NCBI GenBank assembly: GCA_017303905.1 | Contig: JAFLBH010000003.1 | Location: 372,001-436,000 of the forward strand | Source of the DNA: Bacteroidota bacterium | GTDB lineage: Bacteria > Bacteroidota > Bacteroidia > B-17B0 > Aurantibacillaceae | Reading direction: 5' to 3' | Length of the DNA: 64,000 nt | Made by a program: the position numbers and the translations under genes | Notes under the pieces: generated by a model | The model's input: the letters and a program-made list of their open reading frames with translations, nothing else | The model's database searches: none | Told to the model about the DNA's origin: nothing | Shown here: in pieces, positions 1 through 64,000 of the stretch | How the letters are laid out: each line of letters opens with the position of its first letter | Position numbering within the stretch: position 1 is the stretch's first letter

Positions 1-689
1 CTCGCAGTAAACAAGTATTGATTCCCCTCAAAATTCTCTGTTCCAACTTGAAAGGATAAGCCATCGCCTTTGTAAGACATCTTCGGACCAACATTTTTCA
101 ACGAAATACCAAAGTGAATTTGATCCATCTTTCCAGTGTGATATTGAATTCCCGCATCAATTGCAACACCTCTTGCTGATACACTGGAAATTTGCTCAGA
201 TATTACCTTGATGTTAACTCCGCCATAAATATTATCAGAAAAACCTTTAGCATATGATAAACTAATATTATAGAAAGTTGGCGTAAAAGTACCTAAACCA
301 CCTTCCGGTTGTTCCTCTGTTGTAATATCGATTTTACCTGCATTTATTGACACAACTCCAAAGCCGATTGCACCAGTCTCTCCAACATGTTGAGTAAGAC
401 CAAATGAATTCATATAAATACCTGAACCAACTAACCAGTTGGTTCTTGAAAAATTCACCTCGGTCTTTTTCGTAAAAGCAGTACCTGCAATATTTAAAAA
501 CTGTGCTTCGATACCACGTGCACGTGACTGACCTGCTCCAGCCCATCCTGTACTACGTGCATAAGGATTCATCAGCAATTGTGATGCTCCAGCCTGACCT
601 GCTCGCTCAGGATTACCCGCAAAAACTGAACCAGTAAACAAAGTAGACAATGCTAAAAGCGTTGCTTTGTATTTTATATTTGTTATCAT
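1..689 (-). CDS. PorV/PorQ-family outer membrane protein, 3' end cut by window
   Basis: The minus-strand frame is open from ATG at 689 to the window edge (about 229 codons), so the C-terminus is missing. Residues 1-24 form a signal peptide ending in an Ala-Gly boundary. The following stretch, with NPERAGQAGASQLLMNPYARS, then alternating glycine and aromatic beta-strand segments (GAIGFGVVSI, NISLSYAKGF, IHFGISLKNVG), is typical of PorV/PorQ-family barrels. PorV itself is the T9SS outer-membrane shuttle for cargo. It starts 20 nt after the 1458-residue protein gene and is probably the last gene of that operon. Whether it is the main PorV or a cargo-dedicated paralogue cannot be told here; linkage to a receptor and a large secreted protein favours a paralogue (inference). 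Confidence 0.75.
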   Translation of the reverse strand, partial: MITNIKYKATLLALSTLFTGSVFAGNPERAGQAGASQLLMNPYARSTGWAGAGQSRARGIEAQFLNIAGTAFTKKTEVNFSRTNWLVGSGIYMNSFGLTQHVGETGAIGFGVVSINAGKIDITTEEQPEGGLGTFTPTFYNISLSYAKGFSDNIYGGVNIKVISEQISSVSARGVAIDAGIQYHTGKMDQIHFGISLKNVGPKMSYKGDGLSFQVGTENFEGNQYLFTA

Positions 690-709
690 ACTCTTAAGTA
701 TTTATAGCA

Positions 710-3700
710 TTAATAGTTTTGTAAATCCATTGGTCGCATAACGCCAAACCATTTTAATATCTTCTCGCCTTTATCACCCGCATCAATATGAATGATGTAT
801 AAACCACTCGCAATAGGTACACCATACTGATTCTTTAAATCCCAATCAAGATAAGGGGTCCGCTTAGATTGCTTCACATCATTAGTATTAGTAAATTCAT
901 CTTCTTGCCCTGACACATCACGTTTGAATGTTCGAATCAACGTTCCGTTCATGGTGAATATTTTAATCGTACAAAGGCTAGGAAGATTAGTGATACGAAC
1001 ACGATTATCTATCCTATTATTCTCGTATCTAGAAGTACCGTAATACGGATTAGGAACCACTCTCACGTAATCTAATGCATTCTTCGCCGTTTGTGCATCA
1101 TTAATCATTGTATAAATATCCGCTGTTGAGAATTCATACATAGGCATGTTGTTATTTGAACGTGCGGTTGATGTATCAGAAGGTAAATTAGCATAACCTA
1201 AAGCGGTTAAATAGTTTGTCGAGTTCGCTACGTAATTAGTTGAAGTTACCGGAATTCTATTTGACCATTGAGTAGCAAGCCCATAACGATACGCTTTCTT
1301 AACTCTTAAACGAACTTTAACTTCACAAGGCATATTCGAAGGGTCTTTAAATGCGTACTCGCTACTTCTTAATCGAGGGATACTTACCCACATCGCATCA
1401 CGCATGACGTTGCGTATAGGCCATTGAAAACCTGCAACTTGTGCTCCAAGATTTGTTGGCGTAGAGAACGTAACTTTGAGCTGATCATAAATTTGCTTAC
1501 AGGCATCGTATCTTCCTGCGCCAATTGGCATATTAGCTAATGAAGCAATTCCTGAGAAACTACTATTCAAGGTTGGGCCATAGTTCGCTTTCTTGTTATT
1601 GCCGAATACATAAATAAAATGTCTTCCGCCCCAAGCATTTTGATAAACCGAACCATCATCGGAAGCTGTTGGATTCCAAATCATATCGTTACCATTATCT
1701 GTGTAATTGTAACTATCTTCACCGAAAGCCATATTTAAACGCTCACCGGTTTCAATATTAATTGCATAACCCGGGAACCAGCCCATACCTTTATCGGAGA
1801 TATAGTTTGGAGCATTAGGGTCTGTACTTGCACCACTTCCAACTGTCGCATAATTGCCGTTTTTATCAACCGAGGCGTGATCGCGCAGAGCAAAATGACG
1901 AGTCACATTTTCCGATAATGTTGAGTCAGGTTGCATTTCCAATACCACACAACGTGTCCACTTGCTCTTATCCGGTGTTAAAACAATATCAACACTGGCC
2001 AAGAAACGAAGGTCGGTATCCGTTGGTTTATTTAAATCAGATGATGCAAAGAAATTACCATTATAACCAGGACCAATCGGTACATCAATTTGATTTGAAG
2101 AGTTTTTAGTTGTAGTAGCAACTAAGGCGTATGGTGCCCATGTTCCTCCTAAAATATTATCAAAAACTTCATCAGGATCACTTTCGTAATCAACGTAACT
2201 TCCCTGAACTCCAGGATCTGTTTTGTTACCGGAACGAACCCAGTTTGACGCGTCTTGATCATCAGAATCAATCACACCGGTTAACCACTGCTTAGTCGGG
2301 TCAGCAAATGTAATGGAGGCATCCAATAAATCTCCTTCTTGAGCCAAACCATTTGTAGAAAAAGTATTTGTAAAAGACGAACCAACATCAGCTACCTGTT
2401 GAATATTAACAGATAAACCGATTTCACTAAAGTAATGTTCTTCGCCAACTTTTATAGACTTTTTAGGTTGATACATAGCTCCCGTATTAACATCAGTTAA
2501 AACCCATGTAATTGAATCTCCTCTTAAAGCCCCTCCGTTAAATGGTAAATTAAAATTGGCTATGTTATTAGCATAGGTATAACCTAAATCCTTAGCACTT
2601 TGAGGATTACTTGTTGAAGTAGGTGCCGTTGCCCAAGCGCTTGGCATAGGGGTATTAGTTTGGTTATATGCCGTTGAAGGCATTTTTAAAAACTTAACCG
2701 TAAAAGTTGAGTTTGGAATATTTAATGGGTCAACAACCTTTACCTTAATTGGACCGCGACCATTTTGGTAAACCGGATTTTTTGCAAAACCGGTCGATAA
2801 AATTTCGTTAACGGTTTCATCAGTTAAATCCATAATATTAGCTCCATTACCTTGCCCTTCAATGCGCTTAATTTTAGGCCCGTAACCATAATTTGATTGA
2901 ATAATAGTTCCGTCAAACTCAACAGTTGCTAAGTGAGGTATGCCGGCCGCTTTTTTAACCTTACGACCTTCTAAATAAGGACGCTTTTGACCATAGAAAT
3001 TTTCACATGGATTAGCTAACGGGTCTCCGTCTTGCTTATAAGTTGCATAATTATTATAAGCATATGCAAATGCCATGAAGTAATAGGTTTTATTATTTAT
3101 AAGTTTCTTACTTGCGCCTGTTGCAAAGGCATCTTCGGTAACTTTAAAAGTTGTTGTAATACCTTCATCCTCGCCTTCAACCTTAACACTAGGAACATCT
3201 GCACCAACTGTACCATCGAAATTATAATTAATAAGACGAGAAACTCCATTTTTTACGTCACATTGAAAAACCAATTTAGCTTTAGTAGGATCATCAACAT
3301 CCGTTTGTGAAACAGTTCCATCTTTTACCTGATAAACTTTATAACCTTCGAAACGGTAGGTTTGATCAGGATTTGCTAAACAACTTGCAGTTTGACCATC
3401 AACCGCCAAAATAGTTACATCTTTCTCCGCGTAGGAATTTAAGTAATTATTACTTGTAGCCTTATTACTTAAATAAATCATTAATTCATTATTACTCTCT
3501 TGGATGGTCATATCAGGAGCTTCAGGGCCATCTAGAATTTTAAAACAATTATCAAACAATGATTGTGCTTTTTGATCGGCTGTTTTTAATAAAGCAACAG
3601 CAAAACGGTTATTATTTTTAATTGGTGAACGCGCCCAAGGTAAACCAAATGTTACATTATTAACCGCGCCAGGAAGTAAAGAGAATGGACCTGCTGACTG

Positions 3701-5086
3701 CAAAAAACGACGGTCACCCGGTAAGTTACCGGCACTAGTTTCAGTCCAACCAGCATCAGTAGGATACAATTCGCCAGGGTAAACATAATCAACAGGCGTA
3801 GACCCCCCATATGCATTACCACCTTGAGTAAATGGAGAACCATCCTTCCAAAAACCTGTCATGTAATTATAGAAATGCGATGCCAAAGCAGGATTAGTTG
3901 TTTGTACCGGAAATGATCCGATGTTATTATTATAATACAAAAACTTCGCCATACCAATTGTCTCACCTAATTCATCTATGGTTCCATCATAATCATTATC
4001 CTTACCATCATTAATATCAGCTAGAGGACCTTTAAAAAAATCGCAACCTAAAGCAGCAGGGAACTCGCCGTAACCTAAAGCTCCGGAGTAATCTTCATCA
4101 TTACCATCACTGTTATAGATAAATCCTAAACCTTTATTGATGTCACACCCTACATAATCATCCACGTAGTTACCTAAATCGGCGTCAGTCCAAACAGAGA
4201 AATAAGTTTGATTTAAAGAGAATGTAGAGCGATTTACAACTTCATAGTTATAAAAAGTCATATTATTGATGTCATCGTTAGTTTTAAATCCGAATGCCTG
4301 AGCACGAACTTCTAAACCAATGGACTGACCACCTGTTTCAGTGTGAACATCACCTTTGTCGTTAAATACCCACCATAAAGTTGCATCACCGAATAATTTA
4401 GCCTTACAAACACCTAAGTTATCCTTCTCAGCCAAATTGTAAATGTCATAATAAGGATAGTCACCCGCATCAGGATCGTAATAACCAACGGTACCACCCA
4501 CGTCAACAAATGGAGCTAAATTAGGGCGGTCGTTTTTGATACCATTACCAGGCCAGTTTTTAATCGCGTCTGTCATCACGCCGTTAAACACAAAGTTCTC
4601 AACTTCACTACGCGTCATTACGAAAATTTTATCGTAATCGTTACAAACTGTTTCATCAGTAGATGCAGTTGCAGGATCTAATGGCCCCGGCCAAAAATCA
4701 TAACCGGTTTGACGATAAGTCATGGCGGCAATTTTTAACTGACCACCTCCATCTAGTCCGCCAATCCAGATAGAACCGGCGAAGTTGGAAGAAACACCTT
4801 GCGATTTGTCTTTTGTGGCAGGAATAATATAGTAGGCATTACCCGAACCGAATAAATCCCACCACATATCACCGCCCGTATAAATAATTGTACGAACATT
4901 ATTAATCCATAACTCCTGACTGGATTTAGCGCCTTTACAAGCTGCCATCACCTTTGAAGAGGAAGAAACCTTTTCGGTCTCAATATTTACCTCAGCCCCT
5001 TGCTTCTCGCGAGAGGTTGCAGTCATAAAACTTAAAACTGCAATTGCTGTAAGTAATTTGTGCATCATGTTAACTGTGTGTTTCAT
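710..5086 (-). CDS. Large secreted protein with C-terminal FlgD-like/T9SS-type Ig domain (1458 aa)
   Basis: The N-terminus has a hydrophobic signal segment (MMHKLLTAIAVLSFMTATS); any of the first three Met codons could be the start. The body is long and aromatic-, Asn- and Asp-rich, with acidic runs around residues 330-360 such as NDGKDNDYDGTIDE that look like calcium-binding linkers. Near the C-terminus VRVVPNPYYG begins a roughly 100-residue domain with RITNLPSLCTIKIFTMNG and SGLYIIHIDAG, the pattern of FlgD-like Ig/T9SS type A sorting domains. About a dozen residues follow the usual end, which is atypical. It lies 11 nt after the TonB-dependent receptor and 20 nt before the PorV/PorQ-like gene, so all three are probably co-transcribed. 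Inference: a surface-exposed partner of the receptor. Substrate unknown. Confidence 0.7.
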   Translation of the reverse strand: MKHTVNMMHKLLTAIAVLSFMTATSREKQGAEVNIETEKVSSSSKVMAACKGAKSSQELWINNVRTIIYTGGDMWWDLFGSGNAYYIIPATKDKSQGVSSNFAGSIWIGGLDGGGQLKIAAMTYRQTGYDFWPGPLDPATASTDETVCNDYDKIFVMTRSEVENFVFNGVMTDAIKNWPGNGIKNDRPNLAPFVDVGGTVGYYDPDAGDYPYYDIYNLAEKDNLGVCKAKLFGDATLWWVFNDKGDVHTETGGQSIGLEVRAQAFGFKTNDDINNMTFYNYEVVNRSTFSLNQTYFSVWTDADLGNYVDDYVGCDINKGLGFIYNSDGNDEDYSGALGYGEFPAALGCDFFKGPLADINDGKDNDYDGTIDELGETIGMAKFLYYNNNIGSFPVQTTNPALASHFYNYMTGFWKDGSPFTQGGNAYGGSTPVDYVYPGELYPTDAGWTETSAGNLPGDRRFLQSAGPFSLLPGAVNNVTFGLPWARSPIKNNNRFAVALLKTADQKAQSLFDNCFKILDGPEAPDMTIQESNNELMIYLSNKATSNNYLNSYAEKDVTILAVDGQTASCLANPDQTYRFEGYKVYQVKDGTVSQTDVDDPTKAKLVFQCDVKNGVSRLINYNFDGTVGADVPSVKVEGEDEGITTTFKVTEDAFATGASKKLINNKTYYFMAFAYAYNNYATYKQDGDPLANPCENFYGQKRPYLEGRKVKKAAGIPHLATVEFDGTIIQSNYGYGPKIKRIEGQGNGANIMDLTDETVNEILSTGFAKNPVYQNGRGPIKVKVVDPLNIPNSTFTVKFLKMPSTAYNQTNTPMPSAWATAPTSTSNPQSAKDLGYTYANNIANFNLPFNGGALRGDSITWVLTDVNTGAMYQPKKSIKVGEEHYFSEIGLSVNIQQVADVGSSFTNTFSTNGLAQEGDLLDASITFADPTKQWLTGVIDSDDQDASNWVRSGNKTDPGVQGSYVDYESDPDEVFDNILGGTWAPYALVATTTKNSSNQIDVPIGPGYNGNFFASSDLNKPTDTDLRFLASVDIVLTPDKSKWTRCVVLEMQPDSTLSENVTRHFALRDHASVDKNGNYATVGSGASTDPNAPNYISDKGMGWFPGYAINIETGERLNMAFGEDSYNYTDNGNDMIWNPTASDDGSVYQNAWGGRHFIYVFGNNKKANYGPTLNSSFSGIASLANMPIGAGRYDACKQIYDQLKVTFSTPTNLGAQVAGFQWPIRNVMRDAMWVSIPRLRSSEYAFKDPSNMPCEVKVRLRVKKAYRYGLATQWSNRIPVTSTNYVANSTNYLTALGYANLPSDTSTARSNNNMPMYEFSTADIYTMINDAQTAKNALDYVRVVPNPYYGTSRYENNRIDNRVRITNLPSLCTIKIFTMNGTLIRTFKRDVSGQEDEFTNTNDVKQSKRTPYLDWDLKNQYGVPIASGLYIIHIDAGDKGEKILKWFGVMRPMDLQNY

Positions 5087-5097
5087 ATTTAATATTT

Positions 5098-8000
5098 TTA
5101 AAAGTCTAACTGTAAACCAATACGGATAACACGTGGTCTACCAAAATTATCCGGATTTCTCATATTGATTGTGTACTGATCAACAAATCCTTGAGGGCTA
5201 TTCAAACTTTGCACGGTACTCTGTGATTGTGGCGATGCCAAGTAACCATCATCTTCAGGATCACCTGTGAAGTTATAAACACCTAAGACATTACGGTTAT
5301 TAAACAAGTTTAATACTTGAAGGTAGATATTTAAGTTAGCATGTTTCTTTTCATCAGAATCCTTTTTACCCCAAGTTAATTTCACGTTTTTATCTACACG
5401 TAAATTAGCACGGAAAGTCCAAGGTTTGCTGCTTCCGTTAACTGAACCTACAATATTTGAACGTTGATTACTTCCCCTTGCAACAGCTAAATCCCAACGT
5501 GTATAAGGTGTTCCGGAACCAACTAAGAATTGTAAGTTAAACCCAACATCTTCCAATAACTGGATAGGATTTCCTGACTTACGTTTTATTTGTGGTCCTT
5601 TGTAATCCTTATCTGTACCAAAACGATAATCGTAATTTAATACTATTGAATGGCGTTGATCGTAATCTAAAGGCTGAGTTACACGTAAGTTAGGTTGACC
5701 TGATGCAGCTAAGTTAGCACCTGAGTTCGCATTTGAACCTGAACCTTCAGCAAATTGTAATGTATAGTTTGCATTTATACGTGAACCACCCGTTCTACGT
5801 AAATCAAATTCAATTTGTAAACCTTTTGATGTTCCGAAATCTTGGTTTACGTAAGTAATGTAAGAACGAGGGAAAGCTGAAACTACTTGCTTTTGAGTTA
5901 ACATATCACGCATTTCACGATAGAAAGCTGAAATTTTCAAAGCCGCGTTTTTACGCTCGTTCAAAACCTGATTAAATCCTAATTCATAATCTACAGTACG
6001 TTCAGGACGTAAACCTGGATTAGCTAAACCAGGTGTGCTACTTTCAGCCTGTAAGAAATAATAATCTTTTGGATCGAAACGATTACCACCTGGGCGCTTA
6101 GTTAAAACATCGTAATGTGCAAAGAAGTTTGCTACGTCAGAAATAGGAAACGAGAATGCGATACGAGGCATAATATTCAGTTGTGCTTTGTAGTTTTGAA
6201 ATGCATCTACTGAAAATGGAGTTCCTGAATTATAAGCTTTGTAAGCTTCTTCAGTCAGATAAGGATTTACTTTTCCTGAAGTACCAGCAAGAATTGTAGG
6301 GTCAGAAACCTCATTACCTTTTGAATCATACCATTGGTCGCCATTTCTATAACCTACTAAAGAACCACCGTCAAGTGCAGAAGTGTACACAACATAGTTA
6401 TCACCCATATTTGATGGATGCGCAAATTCAGATGAAGTTTCAGCTACTGTCTTTGCATTATAAGTTAAGTATTGATCCTTTAACATCTTTTGATTAGCGT
6501 CATAACGATCCAAGCGTAAACCAACATTGAACTTAATGTCTTTAAAGTCAAATTTATCCTGGATGTAACCCGCCATATATATTGGACGGAAAGCACCAAC
6601 AGGTAAAGTATTATATCCTTTTGCATCAGTCTTGTTTAAGAAACGATTTAAATCGGTTGCGTTTTTATCTACATTTCCGGTATAATCGTAACCGAAGTAA
6701 TCAACAAATTGGTTACCGCTATTTTGCCCTAACAAATCTTCAGCACTAAACATGTTTATATTGAAGGTTGAAGGATCCATATCATCTATATTAATGAAGC
6801 CAGTATGATTCTCAGGTAAGCCTATTGCAGCCAATAAGTTCTTTGAAAACTCTGTTTGTGTTTCTGCATTATATAAATAATCATAATAATAAGCTGGATA
6901 TGTTCCGGATAATTCAGATACATAAATCGGATTGTCTTTATCTAACTCTGTCGTATGTGAGTTAGCCAATAATCTCATACGAGTCCAAAGGCCTTGAGCA
7001 AAAAGAGAATACCCTCTTGATTCACGTTGATCATATTCAATACCAATTGTTAAAGCGTGATTTTTTATATCCGCGTTAAAGCTGGATGCTATACGAAACT
7101 GCGTAGCTCTACTTTTTGCGTAAGAACCATATTGATTTCCGGTAGCAGCCCATAAACTATAGATACTTGCAGGCTGATCACCATTTCTCAAACCTCCATA
7201 AGCTGAAATCCAATCCAATCCAAAAATATTTTCACTTCCTAAATACTCATATAAATAAGAGGTATAACGTGCCATATTGTAATTCATATCAGAAGCTTCA
7301 AAATCAACACCTACCTCTTGACGACCTTGATACTCCCATGCTTTAATAGTATCTCCTGCAAGTATCATTTTAGGATTGAATGCATAGTTGTAAATATTTT
7401 CTCTTTCTGAGAAACGACGATTGTATTTACCAATATAACCATAATCAAAAAACCTGTCTTTGTGAGTATCATCTTGTGTTTTAGACTGTGTTAACTCATA
7501 ACTCGCCAAGAAACTAAAGAACGCATTTTTAATTACTGATTGATCTTTTTCCTTATCGTTAGAATTTTGATTAGAGTTGCCGAATTTTTGTGTTACACGA
7601 ATGTAACTTCTCATTGTGCTACCAATGGTTTGAGGGTTGTTTTCTGCATTATATAATGAATACGAACCTATGAAACCGTGACCATTACTATATTCGTATG
7701 CACCACCTAAAGTAACATTAGTGTTCTTTGCTGCTTTAATATCTATTTTTCCGTTTAAAACAAATCCACGAGTTGCAACATTCTGACGAGCCTTGATTTC
7801 TTCAAAATCATCCGCTGTTACATATTCTAAGGCACGGTTGAAACCGGTTCCGGTTTTTGATGGAATCAATGGTTGTGCTTGAATTTCTTTTAACTTATCA
7901 TCCTTTAATTTATAACGAACTAAATATGAAGGATTAGGATCTTTTTCATAAGTACCCTGACCCGCTAAGAAAAAACCTACAAGTGGCGTCTTAACACCGT

Positions 8001-8802
8001 TTGTGTCTGTTCTCTGTAAAATAGGACCGCCAATGCTAAATCCTAATGAGTTATAACCATATGCATCGGTTAATTGTGAAGAGATTAACTCTACTCCACC
8101 AAACATTTTGCCTTGAGGACCGCGAGTTGTTACCGAAATAACTCCCGATGTTGCATCACCATACATAGCAGGTAAACCACCGGTAATAACGTTAATTTGA
8201 TCCACCCCTTGTTGAGGTAAACCTAATCCACCAATTACTTTAATACCATCAACGAAATAGGTTGTTGCTCCATCACGACCACCACGTACATTTAATCCCT
8301 TTCCTTCATCAGCTTGATAGATACCGGCAGTAGTCGCCGCTACCGAGTTAATGTTTTTGGTAGCCATATTTTGATAATCTTCACGGGTTACAGTTTGACC
8401 GGTTTTTGTATCCGGGTCAATTAAAGGAACTTGATATGTTACAACTTCAACTTCCGCTAAATTAACTCCATCACCACTCGATAAAGAAATGGTAACCGGT
8501 ATTGTTTTACCTTCACCTACCACGACACCTTTTACTTCGGATGCCTGATAACCAACGTATACACCTTTTACATCATATTTTCCGGGTGTTAACGGTTTTA
8601 CAACAGCCTCACCATCCATATTAGTCGTACCCACTCCTACCTGAACTCCGTTTTGGTAAACTACCACGTTTGCAAATGGAATGGCCTCATTGTTGGCTTT
8701 GTCCTTCAGGGTCACTTTTATCGCACCCGAGTTATCTTGAGCCATTGCGGTTAAACCACAAAATACAAGGCCTAATGCTAAAAGGTAAATTTTTCTAAAC
8801 AT
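5098..8802 (-). CDS. TonB-dependent receptor with carboxypeptidase-regulatory-like domain (1234 aa)
   Basis: Outer-membrane active transporter of the TonB-dependent family. A signal peptide (residues 1-21, ending AMAQ) is followed by a carboxypeptidase-regulatory-like beta-sandwich (about 25-115; FANVVVYQNGVQVGVGTT), a plug domain (about 130-240; LNVRGGRDGATTYFVDGIKV and AMYGDATSGVISVTTRG) and a barrel reaching the C-terminus, which ends in aromatic F (RIGLQLDF) as expected for an outer-membrane barrel. The length and N-terminal extension resemble SusC-like proteins, but no SusD homologue is adjacent; the 1458-residue protein occupies that place. First gene of a minus-strand operon. Substrate cannot be inferred. 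Confidence 0.92.
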   Translation of the reverse strand: MFRKIYLLALGLVFCGLTAMAQDNSGAIKVTLKDKANNEAIPFANVVVYQNGVQVGVGTTNMDGEAVVKPLTPGKYDVKGVYVGYQASEVKGVVVGEGKTIPVTISLSSGDGVNLAEVEVVTYQVPLIDPDTKTGQTVTREDYQNMATKNINSVAATTAGIYQADEGKGLNVRGGRDGATTYFVDGIKVIGGLGLPQQGVDQINVITGGLPAMYGDATSGVISVTTRGPQGKMFGGVELISSQLTDAYGYNSLGFSIGGPILQRTDTNGVKTPLVGFFLAGQGTYEKDPNPSYLVRYKLKDDKLKEIQAQPLIPSKTGTGFNRALEYVTADDFEEIKARQNVATRGFVLNGKIDIKAAKNTNVTLGGAYEYSNGHGFIGSYSLYNAENNPQTIGSTMRSYIRVTQKFGNSNQNSNDKEKDQSVIKNAFFSFLASYELTQSKTQDDTHKDRFFDYGYIGKYNRRFSERENIYNYAFNPKMILAGDTIKAWEYQGRQEVGVDFEASDMNYNMARYTSYLYEYLGSENIFGLDWISAYGGLRNGDQPASIYSLWAATGNQYGSYAKSRATQFRIASSFNADIKNHALTIGIEYDQRESRGYSLFAQGLWTRMRLLANSHTTELDKDNPIYVSELSGTYPAYYYDYLYNAETQTEFSKNLLAAIGLPENHTGFINIDDMDPSTFNINMFSAEDLLGQNSGNQFVDYFGYDYTGNVDKNATDLNRFLNKTDAKGYNTLPVGAFRPIYMAGYIQDKFDFKDIKFNVGLRLDRYDANQKMLKDQYLTYNAKTVAETSSEFAHPSNMGDNYVVYTSALDGGSLVGYRNGDQWYDSKGNEVSDPTILAGTSGKVNPYLTEEAYKAYNSGTPFSVDAFQNYKAQLNIMPRIAFSFPISDVANFFAHYDVLTKRPGGNRFDPKDYYFLQAESSTPGLANPGLRPERTVDYELGFNQVLNERKNAALKISAFYREMRDMLTQKQVVSAFPRSYITYVNQDFGTSKGLQIEFDLRRTGGSRINANYTLQFAEGSGSNANSGANLAASGQPNLRVTQPLDYDQRHSIVLNYDYRFGTDKDYKGPQIKRKSGNPIQLLEDVGFNLQFLVGSGTPYTRWDLAVARGSNQRSNIVGSVNGSSKPWTFRANLRVDKNVKLTWGKKDSDEKKHANLNIYLQVLNLFNNRNVLGVYNFTGDPEDDGYLASPQSQSTVQSLNSPQGFVDQYTINMRNPDNFGRPRVIRIGLQLDF

Positions 8803-9050
8803 ATTGTTAAATTAACTTAAATAATCCGTTTTTTAAAGAGCTAAAAATATAAACGCCATATAACATCTGCAAATATTTTTATTTACAATTTCTAATACAC
8901 TGATATTCAAACCTTATTTATGTTACAGTTGGTTAACATACTTTAACACAATATTAGAGAGAAAATCAACGTTATATTGACCGTTTTTAAAACTGGTAGT
9001 GAGAATTGGATAAGTGGATGAAATGAGGGATTATTTGGTTGGCTTTTGAT
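8803..9050 (-). promoter_or_regulatory. Upstream region of the TonB-receptor operon, with a short inverted repeat
   Basis: This AT-rich 248-base gap should hold the promoter of the receptor operon. I see no clean TTG/TAnnTTTG pair. An inverted repeat with 7-bp arms (TATGTTA at 8919-8925 and TAACATA at 8934-8940) lies about 120 bases upstream of the start and could be a regulator site. No other gene is visible. Confidence 0.25.
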
Positions 9051-9347
9051 TTAAGTGGCCTTACCACCGTGATTTTTCATCGCCTTTTTTTTGCTGCGTT
9101 TCATGCGCTTTCTTACCTCTTTTGTTTGGATTCGTTTGTGATGTTTTTTTATCGCCTTTTTTTCAGCTTTTTCTTTTCTTCGGCGCTCCTTAGATTCCTT
9201 CTTTAACTTCTTTCGAATTTCTCTTTTATTTTCAACCATTCCTTTTTTTGGAGCCTTGTCATCACTACCCGGATTCTGAGATTTTACCAATGAAAAAAAC
9301 AATAAAAAGAAAGTAATCAGTAAATATTTCGTTTGAATTTGTTTCAT
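9051..9347 (-). CDS. Small secreted polybasic protein (98 aa), function unknown
   Basis: A hydrophobic signal peptide (YLLITFFLLFFSLVKSQ) is followed by about 70 residues of which roughly half are Lys or Arg, with almost no hydrophobics (KKLKKESKERRRKEKAEKKA). The mature protein should be disordered and strongly cationic; it may bind LPS, nucleic acid or another anionic surface (inference). Its ATG overlaps the stop of the dCMP deaminase gene (TAATG at 9345-9349), so the two are translationally coupled. No known domain recognised. The intact signal peptide and the coupling argue that it is a real gene. Confidence 0.6.
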   Translation of the reverse strand: MKQIQTKYLLITFFLLFFSLVKSQNPGSDDKAPKKGMVENKREIRKKLKKESKERRRKEKAEKKAIKKHHKRIQTKEVRKRMKRSKKKAMKNHGGKAT

Positions 9348-9808
9348 TATTTTTCTGAACTATACTTTACAACCTCGACACCAAATTTTCGTAAAAAATC
9401 AACACCTTCATCGCTAGGAATATTTTTGTAAGAAGCGTAACTGTTTTTAAAAAAAACCTTGCGAATTCCAACCGAATAAATAACGCGGGCGCATGCAATA
9501 CAAGGCGATAACGTTACATATAATGTAGAGCCTTCAATTGAAAAGTTATTTTTGGCGGCGTATAAAATGGCATTTTGCTCAGCGTGTAAAGCTAGAGAGC
9601 AACTGCCTTTGCTATCACGCGGACAACCTGTTTCAGGCCATTCCACATCACAATTGTGAGTACCGGAAGGAGGGCCATTGTATCCTAAAGAAATGATTCT
9701 TGTATCCTTTGTAAGTACCGCACCTACCTGAGCTTTAACACAATGCGATCGAGAAGCCAACTTTTCTGCTAACTCCATATAAATTTCATCAAAACTTGGT
9801 CTGCTCAT
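9347..9808 (-). CDS. dCMP deaminase / cytidine deaminase-fold zinc enzyme (153 aa)
   Basis: Predicted to deaminate dCMP to dUMP for thymidylate synthesis in the cytosol. The zinc site of the deoxycytidylate deaminase family is visible: HAEQNAIL supplies the His-Ala-Glu zinc ligand and catalytic glutamate, and SPCIACARVI is the PCxxC motif. A second zinc-binding region (HNCDVEWPETGCPRDSKGSC) is typical of ComEB-like dCMP deaminases. I chose the start MSRPSFDEIY at 9808: the open frame extends upstream to 9901, but that part would run into the tRNA-Leu gene. The downstream gene overlaps its stop codon. Confidence 0.9.
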   Translation of the reverse strand: MSRPSFDEIYMELAEKLASRSHCVKAQVGAVLTKDTRIISLGYNGPPSGTHNCDVEWPETGCPRDSKGSCSLALHAEQNAILYAAKNNFSIEGSTLYVTLSPCIACARVIYSVGIRKVFFKNSYASYKNIPSDEGVDFLRKFGVEVVKYSSEK

Positions 9809-9860
9809 GGTACTGCAATTTACAAAAAAAGCCCTTAAAAAGGGCTGATTTTTAATTTTG

Positions 9861-9944
9861 TACCCGGAATCGGGGTCGAACCGATATGATATTGCTATCA
9901 CTGGTGTTTGAGACCAGCGCGTCTACCAATTCCGCCATCCGGGC
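9861..9944 (-). tRNA. tRNA-Leu (anticodon CAA)
   Basis: The minus strand folds into a type II tRNA: acceptor stem GCCCGGA with TCCGGGT (G1-U72 wobble), D arm with GGTAGAC, anticodon stem CTGGT/ACCAG around loop CTCAAAC (anticodon CAA, codon UUG), a long variable arm (TGATAGCAATATCA) as in Leu/Ser/Tyr tRNAs, and T stem ATCGG/CCGAT with loop TTCGACC. Discriminator base is A, as in leucine tRNAs. CCA is not encoded. Confidence 0.95.
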
Positions 9945-9962
9945 ATTTCAATTAACGGGCTG

Positions 9963-9993
9963 CAAATCTAGTTTTTGTTTTGATATATTGCAA
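9963..9993 (-). promoter_or_regulatory. Promoter of tRNA-Leu (Bacteroidota type)
   Basis: On the minus strand TTG (9993-9991), a 20-nt spacer and TAGATTTG (9970-9963) match the phylum consensus TTG-N19/20-TAnnTTTG. Transcription should begin about 10 nt before the mature tRNA 5' end at 9944. Confidence 0.7.
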
Positions 9994-10022
9994 AGAATTC
10001 GGTTTTTTTACTCAAAAATTAC

Positions 10023-10052
10023 TTGGAACTATCCTTTAATTGCTTACTTTTG
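10023..10052 (+). promoter_or_regulatory. Promoter of prs (Bacteroidota type)
   Basis: TTG at 10023-10025, a 19-nt spacer and TACTTTTG at 10045-10052 match the phylum sigma factor consensus exactly. It lies 15 nt before the chosen prs start, implying a very short leader. Confidence 0.75.
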
Positions 10053-10066
10053 TAGCCCCAATTTTA

Positions 10067-10999
10067 ATGGAAACTCAAGTAAGAATATTCAGCGGTAGCG
10101 CTTCAATAGATTTGTCAGAACAAATTGCCAAATCTTACGGTCAATCTTTGGGTAAAGTACAGCACTATCGTTTCAGTGACGGAGAAATACAAGCATCTTA
10201 CGAGGAAAGCATACGTGGACAAAGTGTTTTTATCATTAATTCAACCATGCCTCCGGCTGAAAACTTGATGGAAATGTTATTAATGATTGACGCCGCGAAA
10301 AGAGCATCTGCAAAACAAATAATAGCGGTTCTTCCATATTTCGGATATGCACGTCAGGATCGTAAAGATCAACCTCGTGTTGCTATTGGCGCAAAATTAG
10401 TAGCTGATATGTTAGCGGTGGCCGGTGCAACACGTGTAATGACAATGGATTTACACGCCGATCAAATTCAGGGTTTCTTTAACGTTCCTGTTGATCATTT
10501 ATACGCTTCAACTATTTTCTTGCCTTACATTCAAAGTTTGCATTTGCATAATTTAACGATTGCGGCTCCTGATATGGGAGGCAGTAAACGTGCCAATGCA
10601 TATGCTAAACATTTGAAATGTGATATCGTTATTTGTTATAAGCAAAGAACAAAGGCAAACGTGGTTGATCATATGACCGCTATTGGTGATATTGAGGGAA
10701 AAGATATCGTGTTATTAGATGATATGATTGATACTGGTGGGACACTATGTAAAGCGGCAGATATGATGGTTGAGCGCGGTGCCAGCAGCGTAAGAGCGAT
10801 GTGTACACATGCCATCTTATCCGGAAAAGCTTATGAAAACATTGAGAAATCAAAAATTAAAGAATTGATTGTTACTGATACAATTCCTTTACAACAGAAA
10901 AGTGAAAAAATAAAAGTACTTAGCGTGGCTGACTTATTTGCGAAAGTTATCAGTAGCGTTCATACTTACGAATCAATTAGTTCAAACTTTATAATTTAA
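10067..10999 (+). CDS. prs: Ribose-phosphate pyrophosphokinase (PRPP synthase, 310 aa)
   Basis: Makes 5-phosphoribosyl-1-pyrophosphate from ribose 5-phosphate and ATP, the precursor of nucleotides, His, Trp and NAD; cytosolic. Visible are the ATP-binding region GYARQDRKDQPR (near residue 94), the divalent-metal stretch MDLHADQIQGFF and the PRPP-binding loop VLLDDMIDTGGTL (near 214-226). I chose METQVRIFSG at 10067; the frame opens earlier at 10040, but those codons overlap the -7 promoter element. The length of 310 residues fits the family. It is followed 73 nt later by rplY, a common gene pair in this phylum. Confidence 0.96.
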   Translation: METQVRIFSGSASIDLSEQIAKSYGQSLGKVQHYRFSDGEIQASYEESIRGQSVFIINSTMPPAENLMEMLLMIDAAKRASAKQIIAVLPYFGYARQDRKDQPRVAIGAKLVADMLAVAGATRVMTMDLHADQIQGFFNVPVDHLYASTIFLPYIQSLHLHNLTIAAPDMGGSKRANAYAKHLKCDIVICYKQRTKANVVDHMTAIGDIEGKDIVLLDDMIDTGGTLCKAADMMVERGASSVRAMCTHAILSGKAYENIEKSKIKELIVTDTIPLQQKSEKIKVLSVADLFAKVISSVHTYESISSNFII

Positions 11000-11072
11000 C
11001 CCGCAAAATATAAAAACTAAAAGCAACGAAATAAAGTAAGCGGGATCTTTATTAGTTGCACAAAAAACAAAA

Positions 11073-11702
11073 ATGAAAACAGTATCATTGAGCGGTTCGC
11101 CACGTGCGAGCGTAGGGAAAACAGATGCGGCCTCTTTAAGGGCGAAAGGTCAGGTTCCATGTGTAATTTATGGTGGTAACGAACAAATCCACTTTTATGC
11201 TGATGAAAGAGCATTTAAAAACATTATTTATACACCGGATACCAACTTAGTAAACATTACAGTTGACGGTAAAAACTTTTTAGCTGTATTACAAGAAGCA
11301 CAATTCCATAAAATCAACGATAAACTTATCCATGCTGATTTCCTTCAAGTAATAGATGGAAAACCTGTAACTGTACAAATTCCGGTTAAAACGGTTGGAC
11401 AATCACAAGGTGTAAAAGAAGGTGGTAAGTTAACAGTTAAAATGCGTAAATTAAAAGTAAAAGGTTTGGTTAATAAATTACCTGAGCGTATCGAGTTAAA
11501 CATCGAAACATTAGGAATTGGTAAATCAATTTCTGTTGGCGATATTAAAATTGATGGAGTAACTATTTTACACCCAAGTAATATTTCAGTTGTAAGTGTT
11601 CAAACAACACGTAACGTGGCTGCGGAAGAAACTACTACCTCAACTCCGGCTGCAACAACTACAACTCCGGCTGCAACAACTGCTGCTCCAGCTAAAAAAT
11701 AA
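11073..11702 (+). CDS. rplY: 50S ribosomal protein L25/general stress protein Ctc (209 aa)
   Basis: Binds 5S rRNA in the large ribosomal subunit. Residues 1-95 are the L25 5S-binding domain (SGSPRASVGKTDAASLRAKG, VPCVIYGG), and about 96-185 are the C-terminal TL5/Ctc beta domain (VGQSQGVKEGGKL, LPERIELNIETLGIGKSI). A low-complexity Thr/Ala/Pro tail with two repeats of the TPAATT type and a terminal AKK covers about 186-209; such disordered tails are common in Bacteroidota L25. Likely co-transcribed with prs; a strong terminator follows. Confidence 0.95.
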   Translation: MKTVSLSGSPRASVGKTDAASLRAKGQVPCVIYGGNEQIHFYADERAFKNIIYTPDTNLVNITVDGKNFLAVLQEAQFHKINDKLIHADFLQVIDGKPVTVQIPVKTVGQSQGVKEGGKLTVKMRKLKVKGLVNKLPERIELNIETLGIGKSISVGDIKIDGVTILHPSNISVVSVQTTRNVAAEETTTSTPAATTTTPAATTAAPAKK

Positions 11703-11722
11703 TTTTATCATCCTTAATTATA

Positions 11723-11748
11723 AACCCCGGCTTTGGTCGGGGTTTTTT
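11723..11748 (+). terminator. Rho-independent terminator after rplY
   Basis: AACCCCG (11723-11729) pairs with CGGGGTT (11738-11744) across an 8-nt loop and is followed by a T run. Confidence 0.9.
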
Positions 11749-11823
11749 GTTAAAATCACTTAATTAAATAATGATAGTTAGCATTTTTTAAGGTTTTTGT
11801 GATTTTAACGGGTTTTTTGGTAC

Positions 11824-11831
11824 TACATTTG
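11824..11831 (+). promoter_or_regulatory. -7 element of the LolA-like gene
   Basis: TACATTTG matches TAnnTTTG and lies 13 nt before the ATG at 11845. No TTG sits at the expected upstream distance, so the call is partial. Confidence 0.45.
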
Positions 11832-11844
11832 CCATCATTAGATT

Positions 11845-12498
11845 ATGAAACATTTACTTTATATACTTCTTTGCGCATGCACTTTCAATGTATTTGCTCA
11901 AGATCAAGACCCAAAAGCTAAAACAATATTAGATGATTTAAGTAAGGTCACAAAGGCCTATAAAACCATTAGTGCTGATTATGCTTTTACCATCTTCAAT
12001 AAGGATAAAAAACAGGTTGAAAAACAAACCGGAAAAGTTCAGGTCAAAGGTCAAAAATTCAAGTTGGAAATTCCGGGAAGCAATATTGTTTGCGATGGCA
12101 AAACTATCTGGACTCACAATAAAGATGCCGGTGAAGTAACCATTAAAAACTTTGAGGTTAATAATGATGAACAATTGAATCCGAGCAAAATTTTCACCTT
12201 ATACGAAACAGGTTATAAATACAAATTTGACAAAGAAGAAAAAATTGGAGCCACCATGTGTAATGTCATCGATCTTTATCCTACTGTTAAGCCTGAAAAG
12301 AAGAAATTTCACACAATCAAAATATACATCGACAAAGCAAAAAAACAAGTTGTTCAATTAAAAATGCTGATGAAAGACGGTGGCTCTCAGTTGTATGAAA
12401 TTAAGACTTTCAAACCTAATCTGGAGCTAGCTGATGCGCTATTCGTGTTCGATACCAAAGCTTTTAAGCCAGATCAAATCATCGACGAGAGGGATTGA
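11845..12498 (+). CDS. LolA-like outer-membrane lipoprotein carrier protein (217 aa)
   Basis: LolA shuttles lipoproteins through the periplasm. The protein has a signal peptide (ILLCACTFNVFAQ), then the LolA/LolB-like half-barrel pattern: ISADYAFTIFNKDKK early, GKVQVKGQKFKLEIPG, VCDGKTIWTHNKDAGEV and YPTVKPEKKKFHTIKIYIDKAKKQVVQLKMLMKDGG. It ends TKAFKPDQIIDERD. The strands and length fit Bacteroidota LolA homologues, though LolA, LolB and related lipid-binding proteins are hard to separate by sequence. A LolD-like ATPase is encoded 15 kb away at 27684. It stands as a single transcription unit between the rplY terminator and a 122-base gap. Confidence 0.8.
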   Translation: MKHLLYILLCACTFNVFAQDQDPKAKTILDDLSKVTKAYKTISADYAFTIFNKDKKQVEKQTGKVQVKGQKFKLEIPGSNIVCDGKTIWTHNKDAGEVTIKNFEVNNDEQLNPSKIFTLYETGYKYKFDKEEKIGATMCNVIDLYPTVKPEKKKFHTIKIYIDKAKKQVVQLKMLMKDGGSQLYEIKTFKPNLELADALFVFDTKAFKPDQIIDERD

Positions 12499-12620
12499 TT
12501 TTAAAGGTTATATCGTCTAAACAATTAGATTTTGGCGAAATGGAACTTATAATGAGTTAATTGTTAATCTAATTTATTTAAAAAGAGGCATTTTGCATAT
12601 CGGATGAGTATCTTTATCCT

Positions 12621-15600
12621 ATGCACATTTTCCGTTATTTAAGAATCGCATTAGCTTTGTTTTTGCAATTCGCGGCAAACCTAGCGTTTGGACAAGGCGC
12701 GCCGTTCTGCCCTTCCATTAACGCACAATTTGGTACAGGTCCTAGCACCACCATTTGTCAAGGACAATGTGCTAATTTATCGGCGAGTGTTGTTCCCGTT
12801 AACCAAACTACAAGTTACTCAGTCACCACAATTCCATACGCGCCGTTTTCATTTACCAATGGAACATCCATTATTGCGAACCAGGATGATATTTGGAGTA
12901 GCGTCTTAAATTTAGGTTTTCCCTTTTGTTACTACGGTAATACATTCACACAAGGTGTTGTTGGTTCTAACGGACAACTTACTTTCAGTTTAGGTGTGGC
13001 TAATCAAACTAACGGTTGGTCCATTACTACTCCTATTCCCAGCTTAGTTGATATGCCCGGAAATACAATTTGCGCTGCCTTTCGTGATATCGATCCAACT
13101 TCAAGCGGTAATATTTATTTCGCAACATACGGAACGGCTCCTTGTCGTTCTTTTGTTATTTCGTGGAACAACGTTCCTATGTTTAGTAATCCCGGCTCTT
13201 GCTCAGGTATTCCTAACTCTACATTTCAATTAGTATTGCATGAAACCAGCAATTACATTGATGTATTTATTCAAAACAGCACAGCATGTCCTGGTTGGAA
13301 TTCAGGGCGAGGAATTATAGGTGTACAAAATGTTAATGGAACTTTAGCAACATTTCCTGCAGGAAGAAACTCACCAGCTCAATGGACCGCCATTAACGAA
13401 GCCTGGCGATTCGTCCCCACAGGTCCGCAATCATATACCGTCAATTGGGCAGGACCAAGTGGAAATGTTGGAACAGGATTAACGGCTAACGTGTGTCCTG
13501 CTACAACTACAAATTACACGGCAACAATGAATATTACAAGTTGTACAGGAGTAAATAGCTCTTATACAAGCGCCGTAACTGTATCGGTTGTGCCTAGCCC
13601 TACACTAACTGTTAATTCAGCAACGGTTTGTCAAGGTACACCTGCCACTCTAACGGTTAGCGGGGGTACGTCATACACATGGCAGCCCGGAAATATAACA
13701 GGTTCTTCGGTTACCTTCACTCCCGCCGCAACAACTATTTATACAGTCACAGGTAGTCCGGGTGGTCCGGGATGTTTAGGAACCGCAACAACAAATATTA
13801 ATGTAAATGGAGCTGCAGTTGCCATTCCCGGAAGTAATTCTCCGATATGCGCCGGCAATACACTCAGTTTAACTGTAGGAGCCGCGTTAAATTATACATG
13901 GACCGGACCGAACGGATTCAGTTCCAATTTACAAAACCCAACCATTACAAACGTTACCACCAACGCCAGTGGAACGTATACCATATTTATGAGTAGCGGT
14001 GGAACTTGTACAGCTATTGCTACTACATCCGTTACAATTTTCCCTTTACCAAATCCGGTTGCAGCCAATAACGGACCATTATGTGATGGCGCAACACTCA
14101 ATCTAACCGGAGGAGGAAGTATCACGTATACATGGACCGGCCCGAATGGTTTTAGCAGCACGAATCAAAACCCATCGCTTACTAACGTTAACTCCCTTGC
14201 GGCAGGTGTGTATACCTTGATGGTTGGTGCAGGAAGTTGTTCAGCTTCGACTACAACATCATTAACTGTTAATCCATTGCCATCACCTACTATAATAAGC
14301 AATAGTCCGGTTTGTGAAGGACAAACAATTAATTTTACAGGAAGTGGTGGAACAAGTTATTTATGGGTTGGGCCCGGAAGCTTCAATTCAAACGCGCAAA
14401 ATCCTAGTATTGCATCCGCATCCATGATTCATAACGGAACATTTACGTTAACAGTAACCGATGCTAACAATTGCAGTAATAGCACTACACATGCTTATGT
14501 AGTAAATTCACTTCCTGTGGTTAGCGCAACAGGATCATCCATTTGTGTGAATCAAACCATGAACTTGAGTGCCAATGGCGGAGTAACATATAATTGGAGC
14601 GGACCAAATGGATTTACTTCTAACTTACAAAACCCTAGTGTTACAAACGCTCAAACAAACATGGCGGGAGTTTATAATGTTACTGTAACAAATGCTAACT
14701 CATGCGTAAATACCGGAATGGCAACCGTATTGATTAATCCGGAGCCCACTCCTATTGCAAACAGCAATAGCCCTATCTGTGTAAATTCAATTTTAAGTTT
14801 AAATGGCAGTGGTGGCGTTAATTATTCGTGGAGTGGTCCTAATGGATTTTCATCTTCTGCTCAAAATCCAACATTAGTTGCAACCAGTGCAGGCATGAGT
14901 GGCAGCTATATGCTCACCGTTAGTGACGCGATTGGTTGTTCATCTTCTACCGCAATAACAGTGGTCGTAAATCCTATCCCATCTATCTCAATTACGTCTC
15001 AAAACATCAATGGATGCGCGCCTGTTTGTACACAGTTCTCAGCACAAACATCAAGCGGGGTTCAAAGTGTAAATTGGAATTCGGGAGGAGGACAGAGTGC
15101 CAGCGGTAATACTGTTGATTTTTGTTATTCGCAGGCCGGCAATTATTTAATTACAGCGCAGGCTGTTGATAATGCAGGATGTATTAATACCTCAACCTAT
15201 GCAATTAATATAGTACCAAAACCTATTGCTGATTTTAACTACGCGCCTTATTATCCAACAGTAAACACTGACGGAACTGTAAAATTCACGGATGCTTCTC
15301 ATACCGGAACAATTACTGCCTGGAATTGGTATTTTATGAACACTGCACAATATACTTCCACACAACAGCATCCTGAATTCACTTTCACTGAAGCAGGAAG
15401 TTATGAGGTTGTATTGGTAGTGAAAAACAACATTGGTTGCAGCGATACCATTATTAAAACAATTGTAGTGGGAGAAGATTACGGAATTTATGTACCAAAT
15501 GCTTTTACTCCAAACAAGGACGGATTAAACGATTTCTTCCAACCAAAAGGTTTTGGAATAAAAAAATATCAATTAGAAATTTTTGACAGATGGGGAGAAA

Positions 15601-15767
15601 GAATTTTTGTTAGTAAAGAGTTTGAAAATGGTTGGGATGGAAAACGTCATAGAGGAATTGATTATGGCACTTATTGTCCGGATGGCGTTTATGTTTGGCG
15701 AATTACGCTCACCAATGTAAAAGGCGAATCGAAGGAATTAAAAGGACACGTAACATTAATTAAATAA
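12621..15767 (+). CDS. T9SS type B cargo: Ig-like/PKD repeat protein with gliding-motility C-terminal domain (1048 aa)
   Basis: Signal peptide to about residue 25 (ALALFLQFAANLAFGQ). Residues about 50-265 form a nidogen-like-looking beta domain (NLGFPFCYYGNTF, TICAAFRDIDP, TFQLVLHETSNYIDVFIQN). About six Ig-like repeats of 75-80 residues follow, most with a central YxWxGPNGFxSxxQNP core, then two PKD-like domains (second with ITAWNWYFMNTAQYTSTQQHP). The end is the type B sorting domain (YVPNAFTPNKDGLNDFFQP, IFDRWGERIF, GVYVWRI, GHVTLIK). Type B cargo usually needs a PorP/SprF partner. A paralogue follows 8 nt downstream. Role inferred: adhesin or surface filament component. Confidence 0.88.
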   Translation: MHIFRYLRIALALFLQFAANLAFGQGAPFCPSINAQFGTGPSTTICQGQCANLSASVVPVNQTTSYSVTTIPYAPFSFTNGTSIIANQDDIWSSVLNLGFPFCYYGNTFTQGVVGSNGQLTFSLGVANQTNGWSITTPIPSLVDMPGNTICAAFRDIDPTSSGNIYFATYGTAPCRSFVISWNNVPMFSNPGSCSGIPNSTFQLVLHETSNYIDVFIQNSTACPGWNSGRGIIGVQNVNGTLATFPAGRNSPAQWTAINEAWRFVPTGPQSYTVNWAGPSGNVGTGLTANVCPATTTNYTATMNITSCTGVNSSYTSAVTVSVVPSPTLTVNSATVCQGTPATLTVSGGTSYTWQPGNITGSSVTFTPAATTIYTVTGSPGGPGCLGTATTNINVNGAAVAIPGSNSPICAGNTLSLTVGAALNYTWTGPNGFSSNLQNPTITNVTTNASGTYTIFMSSGGTCTAIATTSVTIFPLPNPVAANNGPLCDGATLNLTGGGSITYTWTGPNGFSSTNQNPSLTNVNSLAAGVYTLMVGAGSCSASTTTSLTVNPLPSPTIISNSPVCEGQTINFTGSGGTSYLWVGPGSFNSNAQNPSIASASMIHNGTFTLTVTDANNCSNSTTHAYVVNSLPVVSATGSSICVNQTMNLSANGGVTYNWSGPNGFTSNLQNPSVTNAQTNMAGVYNVTVTNANSCVNTGMATVLINPEPTPIANSNSPICVNSILSLNGSGGVNYSWSGPNGFSSSAQNPTLVATSAGMSGSYMLTVSDAIGCSSSTAITVVVNPIPSISITSQNINGCAPVCTQFSAQTSSGVQSVNWNSGGGQSASGNTVDFCYSQAGNYLITAQAVDNAGCINTSTYAINIVPKPIADFNYAPYYPTVNTDGTVKFTDASHTGTITAWNWYFMNTAQYTSTQQHPEFTFTEAGSYEVVLVVKNNIGCSDTIIKTIVVGEDYGIYVPNAFTPNKDGLNDFFQPKGFGIKKYQLEIFDRWGERIFVSKEFENGWDGKRHRGIDYGTYCPDGVYVWRITLTNVKGESKELKGHVTLIK

Positions 15768-15775
15768 ATACAGCG

Positions 15776-18700
15776 ATGATGAATAACTTAAAAAAAACAT
15801 TAACGATTGCATTTGTTGCTATTGTAAATGTAATATTCGGACAATATTATCCAAGTTGCCCAAGCAATCTTGTGTATCTTCATACAAGTCCGGTGAAGGT
15901 TTACAATCCTGCATTGCCAATAAGTGCAACCAATCCTTCTAATACTCCTGTAACAACAGGTGGTGGTGGTTTAGCGCTTATGCCTAATTTAAATGCAGCA
16001 ACTCCAAATCCAACTTTTTATACCATCATCAGTGGTAACGTTGCTTGGTGGAACGGTACAACCTGGGTAAACACAGGTCATGCCATTGGCAATACAGCCG
16101 CAGTTAACTTAGGTGGTTGTGGTTGTTATTTGTATAGTTTAGTGGGATCTAGTGGTCAGGTTTGGGTTTACAACGGTACGGGTCCAGGTACTTTGTTAAC
16201 TACATTAACCGGATTCAGCGGTGGCGGTCCGTACGATATTGTAACAGACGCTAACTGTAATTTCTATATTTTAAAAACAACAAATCCACAAGCATTAACC
16301 ATGTACAGTCCAACAGGATCTGTTGTTGCTACTTATAATATGACAGGTATGCCTAGTACTTCTGCAGGTGGAGGTTTTGCAATTATAGGCAACCAGGTTT
16401 TTGTTCATAATTCGAATGGATTCTTTTCAGGTAATATAACGGGCTCAACCATCAGCTTTACCAATGTCGCGGGAGTTGCAGGTCAGATGGGTGGTGGTGA
16501 TTATGCTTCATGTCCTACCGGGGCTCTAGTTACCTCTTACACTGCAAATGCCGTGGTAACCGGTACGTTAGGTTGTTCCACAACTTCAGTAACATTAACA
16601 GCCAATACCAATCTTACTCCGGTTAACTCATATAGCTGGACAGGTCCGGGATTAACAGGACCAACTAACGCGTCTGTTGCAATAGGAACTGCTCCGGGTG
16701 TTTATAGTTGTACAATTTCAAAAACAGTTTGTCCGGTTGCATCAACTGTGGTAACTGCCACTGTAGTTTCCAACGGTACTGTAATTAGTCCTACTATTTC
16801 ATTAACCAACACACTAACGTGCGCCAGCCCTACGGCATCTTTAAGCGTAAATCCTGGGCCTCCGGGTTATACGTATACATGGACCGGACCCGGTATTACA
16901 AGTGGAAACGGAACCGCAACGGTAGCAATCAATCAAGGTGGAACCTACACGGTCGCAGTGGCCAACGCCACAAATACTTGTCAAGGTTCACAAACATTAA
17001 GTGTTCCTACTGACACTACGCCTCCTACAGTTTCTTCAACACCTTCCGGAACAAACATATGTTTCGGACAAAGCACCAGCTTAACTGCATCAGGCGCCGT
17101 ATCCTATTTATGGAGTACTGCCGCAACAACCAGTGTAATTAACGTTACGCCTAACACTACCACAACTTATACGGTGGTTGGCATGGCTGCTAACGGCTGT
17201 ACAAATACTTCTGTCTCTACTGTTACAGTTATTCCTTTACCGGTTCCCGTAGCAACTAATAACGGACCATTATGTGTTGGTGCTAATTTGCAACTAAATG
17301 TAAACGCAGGCTCAACCTGGGCATGGGCAGGACCAAACGGTTTTATTAATATGACACAAAACCCAAACATTCCTGCTGTAACGATTAATGAAGCCGGTGT
17401 TTATACAGTGATAGCCACTGTTGGAAGCTGTACAGGAATTGCAACTACTTCGGTTACTATTAACGCTCTTCCGTTACCAACTGCAAGTAATAACGGACCG
17501 GTGTGCGAAGGCGTAGGATTAACATTTAATGGAAGCGGCGGCGTATTTTATAATTGGAGCGGACCTTCGGGATTTGTTTCAAATTCGCAAACACCGGGAA
17601 TATTAGCACCATCCGTTACAAATAGTGGTACTTATACTTTAACTGTAACAGATGCGAATGGCTGTACTAATTTTACGACTACAACAGCAGTTGTAAATCC
17701 ATTACCAGCTATTTCAATTTCCGGATCAACGGTGTGTGCTAACCAAACAATTAATTTAGGTGCAACTGGAGGAACAATTTATAATTGGAGTGGTCCGGGT
17801 GGATTTACTTCAAGTTCACAAAACCCTTCTATACCAAATGCAAATCCATCGATGGGGGGTGTTTATTCGGTAACTGTAACAGACGTTAATAACTGTAGCA
17901 GTACAAGTAACACCGTAGTAGTGGTGAATCCAATACCGACTCCAAATGCAAATAACAATTCTCCGGTTTGTACAGGACAATCCTTTGCCTTAAGTGCAAC
18001 AGGAGGTTTAACTTATAGCTGGGTTGGTCCGAATGGTTTTACATCAGCAGCACAAAACCCATTAATTAATACATCCACGTCAAACATGTCGGGAACTTAC
18101 TCGGTAACTGTATTTGACAATATTGGTTGTCCTGCGACTGCTGTTACCACTGTAACAGTAAATCCATTACCAAACCCTAGCATCATTGCTAACAACACAT
18201 TTGGTTGCGCGCCATTATGCGCCACTTTCACCGTGCAAAATTCAACTGCATTACAAAGTGTAGTTTGGTCGGTGAACGGAGGCAATGGAGCTAATGGAAA
18301 TACGTACGAAAATTGTTTTAATGCCGCCGGATTATTTACAGTGACTGCAGGTGTAACCGACATTAACGGCTGCTCAAATACCACTGCATATTTAGTAGAT
18401 GTTTATCCAATACCGGTTGCTGATTTTAATTTCGCGCCAATTAAACCAATTGTAAATCATGATGAAGTAACCTTTACGGATGCTTCGCACAGCGCCAGCA
18501 TTACTGCATGGAATTGGTATTTCTATAGTAACGCAACTAACACTTCTAACTTGCAACATCCAACCTTCTATTATCCGGAGGCAGGAACATATCCTATAAC
18601 ATTGGTTGTGAAAAGTGATAAAGGTTGCGTTGATACCATCACGAAAATAATTGTGGTTGGTGAGGACTTCGGTATTTATATTCCAAATGCATTTACGCCA

Positions 18701-18955
18701 AATGGTGACGGATTAAATGATTTCTTCCAACCAAAGGGTTTTGGTATTAAAGACTATGAATTAGAAATTTTTGATCGCTGGGGTGAGCGCATTTTCAATA
18801 CAAAAGTGTTTGAAGAAGGCTGGGACGGAAAATATCACCGAGGAATTGATTATGGTAAATACTGCAAGGACGATACATACGTTTGGAAGATTAAAGTAGT
18901 AAATGTGTTTGGTGAAGCGAAATACTACACCGGCCACGTTACTTTACTTAAATAA
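15776..18955 (+). CDS. T9SS type B cargo, paralogue of the preceding protein (1059 aa)
   Basis: Signal peptide to about residue 22 (TIAFVAIVNVIFGQ). The N-terminal 230 residues differ from the upstream paralogue and read like a beta-propeller: short blade-like repeats (NVAWWNGTTWVNTG, LYSLVGSSGQVWVYNG, PYDIVTDANCNFYILK, GFAIIGNQVFVHNSNG). Ig-like repeats with WxGPxGF cores, two PKD-like domains and a type B sorting domain follow; the last 90 residues are nearly the same as in the upstream protein (FTPNGDGLNDFFQPKGFGIK, FDRWGERIF, GWDGKYHRGIDYG). The 8-nt gap implies one operon. A tandem duplication in which the head domain was exchanged while the stalk and sorting domain were kept is the simplest reading (inference). 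Confidence 0.88.
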   Translation: MMNNLKKTLTIAFVAIVNVIFGQYYPSCPSNLVYLHTSPVKVYNPALPISATNPSNTPVTTGGGGLALMPNLNAATPNPTFYTIISGNVAWWNGTTWVNTGHAIGNTAAVNLGGCGCYLYSLVGSSGQVWVYNGTGPGTLLTTLTGFSGGGPYDIVTDANCNFYILKTTNPQALTMYSPTGSVVATYNMTGMPSTSAGGGFAIIGNQVFVHNSNGFFSGNITGSTISFTNVAGVAGQMGGGDYASCPTGALVTSYTANAVVTGTLGCSTTSVTLTANTNLTPVNSYSWTGPGLTGPTNASVAIGTAPGVYSCTISKTVCPVASTVVTATVVSNGTVISPTISLTNTLTCASPTASLSVNPGPPGYTYTWTGPGITSGNGTATVAINQGGTYTVAVANATNTCQGSQTLSVPTDTTPPTVSSTPSGTNICFGQSTSLTASGAVSYLWSTAATTSVINVTPNTTTTYTVVGMAANGCTNTSVSTVTVIPLPVPVATNNGPLCVGANLQLNVNAGSTWAWAGPNGFINMTQNPNIPAVTINEAGVYTVIATVGSCTGIATTSVTINALPLPTASNNGPVCEGVGLTFNGSGGVFYNWSGPSGFVSNSQTPGILAPSVTNSGTYTLTVTDANGCTNFTTTTAVVNPLPAISISGSTVCANQTINLGATGGTIYNWSGPGGFTSSSQNPSIPNANPSMGGVYSVTVTDVNNCSSTSNTVVVVNPIPTPNANNNSPVCTGQSFALSATGGLTYSWVGPNGFTSAAQNPLINTSTSNMSGTYSVTVFDNIGCPATAVTTVTVNPLPNPSIIANNTFGCAPLCATFTVQNSTALQSVVWSVNGGNGANGNTYENCFNAAGLFTVTAGVTDINGCSNTTAYLVDVYPIPVADFNFAPIKPIVNHDEVTFTDASHSASITAWNWYFYSNATNTSNLQHPTFYYPEAGTYPITLVVKSDKGCVDTITKIIVVGEDFGIYIPNAFTPNGDGLNDFFQPKGFGIKDYELEIFDRWGERIFNTKVFEEGWDGKYHRGIDYGKYCKDDTYVWKIKVVNVFGEAKYYTGHVTLLK

Positions 18956-19060
18956 TTGATTGTACCTTAATAGATAATTAAGGTATTTAAAGGACAATAC
19001 TTAATATCGTTTCTGGATGTCGTTTTCATTAAAATGTATTATTGCATAATACAATTGTTT

Positions 19061-19732
19061 ATGCTCAAAACATCAAAATATTTAATTGTTTTATCAAGTT
19101 TCATTTTATCCCTTTCTTGCGTCAAAACCAAGGTAGTACAAAATGAATATCATTACCCACGACCCGATGAGTTGTTTGATTATTGTTACTTTAAACCCGG
19201 AACCTATTGGGTTATGGAAGACAGCTTAAGCAATAAGGTTGACAGCATTTATATTACTAAAGCCGTTGATGACATTTATAATGTTTCTAAAGATTTGGGG
19301 TGGTACTTTTATGGGACATTTTACAGATTTAACTGCGAAATGTTTAGTTCCTATGATAAATATTCCTATTCTAACTCTATTGATCAATCACAACAAAATA
19401 TCAATGGAATGTCAAAAACATCTGTAAAAAGACAGAGGGTATCCACAATAAGCAGCAGTAACCCTAATGGAGAGGCATTTGTTTTTTCGGAAGAAAAATC
19501 TAAATCACTTTATTTAAATCAAAGCGTATCAAGCTTCGCTGGCAGTACTTATTCAATCACTATTAATTCCAATACTTTTTACAACGTACAAAAGTGGAGT
19601 ATAAATACAAGTGGTATCGACGCCAATTCAAATGCTAATTATTATTTAAGTAAAAAAATCGGAATTATTAAAAGAGTAATTAATGATAGTAACCAAAATT
19701 GGAAACTTATCAGGTATAATATTGTGCAGTAA
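19061..19732 (+). CDS. Hypothetical lipoprotein (223 aa)
   Basis: Start MLKTSKYLIV at 19061 gives a lipoprotein signal peptide with lipobox LSLSC; the frame opens nine codons earlier at 19034, but that adds nothing signal-like. The mature protein has charged, Tyr-rich beta-prone sequence (KPGTYWVMEDSLSNKVDSIYITK, YYLSKKIGIIKRVI), resembling small Bacteroidota lipoproteins in which a text-like KPGTYWVYxD motif recurs. No domain recognised. It lies 105 nt after the T9SS pair and converges on the minus-strand gene ending at 19740. Confidence 0.65.
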   Translation: MLKTSKYLIVLSSFILSLSCVKTKVVQNEYHYPRPDELFDYCYFKPGTYWVMEDSLSNKVDSIYITKAVDDIYNVSKDLGWYFYGTFYRFNCEMFSSYDKYSYSNSIDQSQQNINGMSKTSVKRQRVSTISSSNPNGEAFVFSEEKSKSLYLNQSVSSFAGSTYSITINSNTFYNVQKWSINTSGIDANSNANYYLSKKIGIIKRVINDSNQNWKLIRYNIVQ

Positions 19733-19739
19733 AGTTTGT

Positions 19740-20498
19740 TTACTTAAATAATTGATTGTACTCGTAAACGGTGATTAAGGTATCGTATCCGCGATAATTA
19801 AAATCCTTTCGCGCTGTTTTAATAGCTTCCTTTAAAGTTTTAATCGAGCTACTTTGTTTATCCTCCACAAAAGAATAAATAAAGTAGCTTTCTTTTTTTG
19901 AGGTACTGTCTTTTATTTGTGCAATTAAAGCCGCATTATCGAAAGCAATGGCATTAATTGAATTTTTACCGGTATAAACCTCGCCATTATCATTGATATT
20001 GAATTCAGACACATTAGCTTCATTATATAATTCAGCCGTCTCCAAAACATCATTGCAATGTAAAGAATAAGGATAAGTTAATGGCATACGGAAATAATTC
20101 ATGTATCCGAAATAAACGTAAAACTCATCGGGTGCATTAACTGAATTATTGATGTGCTGAAATTCTTTAAGTCGTAATAAGGTTGGATTAGACACCAATT
20201 TACTGTACTGATAAGACGAATCCATTTTTTGTAATTCATCTACAGATTCCTGAATGGTTTCCTCCACCTTCTCACCAATATTTTTAACCGTATTGACTAC
20301 TTTTCTGGTGAAAAGAAAAATTGAAAATATTAAAAGCAAAACAGAAATAATTGCCGCAATTAGCCAATTCCATTTTTGTTTATGGTCTTGTGAAATACGA
20401 ACAATAAAAAACACCATACATATTAATAAAGAAAGGCCTGATACGGCAATGAATGCTACATAGGCCAATGCATTTAAGAACATGTGTGATGACTCCAT
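19740..20498 (-). CDS. Hypothetical membrane protein, two N-terminal TM helices (252 aa)
   Basis: Two transmembrane segments (about residues 9-33, AYVAFIAVSGLSLLICMVFFIV, and 44-63, LIAAIISVLLLIFSIFLF) are followed by a short amphipathic coiled-coil-like helix (VVNTVKNIGEKVEETIQESVDEL). The soluble remainder contains YVYFGYMNYFRMPLTYPYSLHCNDVLE. Family not recognised. It begins 3 nt after the stop of the carboxylase gene, so it is probably the distal gene of the terC-carboxylase transcript. Confidence 0.6.
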   Translation of the reverse strand: MESSHMFLNALAYVAFIAVSGLSLLICMVFFIVRISQDHKQKWNWLIAAIISVLLLIFSIFLFTRKVVNTVKNIGEKVEETIQESVDELQKMDSSYQYSKLVSNPTLLRLKEFQHINNSVNAPDEFYVYFGYMNYFRMPLTYPYSLHCNDVLETAELYNEANVSEFNINDNGEVYTGKNSINAIAFDNAALIAQIKDSTSKKESYFIYSFVEDKQSSSIKTLKEAIKTARKDFNYRGYDTLITVYEYNQLFK

Positions 20499-20501
20499 TT
20501 A

Positions 20502-22043
20502 TTATAAAGGAATATTTCCGTGTTTTTTTTGCGGTAATTTATCTACTTTATTTTCGAGCATTTTAAATGCGCGAATCAATTTCATGCGTGTTTCTTCCGG
20601 CTTTATCACCTCATCCACAAAACCACGCTCAGCAGCACGATATGGATTTGCAAACATAGTTTGATACTCTGCTTCCTTCTCTTTCCATTTCGCATCTTTA
20701 TCTTTTGCCGCGGCAATTTCGTTTTTGAAAATAATTTCCGCAGCACCTTTAGCTCCCATCACTGCAATCTCAGCACTTGGCCATGCGTAATTCATATCCG
20801 CACCAATATGCTTACTGTTCATCACATCATAAGCTCCGCCATATGCCTTACGCGTAATAACTGTAATACGAGGAACAGTTGCCTCACTAAATGCGTATAA
20901 TAATTTAGCACCATTCGTAATGATAGCATTCCATTCCTGATCAGTTCCCGGTAAAAATCCAGGAACATCTTCAAACACCAATAAAGGAATATTAAAACTA
21001 TCGCAGAAACGCACAAAACGTGCTGCTTTTGTAGACGAATGAATATCCAATACACCGGCTAAAACTGCAGGTTGATTGGCCACAATACCAATGCTTTTTC
21101 CGGCTAAACGCGCGAATCCAACAACAATATTTTCAGCAAAATTTTTGTGTACTTCCAAGAAACTATCCGCATCAATAACTTGCTCAATCACTTCACGTAT
21201 ATCATAAGGCTGATTGGCATTATCGGGAATAATTGTGTTTAACACAGGACGCAATTCGTTTCCTGCTTCGTACGGAACAGATGGCGCATCTTCTTCACAA
21301 TTTTGTGGTACGTAACTTAATAATTGTTTGATATGATTTAAGGCTTCTACTTCATTCGCGCAAGCGAAATGTGTAACACCGCTCTTAGAAGCGTGAGTCA
21401 TGGCTCCACCTAACTCTTCACTGGTTACTTCTTCATGCGTTACAGTTTTTACAACATTCGGACCGGTAACAAACATGTAAGAGGTATTTTCAACCATTAA
21501 AATAAAATCGGTAATAGCAGGAGAATAAACCGCACCACCTGCACAAGGGCCCATGATTGCAGATAATTGTGGAATAACGCCACTGGCGCGAACATTACGG
21601 TAAAAAATATCAGCGTATCCGCCTAACGAAACTACACCTTCCTGTATGCGTGCACCGCCACTATCATTTAATCCAATTACAGGTGCGCCATTCTGCATCG
21701 CCAAATCCATAATTTTACAAATTTTTTCGGCGTGTGTTTCTGATAATGAACCTCCGAAAACTGTAAAATCTTGAGAGAAAACATAAACTAATCGTCCGTT
21801 TATATTTCCATAACCGGTTACAACTCCATCGCCTAAATAACGCTCCTTATCCAAACCAAAATCGGTACTGCGATGAGTCACCAACATTCCAATCTCTTCA
21901 AATGAACCTTCATCCATTAAGAGATGAATACGTTCACGTGCGGTTAACTTTCCTTTTTTATGTTGTGATTCAATACGCTTTTCACCACCACCTAATAAGG
22001 CTTCAGCTTTCTTTTGTTCGAGTATGTTTATTTTAGAGTCCAT
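20502..22043 (-). CDS. Acyl-CoA carboxylase carboxyltransferase (beta) subunit (513 aa)
   Basis: Biotin-dependent carboxyltransferase of the propionyl-/methylmalonyl-CoA class, moving CO2 between biotin and acyl-CoA. Crotonase-like motifs are clear: [39 protein letters not shown] and [16 protein letters not shown] in the N-half; [24 protein letters not shown] and [18 protein letters not shown] in the C-half. The start [10 protein letters not shown] at 22043 leaves 40 nt after terC; the frame extends to 22115, but that would overlap terC and adds an unrelated basic stretch. No biotin carboxylase or biotin carrier gene is adjacent, so the partner subunits must be elsewhere. Propionyl-CoA carboxylase is most likely; substrate is not provable here. 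Confidence 0.93.
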
Positions 22044-22083
22044 ATGAAATTTTAAAATCTTTATAAATGTACTATTTAAATAT

Positions 22084-22872
22084 TTATTGAGGATTGGTTT
22101 CGTTTGTTTTTTCATCTAAAGATGGAGAACGCAACTGAACAGCCTTGGAAGTCACCTTTCTAAAACGAAGGTTTAGAAGTTCCACCGTAAATGAAAAAGC
22201 CATCGCAAAATAGATATATCCTTTTGGAACATGAATGGTTTCAACATGCACACCCTCCACTACCAATAAAACAGCAATTAAAACTAAAAATGAAAGCGCA
22301 AGAATTTTAAAGGTTGGATGTTTATGAATGAATGCCGAGATTTTAGGCGCAAAATAAAACATCACCGCCATACTGATAACCACGGCAACAACCATTATGA
22401 TAAAACTATTTGCCATACCGATGGCGGTAACAATACCATCGATGCTAAATACCATATCAATTAAAATAATTTGAACTACAATACTTTTATAGGTTGCCGG
22501 CTTTTTCTTTTCCTCTCTTAATTTTTCATCCGGATCTTCACCTTCCAGTTTATTATGAATTTCGAGTGTAGAATTTACCAATAAAAACAATCCGCCTGCC
22601 AACATAATCACGTCTTTGAGTTCAACCGGATGATCAAAAAGTGTAAATAAAACGTATTCACCTTTAATTAAGTAACCCAGTACAAATAAAAAAATCAAGC
22701 GCATGGCAATGCCCGTAAACATCCACACCACACCTGCCGATTTGGCCTGTTCTTTATTAAGGCGACTCAATACAATGGAAACAAAAATCACGTTATCAAT
22801 TCCCAGTAAAACTTCCATTAATACGAGAGGAATCAAACTAAACAAAGCCTCTGTTGTAAAAATATTTTCCAT
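22084..22872 (-). CDS. TerC-family integral membrane protein (262 aa)
   Basis: Inner-membrane protein of the TerC/Alx family, several of whose members export Mn2+. The two conserved acidic membrane motifs are present: [15 protein letters not shown] in the first helix and [20 protein letters not shown] in the middle. About seven hydrophobic helices are visible, with a charged cytoplasmic loop ([23 protein letters not shown]) between helices 3 and 4. It is upstream of the carboxylase gene on the same strand and preceded by a terminator. Metal specificity is not established from sequence. Confidence 0.9.
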
Positions 22873-22884
22873 AATTCAGATAAT

Positions 22885-22911
22885 AAAAAAGCCGATTAAA
22901 AATCGGCTTTT
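22885..22911 (-). terminator. Terminator between the barrel-protein gene and terC
   Basis: AAAAGCCGATT and AATCGGCTTTT form a hairpin with a T run on both strands. On the minus strand it follows the gene ending at 22916 and precedes the terC start at 22872. Confidence 0.85.
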
Positions 22912-22915
22912 GAAA

Positions 22916-23590
22916 TTAAAATTTAAAACTAAAGCCTCCCGTGAGGTATGAAACACCATAACCCACTTCCGCAAATAAACCTACGTTTTTACTGAAATAC
23001 CATCGTGCGCCGGCAAAAACCGACCAGGCAGGATAAACGAAACTGTTATTATAAATGTAAGGATCTTTTTTATCAGGATCGTTAGTTGAATAATTATGGA
23101 TTTGAAAACGTAATCCTGCAATGACTCCACCATACACCTCAGCATTTTTTGAATTCAAAACATCCCAGTGATAAGCTGCACGGGCCGCCAACATAAAATA
23201 ATTCCATTTATGATCTGAGTAATAAGTTGAAAACGCGCCATTGTTATCATTGTAACGGGTATAATCATAACGGAAAAATGAATATTGATGTCCGAGGTAA
23301 GCCCCAACACCCAAATAACCCGGACCTAATTTTTGTGGCCACGCTTGCTCGTAAGTTAAACTAATGGCAGGCGTGCTTCCTGATTTGTATCCCGCGCCCT
23401 TATAAACCGCATGATAAGTACGGCCAAAACCAAAACCGAGGTTAACGATATGAGTGCCTTCATCAAAACATTTTTCACCGCCGTCATTTTTTTTAGTTTG
23501 GATAGATGATGATTTTTTCAGAGGAGCATTATCCGCCAAAGTCGATAAGCTGAAACTTAAGGCTAAAATTAATGTGAGTGCTTTTTTCAT
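22916..23590 (-). CDS. Outer membrane beta-barrel protein, hypothetical (224 aa)
   Basis: Signal peptide (MKKALTLILALSFSLSTLADN) then alternating polar/aromatic beta strands: THIVNLGFGFGRTYHAVYKG, YLGVGAYLGHQYSFFRYDY, NYFMLAARAAYHWDV, YGGVIAGLRFQIHNY, WSVFAGARWYFSKNVGLFAEVGYG, ending in LTGGFSFKF with the terminal aromatic residue of outer-membrane proteins. This fits a small 8- to 10-strand barrel. No specific family can be named. It is a single-gene unit divergent from gyrB. Confidence 0.72.
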   Translation of the reverse strand: MKKALTLILALSFSLSTLADNAPLKKSSSIQTKKNDGGEKCFDEGTHIVNLGFGFGRTYHAVYKGAGYKSGSTPAISLTYEQAWPQKLGPGYLGVGAYLGHQYSFFRYDYTRYNDNNGAFSTYYSDHKWNYFMLAARAAYHWDVLNSKNAEVYGGVIAGLRFQIHNYSTNDPDKKDPYIYNNSFVYPAWSVFAGARWYFSKNVGLFAEVGYGVSYLTGGFSFKF

Positions 23591-23740
23591 AACAGTTGGA
23601 TTTTAGTGAGTAAACATGTGTATTTAAATCCTGAGATTTTCGTTACAAAATTGGTGATTTTTTTTGACAAAACCCGCTTTGAATTTTGATGTTATGAATA
23701 GTTAAAAAAACAAGAAAATGTTATCAACATTTGTTAGTAA

Positions 23741-25780
<2,040 letters not shown>

Positions 25781-25809
25781 AAAAAGGGAGCAAATGCTCC
25801 CTTTTTTAT
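25781..25809. terminator. Bidirectional terminator between gyrB and the MarR gene
   Basis: GGGAGC (25786-25791) and GCTCCC pair across a 4-nt loop, flanked by an A run and a T run, so it can serve both convergent genes. Confidence 0.88.
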
Positions 25810-25824
25810 TTCAGTTAAACTATT

Positions 25825-26274
25825 TTATCCGCGTGCTTTATCCAACAAATCATTCATCGTTTTTATTTCAGAAGCGTTCAGGTTTTTAAATAGAGATTTA
25901 TATTCATCATCAATGTGATCCAATGATTTTAATAATTCCAATCCCTTTTCAGTGATAAACACATCCACATTTCTTCGGTCGTTTGCGCATTCTTTTCTTT
26001 CGAGAAAACCCTTCACGTTTAACTTATCTACTATGCGTGAAGCGTCACTCATCCTGTCGAGCATACGCGCTTTAATTAATTTTAAATTACAAGGCTCGGG
26101 ATGTTGTCCGCGTAAAATACGCAATACATTATATTGCTGTACGGTTATATCTTTATCCTTAAATTTTTGCTGAATTTGATAATTGAGCCAGTTAAAAGTG
26201 TAGAGCATATTAATGCCTAGTTTCTGTTGTTCACTTTTAAATTTTTTCTGTTGTATTGCGTCTTCGAGTTTCAC
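25825..26274 (-). CDS. MarR-family transcriptional regulator (149 aa)
   Basis: Dimeric winged-helix regulator of the MarR family. The helix-turn-helix lies around residues 45-90 (DITVQQYNVLRILRG, LIKARMLDRMSDASRIVDKL), followed by the wing (GFLERKECANDRRNVDVFITEKG) with the Asp-Arg-Arg pattern typical of the family. N- and C-terminal helices form the dimer interface. It lies 63 nt downstream of the yceI-like gene on the same strand with a terminator between; paired palindromes in the yceI promoter are the likely operator. No ligand can be inferred. Confidence 0.9.
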   Translation of the reverse strand: MKLEDAIQQKKFKSEQQKLGINMLYTFNWLNYQIQQKFKDKDITVQQYNVLRILRGQHPEPCNLKLIKARMLDRMSDASRIVDKLNVKGFLERKECANDRRNVDVFITEKGLELLKSLDHIDDEYKSLFKNLNASEIKTMNDLLDKARG

Positions 26275-26291
26275 AGTGGGGTAAAAATAAA

Positions 26292-26323
26292 AAAATCCCG
26301 GAACAATCCGGGATTTTTTTTCA
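26292..26323 (-). terminator. Terminator between the YceI and MarR genes
   Basis: AAAATCCCGG (26292-26301) pairs with CCGGGATTTT (26308-26317) across a 6-nt loop. On the minus strand the tail is a T run, so it should reduce transcription from the yceI gene into the MarR gene. Confidence 0.85.
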
Positions 26324-26337
26324 ATTGCGAATTATTT

Positions 26338-26934
26338 TTACGCTTTGGTTAATTCAATAGTACAATCAATCTTCACCTCTTCACTTACAACTACTCCACC
26401 TGCTTCAATAGCCGCATTCCACTTTAAGCCGTAATCTACACGGTTTAGTTTGCCACTCACTTTAAACGCGTATTTAGTATTTCCCCAAGGATCCTTAACC
26501 GGTTTAGAAGCGCCAATCGCGGTTAATTTTACTTTTTTTGTTACACCACGCATGGTTAAATCTCCCTCTAAATCATAAGTACCTTTAATTTTTCCAGGCT
26601 TCATGGATGTTGCTTTGAAACTCATTTTTGGGTGATTAGCCGCATCGAAAAAATCAGGACTTTTTAAATGTCCGTCACGTTTTTCATCATCTGTATTAAT
26701 GCTGTTTACATCTACCGAAAATTCAATCTTTGCATCGGTAAAATCAGTCTCAGATTTAGAGCTAACGGTTCCTTCATATACTTTAAATTTCCCTTCTGTT
26801 TCGCTCACCATTAAGTGAGTTACCGCAAAACCTAATTTACTGTGAGAAGCATCCACTTTCCAGTTAGTTTGAGCTGTAGTTGCAGCAGCCATTAATAATA
26901 GTGCTGCGGCTAATGTGTGTTGTAGTTTTTTCAT
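26338..26934 (-). CDS. YceI-family periplasmic lipid-binding-fold protein (198 aa)
   Basis: YceI proteins are secreted 8-strand lipocalin-like barrels that bind polyisoprenoids or other amphiphiles and are often stress induced. A signal peptide (LAAALLLMAAATTAQ) is followed by the family hallmarks WKVDASHSKLGFAVTHLMVSETEGKF near the start, SVDVNSINTDDEKRDGHLKSPDFFDAANHPKMSFKAT in the middle and DLTMRGVTKKVKLTA. The C-terminus EVKIDCTIELTKA fits. The adjacent MarR gene and the palindromes over its promoter suggest regulation by that MarR protein. Confidence 0.92.
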   Translation of the reverse strand: MKKLQHTLAAALLLMAAATTAQTNWKVDASHSKLGFAVTHLMVSETEGKFKVYEGTVSSKSETDFTDAKIEFSVDVNSINTDDEKRDGHLKSPDFFDAANHPKMSFKATSMKPGKIKGTYDLEGDLTMRGVTKKVKLTAIGASKPVKDPWGNTKYAFKVSGKLNRVDYGLKWNAAIEAGGVVVSEEVKIDCTIELTKA

Positions 26935-26954
26935 ATCGTTTAGTTTTAACGATA

Positions 26955-26990
26955 CAAATTTATACGTTATAACATATATTGTTGCAACAA
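26955..26990 (-). promoter_or_regulatory. yceI promoter with two palindromic operator candidates
   Basis: On the minus strand TAAATTTG (26962-26955) matches the -7 consensus. Upstream are two perfect palindromes, GTTATAAC (26966-26973) and TTGTTGCAACAA (26979-26990), with centres 15 bp apart in the -33/-7 interval. That placement suits repression by a dimeric regulator such as the neighbouring MarR protein. No TTG lies exactly 19-21 nt from the -7 element, so the -33 assignment is open. Confidence 0.6.
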
Positions 26991-26991
26991 A

Positions 26992-27663
26992 TTATGTTAA
27001 AAGAAATTTCCGATACTCAAGAGGCTTTAAATCAGCTAAATAAAATTTATCGATTCGGGTACGTTTAAGCCTCGTTACCTTAAATCCCAGCTTTTTACAC
27101 ATACGGCGTATTTGCTTATTCTTACCCTCTGTTAACACGATATTAAAGACATGTGATGTGATTTTGGAAACCGTACAAGGTCGCGTAACATAAAAGCCAA
27201 TATCTACTCCTTTACCCATGGCTTCAATAAATTCATCCGAAATTTGTTGGTCTACCTCCACCTCATATTCCTTTTCTTTATAAGCATCGGCTCGTGTTAA
27301 GGCATTTACCCATTTACCATTATTGGAAATAATCAATAATCCTTCTGAGGCTTTATCTAAGCGACCGGCCACAAAAAAACTATCGTTAAACGGAAACACC
27401 TTACTTAAATTATCTACAATCAAATTATAAAAAGAAGATTCTATGCCGGTTGGTTTATATAAGGCGTAATACTCGTATTGAATTGCCGGCTTAATGATTT
27501 GCCCCTCTAAACATAACTCATCCTCCTCATGAATTATTTCATTTGTTAAAACTACTTTTCCATTAACGGTTAATTTACCTGACGAAATCAAATCGCCGGC
27601 CGTTTTATTTGTGTAATTTAACGCATGAATTAAATGATGTTTTATTTTTAAACGAAAGCTCAT
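26992..27663 (-). CDS. rRNA pseudouridine synthase, RsuA/RluB/RluF family (223 aa)
   Basis: Isomerises uridine to pseudouridine in rRNA. Residues 1-50 are an S4 RNA-binding domain ([17 protein letters not shown]), followed by the catalytic domain with YYALYKPTG, the signature [18 protein letters not shown] carrying the catalytic Asp, KEYEVEVDQ, and the family C-terminal motif [28 protein letters not shown]. The extra length and IRRMC context resemble RluF (23S U2604), but substrate cannot be fixed. Its start codon is 20 bp from the divergent ABC gene; TATATTTG on the minus strand (27681-27674) may be its -7 element. Confidence 0.9.
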
Positions 27664-27683
27664 TTTATTCCCGCAAATATAAC

Positions 27684-28409
27684 ATGGAAGCCATTATTAA
27701 AATAACTGATATCTCGCGATTATATCAAATTGGTGATGAAACTATTTATGCTTTAAAAAAAGTTGATTTAAATATTTTCAAAAACGAATACGTTGCGTTA
27801 ATGGGACCTTCAGGCAGCGGTAAATCTACCTTAATGAATATCTTAGGCTGTTTAGATACACCAAGTACCGGGGAATATATATTAAATAATAATTCGGTTG
27901 CAAAAATGACCGACAATGAATTAGCTGAAATTCGTAACAAGGAAATCGGTTTCGTTTTTCAAACTTTTAATTTATTACCTAGAAGTACCACTTTAGAGAA
28001 TGTAGCATTGCCTTTGGTTTATGCCGGCATTTCAAAAGCAGAACGTGAAGCTCGCGCGAAAGAAGTGTTGGAACAAGTTGGATTAGGCAATCGCATGAAC
28101 CACAAACCTAATGAGCTTTCGGGCGGACAGCGACAACGTGTGGCCATTGCCCGCGCTCTGGTTAATAAACCTGCAATTATTTTAGCTGATGAGCCTACAG
28201 GTAACCTGGATAGTAAAACATCTGTAGAAATCATGGGCTTATTTGAAGAGATTCACAAAAACGGTAATACTATTATTCTAGTTACTCACGAAGAGGATAT
28301 TGCATTGCACGCTCACCGAATTGTACGTTTAAAAGACGGCCTAGTAGAATCAGATACTCAAAACAAAAATATTACCACCTATAAAAACCGCATGGAAAGC
28401 ATGAGTTAA
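27684..28409 (+). CDS. ABC transporter ATP-binding protein, LolD/MacB type (241 aa)
   Basis: Cytoplasmic ATPase of the LolD/MacB (type VII) group, which powers mechanotransmission across the envelope. Walker [10 protein letters not shown] (about residues 40-48), Q-loop FQTFNLLP, signature LSGGQRQR (about 144-151), Walker [13 protein letters not shown] and H-loop VTHEED are all present. [16 protein letters not shown] before Walker A is typical of LolD-like ATPases. The start [14 protein letters not shown] at 27684 is preferred over the longer frame from 27609, which would overlap the divergent gene. No permease is adjacent, so its FtsX-type partner must be elsewhere. Confidence 0.93.
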
Positions 28410-28432
28410 TTTTTTTAATTAACTTCGCACTT

Positions 28433-29173
28433 ATGCGTAAACTGCTTTTAATTTTAATTTCCGTACACACTCTAAATTCATGGGCTCAAAGAGTTGCTGA
28501 TACGTGCATGAATGTGCCTTTAATATCCGCGCATTTTGGCGGACATATGCCTTATGGAGATATGGAAAAACGTTTCGGAAACAACTTGGCTGTTGGAGGA
28601 AGTTTCCTTTTTAAATTCAGTAAAGGATGGACCATCGGATTGGATGGAAGTTATTTCTGGAGTAAAAACGTGAAGGAAGATATTACTTTACAGATGCGAA
28701 ACGAAGATAATTTCATTATTGACAATGAAGGTTTTCCGGCAGATTTACGCATTACAGAACGCGGATTTAACGGTTTTGTTGTTGTTGGAAAAGTATTCCC
28801 GAAACTTGGTCATAATCCCAACTCCGGACTTATGATTAATTGCGGATTCGGTTACATGCAACATAAAATAAAATTGTATGACGCCAATCAAAAAATAGCC
28901 GCTGTTAAAGGTGATTTAGCTAAGGGATATGATCGATTAAGTGGTGGTTTGGCAATGCAACAATTTATCGGATACCTTTATTTAAGTAATAATCGCTTGG
29001 TAAATTTCATTGCAGGAATTGAGATTCATGAGGGCTTTACAAAAAGCTATCGCGGGTATAATTATGATACCGGCATGAAAGATGATAAGACGCGCATGGA
29101 TATCATGATTGGCGCAAGAATTGGATGGGTACTTCCGTTATATAAACGTACCCTTGATTTCTATTACAATTAA
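28433..29173 (+). CDS. Hypothetical outer-membrane/secreted beta protein (246 aa)
   Basis: Signal peptide (LLLILISVHTLNSWAQ), then a beta-rich body: ISAHFGGHMPYGDMEKRFGN, VGGSFLFKFSKGWTIGLDGSYFW, GLMINCGFGYMQHKIKLY, VNFIAGIEIHEGFTKSYRGYNYD and a final strand IMIGARIGWVLPLYKR. The pattern suggests a small outer-membrane barrel. The waaA start codon follows its stop after 1 nt, so the two genes are translationally coupled and may share a lipopolysaccharide-related role (inference). TAACTTCG at 28420-28427 may be a degenerate -7 element. Confidence 0.65.
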   Translation: MRKLLLILISVHTLNSWAQRVADTCMNVPLISAHFGGHMPYGDMEKRFGNNLAVGGSFLFKFSKGWTIGLDGSYFWSKNVKEDITLQMRNEDNFIIDNEGFPADLRITERGFNGFVVVGKVFPKLGHNPNSGLMINCGFGYMQHKIKLYDANQKIAAVKGDLAKGYDRLSGGLAMQQFIGYLYLSNNRLVNFIAGIEIHEGFTKSYRGYNYDTGMKDDKTRMDIMIGARIGWVLPLYKRTLDFYYN

Positions 29174-29174
29174 C

Positions 29175-30419
29175 ATGTTACTATATAATACAGGCATATT
29201 TTTATATACCTGTGCCATTTATATCTCCTCCTTATTTAAGCCAAAAGCTAAACTTTGGGTGAACGGAAGAAAACAATGGCGCGAACGATTAACATCACAA
29301 TTACAGAAATTACCGAACAAAAAAAGGGTATGGATTCATTGCGCATCCTTAGGAGAATTTGAACAAGGTCGCCCGGTAATAGAAGCTCTGAAAAAACAAT
29401 CACCGGACACATTAATTATTCTTACTTTTTTTTCACCATCCGGATTTGAAATACGAAAAGATTATGAATATGCCGATTTGGTTTGCTATCTGCCCCCTGA
29501 TTTCAAAAAAAATGCAGTTGATTTTATTGAAAGCTGCAATCCGCACACCGTTATATTTGTAAAATATGAATTCTGGTTAAATTACTTATTCACCCTGCAT
29601 CATAAAAAGATTCCTACCTACTTAATTTCAGCGGTTATAAAAACACACCAGCCATTTTTTAAGTGGTATGGTAAAGTATTTTTAAAAGCCTTAAAAACTT
29701 ACAAGAATATTTTTGTCCAGGATAAAGAATCACTGGATTTATTGGAGAAACTTGGAGTCAACTCGGGTATACTTTGTGGAGATACCAGAGTGGACAGGGT
29801 TTTACAAGGAGCAAAACACGCCTCAGAAATTGAAAAATTAAAGTCATTTTGTGGCACAAAATTATGTTTGATTGCAGGCAGCACTTGGGAAAGAGATGAC
29901 CAAATTCTGATTGATAGTTACTTACAATTACTTACTTCATTTCCAAACTTAAAACTAATTATCGCTCCGCATGAAACGGATGAAACCTCTATAAAATCGC
30001 TAATAAACAAACTGGAATTAAAACGCATAAATTATACTTTGTATTTGAATCAAATTGATAATTCAGCGCATGTATTAGTGATCAATACCATCGGGCTTCT
30101 TGCTTCTGCCTATAAATACGGACACGTTGCATTCGTTGGTGGCGGTTTTAATAACGGAATACATAATATTCTGGAACCTGCTGCACATAAATTACCTGTG
30201 ATTTTTGGTCCTAATCATCAAAAATTTAACGAAGCAAAGGAATTCATTAAGAATGGTGCGGGATTTGAGGTGAGTAATACTGAAGAGTTAACATCAGTGG
30301 TGAAACAACTTTTCAATAGTTCAGGTAACTTAGAAAGCGCCGCAAATGCGGCCTATAATTACCTTGAAAAAAACAGCGGAGCGACACTAAAAACACTCGA
30401 TAAAGTTTTAAGCATATAA
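29175..30419 (+). CDS. waaA: 3-deoxy-D-manno-octulosonic acid (Kdo) transferase (414 aa)
   Basis: Inner-membrane-anchored GT30 enzyme that adds Kdo from CMP-Kdo to lipid A precursor. An N-terminal membrane anchor (LLYNTGIFLYTCAIYISSLF) is followed by WIHCASLGEFEQGRPVIEAL with the catalytic-site Glu region, LTFFSPSGFEIRKDY, FVKYEFWLNYL, then the C-terminal nucleotide-sugar domain with CLIAGSTWERDDQILI, IIAPHETDE, VINTIGLLASAYKYGHVAFVGGG and GIHNILEPAAHKLPVIFGP. Start at 29175 is chosen because the longer frame overlaps the upstream gene. Its presence implies a Kdo-containing LPS. Confidence 0.95.
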   Translation: MLLYNTGIFLYTCAIYISSLFKPKAKLWVNGRKQWRERLTSQLQKLPNKKRVWIHCASLGEFEQGRPVIEALKKQSPDTLIILTFFSPSGFEIRKDYEYADLVCYLPPDFKKNAVDFIESCNPHTVIFVKYEFWLNYLFTLHHKKIPTYLISAVIKTHQPFFKWYGKVFLKALKTYKNIFVQDKESLDLLEKLGVNSGILCGDTRVDRVLQGAKHASEIEKLKSFCGTKLCLIAGSTWERDDQILIDSYLQLLTSFPNLKLIIAPHETDETSIKSLINKLELKRINYTLYLNQIDNSAHVLVINTIGLLASAYKYGHVAFVGGGFNNGIHNILEPAAHKLPVIFGPNHQKFNEAKEFIKNGAGFEVSNTEELTSVVKQLFNSSGNLESAANAAYNYLEKNSGATLKTLDKVLSI

Positions 30420-30535
30420 AACTCTGTATATCAATTGATTAATCAAAATATTAACTAAACTCCTAAATTTGATTAATTCACTAAATTTTGCTTACTTGCA
30501 TTGATTTTTTAAAAACCAATTAAGTATTTTTTTCG

Positions 30536-31453
30536 ATGAATCTAAGAAAGTATATGTTTAACACTAAACTTTTATCAATTAGTTTAGCGGCTCTTGTTAT
30601 TTCTACCTCTTGTGGCGGAGACAAACCGAAGGATGATGAACAAAACAATGAGAATGTTGTGGATGTTGACACTGCAAAAACGGCAGTATTAAATGTAGGA
30701 GGGCAACTTTTCAGTATCCCTTCTCCAATACAAACCGCCATGTTAATCCAAAAGTCGGGCGTATCATACAATAAAGAGATTTTAAATCCGTCTAATAAGG
30801 TTAATACCTATTCAACTGATTACGTTCGTGCCTTAAATTTAGGAATTTACGGTGCTGACTTAGGTTATGTAAGTATGTACAATCAAACACAAGATGCAAT
30901 TGGTTATTTAGCCGGTGTAAAGCAATTAGCTGATAAATTAGGAGTATCTGCAGCATTTGACGCAAACACAATGAAGCGTATTGAAACTAACATTGCTAAC
31001 AAAGACAGTATGCTAATGTTAGTTGGCGTAGCTTATCGCGCCAGTGATGCTTATTTGAAATCCAATCAACGTACTGAAATCAGTTCATTAATCTTAACAG
31101 GTGGATGGATTGAGAGTATGCATTTTTCTATTACGGCTTTAAAGCAAAAAGCAAACGATGATATTAAATACCGCATTGCTGAACAAAAGCAAGCTTTAGA
31201 AAGTATCATCAAATTAATTGGTTCGCACAACTTACCTGATGCAAATACTTTGTCTGCTCAGCTTACTGATTTATTGAAAGTATATGAAGGCATTCAATTC
31301 AAATACAATTTTGTTGAACCTGTAACTGATTCATTAAAGAAAATGACTTACATCAATAGTACCAATGAAGTTTCAGTTTCAAATGAGCAAATCGAACAGA
31401 TTGCTACAAAAATTCAGGAAATCAGAAATAATATCATCAACGTAAAATCTTAA
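30536..31453 (+). CDS. Hypothetical lipoprotein, all-helical (305 aa)
   Basis: Lipoprotein signal peptide with lipobox VISTSC; starts at 30536 or 30554 are both possible. The mature part has an acidic linker (GGDKPKDDEQNNENVVDVD), then mostly helical sequence: FSIPSPIQTAMLIQKSG, YSTDYVRALNLGIYGADLGY, DAIGYLAGVKQLADKLGVSAAFD, KQALESIIKLIGSHNLPDANTL. No catalytic motif or known domain is recognised. It begins a same-strand run (30536-35541) of envelope genes ending in a large ABC transporter; the gap to the next gene is only 14 nt. Confidence 0.7.
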   Translation: MNLRKYMFNTKLLSISLAALVISTSCGGDKPKDDEQNNENVVDVDTAKTAVLNVGGQLFSIPSPIQTAMLIQKSGVSYNKEILNPSNKVNTYSTDYVRALNLGIYGADLGYVSMYNQTQDAIGYLAGVKQLADKLGVSAAFDANTMKRIETNIANKDSMLMLVGVAYRASDAYLKSNQRTEISSLILTGGWIESMHFSITALKQKANDDIKYRIAEQKQALESIIKLIGSHNLPDANTLSAQLTDLLKVYEGIQFKYNFVEPVTDSLKKMTYINSTNEVSVSNEQIEQIATKIQEIRNNIINVKS

Positions 31454-31467
31454 GAGTTTTTAATTAT

Positions 31468-31899
31468 ATGAAGAAGTTATCTATCACCATATTAACCTTA
31501 CTTTTCGCTTTAACTCTAAGCAACAAAGCAAAGGCTCAGTGCGATTCTATCGCGAATTTCTGTGCTAAGCATATTATTTCTACGTTTATTTCAGACGGGC
31601 AGCAATACCGTGCTTTATTATTAAACTCAGAAGAAACAGCGGAGTTCCATACAACATTTTTTGGCGAAACAATTTATCGCATCGCTGCGTGCAGTGGTTC
31701 TAATGATGGGAATTTGATTTTCAACATCTACGATCAAGATCGTCATTTGTTATTCTCAAACCGTAATTACAAAAATGCGCCATATTGGGATTTTAAAGTT
31801 AAAAACACTTTAGAATGTACCATTGAAGCGCAAATTGATGTTACCCGCAACCAAGGTTCGGGATGTGCCGTGATTTTAATCGGATTTAAACAAAAATAA
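31468..31899 (+). CDS. Hypothetical secreted protein (143 aa)
   Basis: Signal peptide (TILTLLFALTLSNKAKAQ) followed by a small Cys-containing beta domain: CDSIANFCAKHIISTFISDGQQYRAL, FFGETIYRIAACSGSNDGNLIFNIYDQDRHLLF and CTIEAQIDVTRNQGSGCAVILIGFKQK. The pattern of periplasmic pre-peptidase-like beta sandwiches is suggestive but not decisive. It lies 14 nt after the lipoprotein gene and is followed by a clear terminator, so the two form an operon. Confidence 0.7.
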   Translation: MKKLSITILTLLFALTLSNKAKAQCDSIANFCAKHIISTFISDGQQYRALLLNSEETAEFHTTFFGETIYRIAACSGSNDGNLIFNIYDQDRHLLFSNRNYKNAPYWDFKVKNTLECTIEAQIDVTRNQGSGCAVILIGFKQK

Positions 31900-31920
31900 A
31901 ATTCAAGCATTTAGCTGAAA

Positions 31921-31957
31921 AAAAAGGATAAAGAACAAAGACTTTATCCTTTTTTTC
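31921..31957 (+). terminator. Rho-independent terminator after the 143-aa protein gene
   Basis: AAAAAGGATAAAG (31921-31933) pairs with CTTTATCCTTTTT (31942-31954) and ends in a T run. Confidence 0.88.
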
Positions 31958-31965
31958 TTTAAAGT

Positions 31966-32445
31966 ATGAGCCAATTTATTAAAATATTACTTTTTGTTTT
32001 TTTGAGTTCTGCATTACTTTCTCAAAACTGTAATGATTTATTGGTTCCTGATAGTATCTACAAACCTAACGAACAAAAAAAAGTTCCGGGAAAAGTGATG
32101 ACAACAAACCTCAAAAACGGAGGTAAAGTTCAATTGATTTCTATTGGAGGAAAATACATTCTTAAAATTACTCCTAACGAAAAATTAGGCTTCGTGGAAT
32201 CAGGTCCACTAGAAATAAAATCTGGTAGTAAAAGTTTCTTTGTAAAAAATGCAACACTTTATGATATAAAAGAACAGAATGCGTATTTCATAGTTGATGT
32301 AATGATAAATTACATTGGCACTTTAAAAGACGATGGTATTACTTCAATACTTTTCAACACTAAGTTTGAATCAAAAATGCAAAAAGAAGATGTGAGCAAC
32401 ATTAAAAAAATGTCGCGCTGCTTCTACGAACTACATAAAAAATAA
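31966..32445 (+). CDS. Hypothetical secreted protein (159 aa)
   Basis: Signal peptide (ILLFVFLSSALLSQ), then a small domain with CNDLLVPDSIYKPNEQKKVPGKVM, VQLISIGGKYILKITPNEKLGF and LEIKSGSKSFFVKNATLYDI; strands alternate with charged turns. No family recognised. It sits between a terminator and the ABC transporter gene, with 18 nt to the latter, so it may be the first gene of that transcript. Confidence 0.68.
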   Translation: MSQFIKILLFVFLSSALLSQNCNDLLVPDSIYKPNEQKKVPGKVMTTNLKNGGKVQLISIGGKYILKITPNEKLGFVESGPLEIKSGSKSFFVKNATLYDIKEQNAYFIVDVMINYIGTLKDDGITSILFNTKFESKMQKEDVSNIKKMSRCFYELHKK

Positions 32446-32463
32446 TTGTACAAAAAATAACCT

Positions 32464-35400
32464 ATGAGCGAACGAATATTACGAGCCTTAATGCAAATGT
32501 TTGCCATCATCGCAAAAGTTGATGGCGTTAACAATACCGGAAGGGCCATTGTGCAGTCTTTCTTGAAACAACAATTAAGTCAGGAACAAGTTGAAACTTA
32601 CTTGCGCATTTTTGATGAGTATTTAGAAGCACATCATCAGGTAAGTAAAAAGAAAGATGGTTCAGCAAAACGTACATCGCTTAACTCTGTAAAAGTTTTG
32701 AAAATCTGTACTCAGATTAATCAGGAACTTGAACAGCCTCAAAAAGTCATCGTATTAATTCGTTTATTGGAGTTTATCTATTCATCAAACGAAATTTCAG
32801 AACAAGAATATGAATTTGTAATCACCGTAGCGGATACATTTAATATTCCTACAGAAGAATTTACACAACTCAAACATTTCGTTGAAGATAAAATTGAAGT
32901 AATTCCTAATTCAGAGGATGTTTTGATTATCAACAATAAACCTGGCGGATACAATAATGCCTCTAAACACATTCTCTGCGAAACTTTAAGTGATGATGTA
33001 CGTGTATTGCAAATTAATAGCGTTGGTATGTATGCACTTCGCATTTACGGCAACATCGAATTACAGTTAAACGGACAAGGTATTTCAAAAGAGCGCGTTC
33101 ATATTCTAACGCCGGGGTCTTCTTTAAGAAGTTCTAAAGTAAAACCTATTTACTATAGTGATATCATTGGCCGCTTCTTAGCTGATAGCAGTAAAGCGAA
33201 AATTTCATTTGAGGCAAAGAACATTGAATATAAGTTTAAAGGCGGAAAATTAGGTTTACGCGGTATTAACATGAGCGAAGAAAGCGGAAAGCTTATTGGT
33301 ATCATGGGCGGTTCCGGTGCAGGTAAATCTACTTTATTAAACGTGTTGAACGGAATGGAAGTGCCTAGCGCTGGTGGTGTTTTTATTAATGGTAAAAATG
33401 TACACACCGATAAAGCTGCAGTGGATGGTGTAATTGGTCACGTAACGCAGGATGACTTATTAATTGAAGAGCTGACTGTATTTCAAAACTTATTCTACAA
33501 TGCTAAACTTTGCTTCGGTAATTTAACCGACGAACAAATAACCGAAAAATGCCGCGCTTTATTAGCGGATTTGGGCTTATCTGAAACACGCGATTTAAAA
33601 GTTGGGTCGCCTTTAGAAAAAACCATCTCCGGTGGACAACGTAAACGTTTGAATATTGCATTAGAATTAATTCGTGAACCTTCCGTATTATATGTAGATG
33701 AGCCCACTTCAGGTTTATCTTCACGCGATTCGGAAAACATCATGGACCTTTTAAAAGAATTAGCATTAAAAGGGAAATTAATTTTCGTTGTAATTCACCA
33801 ACCTTCATCCGACATCTTTAAAATGTTTGATAAGTTGATGATATTAGATGTAGGCGGTTATCCTATTTATTATGGAAATCCTGTTGATGCCGTGTCGTAT
33901 TTCAAACGTTTAGTTAACCATGTGAATGCAGATGAAAGCGAGTGCTGGAACTGTGGTAACGTAAACCCTGAACAGATTTTCAACATTATTGAGAGTAAGG
34001 TACTAGACGAATACGGAAACTTAACACATAACCGCAAAACAAGCCCGAGTGAGTGGAATGTACATTACAAAGAATTAATTGAAAAACACATTTCGCAAAA
34101 CGACCATCAAGGTGAAATTCCGGAAGCTATTTTTAAAATTCCAAATAAAATAAAACAGTTTCTTGTTTTCATTAAGCGTGATGTATTAAGTAAATTAACA
34201 AATACACAATACTTAATGATTAACTTTTTGGAAGCTCCTTTATTAGCTTTCATTTTGGCGTATTTGGTTCGTTACTTTAATACTGACGTAGATACAACAC
34301 GTGGTTACATTTATCGTGAAAATGAAAACATGCCGGCTTATATGTTTATGGCGGTTGTTGTAGCTTTATTTATAGGATTAACAGTGAGTGCGGAAGAAAT
34401 TATACGCGACCGTAAAATCCGTAAACGTGAATCATTCCTCAACTTAAGTAAATCAAGTTACTTATGGAGTAAAATCATCATCATGTTTGTTTTATCTGCC
34501 ATTCAAACATTAACCTTTGTATTGGTAGGTAATTTTGTGTTGGGTGTACAAGGCATGTATTTAGATTATTGGATGGTTTTATTTACAACTTCATGTTTTG
34601 CAAACATGCTTGGATTAAATATTTCATCCGCATTTAACAGTGCAGTTACGATTTACATCTTAATTCCATTCTTAATCATTCCGCAATTATTATTAGCCGG
34701 TGTGGTTGTTAAGTTTGATAAATTAAATCCCACTTTAGCAGAGCAAGGTGGTGTACCGGTTGCGGGCGAAGTTATGGCCAGCCGATGGGCTTTTGAAGCA
34801 TTAGCAGTCAATCAATTTAAAGAAAACAAATACGAAAGATATTTCTATCGCTATGATAAATCCATGAGTGTGGCTCAGTATAAAAAAATATACTGGAAAC
34901 AAAAAATGGAAGCCAAGCTTACAAAAATTGCCAACGAATTAAGCGCCGGAAAAAGTTTATCGGAACTTAAGTCGCATATTGACCTTATTCGAAATGAAAT
35001 CGACAAAGAAACCAAATCGAATAAAAAAGTGAAATGTAGTGTAAAGGCTGAAGATATTACTACCACTACATATAATAAAGGTACTGAGGCTGCTTTAAGA
35101 GCGTATTTAGAAAAAGTTAACGACTATTATAACAAAGTAGAGATTAAAGCCAGAAGAGATGCTGATTCAATTACAGCTTCATTAATTAAAACGCCTGCTG
35201 ATAAAGAAAAATTTTTAGCTGTTCAAGACGAATACGAAAACGAAAGCTTGAACCAGTTGCTAAAAAATTCAAACCATATGGGTGAACGTTGCTTGGAGAA
35301 AGATGGCCGATTGATTCAACAAATTGATCCAGTGTTTCAAGATCCTACTGAATCAAAATTTGGTCGTGCGCATTTCTTTGCTCCAAGAAAAAATTTCTTA

Positions 35401-35541
35401 GGAACGCTTTATCCGACATACTGGTTTAATATTTTTGTTATCTGGATTATGAGCATCACATTAATGATCACTCTTTATTTTGATGTATTCAAAAGAGTAC
35501 TGGATATTTTTGGAAACATTAAACTATCCAGAAAAAAATAA
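32464..35541 (+). CDS. ABCG-type ABC transporter with N-terminal TerB-like domain (1025 aa)
   Basis: ATPase and permease are fused in one chain. Residues 1-150 are helical and TerB-like (LMQMFAIIAKVDGVNNTGRAIV, EFIYSSNEISEQEYEFVITV); about 150-245 are a beta-rich module (VLQINSVGMYALRIYGNIEL) that could be FHA-like or a lipid/ligand sensor. The ABC domain has Walker A GGSGAGKST (281-289), signature ISGGQRKR (about 387), Walker B VLYVDEPTSGL and VIHQPSS, the ABCG (White) pattern. Transmembrane helices run from about 580 to 770. A charged, coiled-coil-like segment of about 190 residues (about 780-975) precedes the last helix. ABCG-type half transporters act as dimers; substrate unknown. Confidence 0.85.
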   Translation: MSERILRALMQMFAIIAKVDGVNNTGRAIVQSFLKQQLSQEQVETYLRIFDEYLEAHHQVSKKKDGSAKRTSLNSVKVLKICTQINQELEQPQKVIVLIRLLEFIYSSNEISEQEYEFVITVADTFNIPTEEFTQLKHFVEDKIEVIPNSEDVLIINNKPGGYNNASKHILCETLSDDVRVLQINSVGMYALRIYGNIELQLNGQGISKERVHILTPGSSLRSSKVKPIYYSDIIGRFLADSSKAKISFEAKNIEYKFKGGKLGLRGINMSEESGKLIGIMGGSGAGKSTLLNVLNGMEVPSAGGVFINGKNVHTDKAAVDGVIGHVTQDDLLIEELTVFQNLFYNAKLCFGNLTDEQITEKCRALLADLGLSETRDLKVGSPLEKTISGGQRKRLNIALELIREPSVLYVDEPTSGLSSRDSENIMDLLKELALKGKLIFVVIHQPSSDIFKMFDKLMILDVGGYPIYYGNPVDAVSYFKRLVNHVNADESECWNCGNVNPEQIFNIIESKVLDEYGNLTHNRKTSPSEWNVHYKELIEKHISQNDHQGEIPEAIFKIPNKIKQFLVFIKRDVLSKLTNTQYLMINFLEAPLLAFILAYLVRYFNTDVDTTRGYIYRENENMPAYMFMAVVVALFIGLTVSAEEIIRDRKIRKRESFLNLSKSSYLWSKIIIMFVLSAIQTLTFVLVGNFVLGVQGMYLDYWMVLFTTSCFANMLGLNISSAFNSAVTIYILIPFLIIPQLLLAGVVVKFDKLNPTLAEQGGVPVAGEVMASRWAFEALAVNQFKENKYERYFYRYDKSMSVAQYKKIYWKQKMEAKLTKIANELSAGKSLSELKSHIDLIRNEIDKETKSNKKVKCSVKAEDITTTTYNKGTEAALRAYLEKVNDYYNKVEIKARRDADSITASLIKTPADKEKFLAVQDEYENESLNQLLKNSNHMGERCLEKDGRLIQQIDPVFQDPTESKFGRAHFFAPRKNFLGTLYPTYWFNIFVIWIMSITLMITLYFDVFKRVLDIFGNIKLSRKK

Positions 35542-35560
35542 GTTACAACATCTATCACCA

Positions 35561-35588
35561 AAACCCGATTTAACAATCGGGTTTTTTT
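35561..35588 (+). terminator. Rho-independent terminator after the ABC transporter
   Basis: AAACCCGATT (35561-35570) pairs with AATCGGGTTT (35575-35584), followed by a T run. Confidence 0.9.
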
Positions 35589-35883
35589 ATTACAAGTTGT
35601 TGAAAACAGTAATTTAAAATATTGATATTCAAATATTTAAATACATATGCTAAAAAAACACAAAAGCCATGAAACTTTATAACTTTTAGTGAGTAAAAGT
35701 AAAATGGTAAACCCAAAATTCTGGCCGCATGATAATAAATTACCCTGCAACTATCTATTTTCATGATGCAACAGACATTGTTCGTCTAAATCTTTTGTGT
35801 CCCATTATTAATTTCTCTAAATCTGTAATTGTAGAATTACATCAACCTATTTAAACTAGTAATAAACCTATAATTCTCTCCGC
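35589..35883. other. Gene-free leader region before the giant adhesin gene
   Basis: AT-rich sequence of 295 bases between the ABC terminator and the giant gene. It should contain that gene's promoter, but I see no clean TTG/TAnnTTTG pair (closest is ATCTTTTG at 35790-35797). No repeat or RNA gene is recognised; a minus-strand frame here is not convincing. Confidence 0.4.
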
Positions 35884-38800
35884 ATGAAAAAAAATTACTA
35901 TTACTTCATCCTTCTGTTAAGTTTTTTGATCCCTCTAAGTGCAAGTGCTACGCATATTGTTGGTGGATCCTTAACATATACTTTTAATGGCGGTTCCAAT
36001 TATACCGTAATGTTGAAGTTGTATCGCGATTGCTCCGGTGCTGCATTCCCTAATAACGTTACAATTGATGTAATGATGGCTAACGGTCAGGCATTTACCC
36101 CCAGCCGTAATTTTACAATGCCCGGCGGAAGCATCACTAATATCACTCCACTGCTTCCTCCTTGCGCTACATCGCCAACCCCAATGCCTTGTGTGGAAGA
36201 ACGTATTTATACAACTACGGTTAACTTAGCAGCGCATCCGGGTGGCATGCATTTAGAATACGGTTTATGCTGTCGTAACAATAGTATTTCAAATATTCTA
36301 AATCCCGGTGGAGAAGGCGAAACATTCTATGCCTTCATACCGTGTTATAACAAAGCGTGGTCGGAAGATTTTACATTGGCTAATGGAACAATAGTAGATG
36401 CAGGAACAACTGCATGGACACGTACACTTGGTACTACACCACCCACATCCGCACAAGTTAATAACGGTATGTTTGAAGTTGTAGGATCTAATAACGGATC
36501 TGTCGAATGGATTTCACAATCCATAAATATTTCTGCATTTACCAACGGTGTAAACCTTAGTGCAAATCTTGAAAGAGCCGGAAACAACTTTGGTAACAAC
36601 GACTCATTGCGTTTATTTTATTCATTAAATGGTGGACCAAAAGTTGCATGGCCCGTTAACGGTACTAACGTGGGCGCGTGGGCATCTCCAAGATTTGCTA
36701 CCGCAACTGCCTTAGTAGGTAATACCATTCAGATTTATATTCGCTCGAAATTTAACGCGAACAATAACTCAACCGGTAAAACTTTCCGTGTTGATATGGT
36801 AAATGTTTACGACAACACTTTCATCAATAATAGCAGCCCGTACTTTAATGCTTTACCACCGCTATTATTGTGTGCAACAAACCCTTTTAACTTAAATATG
36901 TCGGCAACTGATGCGGATGGTGATGTTTTAGTTTACTCTATGTACACACCATACGATGATAATCCTGTACCAACTTATCCAAACAATTTATTTACTCCAA
37001 ATACAGTTACATGGACTGCAGGTTTCTCTGCTATAAGTCCGTTTAATAATGGAGGTCCTAACGTTACGTTAAATCCTACAACAGGTTTTATGACTGGTGT
37101 TGCGAATACATTAGGACAATATGTATTCGGTGTTAAAGTACAAGAATTCCGTGGAGGTGTTTTATTAAGTGAAGTAGTGCGCGATTACCAAGTAAATACA
37201 GTAACGTGTCCGCCATTTGTTCCTGCTGCGCCAATAGCCAGCGCCAACTCTCCTATTTGTGCAGGACAAACGTTAAGTTTATCAGCCACTTTTACTGCAG
37301 GTGCTACTTATAACTGGACAGGACCTAATGGATTTACATCTACCCTATTAAATCCAACTATTGTTGGAGCATCTACACTTGCCGCAGGGGTGTACTCCGT
37401 TACTGCAACGGTGGCGGGCTGTACAAGTCCTCCCGGCACAGTGGCTGTCGTTGTGAATCCTATACCAACTACACCTACTGCGACAGCTAACTCTCCTATT
37501 TGTGCGGGACAAACTTTAAGCTTATTTTCAAGTACAGTTACAGGTGCAACCTATAATTGGACAGGTCCGAATGCCTTTACTTCAGCTTTACAAAATCCTA
37601 CAATTGCCGGTGCAACAACTTTAGCAGCGGGTGTGTATTCGGTCACTTCCACTGTTTCAGGTTGTACCAGCGGTGCAGGAACTGTTAACGTCGTCGTCAA
37701 TCCATTACCTGCCTCACCAACTGCCGGTGCGAACTCACCGTTATGTGCCGGAAACACACTTAGTTTAACAGCCAGTACAATCGCAGGGGCAACCTACGTC
37801 TGGGCGGGGCCGAATTCCTTTACGTCCGCCGTACAAAATCCAACGATACCGGGTGCGACCACATTAGCCGCAGGGGTGTACTCCGTTAGTGCTATTGTTG
37901 CAGGTTGTCCTGGGCCTATTGGAACTGTGAGCGTAACTATTAACCCTGCCCCTGCAGCGCCTACCGCAGGAAGTAACTCACCGTTATGTGCTGGAAGTAA
38001 CATTAACCTTACATCCTCTGCTATTGCAGGCGCTACATATAACTGGACAGGGCCAAACGCATTTACTTCTACTTTACAAAACCCGACAATAGTTGGTGCT
38101 TCCACATTAGCAGCCGGTGTTTATTCGGTTCGTGCTACTGTTGCAGGTTGTCAAGGTCCTGCAGGTACCACCACGGTAGTTGTTAACCCAACGCCTGCTG
38201 CTCCAACGGCCGGAGGCACTGCTACTTTATGCGCAGGTGGTACAATTAACTTAACCGCTTCTGCCATTGCAGGCGCTACCTACAACTGGACAGGACCTAA
38301 CTCATTTACGTCAAACGTTCAGAATCCAACCATTCCTGGCGCATCTACATTGGCAACCGGCATGTATTCAGTAACTGCAACAGTTGCAGGCTGTACCGGT
38401 CCTGCAGGAACATTCAGCGTTACTGTATTTGGAATACCGGGAGCTCCAACTTTAGGAAGTAATTCTCCTTTATGTACAGGAAACACTTTGAGCTTAACTG
38501 CAAGCACAATCGTTGGTGCAAGTTATAGTTGGACAGGTCCAAACTCATTCTCATCAACATTACAAAACCCTACCATTGCGGCAGCAACAACAGCTGCTTC
38601 GGGTACATATAGTGTATCAGTTAACGTTTCAGGTTGCGGAAGTGCAGTTTCTACTATTGCTATTGTTGTGAACCCTACTCCTGCCGCTCCTACCGCAGGA
38701 AGCAACTCACCATTATGTGCAGGACAAACAATCAACTTAACAGCAAGCAACATTGCAAGTGCAACCTATAGTTGGACAGGCCCTAACTCCTTCTCGTCTA

Positions 38801-41800
38801 CTTTACAAAATCCAAGTATCACCGGGGCAACTACACTTGCCGCAGGTGTATACACCGTTAGAGCAACTGTTGCAGGATGTACAAGTTCAAACGGAACAGT
38901 AAACGTTGTAGTAAATCCAATTCCTGCTTCACCTACTCCGGGAAGCAATTCTCCATTATGCGTTGGTCAAACATTAAGTTTAACAGCCAGCACAATAGCG
39001 GGTGCAACTTATAACTGGAGTGGGCCATCAGGCTTCAACTCTGCTTTACAAAACCCAACAATTGTAAATGCAGTGGTTGGAAACAGCGGAACATATTCTG
39101 TCACTTCAACTGTTGCAGGTTGTACCAGCACTGCTAACGTAATTACGGTTACGGTTAATCCATTACCAGCGGCGCCAAATGCCTCTGCTAACTCACCTTT
39201 ATGTGCATTATCAACCTTAAGTTTAAGTGCCAGCACAATTGCAGGCGCTACTTACAGTTGGACAGGACCTAACTCATTCACATCAACCACTCAAAATCCA
39301 ACCATACCTTCTGTTACAACAACCGCGAGCGGTATTTATTCCGTAACAGCTAACGTACTAGGTTGTGCAGGTCCTGCCGGAACTGTTGCTGTAACTGTTA
39401 ATCCAACACCTGCCGCTCCAACTGCCGGAGGTACTTCAACACTTTGTGCCGGAAGTAACATCAACTTAACTGCAAGCAATATTGCCGGTGCTACTTATAA
39501 CTGGAATGGACCAAACGGATTTACATCTACTTTACAAAATCCAACTATCACAGGTGCATCAACTCTTGCAACCGGTGTTTATTCGGTAACTGCAACTGTT
39601 GGCGGTTGTACAGGACCTGCAGGCACATTTAGTGTTACTGTATTTGGAATCCCTAGTCCTCCAACATTAGCAAGTAACTCTCCAATATGTGCCGGACAAA
39701 CTTTAAATTTAACAGCCACAACAATTGCAGGTGCAAGTTATAACTGGACAGGACCTAACTCTTTCTCTTCAACCTTACAAAACCCAACCATCAGTGGTGT
39801 AACATTAGCTGCTGCGGGTACCTATAGTGTATTGGTAAATGTATCGGGTTGCGGAAGCGCTGTGTCAACAATTACCGTATCAGTGAATCCTACACCTGCC
39901 GCTCCTACTGCCGGAAGTAACTCACCGCTATGCGCAGGTAGTACCATTAACTTAACAGCAAGTACTATTGCCGGTGCAACTTATAATTGGAGTGGACCAA
40001 ACTCATTTACATCAACTACTCAAAATCCTAGTATTCCTGGTGCAAGTACCTTATCTACCGGTGTTTATTCAGTGAATGTAAACGTGGCAGGCTGTACCGG
40101 ACCAAATGGAACAGTTAACGTTGTAGTGAATCCAATTCCATCAGCTCCAACTGTTGGAAGTAACTCTCCGTTGTGTGTCGGACAAACAATAAGTTTAACA
40201 GCAAGTCCGATATCAGGTGCATCTTACAGCTGGAGCGGTCCGAATTCATTTACATCTACTTTGCAAAATCCAACAATTCCGGGAGCTACTACATTAGCAA
40301 CGGGTATTTATTCAGTAACAGCAACTGTTGCAGGATGTACAGGATCAGCAGGTACAGTAAGTGTTTCAGTAAACATTCCTCCTATTGCTCCTTCAGCTTC
40401 TGCTAACTCTCCAATTTGTGCAGGACAAACTTTAAGTTTAACTGCAAGTACAATTGCCGGTGCAACTTATAGCTGGACTGGTCCTGCATCATTTACTTCA
40501 ACTTCACAAAATCCAACCATACCAACAGCTACCACCAGCTCAGCCGGAACATATTCAGTAATCGCATTAGTTGGCGGTTGTGCAGGTCCTGCCGGTGTAG
40601 TAACAGTAACTATCAATCCTGCTCCGGCAGCTCCAACGGCCGGCGGCACTGCTACTTTGTGTGCAGGAAGTAACATTAACTTATCTGCAAGCACAATCGC
40701 AGGCGCAACTTATAATTGGACAGGTCCTGATGGATTTACATCTACAGTACAAAACCCAACTATTACAGCCGCTACTACTTCCGCAACCGGTGTTTATTCA
40801 GTTACAGCAACCGTTGCGGGTTGTCCCGGACCAGCTGGAACAGTAAGCGTAACTGTATATGGAATTCCTGGTCCTCCAACATTAGGAAGTAACTCTCCTG
40901 TGTGTGCCGGTCAAACATTAAGCTTAACTGCTAATAGTATTTTAGGTGCAACTTATATTTGGAGTGGTCCTAATTCGTTTACTGCCACAGTTCAAAACCC
41001 AACACTTGCAGCTGTTACAATACCTGCATCAGGAACTTATAGTGTTGCCATTTCAGTAATGGGTTGCGGAAGCGCTTTAGCAACTACAGCAGTAACAGTT
41101 AATCCATTACCTGCTGCGCCTGTAGCAAACAGTAATGCACCGCTTTGTACAGGCGCAACATTATCATTAACAGCTAGCAATATTCCGGGTGCTACATCAT
41201 ATAGCTGGACCGGACCTAACTCCTTTACATCAACAACGCAAAATCCTACATTACCAACAACCACAACTCTTTCAGCAGGTGTTTACTCAGTTTCTGCTGT
41301 AGCATTAGGTTGTGCAGGCCCTGCAGGAACAGTGAGCGTTGCCGTTAATGACGCACCAAATGTGATTGCAAGCAGCAACTCTACAGTTTGTATTGGTGCC
41401 ACATTAAATTTATCCGCATCAACTATTGCAGGTGCTACTTATACCTGGACAGGACCAAACTCATTCAGTGCAACCACGCAGAACCCAAGCATACCCGGCG
41501 CTACAACTTTAGCAATTGGTGTTTACTCGGTTCAAGCCAATGTTGGAGGATGTGTTGGACCAATCAGTACAACAAGTGTAATGGTAAGTCCTCCACCTGC
41601 TCCACCAACTGCCTCAAGTAGCTCGCCGTTATGTGCCGGTGATACTTTATTCTTAACTGCGAGTCCGGTTGCAGGTGCAACTTACACATGGAGTGGACCA
41701 AACAGCTTTACAGCTACTACTCAAAACCCGAATGTGCCTAACATTCCAATGGCAGGTGCAGGTGTTTATTCTGTAGCCGTAACCGTTGCAGGTTGTCAAG

Positions 41801-44421
41801 GACCTTTCGGTACTATAACTGTAACCGTTAATCCTTCACCTGCTCCACCAATTGCAAGTAACAGTTCTCCAATTTGTATAAGCGGTACATTAAACTTAAA
41901 CGCAAGTAATATTGCAGGCGCAACATACAATTGGGTTGGACCAAATTCATTTACATCAACCACTCAGAATCCAACCATTCCCGGTGCCACCACAATTGCA
42001 GCCGGTGCTTATTCAGTTTATGCAACTGTAGCAGGCTGTACAAGTACCGCCGCGATTACAATAGCAACCATTACGATGCCGGCGACTTTAAGTGCCGGTA
42101 ATAATGCAACTGTTTGTTCTAACAACGTTCCTTTAACAGGAACTTGTAGCACCGGTTCAGGTACATGGACTACCAGCGGTACTGGTGTATTTGTTCCGAA
42201 TTCGTTAACAGGTAACTATGTTCCAAGTGCTGCAGATATTACAGCCGGTACTGTAACATTAACCTTAACCTCTACTAATAACGGTGCTTGTGCACCGGCA
42301 ACATCAACAGTTCAGCTTACCATCTTGCCGGGTCCAACAGCGAACGCAGGATCTGATATTACGGTTTGTGCGAACAACGCAACAGTTGCCCTGACAGGAA
42401 GTGTAACACTTGCTTCAGGCGGACAGTGGTCAAGCTCAGGAACAGGAACATTCAGTCCGAATAACACGAGCTTAAACACAACTTATATCCCAAGTAGTGC
42501 AGATACTACCGCAGGTACAGTAACAATTTTCTTAACCACAACAGGAAACGGAATCTGTTCTGCCACTATTGATACTTTAGTAATTAATTTTAACTCTGCT
42601 CCATTAGTTGTTGCAGGCGGAACAATTTCTGTATGTAAAAATAATCCGGTTGCCGTATTAAGCGGATACTCATCTACCGGAAGTGCTACATGGACATCCT
42701 TAGGAACAGGAACCTTAAGCAGTACATCTGTATTTAATCCAACTTACACACCAAGTACAGCTGATACCACTGCAGGAAGTGTTCAATTAATTTTAACTTC
42801 AGGAAACAATGGAAATTGTAATCCGGTTTCGGATACAGTGACGATTGTATATTCGAGTCCTCCAACAATTACAGCAGGTTTAACACAAACTGTATGTTCG
42901 AATAACCCTATAGTTACTTTAAATGGTGTTTCATCTACTTCATCCGGTACATGGACAACCAGCGGTAGCGGATCCTTCTCTCCAAATACAATTAATGGTA
43001 CATATGTTCCAAGTGCTGCGGATATCACAGCCGGTACAGTAACATTAACAGTCACATCTACTAATAACGGAGGATGTAATCCGGTAACAAGCACAGTGAA
43101 TGTGTCGATTATTCCTGGACCAACTTCTGATGCAGGTGTTGATCTAACGGTTTGCGCCAATACCACATCCATTGCATTAAATGGTTCAGTTACCGTTGCA
43201 ACAGGTGGTACATGGACAACCAACGGAACAGGTACGTTTAGTCCGGGTAACTCCTTAACAACAACGTATATTCCTAGTGCTGCTGATACAACTGCAGGAA
43301 GTGTAACCATTTACTTAACTACAACAGGTAACGGTATATGTTTACAGGTAGTAGATTCTATGGTAATTACCTTCCAAAGTGCTCCAAGCATCAGTGCAGG
43401 TAACAACATCTTTGTTTGTAAAAATCAAACCAGCGTTAACTTAAATGCAAGTTCATCGGTACCTAGTGTAACATGGACTACTTTAGGAAGCGGTTCATTT
43501 AATCCAAGCAATACAGGGTTAACCACCAGTTACATTCCGAGTACAGCAGATACCACTGCAGGAAGCGTTACTATCTATGTGACAGGTGCCGGCAACGGAT
43601 TCTGTGCGGGTGCTGTTGACACAGTAACAATATTCTTCCAAGGCCCTCCATTAGCGAATTTCTTGGCGAATAATAAATGTGTGAATGCAGCAACAACATT
43701 TACCGATATGTCGACTGTAGCAACTGGTTCAATTATTTCTTGGAACTGGAACTTTGGTGCGGCAGGAACTTCTACAGTACAAAATCCTTCGGTAACATTT
43801 ACAGCTACAGGAACACAAACCATTTCGTTAACCGTAAGCACAGGTTGTTTGGATTCTATTACAAAAGTTGTTTACATCAATCCTAATCCGGTTGCCAGCT
43901 TCTCGTTCACTGAACTGTGTCATGATTCAGCAGCCTTCTTTGGAATCGGCAGTGTAAATCCGGGTACGATTACAGGATGGAACTGGAACTTCGGTGATAC
44001 AACAGGTTCTACATTACAAAATCCGATTCACCTATATCCTGATACAGGAAGTTACATTGTGACTTTAACTGTAATGTCTGATTCAGGTTGTGTGGCAGGA
44101 GCATCGGATACCATTCACTTGAAGAAATGCGGAACCGATATTACGGTAAGCAACCCTGCTGTTCCGAGTGGATTTACACCTAACGGAGACGGTAAGAACG
44201 ATATTCTTTATGTGAAAGGCGGACCATTAAGCGAAATGAACTTCCGAATTTATAACGAATGGGGTAACGAAGTGTTTAAATCAACCGAACAAAATTATGG
44301 TTGGGACGGAACCTTCCGAAGTGCGCCGCAGCCCGCCGGACGTTATCTCTGGATACTCACAGGGAAAGTGATAGACGGACGAGATGTGAAAATGCAAGGG
44401 GAAGTTATATTAACAAGATAA
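35884..44421 (+). CDS. Giant repetitive T9SS type B surface protein, adhesin-like (2845 aa)
   Basis: A signal peptide (residues 1-22) is followed by the Bacteroidota THIVGGSLTY N-terminal domain, split at about 157-312 by an inserted beta domain. From about 451 to 2065 there are 20 Ig-like repeats of 81 residues, with consensus features SNSPLCAGxTLSLTAS, GATYNWTGPNSFTSTLQNP and GVYSVTATVAGC. Six repeats of about 87 residues follow (about 2070-2589; GTWTTSGTG, YxPSAADTTAGTV), then two PKD domains (SWNWNFG, GWNWNFGD) and a type B sorting domain (VPSGFTPNGDGKNDILYVKG, RIYNEWGNEVFK). A PorP/SprF gene follows after 37 nt, matching the SprB/SprF arrangement in gliding Flavobacteria. No SprB-specific repeats are seen. 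Inferred role: long surface adhesin. Confidence 0.9.
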   Translation: MKKNYYYFILLLSFLIPLSASATHIVGGSLTYTFNGGSNYTVMLKLYRDCSGAAFPNNVTIDVMMANGQAFTPSRNFTMPGGSITNITPLLPPCATSPTPMPCVEERIYTTTVNLAAHPGGMHLEYGLCCRNNSISNILNPGGEGETFYAFIPCYNKAWSEDFTLANGTIVDAGTTAWTRTLGTTPPTSAQVNNGMFEVVGSNNGSVEWISQSINISAFTNGVNLSANLERAGNNFGNNDSLRLFYSLNGGPKVAWPVNGTNVGAWASPRFATATALVGNTIQIYIRSKFNANNNSTGKTFRVDMVNVYDNTFINNSSPYFNALPPLLLCATNPFNLNMSATDADGDVLVYSMYTPYDDNPVPTYPNNLFTPNTVTWTAGFSAISPFNNGGPNVTLNPTTGFMTGVANTLGQYVFGVKVQEFRGGVLLSEVVRDYQVNTVTCPPFVPAAPIASANSPICAGQTLSLSATFTAGATYNWTGPNGFTSTLLNPTIVGASTLAAGVYSVTATVAGCTSPPGTVAVVVNPIPTTPTATANSPICAGQTLSLFSSTVTGATYNWTGPNAFTSALQNPTIAGATTLAAGVYSVTSTVSGCTSGAGTVNVVVNPLPASPTAGANSPLCAGNTLSLTASTIAGATYVWAGPNSFTSAVQNPTIPGATTLAAGVYSVSAIVAGCPGPIGTVSVTINPAPAAPTAGSNSPLCAGSNINLTSSAIAGATYNWTGPNAFTSTLQNPTIVGASTLAAGVYSVRATVAGCQGPAGTTTVVVNPTPAAPTAGGTATLCAGGTINLTASAIAGATYNWTGPNSFTSNVQNPTIPGASTLATGMYSVTATVAGCTGPAGTFSVTVFGIPGAPTLGSNSPLCTGNTLSLTASTIVGASYSWTGPNSFSSTLQNPTIAAATTAASGTYSVSVNVSGCGSAVSTIAIVVNPTPAAPTAGSNSPLCAGQTINLTASNIASATYSWTGPNSFSSTLQNPSITGATTLAAGVYTVRATVAGCTSSNGTVNVVVNPIPASPTPGSNSPLCVGQTLSLTASTIAGATYNWSGPSGFNSALQNPTIVNAVVGNSGTYSVTSTVAGCTSTANVITVTVNPLPAAPNASANSPLCALSTLSLSASTIAGATYSWTGPNSFTSTTQNPTIPSVTTTASGIYSVTANVLGCAGPAGTVAVTVNPTPAAPTAGGTSTLCAGSNINLTASNIAGATYNWNGPNGFTSTLQNPTITGASTLATGVYSVTATVGGCTGPAGTFSVTVFGIPSPPTLASNSPICAGQTLNLTATTIAGASYNWTGPNSFSSTLQNPTISGVTLAAAGTYSVLVNVSGCGSAVSTITVSVNPTPAAPTAGSNSPLCAGSTINLTASTIAGATYNWSGPNSFTSTTQNPSIPGASTLSTGVYSVNVNVAGCTGPNGTVNVVVNPIPSAPTVGSNSPLCVGQTISLTASPISGASYSWSGPNSFTSTLQNPTIPGATTLATGIYSVTATVAGCTGSAGTVSVSVNIPPIAPSASANSPICAGQTLSLTASTIAGATYSWTGPASFTSTSQNPTIPTATTSSAGTYSVIALVGGCAGPAGVVTVTINPAPAAPTAGGTATLCAGSNINLSASTIAGATYNWTGPDGFTSTVQNPTITAATTSATGVYSVTATVAGCPGPAGTVSVTVYGIPGPPTLGSNSPVCAGQTLSLTANSILGATYIWSGPNSFTATVQNPTLAAVTIPASGTYSVAISVMGCGSALATTAVTVNPLPAAPVANSNAPLCTGATLSLTASNIPGATSYSWTGPNSFTSTTQNPTLPTTTTLSAGVYSVSAVALGCAGPAGTVSVAVNDAPNVIASSNSTVCIGATLNLSASTIAGATYTWTGPNSFSATTQNPSIPGATTLAIGVYSVQANVGGCVGPISTTSVMVSPPPAPPTASSSSPLCAGDTLFLTASPVAGATYTWSGPNSFTATTQNPNVPNIPMAGAGVYSVAVTVAGCQGPFGTITVTVNPSPAPPIASNSSPICISGTLNLNASNIAGATYNWVGPNSFTSTTQNPTIPGATTIAAGAYSVYATVAGCTSTAAITIATITMPATLSAGNNATVCSNNVPLTGTCSTGSGTWTTSGTGVFVPNSLTGNYVPSAADITAGTVTLTLTSTNNGACAPATSTVQLTILPGPTANAGSDITVCANNATVALTGSVTLASGGQWSSSGTGTFSPNNTSLNTTYIPSSADTTAGTVTIFLTTTGNGICSATIDTLVINFNSAPLVVAGGTISVCKNNPVAVLSGYSSTGSATWTSLGTGTLSSTSVFNPTYTPSTADTTAGSVQLILTSGNNGNCNPVSDTVTIVYSSPPTITAGLTQTVCSNNPIVTLNGVSSTSSGTWTTSGSGSFSPNTINGTYVPSAADITAGTVTLTVTSTNNGGCNPVTSTVNVSIIPGPTSDAGVDLTVCANTTSIALNGSVTVATGGTWTTNGTGTFSPGNSLTTTYIPSAADTTAGSVTIYLTTTGNGICLQVVDSMVITFQSAPSISAGNNIFVCKNQTSVNLNASSSVPSVTWTTLGSGSFNPSNTGLTTSYIPSTADTTAGSVTIYVTGAGNGFCAGAVDTVTIFFQGPPLANFLANNKCVNAATTFTDMSTVATGSIISWNWNFGAAGTSTVQNPSVTFTATGTQTISLTVSTGCLDSITKVVYINPNPVASFSFTELCHDSAAFFGIGSVNPGTITGWNWNFGDTTGSTLQNPIHLYPDTGSYIVTLTVMSDSGCVAGASDTIHLKKCGTDITVSNPAVPSGFTPNGDGKNDILYVKGGPLSEMNFRIYNEWGNEVFKSTEQNYGWDGTFRSAPQPAGRYLWILTGKVIDGRDVKMQGEVILTR
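37234..42078 (+). repeat. Tandem array of 20 Ig-like units (243 bp each) with 1215-bp higher-order period
   Basis: Twenty in-frame copies of an 81-codon unit. Units 5, 10 and 15 start with the variant TAGGT(A/S)TLCAG, and their matching points lie at 38215, 39430 and 40645, exactly 1215 bp (five units) apart. Units 6, 11 and 16 share TLxSNSP and SGCGSA/MGCGSA, and units 8 and 13 share LCVGQT. Unit 17 carries one extra codon. Confidence 0.93.
42091..43650 (+). repeat. Six-unit array of about 87 codons with three-unit higher-order period
   Basis: Units 1 and 4 carry VCSNN, 2 and 5 carry TVCAN, 3 and 6 carry VCKN, with corresponding points 780-786 bp apart. The array therefore reads ABC-ABC, a duplicated block of three. 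Confidence 0.9.
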
Positions 44422-44458
44422 TTATTAAGCATTAGATAAAAACATTAAAACGAATTTT

Positions 44459-45481
44459 ATGAAAGCAACAAAAATAAAAGTAGTAATGTTAATGCTTATA
44501 GCCTCTGTAAGCATTAAAGCGCAGGATTTTCACTTAGCGCAATACGAAGTAGCCTCATTATACCTTAATCCGGCCCATACAGGAATGTATGGTTTGGATA
44601 AAGGAGATTATAAAATTTATGTAGACTCACGTTCGCAGTGGCGTTCATTTGGTGTAAAACCATTTTTCACCACGTATTTAGCTTATGATATGCCTTATAA
44701 GATTAAAGACAATCAAATTGGTATTGGAGCTTACTTCATAAATAACCGTACAGGACCGGGCAACTTCAACACCACCGGATTTATGTTATCGGGAGCTTAT
44801 GATATCTTAAATAAGAAAGCCTACGGTAAACATTATTTAACAACAGGTTTACAAATGGGATTGTTTTACAAATCTTATAATGCTGAGCGATTAAACTATG
44901 ATGCACAATATTCACCGTCGTTAGATGGAGGTAGTTTCGATCAAAGTATCGAAAGCGGAGAGCCGGAAAACAACCGTTTAAACATCACTAAGTTTGATGC
45001 TAACTTTGGATTGTATTATAAATATGTTGACATATTAGCAAAATACCATCCGTATGTTGGTTTAGCATTATCACACTTAACCATGCCAAACGAATCCTTT
45101 ATTGGTGAAAGAAAACGTTTACCGATTAAGTGGATGTTAAATGGAGGATGTGATTTCACCATCAATGAAGAGATTGAATTAACACCACGCTTTATTTACA
45201 TGTATCAATCAGAAGCCTATGAAATAAACGCAGGATTTATTGGTACGTATAAATTAACCGAGAACAACACTAAATTATTGTTAGGTTGTGATTACCGTCA
45301 TAAAGACGCGGTGATCATTCACTTGGGTGTTAAACAGGAAACATACGCATTGCGTTTTAGCTACGACATCAACACATCGTACTTAAAGAATTACACACGC
45401 AGTCGTGGTGCCTGGGAAATTTCATTGGTAATTACAGGAGAAAAAGGAAAATCCTTCTTCTCTACTTTACCGAAATTCTAG
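44459..45481 (+). CDS. PorP/SprF-family T9SS outer membrane protein (340 aa)
   Basis: Outer-membrane barrel required for secretion or surface attachment of partner type B cargo. A signal peptide (VVMLMLIASVSIKAQ) is followed by the family opening DFHLAQYEVASLYLNPAHTGMY, which matches the PorP/SprF YNxxxxNPAxxG pattern. Later strands include IGIGAYFINNRTGPGNFNTTGFMLSGAYDI, ANFGLYYKYVDILAKYHPYVGLALSHL and LLLGCDYRHKDAVIIHLGVKQETYALRFSYDIN. It follows the giant cargo gene by 37 nt with no terminator, so it is its likely dedicated partner. Confidence 0.93.
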   Translation: MKATKIKVVMLMLIASVSIKAQDFHLAQYEVASLYLNPAHTGMYGLDKGDYKIYVDSRSQWRSFGVKPFFTTYLAYDMPYKIKDNQIGIGAYFINNRTGPGNFNTTGFMLSGAYDILNKKAYGKHYLTTGLQMGLFYKSYNAERLNYDAQYSPSLDGGSFDQSIESGEPENNRLNITKFDANFGLYYKYVDILAKYHPYVGLALSHLTMPNESFIGERKRLPIKWMLNGGCDFTINEEIELTPRFIYMYQSEAYEINAGFIGTYKLTENNTKLLLGCDYRHKDAVIIHLGVKQETYALRFSYDINTSYLKNYTRSRGAWEISLVITGEKGKSFFSTLPKF

Positions 45482-45482
45482 A

Positions 45483-46649
45483 TTACTCTACCCAAAGAAC
45501 CATTCCTTTTAAGTATTCACCTTCGGGGAAGAAAGGAATAACAGGATGGTCGGCGGGTTGATAGAGATAATGTAGTAAGCGAACATTGCGACCTGCTTCT
45601 ATTGCCGCAGCATTAATGCTATTATAAAACAAAAATTTATCAATAACGCCCGAGCAGGAAAACGTAAATAAAATTCCGCCGGGCTTTATTTTTTTTAGAG
45701 CTAATGCATTTAATTTGATATAGCCTTTCACAGCATTATGTTTTACATCACGACTTTTTGCAAAAGCCGGAGGATCTAAAACTATCACATCATACACATC
45801 ATCTTTATCTTTAAGAAAGTCAAAGGTATCAACAGCGAAACCTTCGTGATTATGAATGTTATTTAATTTCGCATTCTCGTTACACAATTCGATTGCAGGC
45901 GCTGAAGCATCCACCGAATGAACTAAATCCGCTCCGGCCAAGGCCGCATAAACCGAAAATCCGCCGGTGTATGAAAATGTATTCAGTACTTTTTTACCCT
46001 TAGAATATTTTGAAAGCAAAAAACGATTTTCGCGCTGATCCACAAAGAATCCTGTTTTTTGTCCCTTTTCCCAATCAATAATAAACTTGCAATTATTTTC
46101 CTTCACCTCTACTCTTCCTCCCGTACCAAAAAGATAACCATTAGTAACACCGGCAGCATATTGCTTTGGAAGTGATTCGGCACTCTTATCGTACACACAT
46201 TTTAAATGCGCACCAAATGTTTTTTGTAGGGCCTTTACAATTGCCTCGCGGTTTTGATGCATAGCAATGCTGTGTGCCTGAAATACAATATTTCCGTCGT
46301 AATAATCGATGATGAGTCCAGGTAAACCATCACCTTCACCAAAAATTAAACGGCACACATTTGTATTTTCATTGAGGATATTTAAATCCTTACGGTACTG
46401 ATAAGCCTTATTAATTTTCTCGAACCAAAAATCATCATTGAGCTCCGTTTTTTCAAACGAAACCAAACGAACAGAAATACTGCTATTGGTATAATGCCCT
46501 ACTCCTAAGAATTTATTATCGAAAGAATAAACTTCAACAACCTCCCCTTCATTTAATTCATCTTTAATTTTAATGGCTCCCGAAAAAATCCAGGGATGTT
46601 TACGTAAAGGCGATTGCTCTTTACCTTTGTGCAGAATAATTTTTTTCAT
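45483..46649 (-). CDS. Class I rRNA methyltransferase, RlmI-like with PUA domain (388 aa)
   Basis: SAM-dependent methyltransferase predicted to make 5-methylcytosine in 23S rRNA (RlmI family). An N-terminal PUA RNA-binding domain (KHPWIFSGAIKIKDELNEGEVVEV) is followed by a central RlmI-type domain (RLIFGEGDGLPGLIIDYYDG, GQKTGFFVDQRENR) and a Rossmann fold with SAM motif LNTFSYTGGFSVYAALAGA, acidic-loop VDASAPAIELCNENA and catalytic-site motif VIVLDPPAFAKS. The C-terminus includes FTFSCSG with the family cysteine. Length fits. It converges on the PorP/SprF gene with 1 nt between the stops. Confidence 0.92.
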   Translation of the reverse strand: MKKIILHKGKEQSPLRKHPWIFSGAIKIKDELNEGEVVEVYSFDNKFLGVGHYTNSSISVRLVSFEKTELNDDFWFEKINKAYQYRKDLNILNENTNVCRLIFGEGDGLPGLIIDYYDGNIVFQAHSIAMHQNREAIVKALQKTFGAHLKCVYDKSAESLPKQYAAGVTNGYLFGTGGRVEVKENNCKFIIDWEKGQKTGFFVDQRENRFLLSKYSKGKKVLNTFSYTGGFSVYAALAGADLVHSVDASAPAIELCNENAKLNNIHNHEGFAVDTFDFLKDKDDVYDVIVLDPPAFAKSRDVKHNAVKGYIKLNALALKKIKPGGILFTFSCSGVIDKFLFYNSINAAAIEAGRNVRLLHYLYQPADHPVIPFFPEGEYLKGMVLWVE

Positions 46650-46689
46650 ACAGGTTCGCAGATTAAGAATGCGAAGTTAAGGATTTATT

Positions 46690-46848
46690 TCTAGCCACGA
46701 ATGAACACAAATGGACAAGGAAACAGTTAAACATTTTTTATTTCTTGTTATGTGTTATTCATTTCAATACTTAGCAAGAAATGATAAAGTATTTAGCCTT
46801 CTAATTATCCCTCCGTGTCCTCCTAAACCCCGTTACTCTGTGTTGAAA
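46690..46848. repeat. Decayed dispersed repeat fragments in an intergenic gap
   Basis: Phrases such as GCCACGAATGAACACAAATGG and CCGTGTCCTCC followed by TTACTCTGTGTTGAAAAA look like degraded copies of short dispersed repeats seen in many bacterial intergenic regions. This is recollection of a pattern, not an alignment. No gene supported. Confidence 0.25.
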
Positions 46849-46850
46849 AA

Positions 46851-47435
46851 TCACAACTCATATCCTCTAATCCAAAAACGATATAGTAACTTCGCATCTT
46901 CACCGGCGTAATCCACTCCTATGCGAGGACCTTTTAATATCTGAGATTTTTTTAATTGAACATTCTCATCCTCTAACCAAATTTTTCCTTGCGTTAAATC
47001 AAAAGCATTGTGTTGTGTTGTAATGCCAAGTGCTTTTGTAATTTTTCCCGGTCCAACACATAAATTAACAGAGAGTTTTGTCGCATTTCTTCTTTTTAAA
47101 ATTTCCTCAATGCCTTTTAAGGGTTGAATGGCACGAATTAAAACAGCTTGAGGAACATCTTTGCTTCCTGTTACTATATTAAACAAATGATGCATGCCGT
47201 AACACAAGTACACATAACTGATACCTCCCTGTGCATACATCACTTCAGTGCGAGCAGTACGCTTTCCGCCGTAAGCGTGACAAGCCCGATCATGGATACC
47301 ATCGTAGGCCTCCGTCTCAGTAATAATACCGGCGGTAAGCTTATTATTGAACTTCGTTACCAGTACTTTTCCGAGCATGTCTTCGGCCAGAGAGACTACA
47401 TCCTCCTCTAGAAAATATGATTTTTTAACTTTCAT
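46851..47435 (-). CDS. mpg: DNA-3-methyladenine glycosylase, AAG/MPG family (194 aa)
   Basis: Base-excision repair enzyme removing alkylated purines. Family motifs are visible: SLAEDMLGKVLVTKFNNKLTAG, IITETEAYDGIHDRACHAYGGKRTART, the substrate-pocket VMYAQGGISYVYLCYGMHHLFNIVTG and VLIRAIQPLKGIEEI, then LCVGPGKITKALGI and GPRIGVDYAGEDA. The length of 194 matches bacterial AAG homologues. It diverges from the SPOR-domain gene with a 74-base gap. Confidence 0.95.
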   Translation of the reverse strand: MKVKKSYFLEEDVVSLAEDMLGKVLVTKFNNKLTAGIITETEAYDGIHDRACHAYGGKRTARTEVMYAQGGISYVYLCYGMHHLFNIVTGSKDVPQAVLIRAIQPLKGIEEILKRRNATKLSVNLCVGPGKITKALGITTQHNAFDLTQGKIWLEDENVQLKKSQILKGPRIGVDYAGEDAKLLYRFWIRGYEL

Positions 47436-47509
47436 CCCACCTAGTTATCAAGGGTTTAAATCTTTGTTTATTGGGTAATATTTTATAATTTGCGTCAAAT
47501 TTACACACT

Positions 47510-48328
47510 ATGAAATTAAAATTATTAATTGTATTCAGCTTCATGGCACTTAGCCAAATTTTTGCGCAGGTGGTTATGACCAATAACATCCCTACTAAAT
47601 TACCGGTGGGTTCAGATGTGGTTATTGAAGTAAAAATTAATAAAGGCACCATTGCCAACTTTACCAAATATCATATGGATGTTCCGAATGGTATGGACGT
47701 ATCTGAAGTAGATTCACGCACCGGAAATTTCACTTTCGAAAATAACCGTGCTAAAATTGTGTGGGTATCTGTACCGGGAGAAATTGAATTTACCATTAAA
47801 ATGAAAGTGCATGTAAATACTCAAGCACCGGCGGAAGGAACAATTGCACAAAAATTTTATTTCCTTGATGGCGGTGTAAAAAAGGAAGTAGAAGCAGCTC
47901 CTATTACCATTCAGTTTGGTGGAGGTACACCCATAACAAGTGCGGGTTCCTCATCAGCTGAAACACCAAAAAGTACCAACAACACTACCACTCAAAATAC
48001 CACCCCTCCTGCAACTACACAACCTGCTACCACTACAAAAGCGGAAAGCAAACCAACGCCTGTAGCGCAAGTAAGCAGTATTTCGGCACCAGCAGCAACG
48101 GGATTAGTTTACCGTGTTCAGTTAGCATCTTCACCTACCGATCCGGGTCGTGCTAAATACGCAGGCTTAGGGAGTAATTTTGACATTGTAAAAGAAGACG
48201 GTATGTATAAAGTTCTTTACGGAAGTTATAGCAGTAAAGAAGAAGCTTTAAAAGCAAAAGATGATTTAACTACCAAGGGCTTCAATGGATTTTTAGTAAA
48301 ATATCAAAATGGCGTTCGCGTTAAATAA
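47510..48328 (+). CDS. Secreted SPOR-domain protein (272 aa)
   Basis: Signal peptide (LLIVFSFMALSQIFAQ), then an about 120-residue beta domain (VVMTNNIPTKLPVGSDVVIEVKINKGTI, KIVWVSVPGEIEFTIKMKVHVN) resembling an Ig-like cell-surface fold. A Thr/Pro-rich linker follows (about 145-200), then a C-terminal SPOR domain (about 203-272; VYRVQLASSPTDPGRAKYAG, YKVLYGSYSSKEEALKAKDDL, GFLVKYQNG). SPOR domains bind denuded peptidoglycan, often at division sites. The small lipoprotein gene begins 4 nt downstream. Confidence 0.85.
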   Translation: MKLKLLIVFSFMALSQIFAQVVMTNNIPTKLPVGSDVVIEVKINKGTIANFTKYHMDVPNGMDVSEVDSRTGNFTFENNRAKIVWVSVPGEIEFTIKMKVHVNTQAPAEGTIAQKFYFLDGGVKKEVEAAPITIQFGGGTPITSAGSSSAETPKSTNNTTTQNTTPPATTQPATTTKAESKPTPVAQVSSISAPAATGLVYRVQLASSPTDPGRAKYAGLGSNFDIVKEDGMYKVLYGSYSSKEEALKAKDDLTTKGFNGFLVKYQNGVRVK

Positions 48329-48332
48329 TTAC

Positions 48333-48560
48333 ATGAAACAATTATTTATAGCATCATATCTGATTTTCATTTTTAGCTCATGCGCCAAAAAGTACGATTG
48401 GAAATGCACCTGCGAAGTTTACAAAGCGGATACTACCTATACCACCTTTAAAGAACTCACACATTTATCGCAAGCGGATGCTACTGAGCAATGCGCCAAA
48501 TTCGGCGAATCAGAATCCGGTACGAATGGCGCACACGATTGTAATGCGCAGGTGAAATAG
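48333..48560 (+). CDS. Small lipoprotein (75 aa), hypothetical
   Basis: Start MKQLFIASYLIFIFSSC at 48333 gives a compact lipoprotein signal with lipobox FSSC; the frame opens at 48309, but that would overlap the upstream gene. The mature part has CTCEVYKADTTYTTFKELTHL and ends AHDCNAQVK; its cysteines could form disulphides. No family recognised. Probably co-transcribed with the SPOR gene (4-nt gap). The first palindromic repeat starts 22 nt after its stop and may act as its transcript end. Confidence 0.65.
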   Translation: MKQLFIASYLIFIFSSCAKKYDWKCTCEVYKADTTYTTFKELTHLSQADATEQCAKFGESESGTNGAHDCNAQVK

Positions 48561-48581
48561 TTAAACTCTTTACGATTTTCA

Positions 48582-48669
48582 ACTCACCCCGACCTCACTT
48601 TGTTCGGTCACCCCCTCTCTACGCGTAGAGAGGGGGAAAAGGCAAGCGTAGCGTACCTTGGGTGTTAGT
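48582..48669. repeat. Cloverleaf palindromic repeat, copy 1
   Basis: It begins ACTCACCCC and ends GGTGTTAGT (degraded right arm), around a perfect 26-bp palindromic core at 48611-48636 centred on ACGCGT. The outer stem is broken here, so this is the most decayed copy. Confidence 0.92.
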
Positions 48670-48707
48670 AATATACTTACAAAAACAAAATCATTACAAC
48701 TATTAAG

Positions 48708-48795
48708 ACTCACCCCCGACCTCACTGCGTTTGGTCACCCCCTCTCTACGCGTAGAGAGGGGAAAAGGCAAGCGTAGCGAGCCTTGGGGGTGAGT
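48708..48795. repeat. Cloverleaf palindromic repeat, copy 2
   Basis: Intact 88-bp copy: outer arms ACTCACCCCC and GGGGGTGAGT, inner hairpin GACC...GGTC, palindromic core (48739-48762), and hairpin AAGGC...GCCTT. Its last base is part of the stop codon of the DUF559 gene. Confidence 0.95.
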
Positions 48796-49142
48796 CAAAG
48801 TTTTCTAATTACCTTAACAACTTCATCTATCTCTTCATTCTTAAAACGAATAACTTTTAATCCCAAGCCTTCAATAATTTCATCGCGATCTTTATCATAT
48901 TCAGTTCTGAAATTATGTATTTCGCCATCTAACTCAATTACTAATTTTTTCTCGGCACAATAAAAATCAGCTATAAAAAACTTCAGATTAAAATTATCAT
49001 TTCCATAGACAATAGGATGCTGACGATTAAATTTTAAACCCTCCACTTTTCTATTACGCAATTTTCTCCACAAGTCCTTTTCCGCTAAGGTACTTTTTGC
49101 TCTAAGCATCCTACACCTTTCAATTACTTCCCGCATATTCAT
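48795..49142 (-). CDS. DUF559/Vsr-like endonuclease-domain protein (115 aa)
   Basis: Single-domain protein of the DUF559 group, related to very-short-patch-repair nucleases with a PD-(D/E)XK-like fold. Residues consistent with the active site are Glu21, Asp59 (FFIADFYC) and Glu70-Leu-Asp72 (KLVIELDGEIH); KFNRQHPI before them is the family's usual strand. Nuclease activity is inferred. The gene lies exactly between palindromic-repeat copies 2 and 3: the stop TGA overlaps the first base of copy 2 as read on the minus strand. TAATTTTG (49154-49147, minus) suggests a -7 element directly before the start, so the mRNA may be nearly leaderless; ATG at 49136 is an alternative. Confidence 0.85.
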   Translation of the reverse strand: MNMREVIERCRMLRAKSTLAEKDLWRKLRNRKVEGLKFNRQHPIVYGNDNFNLKFFIADFYCAEKKLVIELDGEIHNFRTEYDKDRDEIIEGLGLKVIRFKNEEIDEVVKVIRKL

Positions 49143-49199
49143 ACTACAAAATTATACTGCTTGAATTATTCCTGTTGCTATGATTTGTAGCTTTTGTAG

Positions 49200-49288
49200 A
49201 CTCACCCCCGACCTCACCTTGTTCGGCCACCCCCTCTCTACGCGTAGAGAGGGGGAAAAGTCAAGCGCAGCGCGACTTGGGGGTGAGT
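49200..49288. repeat. Cloverleaf palindromic repeat, copy 3
   Basis: Intact outer arms ACTCACCCCC/GGGGGTGAGT and 26-bp core (49230-49255). The right hairpin reads AAGTC...GACTT instead of AAGGC...GCCTT, a paired change that keeps the stem. Confidence 0.95.
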
Positions 49289-49317
49289 ATTATTTAAAAA
49301 CATTATTCTCATTATAA

Positions 49318-49394
49318 CTTGCCCCCGACTAGCCACCCCCTCTCTACGCGTAGAGAGGGGGAAAAGGCAAGCGAAGCGAGCCTTGGGGGTGAGT
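49318..49394. repeat. Cloverleaf palindromic repeat, copy 4 (internally deleted)
   Basis: Core at 49336-49361 and right hairpin AAGGC...GCCTT are intact, but about 13 bp of the left hairpin are missing and the left outer arm is changed (CTTGCCCCC). Its right end is 5 bp from the TGTCA motif upstream of groES. Confidence 0.92.
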
Positions 49395-49398
49395 AAAA

Positions 49399-49504
49399 TG
49401 TCACCTTGTCACCCACCCTGCCACCAGTCCTGTTAATAGCTTGTTATTTCCTGAAAAAATGACCAAAAACGCCTGTTTATGGGGGATTGGCACATTTTTA
49501 GCAT
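49399..49504 (+). promoter_or_regulatory. Sigma-54-like promoter of groES-groEL with upstream TGTCA-N3-TGTCA motif
   Basis: TTGGCAC (49487-49493), N5, TAGCAT (49499-49504) matches the -24/-12 consensus (TGGCAC-N5-TTGCA) with one mismatch and the correct 10-bp GG-to-GC spacing; a start near 49514 would give a 45-nt leader. About 76 bp upstream of the -24 box, TGTCA-CCT-TGTCA (49399-49411), plus TGCCA at 49419, sits where an enhancer-binding protein would bind. No CIRCE element and no convincing TAnnTTTG pair was seen. Confidence 0.6.
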
Positions 49505-49558
49505 ACCTTAGCATGCTTAATTTATTAATTAATAAATAACCAATAAATACCAATTTTT

Positions 49559-49837
49559 ATGGCAAAAGTGAGTGTAAAACCGTTAGCTGACCGAGTTCTG
49601 GTAGAACCGGCCGAAGCTGAGACAAAAACTGCTTCAGGAATCATTATTCCTGATACAGCAAAAGAAAAACCAATGAAAGGAAAAGTAATTGCTGTAGGAG
49701 CAGGTAAAAAAGACGAACCTGTTACCGTTAAGGTAGGCGACACTGTGTTATACGGAAAATACGCAGGTACCGAATTACAAATCGACGGTAAGGAATATTT
49801 AATCATGCGTGAAAGCGATATTTACGCAGTTATATAA
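49559..49837 (+). CDS. groES: Co-chaperonin GroES (92 aa)
   Basis: Heptameric lid of the GroEL chaperonin; cytosolic. The opening [33 protein letters not shown] contains the mobile loop, followed by [33 protein letters not shown] and a terminal [13 protein letters not shown]. Length is typical for the phylum. It is 132 nt upstream of groEL on the same strand, with no terminator between them, and lies behind a sigma-54-like promoter. Confidence 0.97.
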
Positions 49838-49890
49838 ATTGTTTGAGGTTTGACTGTTTTAAGTTTATTGAGGGCTACTGCCTAAACAAC

Positions 49891-51600
<1,710 letters not shown>

Positions 51601-51601
<1 letters not shown>

Positions 51602-51650
51602 AATTGCTTCGCAATTTTATCGCGAGTGACCGTAGGGAACCTCGCGATAA
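51601..51650 (+). repeat. Two hairpins directly after groEL
   Basis: AAATTGC/GCAATTT with a 3-nt loop (51601-51617) and TTATCGCGAG/CTCGCGATAA with a 14-nt loop (51617-51626, 51641-51650). They precede the terminator and may protect the 3' end of the mRNA or be remnants of dispersed repeats. Confidence 0.7.
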
Positions 51651-51660
51651 TGATAAAACA

Positions 51661-51692
51661 AAAAAAGCCTCGTAGAAATACGGGGCTTTTAT
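51661..51692 (+). terminator. Rho-independent terminator of groES-groEL
   Basis: AAAAGCCTCGTA and TACGGGGCTTTT pair with one G-U across a GAAA loop, followed by a T-rich stretch. Confidence 0.9.
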
Positions 51693-51696
51693 ATTT

Positions 51697-51728
51697 CGTC
51701 ATTGCGAGGAGGAACGACGAAGCAATCT
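51697..51728. repeat. Short dispersed repeat of the GTCATTGCGAGG type
   Basis: CGTCATTGCGAGGAGG followed by ACGACGAAGCAATCT forms an imperfect inverted repeat (ATTGC...GCAAT). Similar phrases recur in intergenic regions of many bacteria; family assignment is from memory. Confidence 0.55.
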
Positions 51729-51773
51729 TTAGCTAATAAAAAAACCATATGAATAATTTAACTTTTAAACTTA

Positions 51774-51814
51774 TGTCAGCGTGTCATTATAAATGATTGG
51801 CACAACATTTGCTT
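51774..51814 (+). promoter_or_regulatory. Sigma-54-type promoter of the 27-codon gene
   Basis: TTGGCAC (51797-51803), N5, TTGCTT (51809-51814) matches the -24/-12 consensus at every key base, with GG and GC separated by 10 bp. TGTCA-GCG-TGTCA at 51774-51786 repeats the motif found upstream of groES. Transcription should start near 51824, 13 nt before the ATG. Confidence 0.7.
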
Positions 51815-51836
51815 ATTTTCTATTAAACTAATAATT

Positions 51837-51920
51837 ATGGAAACAAAAAATCAAAATCCAAATTATCCAAGCACAACCGGAAATCCTTCAGGTAAAGGAA
51901 GAGGTAATGTGAAAAAGTAA
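51837..51920 (+). CDS. Predicted 27-aa peptide behind a sigma-54-type promoter
   Basis: An ATG at 51837 opens a 27-codon frame rich in Asn, Pro, Gly and Lys (NPNYPSTTGNPSGKGRGN, then Val-Lys-Lys), with no hydrophobic segment. It is placed 13 nt after the predicted start of a sigma-54-type promoter and followed by an 8-bp hairpin and a rho-independent terminator, giving a compact transcript of about 175 nt. The low-complexity composition suggests a disordered basic peptide; the transcript could also act as RNA. Function unknown. Small size keeps confidence moderate. Confidence 0.5.
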   Translation: METKNQNPNYPSTTGNPSGKGRGNVKK

Positions 51921-51927
51921 AAATGAA

Positions 51928-51954
51928 TTAGGGACTAAAATAACAGGTCCCTAA
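51928..51954 (+). other. RNA hairpin after the 27-codon gene
   Basis: TTAGGGAC and GTCCCTAA are perfect 8-bp arms around an 11-nt loop, located between the small gene's stop codon and the terminator; no T run follows directly. Confidence 0.7.
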
Positions 51955-51971
51955 CAACCCATTCTTTAGAG

Positions 51972-51997
51972 CCCCGCTAGTAATACCGGGGTTTTTT
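51972..51997 (+). terminator. Terminator of the 27-codon transcription unit
   Basis: CCCCG (51972-51976) and CGGGG (51987-51991), with further pairing possible within the loop, are followed by a run of six T. Confidence 0.8.
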
Positions 51998-52004
51998 GTT
52001 TCTT

Positions 52005-52057
52005 GTCACGTCGAGTTTACCAACCGCAACGAAGTGTAGGTTGGCGGAGTCGAGACG
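52005..52057. repeat. Hairpin repeat of the GTCGAG type
   Basis: CCAACC (52020-52025) and GGTTGG (52039-52044) form an inner stem, with GTCACGTCGAG and GGAGTCGAGACG as partly complementary flanks; it resembles dispersed intergenic repeats. Confidence 0.5.
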
Positions 52058-52086
52058 AAGTAATATCACCAAACTTTAAGGGCTCC

Positions 52087-52112
52087 GTCATTTCGAGTGA
52101 AGCGAGAAATCT
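52087..52112. repeat. Short dispersed repeat of the GTCATTTCGAG type
   Basis: GTCATTTCGAGTGAAGCGAG followed by AAATCT is an imperfect inverted repeat (ATTTC...GAAAT). From 52113 to 52307 no further feature is visible; the DUF4240 promoter must lie there. Confidence 0.5.
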
Positions 52113-52307
52113 CCCCTCCTCTGCCCTGTCAAAAAGTAGTTCAAAAGTAGCGCCAAAATAAAAAGTAAAGTAGAAGACATTTTGTAAATTGTAGAGTAAT
52201 TGATGTACTAACGAATTGAAACAATTATGTGCATTTGCTTGTTATACTCATAATCTTTTTACTCAAATTATTATTAAACAATTATTAGACAATAAAGAAA
52301 AAATATC

Positions 52308-52940
52308 ATGATGAATCTTTTCAAGAAATTTTTTAACTCTAAAGAATTAAAAAACAATTCTGAAAATTCGAATTCAACAGAACTTGTAAAAACAGCAGAG
52401 ATGCTTGATGAAGATTTGTTCTGGAAAATTATAGAAAAATCTCTAAAAAACACCTCGGACCAAGATAGTCAAGAACAATTTTTGATTAAAGAAATAGGAA
52501 GTTTAACACCTAAACAAATTATTGGATTTAGACTTAGAACTGATAAGTTGCTTTATGACACCTATAACTCGGAAATGTGGTGTGCAGGATATATCATGAA
52601 TTGCGGTTGTTCAGACGATTCGTTTGAATATTTCAGAAACTGGATCATTTCAAGAGGTAAACAAGCATATTACAACGCCAAGCAAGAACCTGACACGTTA
52701 ATTAATGAAGTAATTGAAGGTGTTGAATTCTATGATTTTGAAAGTTTTTGGTATGTAGCTCTAGAAGCTTTTCAACAGAAAACAGGGAAAGATTTATATG
52801 ATTTTATAGATTACGATAATTTTAAGCATTGCGAAGGAAACTATCCTCCTATAAATTTTACATGGGAAGAAGAAAATGGCGAAAGCATGAGAAAAATCTG
52901 CCCAAGACTTTTTGCAAAATTTGCCGAAAATTTCCATTAA
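52308..52940 (+). CDS. DUF4240 domain-containing protein (210 aa)
   Basis: Cytosolic protein with the DUF4240 pattern: LDEDLFWKIIEKSLK at about residue 36, the helix SLTPKQIIGFRLRTDKLLYDTYN, and the hallmark MWCAGYIMNCGCSDDSFEYFRNWIISRGKQAYYNA at about 92-126, ending with GNYPPINFTWEEENGESMRKICPRLFAKF. The domain's biochemical role is not known; in other genomes it occurs beside WGR-type and other accessory genes. It is a stand-alone gene in a region of hypothetical genes. ATG at 52311 is an equally possible start. Confidence 0.8.
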   Translation: MMNLFKKFFNSKELKNNSENSNSTELVKTAEMLDEDLFWKIIEKSLKNTSDQDSQEQFLIKEIGSLTPKQIIGFRLRTDKLLYDTYNSEMWCAGYIMNCGCSDDSFEYFRNWIISRGKQAYYNAKQEPDTLINEVIEGVEFYDFESFWYVALEAFQQKTGKDLYDFIDYDNFKHCEGNYPPINFTWEEENGESMRKICPRLFAKFAENFH

Positions 52941-53041
52941 AAATTCGACTTCACAATTTAAATTAAGGAGCAAAAATCCAATAAATATTCTATCTTAGTA
53001 AAGATTTAATTTGAATATTTATTAATTCTCAATTTTTTCAA

Positions 53042-53659
53042 ATGTCGAAACAACTCACAGGTCGCCAAAGAAGTGAAGCAAGAAGGCAAATTGTAATTTC
53101 CAATCCTTCTGTTTGTTATTATTGTAAGTCAACAGGATTAACTATTACCGATGCATTTTGTCCAAATTGCGGCTTTCCTCAGAGAGGAACTCAAGTGCAA
53201 ATGAAAAAATTCATTTGGAATATTAATAACAAGCATGTACTTCTTGATAAACAAAAAAAGGCTATTAGTAAAGCGAGAAATATCCTGTTTGGTTTATCCA
53301 TTCTATTCTTTGTTTTTTCACTTATATTAGGTTTAGGTGTCGAGTTTAATTTGTTTATTCTTATCTCTAACCTAATTGTTTCCGGTATTTATCTTGGTTT
53401 AGGATTTTGGAGTATTAAAAATCCATTTCCCGCTATCTTAACAGGCTTTTTCCTTTACATAACTTTAATTGTAATCAATGCTGTTTTTGACCCTGCCACA
53501 CTTTTACAAGGTGCATTAATGAAAGGATTTGTTATTGCCGGATTTATATATGGTTATAAAGCCGTAAAAGAATCTGCTGCATTGGAAAAGGAACTAGAAT
53601 CTATTAAAAAAGCAAAAGACTTAAACATCCCTGATGAAGTGTCAGAATTGTCAAACTGA
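53042..53659 (+). CDS. Zinc-ribbon membrane protein (205 aa)
   Basis: A zinc ribbon is visible at about residues 23-43 (CYYCKSTGLTITDAFCPNCG), followed by three to four transmembrane helices (about 80-165; ILFGLSILFFVFSLILGLGV, LFILISNLIVSGIYLGLGFW, AILTGFFLYITLIVINAV, VIAGFIYGYKAV) and a charged helical tail (ESAALEKELESIKKAKDL). Family not recognised. Its last 26 nt overlap the start of the CPBP protease gene in another frame, implying translational coupling and a shared function, possibly as a complex in the inner membrane. Confidence 0.7.
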   Translation: MSKQLTGRQRSEARRQIVISNPSVCYYCKSTGLTITDAFCPNCGFPQRGTQVQMKKFIWNINNKHVLLDKQKKAISKARNILFGLSILFFVFSLILGLGVEFNLFILISNLIVSGIYLGLGFWSIKNPFPAILTGFFLYITLIVINAVFDPATLLQGALMKGFVIAGFIYGYKAVKESAALEKELESIKKAKDLNIPDEVSELSN

Positions 53660-54359
53660 GATAACAAGAGCAATTTCTTATTGTAATAAATGTGGCTCTA
53701 AACTAATAACAGAACCAGTTGATGATTACAGTAAATCTATTAATAGAACCAAAGTATTCTTCTTTGTATTATTGGGCTATATTGCCTTATTACACGTATT
53801 AAAACTAAACAGCAATTATGTCTATTCAATAATTGCAGATTTAATTTTTGCAATTATTGTAGTTACATTTCTCGTTTTAAATTTCAACTCTATAAAAGGC
53901 ACTCTAATTCCAAAAATAACTGATTATAGATTATTAACTATATTATGTCTCGGACTTGTATTTTTAGCCTTTATCGTTTCTCATTTTGCAAATTACTTGA
54001 ACGAAAGTGTATTCAACAACAGTAACAGTACTTATATTGAACACTATAAGGACTCCCCTTTACCACTTTTATTTAGTATAATCTCAGTTGGGGTTTTTCC
54101 GGCAATCTTTGAGGAAATAGCATTTAGAGGTATACTTTTTAACGAATTAAAAAACATTGTATCTACTAATTCTACAATCATCATATCAACTGTTTTATTT
54201 ACCATACTTCATTTCTCGTTGATTTCCTTCCTATGGATTTTCCCTATCGGTCTTTTATTCGGCTATTTAAGATCTAAATATGATAACTTAATTTATGGAA
54301 TAATTGGTCACTTTGTATATAACTCAAGCATTGTGATGATTGAGTTTATTAATGTCTAA
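53634..54359 (+). CDS. CPBP-family intramembrane metalloprotease with zinc ribbon (241 aa)
   Basis: Inner-membrane protease of the CPBP/Abi (Rce1-like) family. An N-terminal zinc ribbon (MKCQNCQ ... YCNKCGSK) is followed by several hydrophobic helices and the catalytic motifs EEIAFRGILFNELK (Glu-Glu plus Arg), FTILHFSLISF (His) and GIIGHFVYNSSIVM (second His with Asn). All expected active-site residues are present, so it should be active; the substrate is unknown. Family members act in prenyl-protein processing, bacteriocin self-immunity or envelope regulation. The 26-nt overlap with the upstream zinc-ribbon membrane protein suggests the two work together. Confidence 0.88.
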   Translation: MKCQNCQTEITRAISYCNKCGSKLITEPVDDYSKSINRTKVFFFVLLGYIALLHVLKLNSNYVYSIIADLIFAIIVVTFLVLNFNSIKGTLIPKITDYRLLTILCLGLVFLAFIVSHFANYLNESVFNNSNSTYIEHYKDSPLPLLFSIISVGVFPAIFEEIAFRGILFNELKNIVSTNSTIIISTVLFTILHFSLISFLWIFPIGLLFGYLRSKYDNLIYGIIGHFVYNSSIVMIEFINV

Positions 54360-54407
54360 TTTGTAAAGAATCGAAATAAAATTACTTGTAAAATACATTC
54401 AAGCTTT

Positions 54408-54929
54408 ATGAAAAAACCTCTCACTCTCACCCTACTCATCGCAAGCTCCTTCTTTTTTGGATTTGCGTTTAAGAGTCTGCTCGATAAAAAAAGTGAAGCA
54501 ACACCTAAAAGAGTCACCGGTATCGGCGGCATCTTTTTTAAATGCAAAGATCCCAAACAAGTGAGAGACTGGTATCAGAAACATTTGGGTTTAAGCACTA
54601 ATCAGTACGGCTCCGTATTTGAATGGTTTCAGGGTGCCGACAGTACTAAAAAAGGATTTACGCAATGGAGTCCGTTTAATGAAAAAACAAAATACTTTTT
54701 GCCCTCTACCAAAGACTTCATGATTAATTACCGCGTAGAAAATTTAAAATGGTTGGTGGATGATTTAAAAAAGAATGGCGTTACGGTTTTAGATACCATT
54801 GAAAGTTATGATTACGGAAAGTTTGTACACATCCTGGATATTGAAGGCAATAAAATCGAACTCTGGGAACCCAATGATGTAGAGTATGAAAAAATGGGTA
54901 AACAAATGGGAAGTAAAACGACAAAATGA
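54408..54929 (+). CDS. VOC-superfamily (glyoxalase-like) protein with N-terminal anchor (173 aa)
   Basis: A hydrophobic N-terminal segment (LTLTLLIASSFFFGFAFKSLL) acts as a signal anchor, then a VOC domain of about 120 residues: GIGGIFFKCKDPKQVRDWYQKHLGL, YGSVFEWFQG, DFMINYRVENLKWLVDDLKKNGV and VHILDIEGNKIELWEPND. The terminal ExWEP with the preceding acidic and histidine residues matches metal-binding VOC enzymes. Periplasmic placement of a VOC domain is less usual than cytosolic. Substrate unknown. Confidence 0.85.
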   Translation: MKKPLTLTLLIASSFFFGFAFKSLLDKKSEATPKRVTGIGGIFFKCKDPKQVRDWYQKHLGLSTNQYGSVFEWFQGADSTKKGFTQWSPFNEKTKYFLPSTKDFMINYRVENLKWLVDDLKKNGVTVLDTIESYDYGKFVHILDIEGNKIELWEPNDVEYEKMGKQMGSKTTK

Positions 54930-55048
54930 TTTTTAAATGATGAATTTTGAATGATGAATGTAGTCATTCTTTTAATTTTTGTTAATTCAATTCCATTTTA
55001 ACAAAAGGATGATTACCCTTCATTAAAAAGCAAATATCTTTATATGGC

Positions 55049-55615
55049 ATGAGAATCAAATTTTACTTAATCTGTTTTTTGCTGCTATTTGCCCGAGGCT
55101 GTGATTTTTATTCAACCGGACTTTGGTTTTTTGATCATCCGGAAGGAGAAACCAACCCTTTAGTAAGCGTTTTTCATTTGGGCTGGAATGGCTTACTGAT
55201 TAGCAATATTATTTTAATTGGCTTCATTATTTACTGCTTTTACTATTACACCTTTAAATATTCGCGCACTATACCTACCAATAAGCCTACACGAATGAGT
55301 GATTATATTTCGGAATTGTACTTTAACGAAAAAGGTAAACTGTATCAGATTTTATTTAAAACACCTAAGAATAAAAAAATCGCTATTGCTCATTTCGGTT
55401 ACATCGTCATTAGGGTCGCCATCATAGGAAGTTTTTTGGCTACCATTCATAATATCTGTCAGTATTATAATGTTTCATTCTACAATAACTTCAGGGAAAT
55501 AGTTGGAAGACCCTTATATGTTATTTATGTTCTAATACTCGGCTCCTTTATTTATTACACGTATCGCTTATGGTTAAAGGAATATAGTTTAGCAAAAAAC
55601 AACACAACTAATTAA
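55049..55615 (+). CDS. Hypothetical membrane protein (188 aa)
   Basis: Four hydrophobic segments: an N-terminal one (YLICFLLLFARGC), about 49-70 (LLISNIILIGFIIYCFYYY), about 115-135 (YIVIRVAIIGSFLATIH) and about 158-175 (LYVIYVLILGSFIYYTY). The first is followed by FYSTGLWFFDHPEGETNPLVSVFHLG, reminiscent of DUF5658-like proteins, in which a DxxTT segment precedes E-NP; this is only a resemblance. The next gene's ATG follows its stop directly, so the two form an operon. TATCTTTA at 55035-55042 may be a degenerate -7 element. Confidence 0.65.
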   Translation: MRIKFYLICFLLLFARGCDFYSTGLWFFDHPEGETNPLVSVFHLGWNGLLISNIILIGFIIYCFYYYTFKYSRTIPTNKPTRMSDYISELYFNEKGKLYQILFKTPKNKKIAIAHFGYIVIRVAIIGSFLATIHNICQYYNVSFYNNFREIVGRPLYVIYVLILGSFIYYTYRLWLKEYSLAKNNTTN

Positions 55616-56272
55616 ATGTATTTTCGAAAAAAAACATATACTCATCTTTTGTTTTTTGCTACATCTATTTTATTAATTAACTGCCGCCAACAAGTAGAAT
55701 CTCAGGTAAAGAATAGTTCTTCCGGTGTTTCCATTTCAAACACAGGGCGTCATGGTCGCCCTAAATTTGGCAACGATTCGAGTTGGTATGCTTATTTTAA
55801 TATTACCACTACCATTAGAAATGACACGACTGTTCCTATTCAACTAGATTTACAATTCGAAACAGAATACAAGCATTTGAATAAAACATTTCGCTTGTTT
55901 TTACTTCCGCAGAACATGGATGTGGAAGCGCAAAAGAAACAGGAATATTTTTCGGATACTGTTGTGCCATTTATGAAATTACATGAGCACTACCCTACTA
56001 CTATTAAAAAAGTACTGCAACCCGGAGAAAAATATTTAGTAAATATAAGTTACCACTCACCAAAAAATTCTGATTTTGGTCCGGGCCAATTAGCTGTTAT
56101 TTCAAATCAGCATCCCTATAATTTTGCCTCCATACCCGACAACATAGTTAAACTACTCATGAAGGATGAAGAGAATTCAAATTTATACCTCGGACTCAAT
56201 TTCTCGATCCTTACGGATTCTTTGTATGGATTTAAGTTGATACCGATAGGAAAAATTAAATACACAGAGTAA
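55616..56272 (+). CDS. Hypothetical lipoprotein (218 aa)
   Basis: Lipobox at LLINC after a basic, hydrophobic leader. The mature protein is beta-prone with SWYAYFNITTTIRNDTTVPIQLDLQFETEY near the front and YLVNISYHSPKNSDFGPGQLAVIS later, ending ILTDSLYGFKLIPIGKIKYTE. The early stretch looks like an Ig-like domain described by paired strands around a conserved Thr-Val-Pro-Ile turn. No known family recognised. The ATG abuts the upstream stop codon (TAA-ATG at 55613-55618), so translation is coupled. Confidence 0.65.
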   Translation: MYFRKKTYTHLLFFATSILLINCRQQVESQVKNSSSGVSISNTGRHGRPKFGNDSSWYAYFNITTTIRNDTTVPIQLDLQFETEYKHLNKTFRLFLLPQNMDVEAQKKQEYFSDTVVPFMKLHEHYPTTIKKVLQPGEKYLVNISYHSPKNSDFGPGQLAVISNQHPYNFASIPDNIVKLLMKDEENSNLYLGLNFSILTDSLYGFKLIPIGKIKYTE

Positions 56273-56397
56273 TAAATAAAGGTTGATTTTTATTGGAAAC
56301 AATGAATCAATCCTACCGTCATTAGACACTTTCTCACCACTTCTTTATAAAATACAGCCAGCTGTTAAAACAGAGATAAGACTATAGTTCTGCTTTC

Positions 56398-56405
56398 TAA
56401 CTTTG
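56398..56405 (+). promoter_or_regulatory. -7 element of the TonB C-terminal protein gene
   Basis: TAACTTTG matches TAnnTTTG and ends 5 nt before the GTG start at 56411, so transcription would begin at or very near the start codon. No TTG at the expected upstream spacing. Confidence 0.45.
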
Positions 56406-56410
56406 TTGGA

Positions 56411-56860
56411 GTGAAGCTTATTTTAATATTTGTCGGATTACTTTTATGTGTTTGCGTAAATGCACAAATTGAAACGCCGCAAAAAATAAAAATCAAAAAA
56501 GAACCAGAAACGAATACCAATACTTATTCAACTGTCATATTAACAGCCGAAAACTCCTTCACGAATCAGGCTGAGTTTCCCGGTGGTTACTCGGCCTTAA
56601 ATGAATTTATCAAGAAAAATGCTGTTGTACCAAAGTTTGATGATCTAACTTTAAACACTAAAGTATTTGTGCGTTTTACAATTGATGCCGATGGCACACT
56701 CAACAACATTGAGGTTATTAAAGGCTCACCGGATTGCAAGCCTTGTAATGATGAAGCTGTTCGTTTAATTAAACTTATGCCAAAATGGATACCTGCGGTT
56801 GCTTACGGACAAGCAATAAGTTCAACCATGGTAATGCCTATTCAGTTTAAATTGCAGTAA
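56411..56860 (+). CDS. TonB C-terminal-domain protein, periplasmic (149 aa)
   Basis: A signal peptide starts at GTG (VKLILIFVGLLLCVCVNAQ), a linker follows, and then a TonB C-terminal domain: AEFPGGYSALNEFIKKNAVVPK, TKVFVRFTIDADGTLNNIEVIKGSPDCKPCNDEAVRLIKLMPKW and STMVMPIQFKLQ. The order and length match the stand-alone TonB C-terminal proteins common in Bacteroidota, which lack the proline-rich periplasm-spanning segment. The GTG start is chosen because the first in-frame ATG would remove most of the signal peptide. Confidence 0.85.
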   Translation: MKLILIFVGLLLCVCVNAQIETPQKIKIKKEPETNTNTYSTVILTAENSFTNQAEFPGGYSALNEFIKKNAVVPKFDDLTLNTKVFVRFTIDADGTLNNIEVIKGSPDCKPCNDEAVRLIKLMPKWIPAVAYGQAISSTMVMPIQFKLQ

Positions 56861-56925
56861 TTTGGTATATATAACCTGCTAAATAAACGACAAAATTTTA
56901 TATCTTTAATATAAATATAACCACT

Positions 56926-58704
56926 ATGAAATATTTTTTACTCTCATTACTTATTATTGATTTTTTAGTTGGTAAGAGTCAGGCTCAGACTTTTCAGAAA
57001 ACTTATGGCAGCACCGGATACGAAATTTCCTGTGATGTCATACAAACCGCCGATAAAGGTTATGCCATTTTGGGGAGTCATAATTACAGTGGTTTGTATA
57101 TTTTAAAAACCGATTCGCTCGGAAATAAGCAATGGTCGAAAAGTTATGCCATCACACAACCCTACATGATCGGCAGAACATTTTCACAAACAGCAGATGG
57201 TGGTTTTATTATTGCCGGAAATCAATATGTTACCAATGGCTTTTACGGTGTTATCATTAAAACGGATGCCGCCGGAAACACAAGCTGGGTAAAACTTCAA
57301 ACCGGCTTCAGCGATATTACTAGAATTAAACCTGCTCTTGGGGGCGGTTATATTGCAACAGGTAACCGCACACCTTTCGCTAATAGCAGAAGTACGCTTG
57401 CTAGATTTGACGGCTCCGGTAACCTAATCTGGTCGCGGAGTCTGCCAACCAGTACCACTTTAAATGACGTGATTCAATTGGCTGCCGACTCAAGTTTCAT
57501 CACCTACAATACTAATACCACATCGAGTGTTAGTGTAACTTTTTCACGATGGAGTCAAAATGCCAATTTAATGTGGAATAAAACAGTTACAAGCACGTCT
57601 TTATCAGGAGGTGGTTTTAGTGGCCGCTTATATGAAAGTGGCAATGAGATTCAGATTTCTTTTAACGCAGCAACTTGTCCGGGCATTCTTAAAATCGATA
57701 AGAATGGCTCTAACGCGAAAATGATTGGCATGTCGTGTGCATTATTCAATTATGCTGTGATAGATGCTTACCCAACAGCAAACAAAGGAACAGCGATATT
57801 GGGGCAATACAATCCGGGTTCAGCCACCTACGGCACACGAAATTTATTTTTAGCAAGTATTGATTCAACAGGTACCCTACTATGGGCTAAATCTATTGGA
57901 GGAGTAAATGACGAAGCACCGGCTTCCATTAAAAAAACTAAAGACAAAGGATTTGTGTTGGTTGGAACTACTAAAAGTTTTTCTGTGTACATGGATGATA
58001 TTTACCTTATAAAAACCGACAGTTTAGGTGTAAGCGGTTGTAATACTTCTAACATTACTTTCACCACTTCCTCATTAATTCTTAATTTAAATATCAACAC
58101 ACCGGTTATTGATTCTGTGTTCGGATCTCTTTCCAGTTCCTACACACTTAATGAAACAAATCCTACTGAGATTTCGTACAATGCCTGCGGTTGTGTGGCA
58201 CCCGTTGCCAGTTTTACGCCAAGTACTACGGGCGACATGAATAATAACTCCACATGGGCTTCTAAATATTACTGGACCTGTACCTGTATGCCGGGCATTA
58301 TTGATTCTACAATTATCAACAAAAGTTATTACGGTGGGCCATTTCCAAATGGAACCTACACCGTGTGTTTAAAAGTTAAGAACAGCTGTGGGATAGACTC
58401 TTTATGCCAACCTTTCAACTATACTTATTACCCGATAGGAATTCAGGAAACAGAAGAATCAATTTTTCTAATGGTATACCCCAATCCGGTTCATGATGAA
58501 TTAATTGTTTCTTACCTTGGGCACACATCCAATGTGGATGCCACCCGCATGAAAATCATTAATTCTCTTGGCGCTTTAGTTTATTCAGGTATTATTAATA
58601 ACCAAACAACAACCATTTCAGTTAGCGAATGGCCTTCTGGATTATACATTCTAGAACTAGTTCTAGGAAATAAAATTATAACGCGAAAGTTTGTAAAAGA
58701 TTAA
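56926..58704 (+). CDS. T9SS type A cargo protein with PKD-like domain (592 aa)
   Basis: Signal peptide (LLSLLIIDFLVGKSQAQ), then repeats typical of Bacteroidota proteins read as a beta-propeller: DVIQTADKGYAILGSHNY, SQTADGGFIIAGNQY, KPALGGGYIATGN, KKTKDKGFVLVGTT, each followed by LIKTDSLG or a similar phrase. A PKD-like segment (about 425-500) precedes the type A sorting domain (about 515-592; MVYPNPVHDELIVSYL, MKIINSLGALVYSG, WPSGLYILELVLGNKIITRKFVKD). The protein should be secreted through T9SS and attached to surface lipopolysaccharide. Function of the propeller unknown. Confidence 0.9.
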   Translation: MKYFLLSLLIIDFLVGKSQAQTFQKTYGSTGYEISCDVIQTADKGYAILGSHNYSGLYILKTDSLGNKQWSKSYAITQPYMIGRTFSQTADGGFIIAGNQYVTNGFYGVIIKTDAAGNTSWVKLQTGFSDITRIKPALGGGYIATGNRTPFANSRSTLARFDGSGNLIWSRSLPTSTTLNDVIQLAADSSFITYNTNTTSSVSVTFSRWSQNANLMWNKTVTSTSLSGGGFSGRLYESGNEIQISFNAATCPGILKIDKNGSNAKMIGMSCALFNYAVIDAYPTANKGTAILGQYNPGSATYGTRNLFLASIDSTGTLLWAKSIGGVNDEAPASIKKTKDKGFVLVGTTKSFSVYMDDIYLIKTDSLGVSGCNTSNITFTTSSLILNLNINTPVIDSVFGSLSSSYTLNETNPTEISYNACGCVAPVASFTPSTTGDMNNNSTWASKYYWTCTCMPGIIDSTIINKSYYGGPFPNGTYTVCLKVKNSCGIDSLCQPFNYTYYPIGIQETEESIFLMVYPNPVHDELIVSYLGHTSNVDATRMKIINSLGALVYSGIINNQTTTISVSEWPSGLYILELVLGNKIITRKFVKD

Positions 58705-58729
58705 CGTATTGAATATTTGTGCGGAGTAA

Positions 58730-58909
58730 TTAAGCCGAACAAAACAAACAATCTTCGTCGTTATTCTGTTTCGCGAGTTCTTGCATTTTAACTTGTAACT
58801 CTGCTTCTATTTGCTCGGGAGTCCAATCGGGATGAGCAATTTTAATTGTTGCGCGCACGAATCCAATGCTTGGTCCGTTATTAGTTTGGGTTTGTTGGTT
58901 AGCTGCCAT
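58730..58909 (-). CDS. Small acidic protein with C-terminal CxxC (59 aa), hypothetical
   Basis: MAANQQTQTNNGPSIGFVRA at 58909 is chosen over a GTG at 58996, whose 29 extra codons are not protein-like. A single helical domain (KIAHPDWTPEQIEAELQVKM) is followed by an acidic stretch and DCLFCSA; the Cys pair could bind metal or act in redox chemistry. Family not recognised. It is convergent with the T9SS type A gene (25-nt gap). Confidence 0.5.
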   Translation of the reverse strand: MAANQQTQTNNGPSIGFVRATIKIAHPDWTPEQIEAELQVKMQELAKQNNDEDCLFCSA

Positions 58910-59019
58910 GGTAATTGATTTTAAATCTAATTTACAAAGCAGGTTCGCTAACAAAATGTTATTTTTTTCAAATCTCAGGTTTTCAAGACTTAACACAATT
59001 AACCGAAGTCGGTTAAAAA

Positions 59020-59560
59020 GATTATTTCTTTGTCACTTTTTGGGTCGCCAAAAAGTAACCAAAAAACTCTTGATGCCGAAAGGCGCCCCGATAGCAATCG
59101 GGGTTGCGCAAGAGGCAGGCGCAAACCGCGGTTAAAATTGCCGTCGGCTTAGGCCTCGGAGAAGGCAATTTTCCCGCTATCGCTGCCCGGCATCAACCCT
59201 CCGATTAACATTTTACTCCATTTTAATAGTTCACTCCCAATATTCTAACTTACTCCGTTCGGAGAGTTCCTTCGAAGACGATATTAACGTAATCCACCGC
59301 ATCAGCCTCCGCAGTTTGGGCCCCATAGCATTTTATCTGCGTAGAAAGCTAAGCTGTCTGAGCGTAGCGAGTTCTTAGCTTTCAGCAGAAAAATGCGCGA
59401 TGGGTAAACGAGGAGGCGAAGCGGTGACTTTTCTTTTGTTTCTTTTCTTTGCGTGGCAGGCAAAGAAAAGAAAATAAACTAATTCTGCTTCAAGGCAGAA
59501 AAGAAAGGAGATAATCCTTTGATGGCAGGAAAAAAGTAAAAGAAAAGACCTCATACGTCT
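59020..59560. repeat. Gene-free composite of hairpin repeats
   Basis: Series of inverted repeats over 540 bp: ACTTTTTGG/CCAAAAAGT (59035-59056), CCCCGAT/ATCGGGG (59086-59103), AAAATTGCC/GGCAATTTT (59134-59172), GAAAGCTAAG/CTTAGCTTTC (59344-59383), and 14-bp arms TTTCTTTTCTTTGC/GCAAAGAAAAGAAA (59439-59473). G+C is visibly higher than in the surrounding sequence and no convincing frame is present. It looks like a dispersed non-coding element or a cluster of several. Confidence 0.75.
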
Positions 59561-59638
59561 CCTCCATGAGAAGAAATAGATTTCTGTATTTATCGTAACT
59601 CATATTCAAGAGCTTAGCGCTAATTTAACAAAACAAAT

Positions 59639-59684
59639 TTGCGCAACCAATTAGTTGCATATATATTTGCAACCAGTTAGTTGC
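59639..59684 (+). promoter_or_regulatory. arsR-family promoter with two palindromic operators
   Basis: TTG (59639-59641), 20 nt, TATATTTG (59662-59669) matches the phylum promoter. GCAACCAATTAGTTGC (59643-59658) fills the spacer and GCAACCAGTTAGTTGC (59669-59684) starts at the last base of the -7 box; both are near-perfect 16-bp palindromes, 26 bp apart centre to centre. This is the expected layout for autorepression by the ArsR-family protein encoded next. Confidence 0.8.
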
Positions 59685-59703
59685 ATTTTAAATTTAATCC
59701 CCT

Positions 59704-60024
59704 ATGAAAAGAGATGTATTTCAGGCCATCGCCGACCCCACTCGCCGCGCTATTATCAGCTTAATTGCTTTTGGCGCGCTTACCCCTAATGCCATCGCCG
59801 AACATTTTGACAGCAGCCGACAAGCGGTTTCGAAACACTTACATGTTTTGGTAGAATGTGACTTAGTGAAAGCGGAACATCAAGGCCGCGAAATTTATTA
59901 TCACTTAAACCCAAAAAAAATGAAAGAAATAGATAAATGGTTGGAGCAGTTCCGCCAGTTATGGGAAACTCGCTTTAATCAATTGGATAAAGTACTACAT
60001 GATTTAAAAAATAAACGTAAATAA
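59704..60024 (+). CDS. ArsR-family transcriptional regulator (106 aa)
   Basis: Winged-helix repressor of the ArsR family. [21 protein letters not shown] is the hallmark opening; the recognition helix is [19 protein letters not shown] and the wing [13 protein letters not shown]. No cysteine-based metal site (such as ELCVCDL) is present, so it belongs to the non-metal branch usually linked to SRPBCC-domain genes. It lies 7 nt upstream of such a gene. Two palindromes overlap its promoter, suggesting that it represses its own operon. Confidence 0.93.
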
Positions 60025-60031
60025 AACCTAT

Positions 60032-60991
60032 ATGAAAAAAGAAACGATTTACTCAAAAGATGTTGCGAAGAAGCAACTCAGTGTAACACGCGAATTTGAC
60101 GCGCCGGTCGAATTAGTTTGGCGTGCATGGACCGATCCTGAAATTATAGACGAATGGTGGGCACCAAAACCTTGGAAGGCTAATACAATAAAAATGGATT
60201 TTCGTGAAGGCGGAACCTGGTTATATTATATGCAAGGTCCGGATGAAAGTCGGCATTACTGTTTAGCGGAATACACTTCGATTACTCCTTATAAAAATTA
60301 CCAGGGATTCGACGCCTTTTGCGATGATAAAGGAAACGTTAATAAAGAATTCCCCCGAACCAAATGGAATGTTACATTTAAGTCGACCGAAACAGGAACT
60401 GCTGTATATGTAGAAAACACATTCGAGAAAATTGAAGACCTTGAGAAAATTATTGAAATGGGCTTCAAAGAAGGATTCGCGATGGCACACGAAAATCTGG
60501 ATGCGTATCTTAAAGCCAAATTTCAATTACGTAATCAGTTAAGTATTGGCGCTCCACGCGTGTGTACGTATTTAAACTTTCCCGGCAATACTGAGGAAGT
60601 AATGAATTTTTATAAAAAAGTATTTAAAAGCGAGTTCAGCGGAAAAGGCATACAACGTTTGGGTGATGTTCCGCAACAAGAAGGTCAGCCACCCATTGCA
60701 GATAATGTAAAGAAAATGATCTTGCATGTAGAGCTTCCGATTTTAGGCGGACATATTTTAATGGCAACCGACGCTCCCAAAGAAATGGGCTTTACTGTTA
60801 CTCCGGGAAATAACATGCACATCAGTTTAGAACCAACAACACGTGCCGAAACCAAAAGATTATTTGAATCTTTATCGGAGGGAGGAATCGTTGAAATTCC
60901 ATTACAGGATATGTTCTTTGATGCTTATTATGCCGGCTTCCAGGATAAATACGGAATTAATTGGATGCTGAATTGCACAAGCAAGGATTAG
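60032..60991 (+). CDS. SRPBCC (AHSA1-like) and VOC (PhnB-like) fusion protein (319 aa)
   Basis: Residues about 15-165 form an AHSA1-type SRPBCC domain (VTREFDAPVELVWRAWTDPEIIDEWWAP, DFREGGTWLYYMQGPDE, ending MAHENLDAYLKA). Residues about 178-316 form a PhnB-like VOC domain (CTYLNFPGNTEEVMNFYKKVF, GHILMATDAP, PLQDMFFDAYYAGFQDKYGINWMLNC). In many genomes these are separate genes beside an ArsR regulator; here they are one chain with a short linker (FQLRNQLSIGAP). Both domains bind hydrophobic or metal-chelated small molecules, and the ligand is unknown. It is cotranscribed with the ArsR gene and ends in a strong terminator. Confidence 0.9.
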   Translation: MKKETIYSKDVAKKQLSVTREFDAPVELVWRAWTDPEIIDEWWAPKPWKANTIKMDFREGGTWLYYMQGPDESRHYCLAEYTSITPYKNYQGFDAFCDDKGNVNKEFPRTKWNVTFKSTETGTAVYVENTFEKIEDLEKIIEMGFKEGFAMAHENLDAYLKAKFQLRNQLSIGAPRVCTYLNFPGNTEEVMNFYKKVFKSEFSGKGIQRLGDVPQQEGQPPIADNVKKMILHVELPILGGHILMATDAPKEMGFTVTPGNNMHISLEPTTRAETKRLFESLSEGGIVEIPLQDMFFDAYYAGFQDKYGINWMLNCTSKD

Positions 60992-61016
60992 CACCTTATA
61001 TTACAATAGATTTCTT

Positions 61017-61075
61017 AGAGGTTTTGTGATTGAATTATTTTGATTATTTTAGAATCACAAAACCTCTTTCTTTTT
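61017..61075 (+). terminator. Terminator of the ArsR/SRPBCC-VOC operon
   Basis: AGAGGTTTTGTGATT (61017-61031) and AATCACAAAACCTCT (61053-61067) form a perfect 15-bp stem with a 21-nt loop, followed by a T-rich tail that ends at the next gene's ATG. Confidence 0.85.
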
Positions 61076-62053
61076 ATGAAGCATTTTTTACTCTCGTTCT
61101 GCTTTCTTTCTTGCTTCATGGTTTTTTCCCAAAAATCTAAAATTACCAATCATGGTAATGACACAATTGAAGTGATTAATTATCACAAAAACGGAAGAGT
61201 GAAAGATTCTGTTTGGAAAACCGTTGAAATTTTAGTTGGAAAACGTGAAAGTGTTGATCCCAAACATCCGGGAGATTCTATTGTAATGAACATTGAAACA
61301 CCATTCGGTACCCAAAAGAAATATTATAAAAGCGGTAGATTAAAAAGCCTGACTATTTACGGAAAGAATGGTTTACCAAATAAAACCTGGGACTATCGAA
61401 AAAAAGGTTCACTGGCTGTATATAAAGAAACGCCGTATGGTTTAAAAAAACTCTACAACAAAAAAGGAAAACAAATTCGTGAGTCGGATTTCAATAAAGG
61501 CAAATACGCCAAATTACCTAAGACCAATAAAAAGCATCAGCACCTGGCGCACAGCAAATACGCCGGCAAAACGGAAAAGAAAACACTTATTCTGGAAAAT
61601 GGCAAAAAGAAATTAAATATAAAACCTTACGCCTTATTCTCCTTACAATTACATTCAGACACAACGCCTCTGCGCCATTGCGTGTATGAAGGTGTGAATG
61701 AAGGAAAATTAGTTTTTAGTTCTTACAGTTATGATTTAAGTGAAAGCAAAAACAAATTAAAACTTGACAGTGTTTTCACGCTTGAATCTTCACAAGTCCA
61801 TACTATTTATTACGCCTGCAGTAATATCCGTAAAAAACATTTTGGGGCAGCATTTTCCGAGCGCGCTGGATTTAGTATGATGCTGGTACCGCCAATCGGT
61901 GTTACACTCATTGCAGGTGGTTACTATTTATTACATCCTGTTACGCTTGGTGTAATTGCCGCCGGAGTACCCGTATTTATAATAAGTAAGGCACTGTATA
62001 AAAAAACAGTGCCTCATGCTTATCGATTAAACGAATGGAAGATTAAGCTCTAA
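61076..62053 (+). CDS. Secreted or membrane-associated hypothetical protein with MORN-like repeats (325 aa)
   Basis: Start MKHFLLSFCFLSCFMVFSQ at 61076 gives a signal peptide; the longer frame from 61040 would lie in the terminator. Residues about 25-160 contain short basic repeats of the toxin-antitoxin/MORN_2 type (NYHKNGRVKDSVWK, YYKSGRLKSLTIYG, LYNKKGKQIRESDFN). The C-terminus has a hydrophobic stretch (FSMMLVPPIGVTLIAGGYYLL ... VIAAGVPVFIISKALY) that may be one or two membrane helices. Function unknown. It converges with pheT, the two stop codons overlapping (TAA at 62051-62053, TAG of pheT at 62052-62050). Confidence 0.65.
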   Translation: MKHFLLSFCFLSCFMVFSQKSKITNHGNDTIEVINYHKNGRVKDSVWKTVEILVGKRESVDPKHPGDSIVMNIETPFGTQKKYYKSGRLKSLTIYGKNGLPNKTWDYRKKGSLAVYKETPYGLKKLYNKKGKQIRESDFNKGKYAKLPKTNKKHQHLAHSKYAGKTEKKTLILENGKKKLNIKPYALFSLQLHSDTTPLRHCVYEGVNEGKLVFSSYSYDLSESKNKLKLDSVFTLESSQVHTIYYACSNIRKKHFGAAFSERAGFSMMLVPPIGVTLIAGGYYLLHPVTLGVIAAGVPVFIISKALYKKTVPHAYRLNEWKIKL

Positions 62054-64000
62054 CGCAATTTAGCGTTCAATTTCTCTTTATAAGTGGTAATCAATTTTTG
62101 CATAATACCTTCGATTTGCTTATCGGTTAGCGTGCTCTCTTCATTTAACAGGGTAAAGCTTACGGCATAAGATTTTTTATCGGCGCCAATTTTTTCTCCT
62201 TCGTAAATATCAAACAAGTTCACTTCCTTTAAGAATTTACGCTCTGCAGTATACGCTAGTTCTTCAATTTGAGTATACTTCACCGATTTATCGAGTAACA
62301 TCGCTAAATCGCGACGCACAGCCGGGAATTTCGGAATCTCAGCATACTCTGTTTTGTTCTTACGATTTAATTCAAATAAAACATCTAAATTGAAATCAGC
62401 ATAAAACACCGCCTGATTCAAATCAAATTTCTTTAACTCAGATTTCGCTACAGCACCAATTTCCACTAACACTTTTTTCTTAGCAGTATAAACCATCGAA
62501 TAAGCCATTGTGCTATTGTCGCCTTCACTCACCGCGTAATTTGTAATACCTAATTTTTTTAAGACATATTCCGCACAGGCTTTGATGTAAGCGAAATCTA
62601 CATCAGCCGCCTTTTGATATGGATTCTCATTGATTTTTTTACCGCTGACAAACAAACTCAAATGTTTTTGCTCGGCGTATTTAAATTCAGCTTCACCATT
62701 GTAAGCATATGTTTTTCCAATCTCATAGAACTTAATATCGCTGCTCTTACGGTTGGTGTTATAAGCAATAGCTTCCAATCCACTATACAACATATTACCG
62801 CGCAGAACATTCAAATCCTGACTCAATGGATTCACTACTTTTACCAATGAAGCATTATCTTGATAAAGCGCTTCTTTGGTTAATGACAAAGACATGACTT
62901 CATTGAATCCATATCCAATCAATAAATCGGCAATTTTATTTTCTAATTCATTGGCAGAGGTGAACACATTTTGCTGTACACCAAATGAAATTTGATTGCT
63001 TATTTCAACATTATTATAACCGTACACGCGCATTACTTCCTCTATCACATCCGCTTCACGTGTTACATCCGTTTTAAATCGAGGCACATTCAACAATAAA
63101 CCATCAGTTCCTTCGCTGGTAATTTCTATACCTAAGGCTGTAATAATATTCTTGATAACAGATTTGTCGATATTCTTGCCAATTAAATCGTGACAATTTT
63201 TATATGAGAAGGCTACTTTATAAGGCTCTAATTTCTCCGGATAAACATCAACAACATCCATACTTAAAGTTCCTCCGCAAATCTCCATGATTAAATTTGC
63301 AGCGCGCTTTAAAGCTGTTACGGTCATTTCAGGATCTGTACCTCTTTCGAAACGGAAACTTGCATCTGTTTTCAATCCGTGGTGCTTTCCTGTTTTACGG
63401 ATATAAGCACTATCGAAATAAGCACTTTCTAAAAACACCGCTTTTGTAGATTCAGTAACACCACTATCGATTCCGCCAAACACACCGGCGATACACATTG
63501 GTTCGCTTTCATTGCAAATCATTAAATCATTGGCAGAAAGTTTTCTCTCTACTTCATCCAATGTTTTAAATTTAGTTCCTTCGGCACATGTTTTTACAAT
63601 AACCTTATTGCCTTTTATTTTTTCCAAATCAAAAGCATGCAAAGGTTGCCCTAATTCATGCAATACAAAATTAGTTATATCCACTACATTATTTATCGGA
63701 CGCAATCCAATTGCCTTTAATCGGTTTTGCAACCAATCGGGAGATGACGCAACCGTAATTCCACTCACCACCAAGCCGCTGTAACGCTTACAAGCATTGG
63801 TGTTCTCAATTTTTATTTCAACTGTATTTAATCCTGTGGCAGGAGGTAACTCACGAATACCAATAATTTTTGCTTCTGCTGAACTATTCGAATCAATGGT
63901 TTTTAATACAGCAGCCAAATCACGTGCTACTCCTAAATGAGAAGCTGCATCACTACGATTAGGTGTTAATCCGATTTCAAAAACAACATCGTTCTCCAAT
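62050..64000 (-). CDS. pheT: Phenylalanyl-tRNA synthetase beta subunit, 5' end outside window
   Basis: Beta chain of the alpha2-beta2 PheRS that charges tRNA-Phe. The frame is open to the window edge, so about 150 N-terminal residues, including the EMAP-like tRNA-binding domain, lie beyond it. Visible in order are the B1 core (FEIGLTPNRSDAASHLGVARDLA), B3/B4 editing region (KRYSGLVVSGITVASSPDWLQNRLKAIGLRPINNVVDITNFVLHELGQPLHAFD, AGVFGGIDSGVTEST, SFRFERGTDPE), B5 (VPRFKTDVTREADVIEEVMRVYGY) and the C-terminal FDX-ACB domain (FPAVRRDLAMLLDKSVKYTQIEE). An apparent start at 63999 is an internal TTG codon. Confidence 0.95.
   Translation of the reverse strand, partial: LENDVVFEIGLTPNRSDAASHLGVARDLAAVLKTIDSNSSAEAKIIGIRELPPATGLNTVEIKIENTNACKRYSGLVVSGITVASSPDWLQNRLKAIGLRPINNVVDITNFVLHELGQPLHAFDLEKIKGNKVIVKTCAEGTKFKTLDEVERKLSANDLMICNESEPMCIAGVFGGIDSGVTESTKAVFLESAYFDSAYIRKTGKHHGLKTDASFRFERGTDPEMTVTALKRAANLIMEICGGTLSMDVVDVYPEKLEPYKVAFSYKNCHDLIGKNIDKSVIKNIITALGIEITSEGTDGLLLNVPRFKTDVTREADVIEEVMRVYGYNNVEISNQISFGVQQNVFTSANELENKIADLLIGYGFNEVMSLSLTKEALYQDNASLVKVVNPLSQDLNVLRGNMLYSGLEAIAYNTNRKSSDIKFYEIGKTYAYNGEAEFKYAEQKHLSLFVSGKKINENPYQKAADVDFAYIKACAEYVLKKLGITNYAVSEGDNSTMAYSMVYTAKKKVLVEIGAVAKSELKKFDLNQAVFYADFNLDVLFELNRKNKTEYAEIPKFPAVRRDLAMLLDKSVKYTQIEELAYTAERKFLKEVNLFDIYEGEKIGADKKSYAVSFTLLNEESTLTDKQIEGIMQKLITTYKEKLNAKLR

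Follow-up and report, generated by a model that had tools for sequence, protein, structure and literature searches.

The stretch of DNA analyzed here (hereafter the window, 64,000 nucleotides of the genome of a Bacteroidota bacterium) carries, between positions 48582 and 49394, a small gene of the DUF559 family in the company of four palindromic repeats, an arrangement that the original prediction had placed correctly and that both sequence reading and a repeat search recover. The repeats measure 78-89 bp each and all lie on the forward strand: copy 1 (48582-48669) has a degenerate right outer stem, copy 2 (48708-48795) is intact and is closed by the outer stem ACTCACCCCC/GGGGGTGAGT, copy 3 (49200-49288) is also intact, and copy 4 (49317-49394) is shortened on its left side. 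They share the palindrome CCCCCTCTCTACGCGTAGAGAGGGGG, whose perfect symmetry extends to 26 nt except in copy 2, where it covers 24 nt. When folded as single strands of DNA, copies 2, 3 and 1 adopt a three-hairpin shape, with z-scores of -5.8, -4.8 and -3.2 against dinucleotide shuffles, none of 200 of which folded as well, so that the cloverleaf proposed for these copies stands well beyond what shuffled sequence gives. Furthermore, the right-hand stem AAGGC/GCCTT of copy 2 becomes AAGTC/GACTT in copy 3, a compensatory change. A reading of the window as RNA was discarded: its single Rfam match, MIR8643, reaches 33.6 bits against a gathering score of 135 and corresponds to a chance match on a palindrome.

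The DUF559 gene (48795-49142) is encoded on the reverse strand as an intact open reading frame of 115 amino acids, whose only family match is DUF559 (PF04480, E=1.3e-29, with an EDxHD / Vsr-type fold) and whose stop codon, as had been noticed from the start, shares one base (48795) with copy 2. Upstream of the start codon, the conserved palindrome-like motif GCTACAAATCATAGCAA (49173-49191, reverse strand) was read by eye, as were resembling motifs ahead of several standalone DUF559 genes of the family; by inference, it is a putative promoter or operator. Motifs like GCTAYAAWTTATAGCAA occur tens of bases ahead of the DUF559 start at this same place in the window and at the loci L020, L021, L022, L067, L069, L070 and L102, and a similar one is also found near a Y1_Tnp gene (L299).

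The encoded protein is predicted to have the PD-(D/E)XK nuclease fold, of the EDxHD / Vsr / I-Bth0305I type. A profile of 18 relatives matches the structure of Neisseria NGO0050 (3hrl) with E=1.1e-27 and the catalytic domain of the homing endonuclease I-Bth0305I (3r3p) with E=0.007, and an AlphaFold model of the window protein (pLDDT 90) can be aligned with 3hrl (Z 12.4), 3r3p (Z 9.4), Vsr (1cw0, Z 7.5) and TnsA (Z 6.7), bearing in mind that a Z below 8 is weak when taken alone. The fold (3r3p and 1cw0) and the conserved residues agree with the description of a "Vsr-like nuclease" made before; the match of the model to Vsr indicates kinship only, and cutting is inferred. The residues E21, E70, D72, H76 and D83 are all present, and these positions are nearly invariant in 140 DUF559 copies (97 embedded in other genes and 43 standalone), gathered with a homology profile that favours conserved ones. 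dN/dS lies at 0.01-0.2 wherever it could be computed. Judged from sequence, DUF559 is thus under strong purifying selection with an apparently complete active site, the cutting activity itself being untested.

Palindromes beside DUF559 genes

The rest of the source genome contains one more full cloverleaf copy and several half or divergent copies, as well as three more DUF559 genes, which have different GC-rich palindromes nearby, on both sides in two of the three cases. Altogether, GC-rich palindromic repeats of different families are found near each of the four DUF559 genes of this genome, and on both sides of three. Several solo copies are common to the source genome and to a sister genome about 95-96% identical to it (G052), and are therefore older than the split between the two. 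Copies elsewhere in the genome are thus present, and the linkage of DUF559 genes to repeats, the other point on which the original prediction was to be judged, proves strong across Bacteroidota and beyond.

The full alignment (A1) being too diverse to serve as a collection query, another one (A2) was used instead, and because the resulting set is biased to embedded copies, a separate standalone set was built. It consists of 36 measurable DUF559 genes, one per genome and from many Bacteroidota families, taken from the best-scoring matches of a DUF559 search, which introduces a mild bias. Hairpins (GC-rich, with arms of at least 7 bp) occur on both flanks of 21 of these genes, but of none of the 81 ORFs that accompany them at their loci (p=7e-14), and an identical GC-rich word of at least 13 nt is common to both flanks in 18/36 genes against 0/81 ORFs. 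For a second set, formed by 81 DUF559 domains from named GTDB genomes, the figures are 31/81 and 0/1481 windows.

It could be argued that DUF559 is a resident nuclease, serving repair or defence, whose intergenic flanks, as hot spots, terminators or repeat-rich regions, merely gather unrelated palindromes; the intergenic regions of Bacteroidota are indeed rich in palindromes, and kinship with Vsr suggests DNA repair. Nevertheless, none of the 81 neighbouring ORFs at these loci has hairpins on both flanks, and the idea is contradicted by the units found within conserved coding genes, whose ends are exact and reproducible (see below). We regard it as scarcely tenable.

Many unlike repeat families have DUF559 as their common partner. 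The window gene belongs to a supported clade (96*) together with four standalone genes of the same genus and family, and all the genes of this clade adjoin elements of the ACTCACCC / CTCTCT type, which is why the window cloverleaf is read as the gene-less form of its clade's element. The window gene stands between two complete cloverleafs, where its relatives have half-ends instead. Some genomes, such as G052, carry elements without a close DUF559.

Units in frame inside host genes

DUF559 units are also found in frame within other genes, in the order 5' CCTCACCCC-hairpin, DUF559, hairpin-GGGGTGAGG 3'. At least a dozen kinds of host gene, from isolates and MAGs, carry them: LeuRS (two sites), MetH (three sites), IleRS, PurL, AroC, RecG, UvrA, UvrC and HisA, and further HsdR, several restriction-system proteins, RecO, adenine deaminase and a methyltransferase, the names resting on our own reading of the sequences without a family search. 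By manual count from the table of matches, about 29 of the 97 DUF559 matches in the family genomes lie in open frames longer than 800 amino acids. Isolates of Hymenobacter, Rufibacter, Runella, Pedobacter, Flavobacterium and Marivirga carry units, and a pure MAG artefact is therefore ruled out. Units also occur in records titled Melainabacteria, Cyanobacteria, Chloroflexota, Spirochaetota, Myxococcota and Alphaproteobacteria, several of which are MAGs with possible contamination. As a separate observation, a RecG with an embedded DUF559 unit in Limnohabitans MAG20 (L274) groups with Flavobacterium, reflecting either contamination of the MAG or transfer.

In LeuRS, site 1 lies between KSEGTSLKFK and IEVFTTRPD and site 2 between RA.DWKY and TMPGWAG. 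A unit is present at site 1 in fifteen family genomes and at site 2 in five, one of these having both, while in other family genomes the same sites are empty, or hold either a palindrome on its own or two hairpins without a gene. The LeuRS of genome G020 has the gene-less form at site 1, and at site 2 a full unit whose repeats belong to the same family. That units land in pre-existing copies could not be demonstrated, the solo repeats at the LeuRS sites belonging mostly to other palindrome families. Nearly all family genomes searched give a single LeuRS match, and the interrupted LeuRS must therefore work. Two further features of this gene deserve mention: at site 1 in L129, L142, L146, L147 and L157, other Bacteroidota palindromes (CTTCGACTCCGCTCAGGGTGAC; CACCCTGAACTTGTTTCAGGGTC) lie in frame without DUF559, and a third variable region, at about reference residues 630-690 (L142-L181), contains insertions of 12-73 amino acids of unknown origin.

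The two LeuRS sites often hold palindromes without DUF559, and the source genome has two Y1_Tnp genes, so that DUF559 could be conceived as a passenger among palindromes mobilised in trans by another enzyme, either a RAYT/IS200-type Y1 transposase or an IS. However, the repeats that flank the two Y1_Tnp genes are of other kinds (GTCCCGTAGGGAC and CGCCCTT/AAGGGCG), and neither CTCACCCC nor CCCCTCTC was found within 1.5 kb of either gene. DUF559, moreover, is under strong purifying selection, keeps its active site complete and accompanies many unlike repeat families; we find the passenger role improbable. A RAYT as the partner of the window element in particular was rejected, the two Y1_Tnp genes of the source genome having different repeats. 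These RAYT-like genes, L298 (G000:C1:1771402) and L299 (G000:C5:325232), each stand beside their own REP-like repeats (AAAAAGTCCCGTAGGGACGACCT arrays; CGCCCTT/AAGGGCG).

The translations of LeuRS and MetH show DUF559 in frame with translated repeats on both sides, and the host reading frame is open throughout the embedded units. Hairpins on both sides of an insert could recall a splicing-like element, in which the embedded DUF559 would be removed by translational bypassing or by RNA-level processing at the hairpins, and for bypassing there are precedents in T4 gene 60 and in mobile bypassing elements. Yet bypassing does not require the host frame to stay open across the insert, as it does here, and neither an intron nor an intein, nor any intein motif, was seen in the embedded units. 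Removal of the insert is, in our judgment, very unlikely.

Unit ends and differences between genomes

The limits of the unit can be read in Ca. Caenarcanum bioreactoricola, which has three of them, in HisA, IleRS and a methyltransferase, the last two being 93% and 81% identical to the HisA unit. In the alignment of the three, conservation runs from CCTCACCCC to GGGGTGAGG with none beyond, homology starting and stopping exactly at the terminal inverted repeats. Besides the three units, a search of the 1.8 Mb of this organism returned a fourth, diverged domain, together with about 24 short matches, most of which correspond to the left hairpin end.

Sister genome G052 has no orthologue of the window DUF559, and its homology with the window picks up exactly after position 49394, the last base of copy 4. 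The left end of the insertion could not be placed in this comparison, as the G052 contig ends near the locus and the left flank is absent from the draft. At another DUF559 locus (L021), a stretch of 1159 nt in the source genome, containing DUF559 and repeats, is matched by 197 nt in G052. In general, intergenic empty-site comparisons are messy, with other repeats occupying the sites, and at these messy junctions with the sister genome no clear target-site duplication was found and no target motif was resolved. The locus L020 was rejected as a clean empty site, since the difference from G052 there is a 4.3-kb segment with other genes. This segment (G000:C1, about 1654875-1659140) comprises PorP/SprF-like, OmpA-like and DUF559 genes and is absent from the matching place in G052.

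The presence/absence differences with G052 and the spread to three genes within one genome support the mobile unit that had been proposed, movement being inferred by comparison. Of the original prediction, the REP/RAYT-like mobile unit with a Vsr-like nuclease is supported, and the gene conversion is neither shown nor excluded; its observation was right and its interpretation largely so, and both were far too local, the in-frame units within essential genes having escaped it.

On the DUF559 tree, host site changes number 36, against 86 with shuffled labels and 21 if each site had one origin, a rough count given the few columns and weak support of the tree. Embedded copies that share a site fall partly into clades, which indicates that many of them go back a long way by vertical descent and are not recent insertions. 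Clades by host site, observed for HsdR, RecG, MetH site 1 and most of PurL and AroC, together with the relatedness of DUF559 to I-Bth0305I, would suit a homing-type gene, in which DUF559 would cleave, at one site, the allele that lacks it and be copied there by allelic gene conversion, vertical descent and homing being broken only by rare jumps. Such a gene is difficult to reconcile with a dozen or more unrelated host genes plus many intergenic places, with three related units in three genes of Ca. Caenarcanum, and with many solo copies and no intron or intein seen, and we hold it to be unlikely.

A candidate class of miniature elements

We consider it probable that DUF559 genes and their flanking palindromes constitute a class of miniature selfish mobile elements, in which the nuclease would cut and host repair would copy the unit, through a joining mechanism that is unknown. 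The autonomous unit, of about 430-500 bp, would have at its core a single-domain PD-(D/E)XK nuclease of the EDxHD/Vsr type, with a GC-rich hairpin before it, a second one after it, and a terminal inverted repeat at each outer end, the terminal repeats being typically CCTCACCCC...GGGGTGAGG, and ACTCACCCCC...GGGGGTGAGT in the window clade. The window cloverleafs would be gene-less (MITE-like) derivatives of this same element, with the nuclease gene between two of them. The nuclease would cut either a target or the hairpin ends themselves, or close to these, and host repair would copy the unit into the break. Insertions would persist in intergenic DNA or, when in frame, in loops and at domain junctions of host proteins, of which they would become an additional translated domain. 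PD-(D/E)XK enzymes hydrolyse DNA, and TnsA is a precedent for this fold in transposition; as a hydrolytic nuclease without obvious strand-transfer activity, DUF559 would need a host or second enzyme. As far as sequence comparison can establish, the linkage of gene and palindromes, the limits of the unit, its in-frame placement in host genes, the presence/absence differences, the movement between non-homologous genes of one genome and the purifying selection with an intact active site are well grounded; that DUF559 catalyses the movement and recognises the hairpins, and the cut-and-repair route, are inferred.

Among known systems, REP/REPIN repeats and their RAYT (REPtrons) also have short palindromes, both next to a small gene for a single-domain nuclease and scattered around it, with repeat family and nuclease clade going together and mobility inferred by comparison, and DUF559 meets the feature of cognate palindromes that flank the gene and are dispersed in the genome. 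Two REPtron features are not met: the partner gene is not a Y1/HUH transposase (PF01797), DUF559 being of the PD-(D/E)XK type whereas RAYT is of the HUH/Y1 type, and the GTAG/CGTC terminal tag is lacking, the ends of the DUF559 element being ACTCACCCC/GGGGTGAGT or CCTCACCCC/GGGGTGAGG. Besides, the DUF559 unit has terminal inverted repeats of 9-11 bp and would move as gene plus ends, in frame in essential genes.

With I-Bth0305I, Vsr and NGO0050 (3hrl), DUF559 shares the nuclease fold and the conserved residues of E/D/H/D type, and with EDxHD homing endonucleases the selfish persistence inside conserved genes. Unlike the latter, it is neither in an intron or intein nor limited to one allelic site, and their defining feature is not met by a domain that lies uninterrupted in frame in many unlike genes and is intergenic elsewhere. 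Unlike the three nucleases, it is bordered by palindromes with gene-less relatives and consists of the catalytic domain alone, without a separate DNA-binding domain. MITEs and small IS resemble the DUF559 element in having terminal inverted repeats and both gene-carrying and gene-less copies, and differ from it in that the unit, of about 430-500 bp, has no DDE, serine or tyrosine transposase; a clear target-site duplication was not resolved at its messy junctions with the sister genome.

Rickettsia palindromic elements (RPEs) are palindromic repeats found in frame in functional proteins (PMC3733652). This feature is met by the palindromes of DUF559 units, which lie in frame in functional ORFs, and the DUF559 element differs in having an autonomous gene-carrying form, across several phyla. 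To our knowledge, RPEs have no nuclease gene. REP/RAYT, homing endonucleases and RPEs each fit partly and none fully, because a tested defining feature fails for the first two and the gene is missing from the third.

The fold of DUF559-type nucleases is not known to us to drive transposition alone. Classes of mobile elements are defined by their enzyme, and none known to us relies on a DUF559/EDxHD domain alone in combination with palindromic ends; on these grounds we take the DUF559 element to be categorically new, and a specialist could fairly speak of a REPtron-like variant. No account linking DUF559 to palindromes or mobility was found in the open-licence literature, mostly consulted as title and abstract, and a description elsewhere is possible.

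A broader proposition, on which we lean neither way, is that a lone EDxHD/Vsr-type nuclease domain needs nothing beyond its hairpin ends to act as a transposition module. Such modules would represent a new minimal element class (about 430 bp) across bacterial phyla, would be the source of the very common Bacteroidota palindromic repeats of the CCCTCTCC...GGAGAGGG type, and would enter essential enzymes in frame, forming there an extra domain that is not spliced out. If true, a new class of mobile elements would be built on a nuclease fold, the origin of the abundant palindromic repeats of Bacteroidota would be explained, and essential enzymes such as LeuRS and MetH would repeatedly tolerate an in-frame nuclease domain. 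In turn, DUF559, a large unexplained family, becomes directly testable.

What the first reader, a model, noticed from the sequence alone, without database searches (positions are those of the whole stretch)
51824..51997. Compact 175-nt transcription unit encoding a 27-residue basic peptide or small RNA
A consensus -24/-12 promoter, a 13-nt leader, a 27-codon frame rich in Asn, Pro, Gly and Lys, a perfect 8-bp hairpin and a rho-independent terminator are stacked with no spare sequence. Such a complete unit is unlikely by chance and would be missed by gene finders with a length cut-off.
Basis: partly seen in the sequence, partly recalled or inferred. Interest (0 to 1): 0.62.

Follow-up and report, generated by a model that had tools for sequence, protein, structure and literature searches.

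The report
Widespread unnamed mini-protein with conserved box
A 27-amino-acid gene next to a bacterial chaperone gene proves to be one member of an unannotated family of tiny proteins that share one nearly identical 14-residue stretch in bacteria, archaea and phages, sometimes beside anti-virus genes, and whose job is unknown.

Summary
ORF 51837-51920 has a perfect -24/-12 promoter (one of three in the genome; the other two lie inside ORFs), a terminator, and codes for a 27-residue basic peptide. It is a real gene. Third codon positions are near saturation while residues are fixed. No Pfam, PHROGs or NCBIfam model matched. A sister genome lacks the unit at the same site. The box is portable: it ends stand-alone peptides, SMP-like peptides and, in five phage contigs, a ubiquitin-fold protein (four of them with ThiF- and JAB-like genes). 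In Bacteroidota it recurs beside viperins, type I restriction genes and a RelE-fold ORF; elsewhere it often pairs with a second tiny family (DNxSxQLNPN). Best reading: a horizontally moving mini-protein, here sigma-54-driven, whose disordered box binds a conserved cell partner, probably in phage-host conflict or stress. Partner and activity are unknown; that step is inference.

The parts
51798..51813 (+). -24/-12 (sigma-54 type) promoter TGGCACAACATTTGCT
   Evidence: exact consensus, one of 3 in the genome, others inside ORFs; RpoN present; function not tested
51837..51920 (+). 27-codon gene for a PSTTG-box mini-protein, stop included
   Evidence: family conservation
51867..51908 (+). codons of the conserved box PSTTGNPSGKGRGN
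   Evidence: core of the alignment
51928..51954 (+). hairpin, 8 perfect pairs plus one G-U
   Evidence: strand folding; conservation in relatives not tested
51968..51997 (+). intrinsic terminator; homology with the sister genome without the unit resumes here
   Evidence: fold -13 kcal/mol; alignment with G006
49970..51601 (+). groEL, upstream flank shared with the sister genome that lacks the unit
   Evidence: named by reading of the sequence

Best explanation
The ORF is a genuine, self-contained, horizontally moving gene for a 27-residue, basic, probably disordered protein of a family that I call PSTTG-box proteins. SHOWN: amino-acid-level conservation of the box in bacteria, archaea and phages; patchy presence, and presence/absence at one site between sister species; a sigma-54-type promoter sequence of its own here; the same box on different carriers (mostly as the C-terminal end, sometimes N-terminal); in part of the loci, viperin, type I restriction, RelE-fold and other tiny-protein genes as neighbours. 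INFERRED: when RpoN is active the cell makes the peptide; the fixed box is a short binding module that docks on a partner common to the bacteria and archaea that carry it (ribosome/RNA or a core protein) and modulates that partner during phage attack or stress; fused to a carrier, the box brings the carrier to the same partner. No partner or activity was identified.
For: 120 of 120 genome and 34 of 34 viral pattern hits carry the core in frame; reversed pattern 1. Third positions 1.0-1.96 bits against near-zero at positions 1-2 of the fixed residues; Ser2 AGY in 128/145, Ser8 TCN in 138/145 cores. Same box on ubiquitin-fold, SMP-like and other carriers. Empty site in sister genome G006. Viperin next to the gene in L088, L142, L096, L086, L254; 3 in 33 Bacteroidota loci against 0.004 expected. 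Type I restriction locus L185. Second tiny family on the same strand within 300 nt in 9 of 120 loci. Box predicted disordered when fused to the phage ubiquitin-like domain.
Against: Most loci show no defence gene; PADLOC near-versus-far comparison shows no excess. Sigma-54 sites are not a family trait (2 of 162 loose upstream matches, 2.4 expected). No sequence match to a solved structure. Expression, binding and phenotype untested.
Confidence: 0.42

Rival explanations
1. Hydrophilin / LEA-like stress protectant: the peptide acts by bulk physical chemistry (hydration, shielding) under stress, not by a specific partner.
For: All 150 distinct members are basic and at least 6.7% Gly; 129 of 150 have mean hydropathy below -1. 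Neighbour or fusion of SMP-like peptides, one of them above the Pfam cut-off of seed maturation protein. Position after groEL in this genome.
Against: A bulk protectant does not need a letter-for-letter 14-residue box with Ser, Thr, Arg and Asn fixed. Phage genomes and restriction/viperin loci are odd places for it.
Confidence: 0.2
2. Partner (antitoxin, adaptor or substrate) of a neighbouring toxin-like protein: in Bacteroidota it follows an ORF with RelE/HigB-like predicted fold.
For: ORF directly upstream in L088, L086, L019/L020, L158, L254; model pLDDT 85.7; the best-ranked aligned chains are mostly RelE-superfamily toxins, Z up to 5.9.
Against: No such ORF beside the window gene or in most loci; Foldseek itself is weak (best E 0.44); Z under 8 can be a common arrangement. 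A family-wide antitoxin role is therefore unlikely.
Confidence: 0.1
3. Secreted or released bioactive peptide (bacteriocin-, signal- or RiPP-like).
For: Short, basic, own promoter and terminator; LytTR response regulators precede the gene in L043 and L185.
Against: No hydrophobic leader (at most 1 of 150 members above 15% I/L/V/F), Cys in only 11 of 150, no constant transporter or modifying enzyme; the box is also the end of a ubiquitin-fold protein.
Confidence: 0.08
4. Small RNA or non-coding unit; the frame is incidental.
For: Compact unit with two stable hairpins, z -2.5.
Against: Fixed residues with free third positions in 145 cores; no Rfam match.
Confidence: 0.03

Closest known systems
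SMP (seed maturation protein, Pfam PF04927)-like bacterial peptides
   Same: Tiny hydrophilic peptides; adjacent or fused to the PSTTG box in L081, L083, L093, L121, L132, L145, L170
   Different: Different sequence; the PSTTG box matches no Pfam model
Hydrophilins / LEA proteins
   Same: Gly-rich, hydrophilic, short; LEAPdb paper (PMC2858754, passages seen) calls LEA proteins part of the hydrophilins
   Different: Fixed 14-residue motif; no stress data
Prokaryotic ubiquitin-like / E1 / JAB gene clusters and phage ubiquitin-like proteins (PMC1779556, passages seen)
   Same: Phage carriers of the box have a ubiquitin/ThiS fold and, in 4 of 5 contigs, ThiF- and JAB-like neighbours
   Different: The window gene is the box alone, with no beta-grasp domain; the tail is not mentioned in the passages seen
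RelE/HigB/ParE toxin superfamily with small partner
   Same: Predicted fold of the ORF just upstream of the peptide in several Bacteroidota loci
   Different: Absent beside the window gene; the peptide itself has no such domain
KGG-repeat (GsiB/YciG-like) small stress proteins (recalled, no call)
   Same: Short, Gly/Lys-rich, widely spread
   Different: Motif differs; no Pfam match for the box

Membership tests
PSTTG-box family (defined here) | PS..G..SG..R[GD]N core in frame | tested here: met
   Window: PSTTGNPSGKGRGN
PSTTG-box family (defined here) | Core near the C-terminus, basic tail, positive net charge | tested here: met
   Window ends NVKK, charge +4; 132 of 150 members have at most 10 residues after the core
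Sigma-54-dependent gene | -24/-12 element upstream and RpoN in the genome | tested here: met
   dependence itself not testable here
Sigma-54-dependent gene | Enhancer-binding activator site and RpoN-dependent transcript | not testable with these tools
   no expression data
Hydrophilin | Gly over 6% and hydrophilicity index over 1 (definition recalled) | tested here: met
   Window: 14.8% Gly, mean hydropathy -1.85 (Kyte-Doolittle); 129 of 150 members below -1
Hydrophilin | Induced by and protective in osmotic or drying stress | not testable with these tools
   no expression or phenotype data
SMP (PF04927) | Match to the Pfam model | tested here: not met
   0 families for the window peptide at E up to 1
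Type II toxin-antitoxin partner (RelBE-like) | Adjacent RelE-fold toxin gene | tested here: inconclusive
   no such ORF seen beside the window gene (by reading); present in some Bacteroidota relatives
Type II toxin-antitoxin partner (RelBE-like) | Neutralises a toxin | not testable with these tools
   needs experiment
Ubiquitin-like modifier | Beta-grasp domain | tested here: not met
   the 27-residue window peptide consists only of what is the tail in the phage carriers
RiPP/bacteriocin precursor | Modifying enzyme or exporter gene nearby | tested here: not met
   none among the ORFs around the window gene by reading; no constant partner in relatives

The most novel reading that the evidence does not exclude
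The PSTTG box is a portable docking tag, one of several interchangeable mini-protein tags (with the DNxSxQLNPN and SMP-like peptides), that recruits stand-alone peptides or their carriers, including a phage ubiquitin-like modifier from which a JAB-like peptidase could release it, to a core machine shared by bacteria and archaea; it is traded between hosts, plasmids and phages as a weapon or shield in phage-host conflict.
Probability: 0.2. Interest if true: 0.92.

Novelty: categorically new. Interest (0 to 1): 0.72.

Why it matters
A 14-residue string held almost letter for letter in bacteria, archaea and phages, yet absent from the Pfam, PHROGs and NCBIfam models and from the paper library searched, points to a cell component that many lineages and viruses have learned to bind. 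Because members are only 23-74 residues long, gene finders can skip them. The family gives a ready set of natural variants, carriers and neighbours for finding that partner, and would add tiny proteins to the parts list of viperin and restriction loci.

Tried and rejected
Rejected: chance ORF and small RNA (codon pattern). Rejected as a family rule: sigma-54 control. A general defence-island enrichment was not shown: PADLOC top families of 150 nearest neighbours (drawn at random from 208) and of 150 genes over 3 kb away (from 175) gave no clear excess near the peptide; that output lists only 25 families, so the test is weak. A reciprocal test of the second tiny family is circular: of 8 confident matches 5 lie beside a PSTTG gene, but all 5 come from genomes that supplied seed sequences; the 3 others are not adjacent (2 of those 3 genomes hold a PSTTG gene elsewhere). 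From the unbiased side 9 of 120 loci have it within 300 nt, but the regex was written after members had been seen, so the P value is nominal; the same holds for the viperin figure. tblastn against phages and plasmids found nothing, perhaps because of the low-complexity filter; DNA searches of phages and E. coli genomes found nothing. No PDB sequence match to the family (best E 0.39). For the RelE-like ORF, Foldseek alone gave no match at E <= 0.001. Resemblance to ribosomal-protein tails was considered from memory and not tested.

Prevalence: Bacteroidia 48 of 395 genomes at E<=0.1 (31 at E<=0.001 by my count); Campylobacterota 15 of 200 at E<=0.001; Pseudomonadota 6 of 299 at E<=0.01, 2 of them strong; Chloroflexota 1 of 201. 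The centre genome, chosen because it holds the gene, is included in each count.

Full report
WHAT IS IN THE WINDOW. Downstream of groES-groEL (49559-51601; named by reading) lies a unit of about 200 nt: a perfect -24/-12 element (51798-51813), an ATG at 51837, 27 codons, a hairpin (51928-51954) and a terminator (51968-51997). The genome has exactly three perfect TGGCACN5TTGCW sites; the other two fall inside long ORFs. RpoN is encoded.

IT IS A GENE FAMILY. A single-sequence search of 100 relatives gave 13 genomes at E<=1, best relative 7.6e-9, but 0 of the 7 same-genus genomes. A profile of 12 members gave 48 of 395 Bacteroidia genomes at E<=0.1. All 34 and all 120 carry the core in frame. 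The same pattern with the residues in reverse order hit 1 viral contig. By record title the 120 are Pseudomonadota 43, Bacteroidota 33, Chloroflexota 10, Campylobacterota 10, Myxococcota 6, Planctomycetota 5, archaea 4, other bacteria 8, unnamed 1; none is from Bacillota or Actinomycetota (my assignment from titles). Two of three archaeal genomes searched hold two copies on separate contigs, which speaks against stray contamination there.

SELECTION AND DESCENT. In 145 distinct 42-nt cores, codon positions 1 and 2 of the fixed residues hardly vary, while third positions carry 1.0 to 1.96 bits. Ser2 is coded AGY in 128 of 145 and Ser8 TCN in 138 of 145; AGY and TCN are two steps apart, so this looks like inheritance from one ancestor rather than repeated invention. 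The pattern allowed both codon types. It did demand most of the fixed residues, so freedom at the others is better judged from profile hits: PS..G..SG..R[GD]N holds there, with variants such as PSKTG, PSTIPG and PSTNTG.

ANATOMY. Over 150 distinct members (of 162 rows, some loci present in two collections): 23-74 residues, median 24% Gly, net charge always positive (median +7), 133 end in Lys or Arg, 132 have at most 10 residues after the core (start codons chosen by rule). So the box is usually the C-terminal end after a variable Gly/Ser/Lys/Pro-rich part. No match in Pfam, PHROGs or NCBIfam. No paper in the library holds the motif strings tried (open-access PMC only, no preprints).

THE BOX IS PORTABLE. 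(a) In five phage contigs it ends a protein of about 100 residues. Its body is predicted with pLDDT over 90 for most of residues 1-60 and matches ThiS/MoaD and ubiquitin (Z 9.8 to ThiS 1zud, 3.5 A over 63 residues; Z 7.8 to ubiquitin 1ubq, 2.6 A over 66; Foldseek best E 4.5e-4); the tail is disordered (pLDDT about 45). Three tail-less copies occur in the same contigs. Four of the five contigs also show a ThiF-like ORF (Pfam ThiF E 1.5e-22 for L244) and an ORF with weak Prok-JAB similarity (E 0.0044, below the cut-off). Ubiquitin-like/E1/JAB clusters and phage ubiquitin-like proteins are known (PMC1779556, passages seen); the tail is not mentioned in those passages. (b) SMP-like peptides carry the box in L121, L170 and L081, and lie beside it in L083, L132, L093 and L145. 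(c) An Acinetobacter 143-aa ORF ends in AGWPSKTGNPSGSGRYNNV, 12 nt after the stop of a stand-alone copy. (d) N-terminal copies head longer frames in L183, L252 and perhaps L078 and L175, followed in three of them by Asp-rich linkers (by reading).

NEIGHBOURS. Most neighbours differ from locus to locus. Recurrent ones are: a second tiny family with DN[HRY][SA]xQ[LMK]N, within 300 nt and on the same strand in 9 of 120 genome loci and 2 of 34 viral loci, including a two-peptide operon on Acinetobacter plasmids (26 records match the region; three read) where only the partner is annotated; an ORF of 95-116 aa just upstream in L088, L086, L019/L020, L158 and L254, whose model aligns best with RelE-superfamily toxins (Foldseek itself weak); viperins in L088, L142, L096, L086 (blastp cluster only) and L254; type I restriction genes around L185 and L043 (by reading). 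Clear viperins (E below 1e-34) occur in 16 of 390 Bacteroidia genomes; the other hits lie near 1e-21 and look like other radical-SAM proteins. Three in 33 short Bacteroidota loci is far above 0.004 expected. Seen from the viperins, 2 of 16 loci carry the peptide within 1.5 kb, one of them in a diverged form. A broad PADLOC comparison of near and far genes showed no excess.

MOBILITY. Genome G006, identical in the groEL part compared (133 aa), has groEL and the next 210-aa ORF but not the peptide unit; homology resumes at the terminator. So the unit was gained or lost recently.

HOW IT MOST LIKELY WORKS. Shown: a real gene, a conserved box, several carriers, mobility, and a tie to anti-phage loci in part of the family. 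Inferred: a peptide made when RpoN is active, acting through its box on a partner common to its many hosts. I put 0.42 on this and 0.2 on a bulk protectant role. Against it stand the many loci without defence genes and the lack of any expression or binding data.

NOVELTY. No known family claims it in the libraries searched; subscription literature and preprints could not be searched. I rate the family categorically new and its mechanism open.

Noticed in passing
L124, L174, L187, L184, L133, L288, L300, L301 and others: A second unannotated tiny-protein family (33-57 aa) with the motif DN[HR][SA]xQLNPNN..Y..SR; also N-terminal copies on longer phage proteins (L284, L286). No Pfam or NCBIfam match, no paper text hit.
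   Followed up: partly
L244, L250, L240, L229, L231: Phage gene cluster with tandem ubiquitin-fold proteins, ThiF-like and JAB-like ORFs, PhoH-like and Whirly-like genes.
   Followed up: partly
L088, L254, L258, L086: A RelE-fold-like ORF of 95-99 aa follows viperin(-kinase) genes in Bacteroidota, with or without the PSTTG peptide behind it.
   Followed up: partly
L082, L093, L121, L126, L132, L145, L170: Recurrent module in Gammaproteobacteria and Campylobacterota: small helical ORF ('GWSQKxLAR..'), SMP-like peptide, PSTTG peptide, zinc-ribbon membrane-type ORF in convergent order.
   Followed up: partly
L199-L201, L184, L153: Acinetobacter plasmids and chromosomes: a ~340-370 aa ORF without Pfam match, convergent with the two-peptide operon, near toxin-antitoxin and abortive-infection genes.
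   Followed up: no
window 51700-51727: REP-like palindromic stretch CATTGCGAGGAGGAACGACGAAGCAATC between groEL terminator and the peptide promoter; only one copy in the window at up to 3 mismatches.
   Followed up: partly
window 35884-44421: A 2845-aa ORF made of many Ig-like repeats (SGATYxWTGPNxFTSTxQNPTI type), by reading.
   Followed up: no
window 51602-51970 against L274: The interval between groEL and the next ORF is unrelated between the two sister genomes although both flanks are 86-98% identical.
   Followed up: yes
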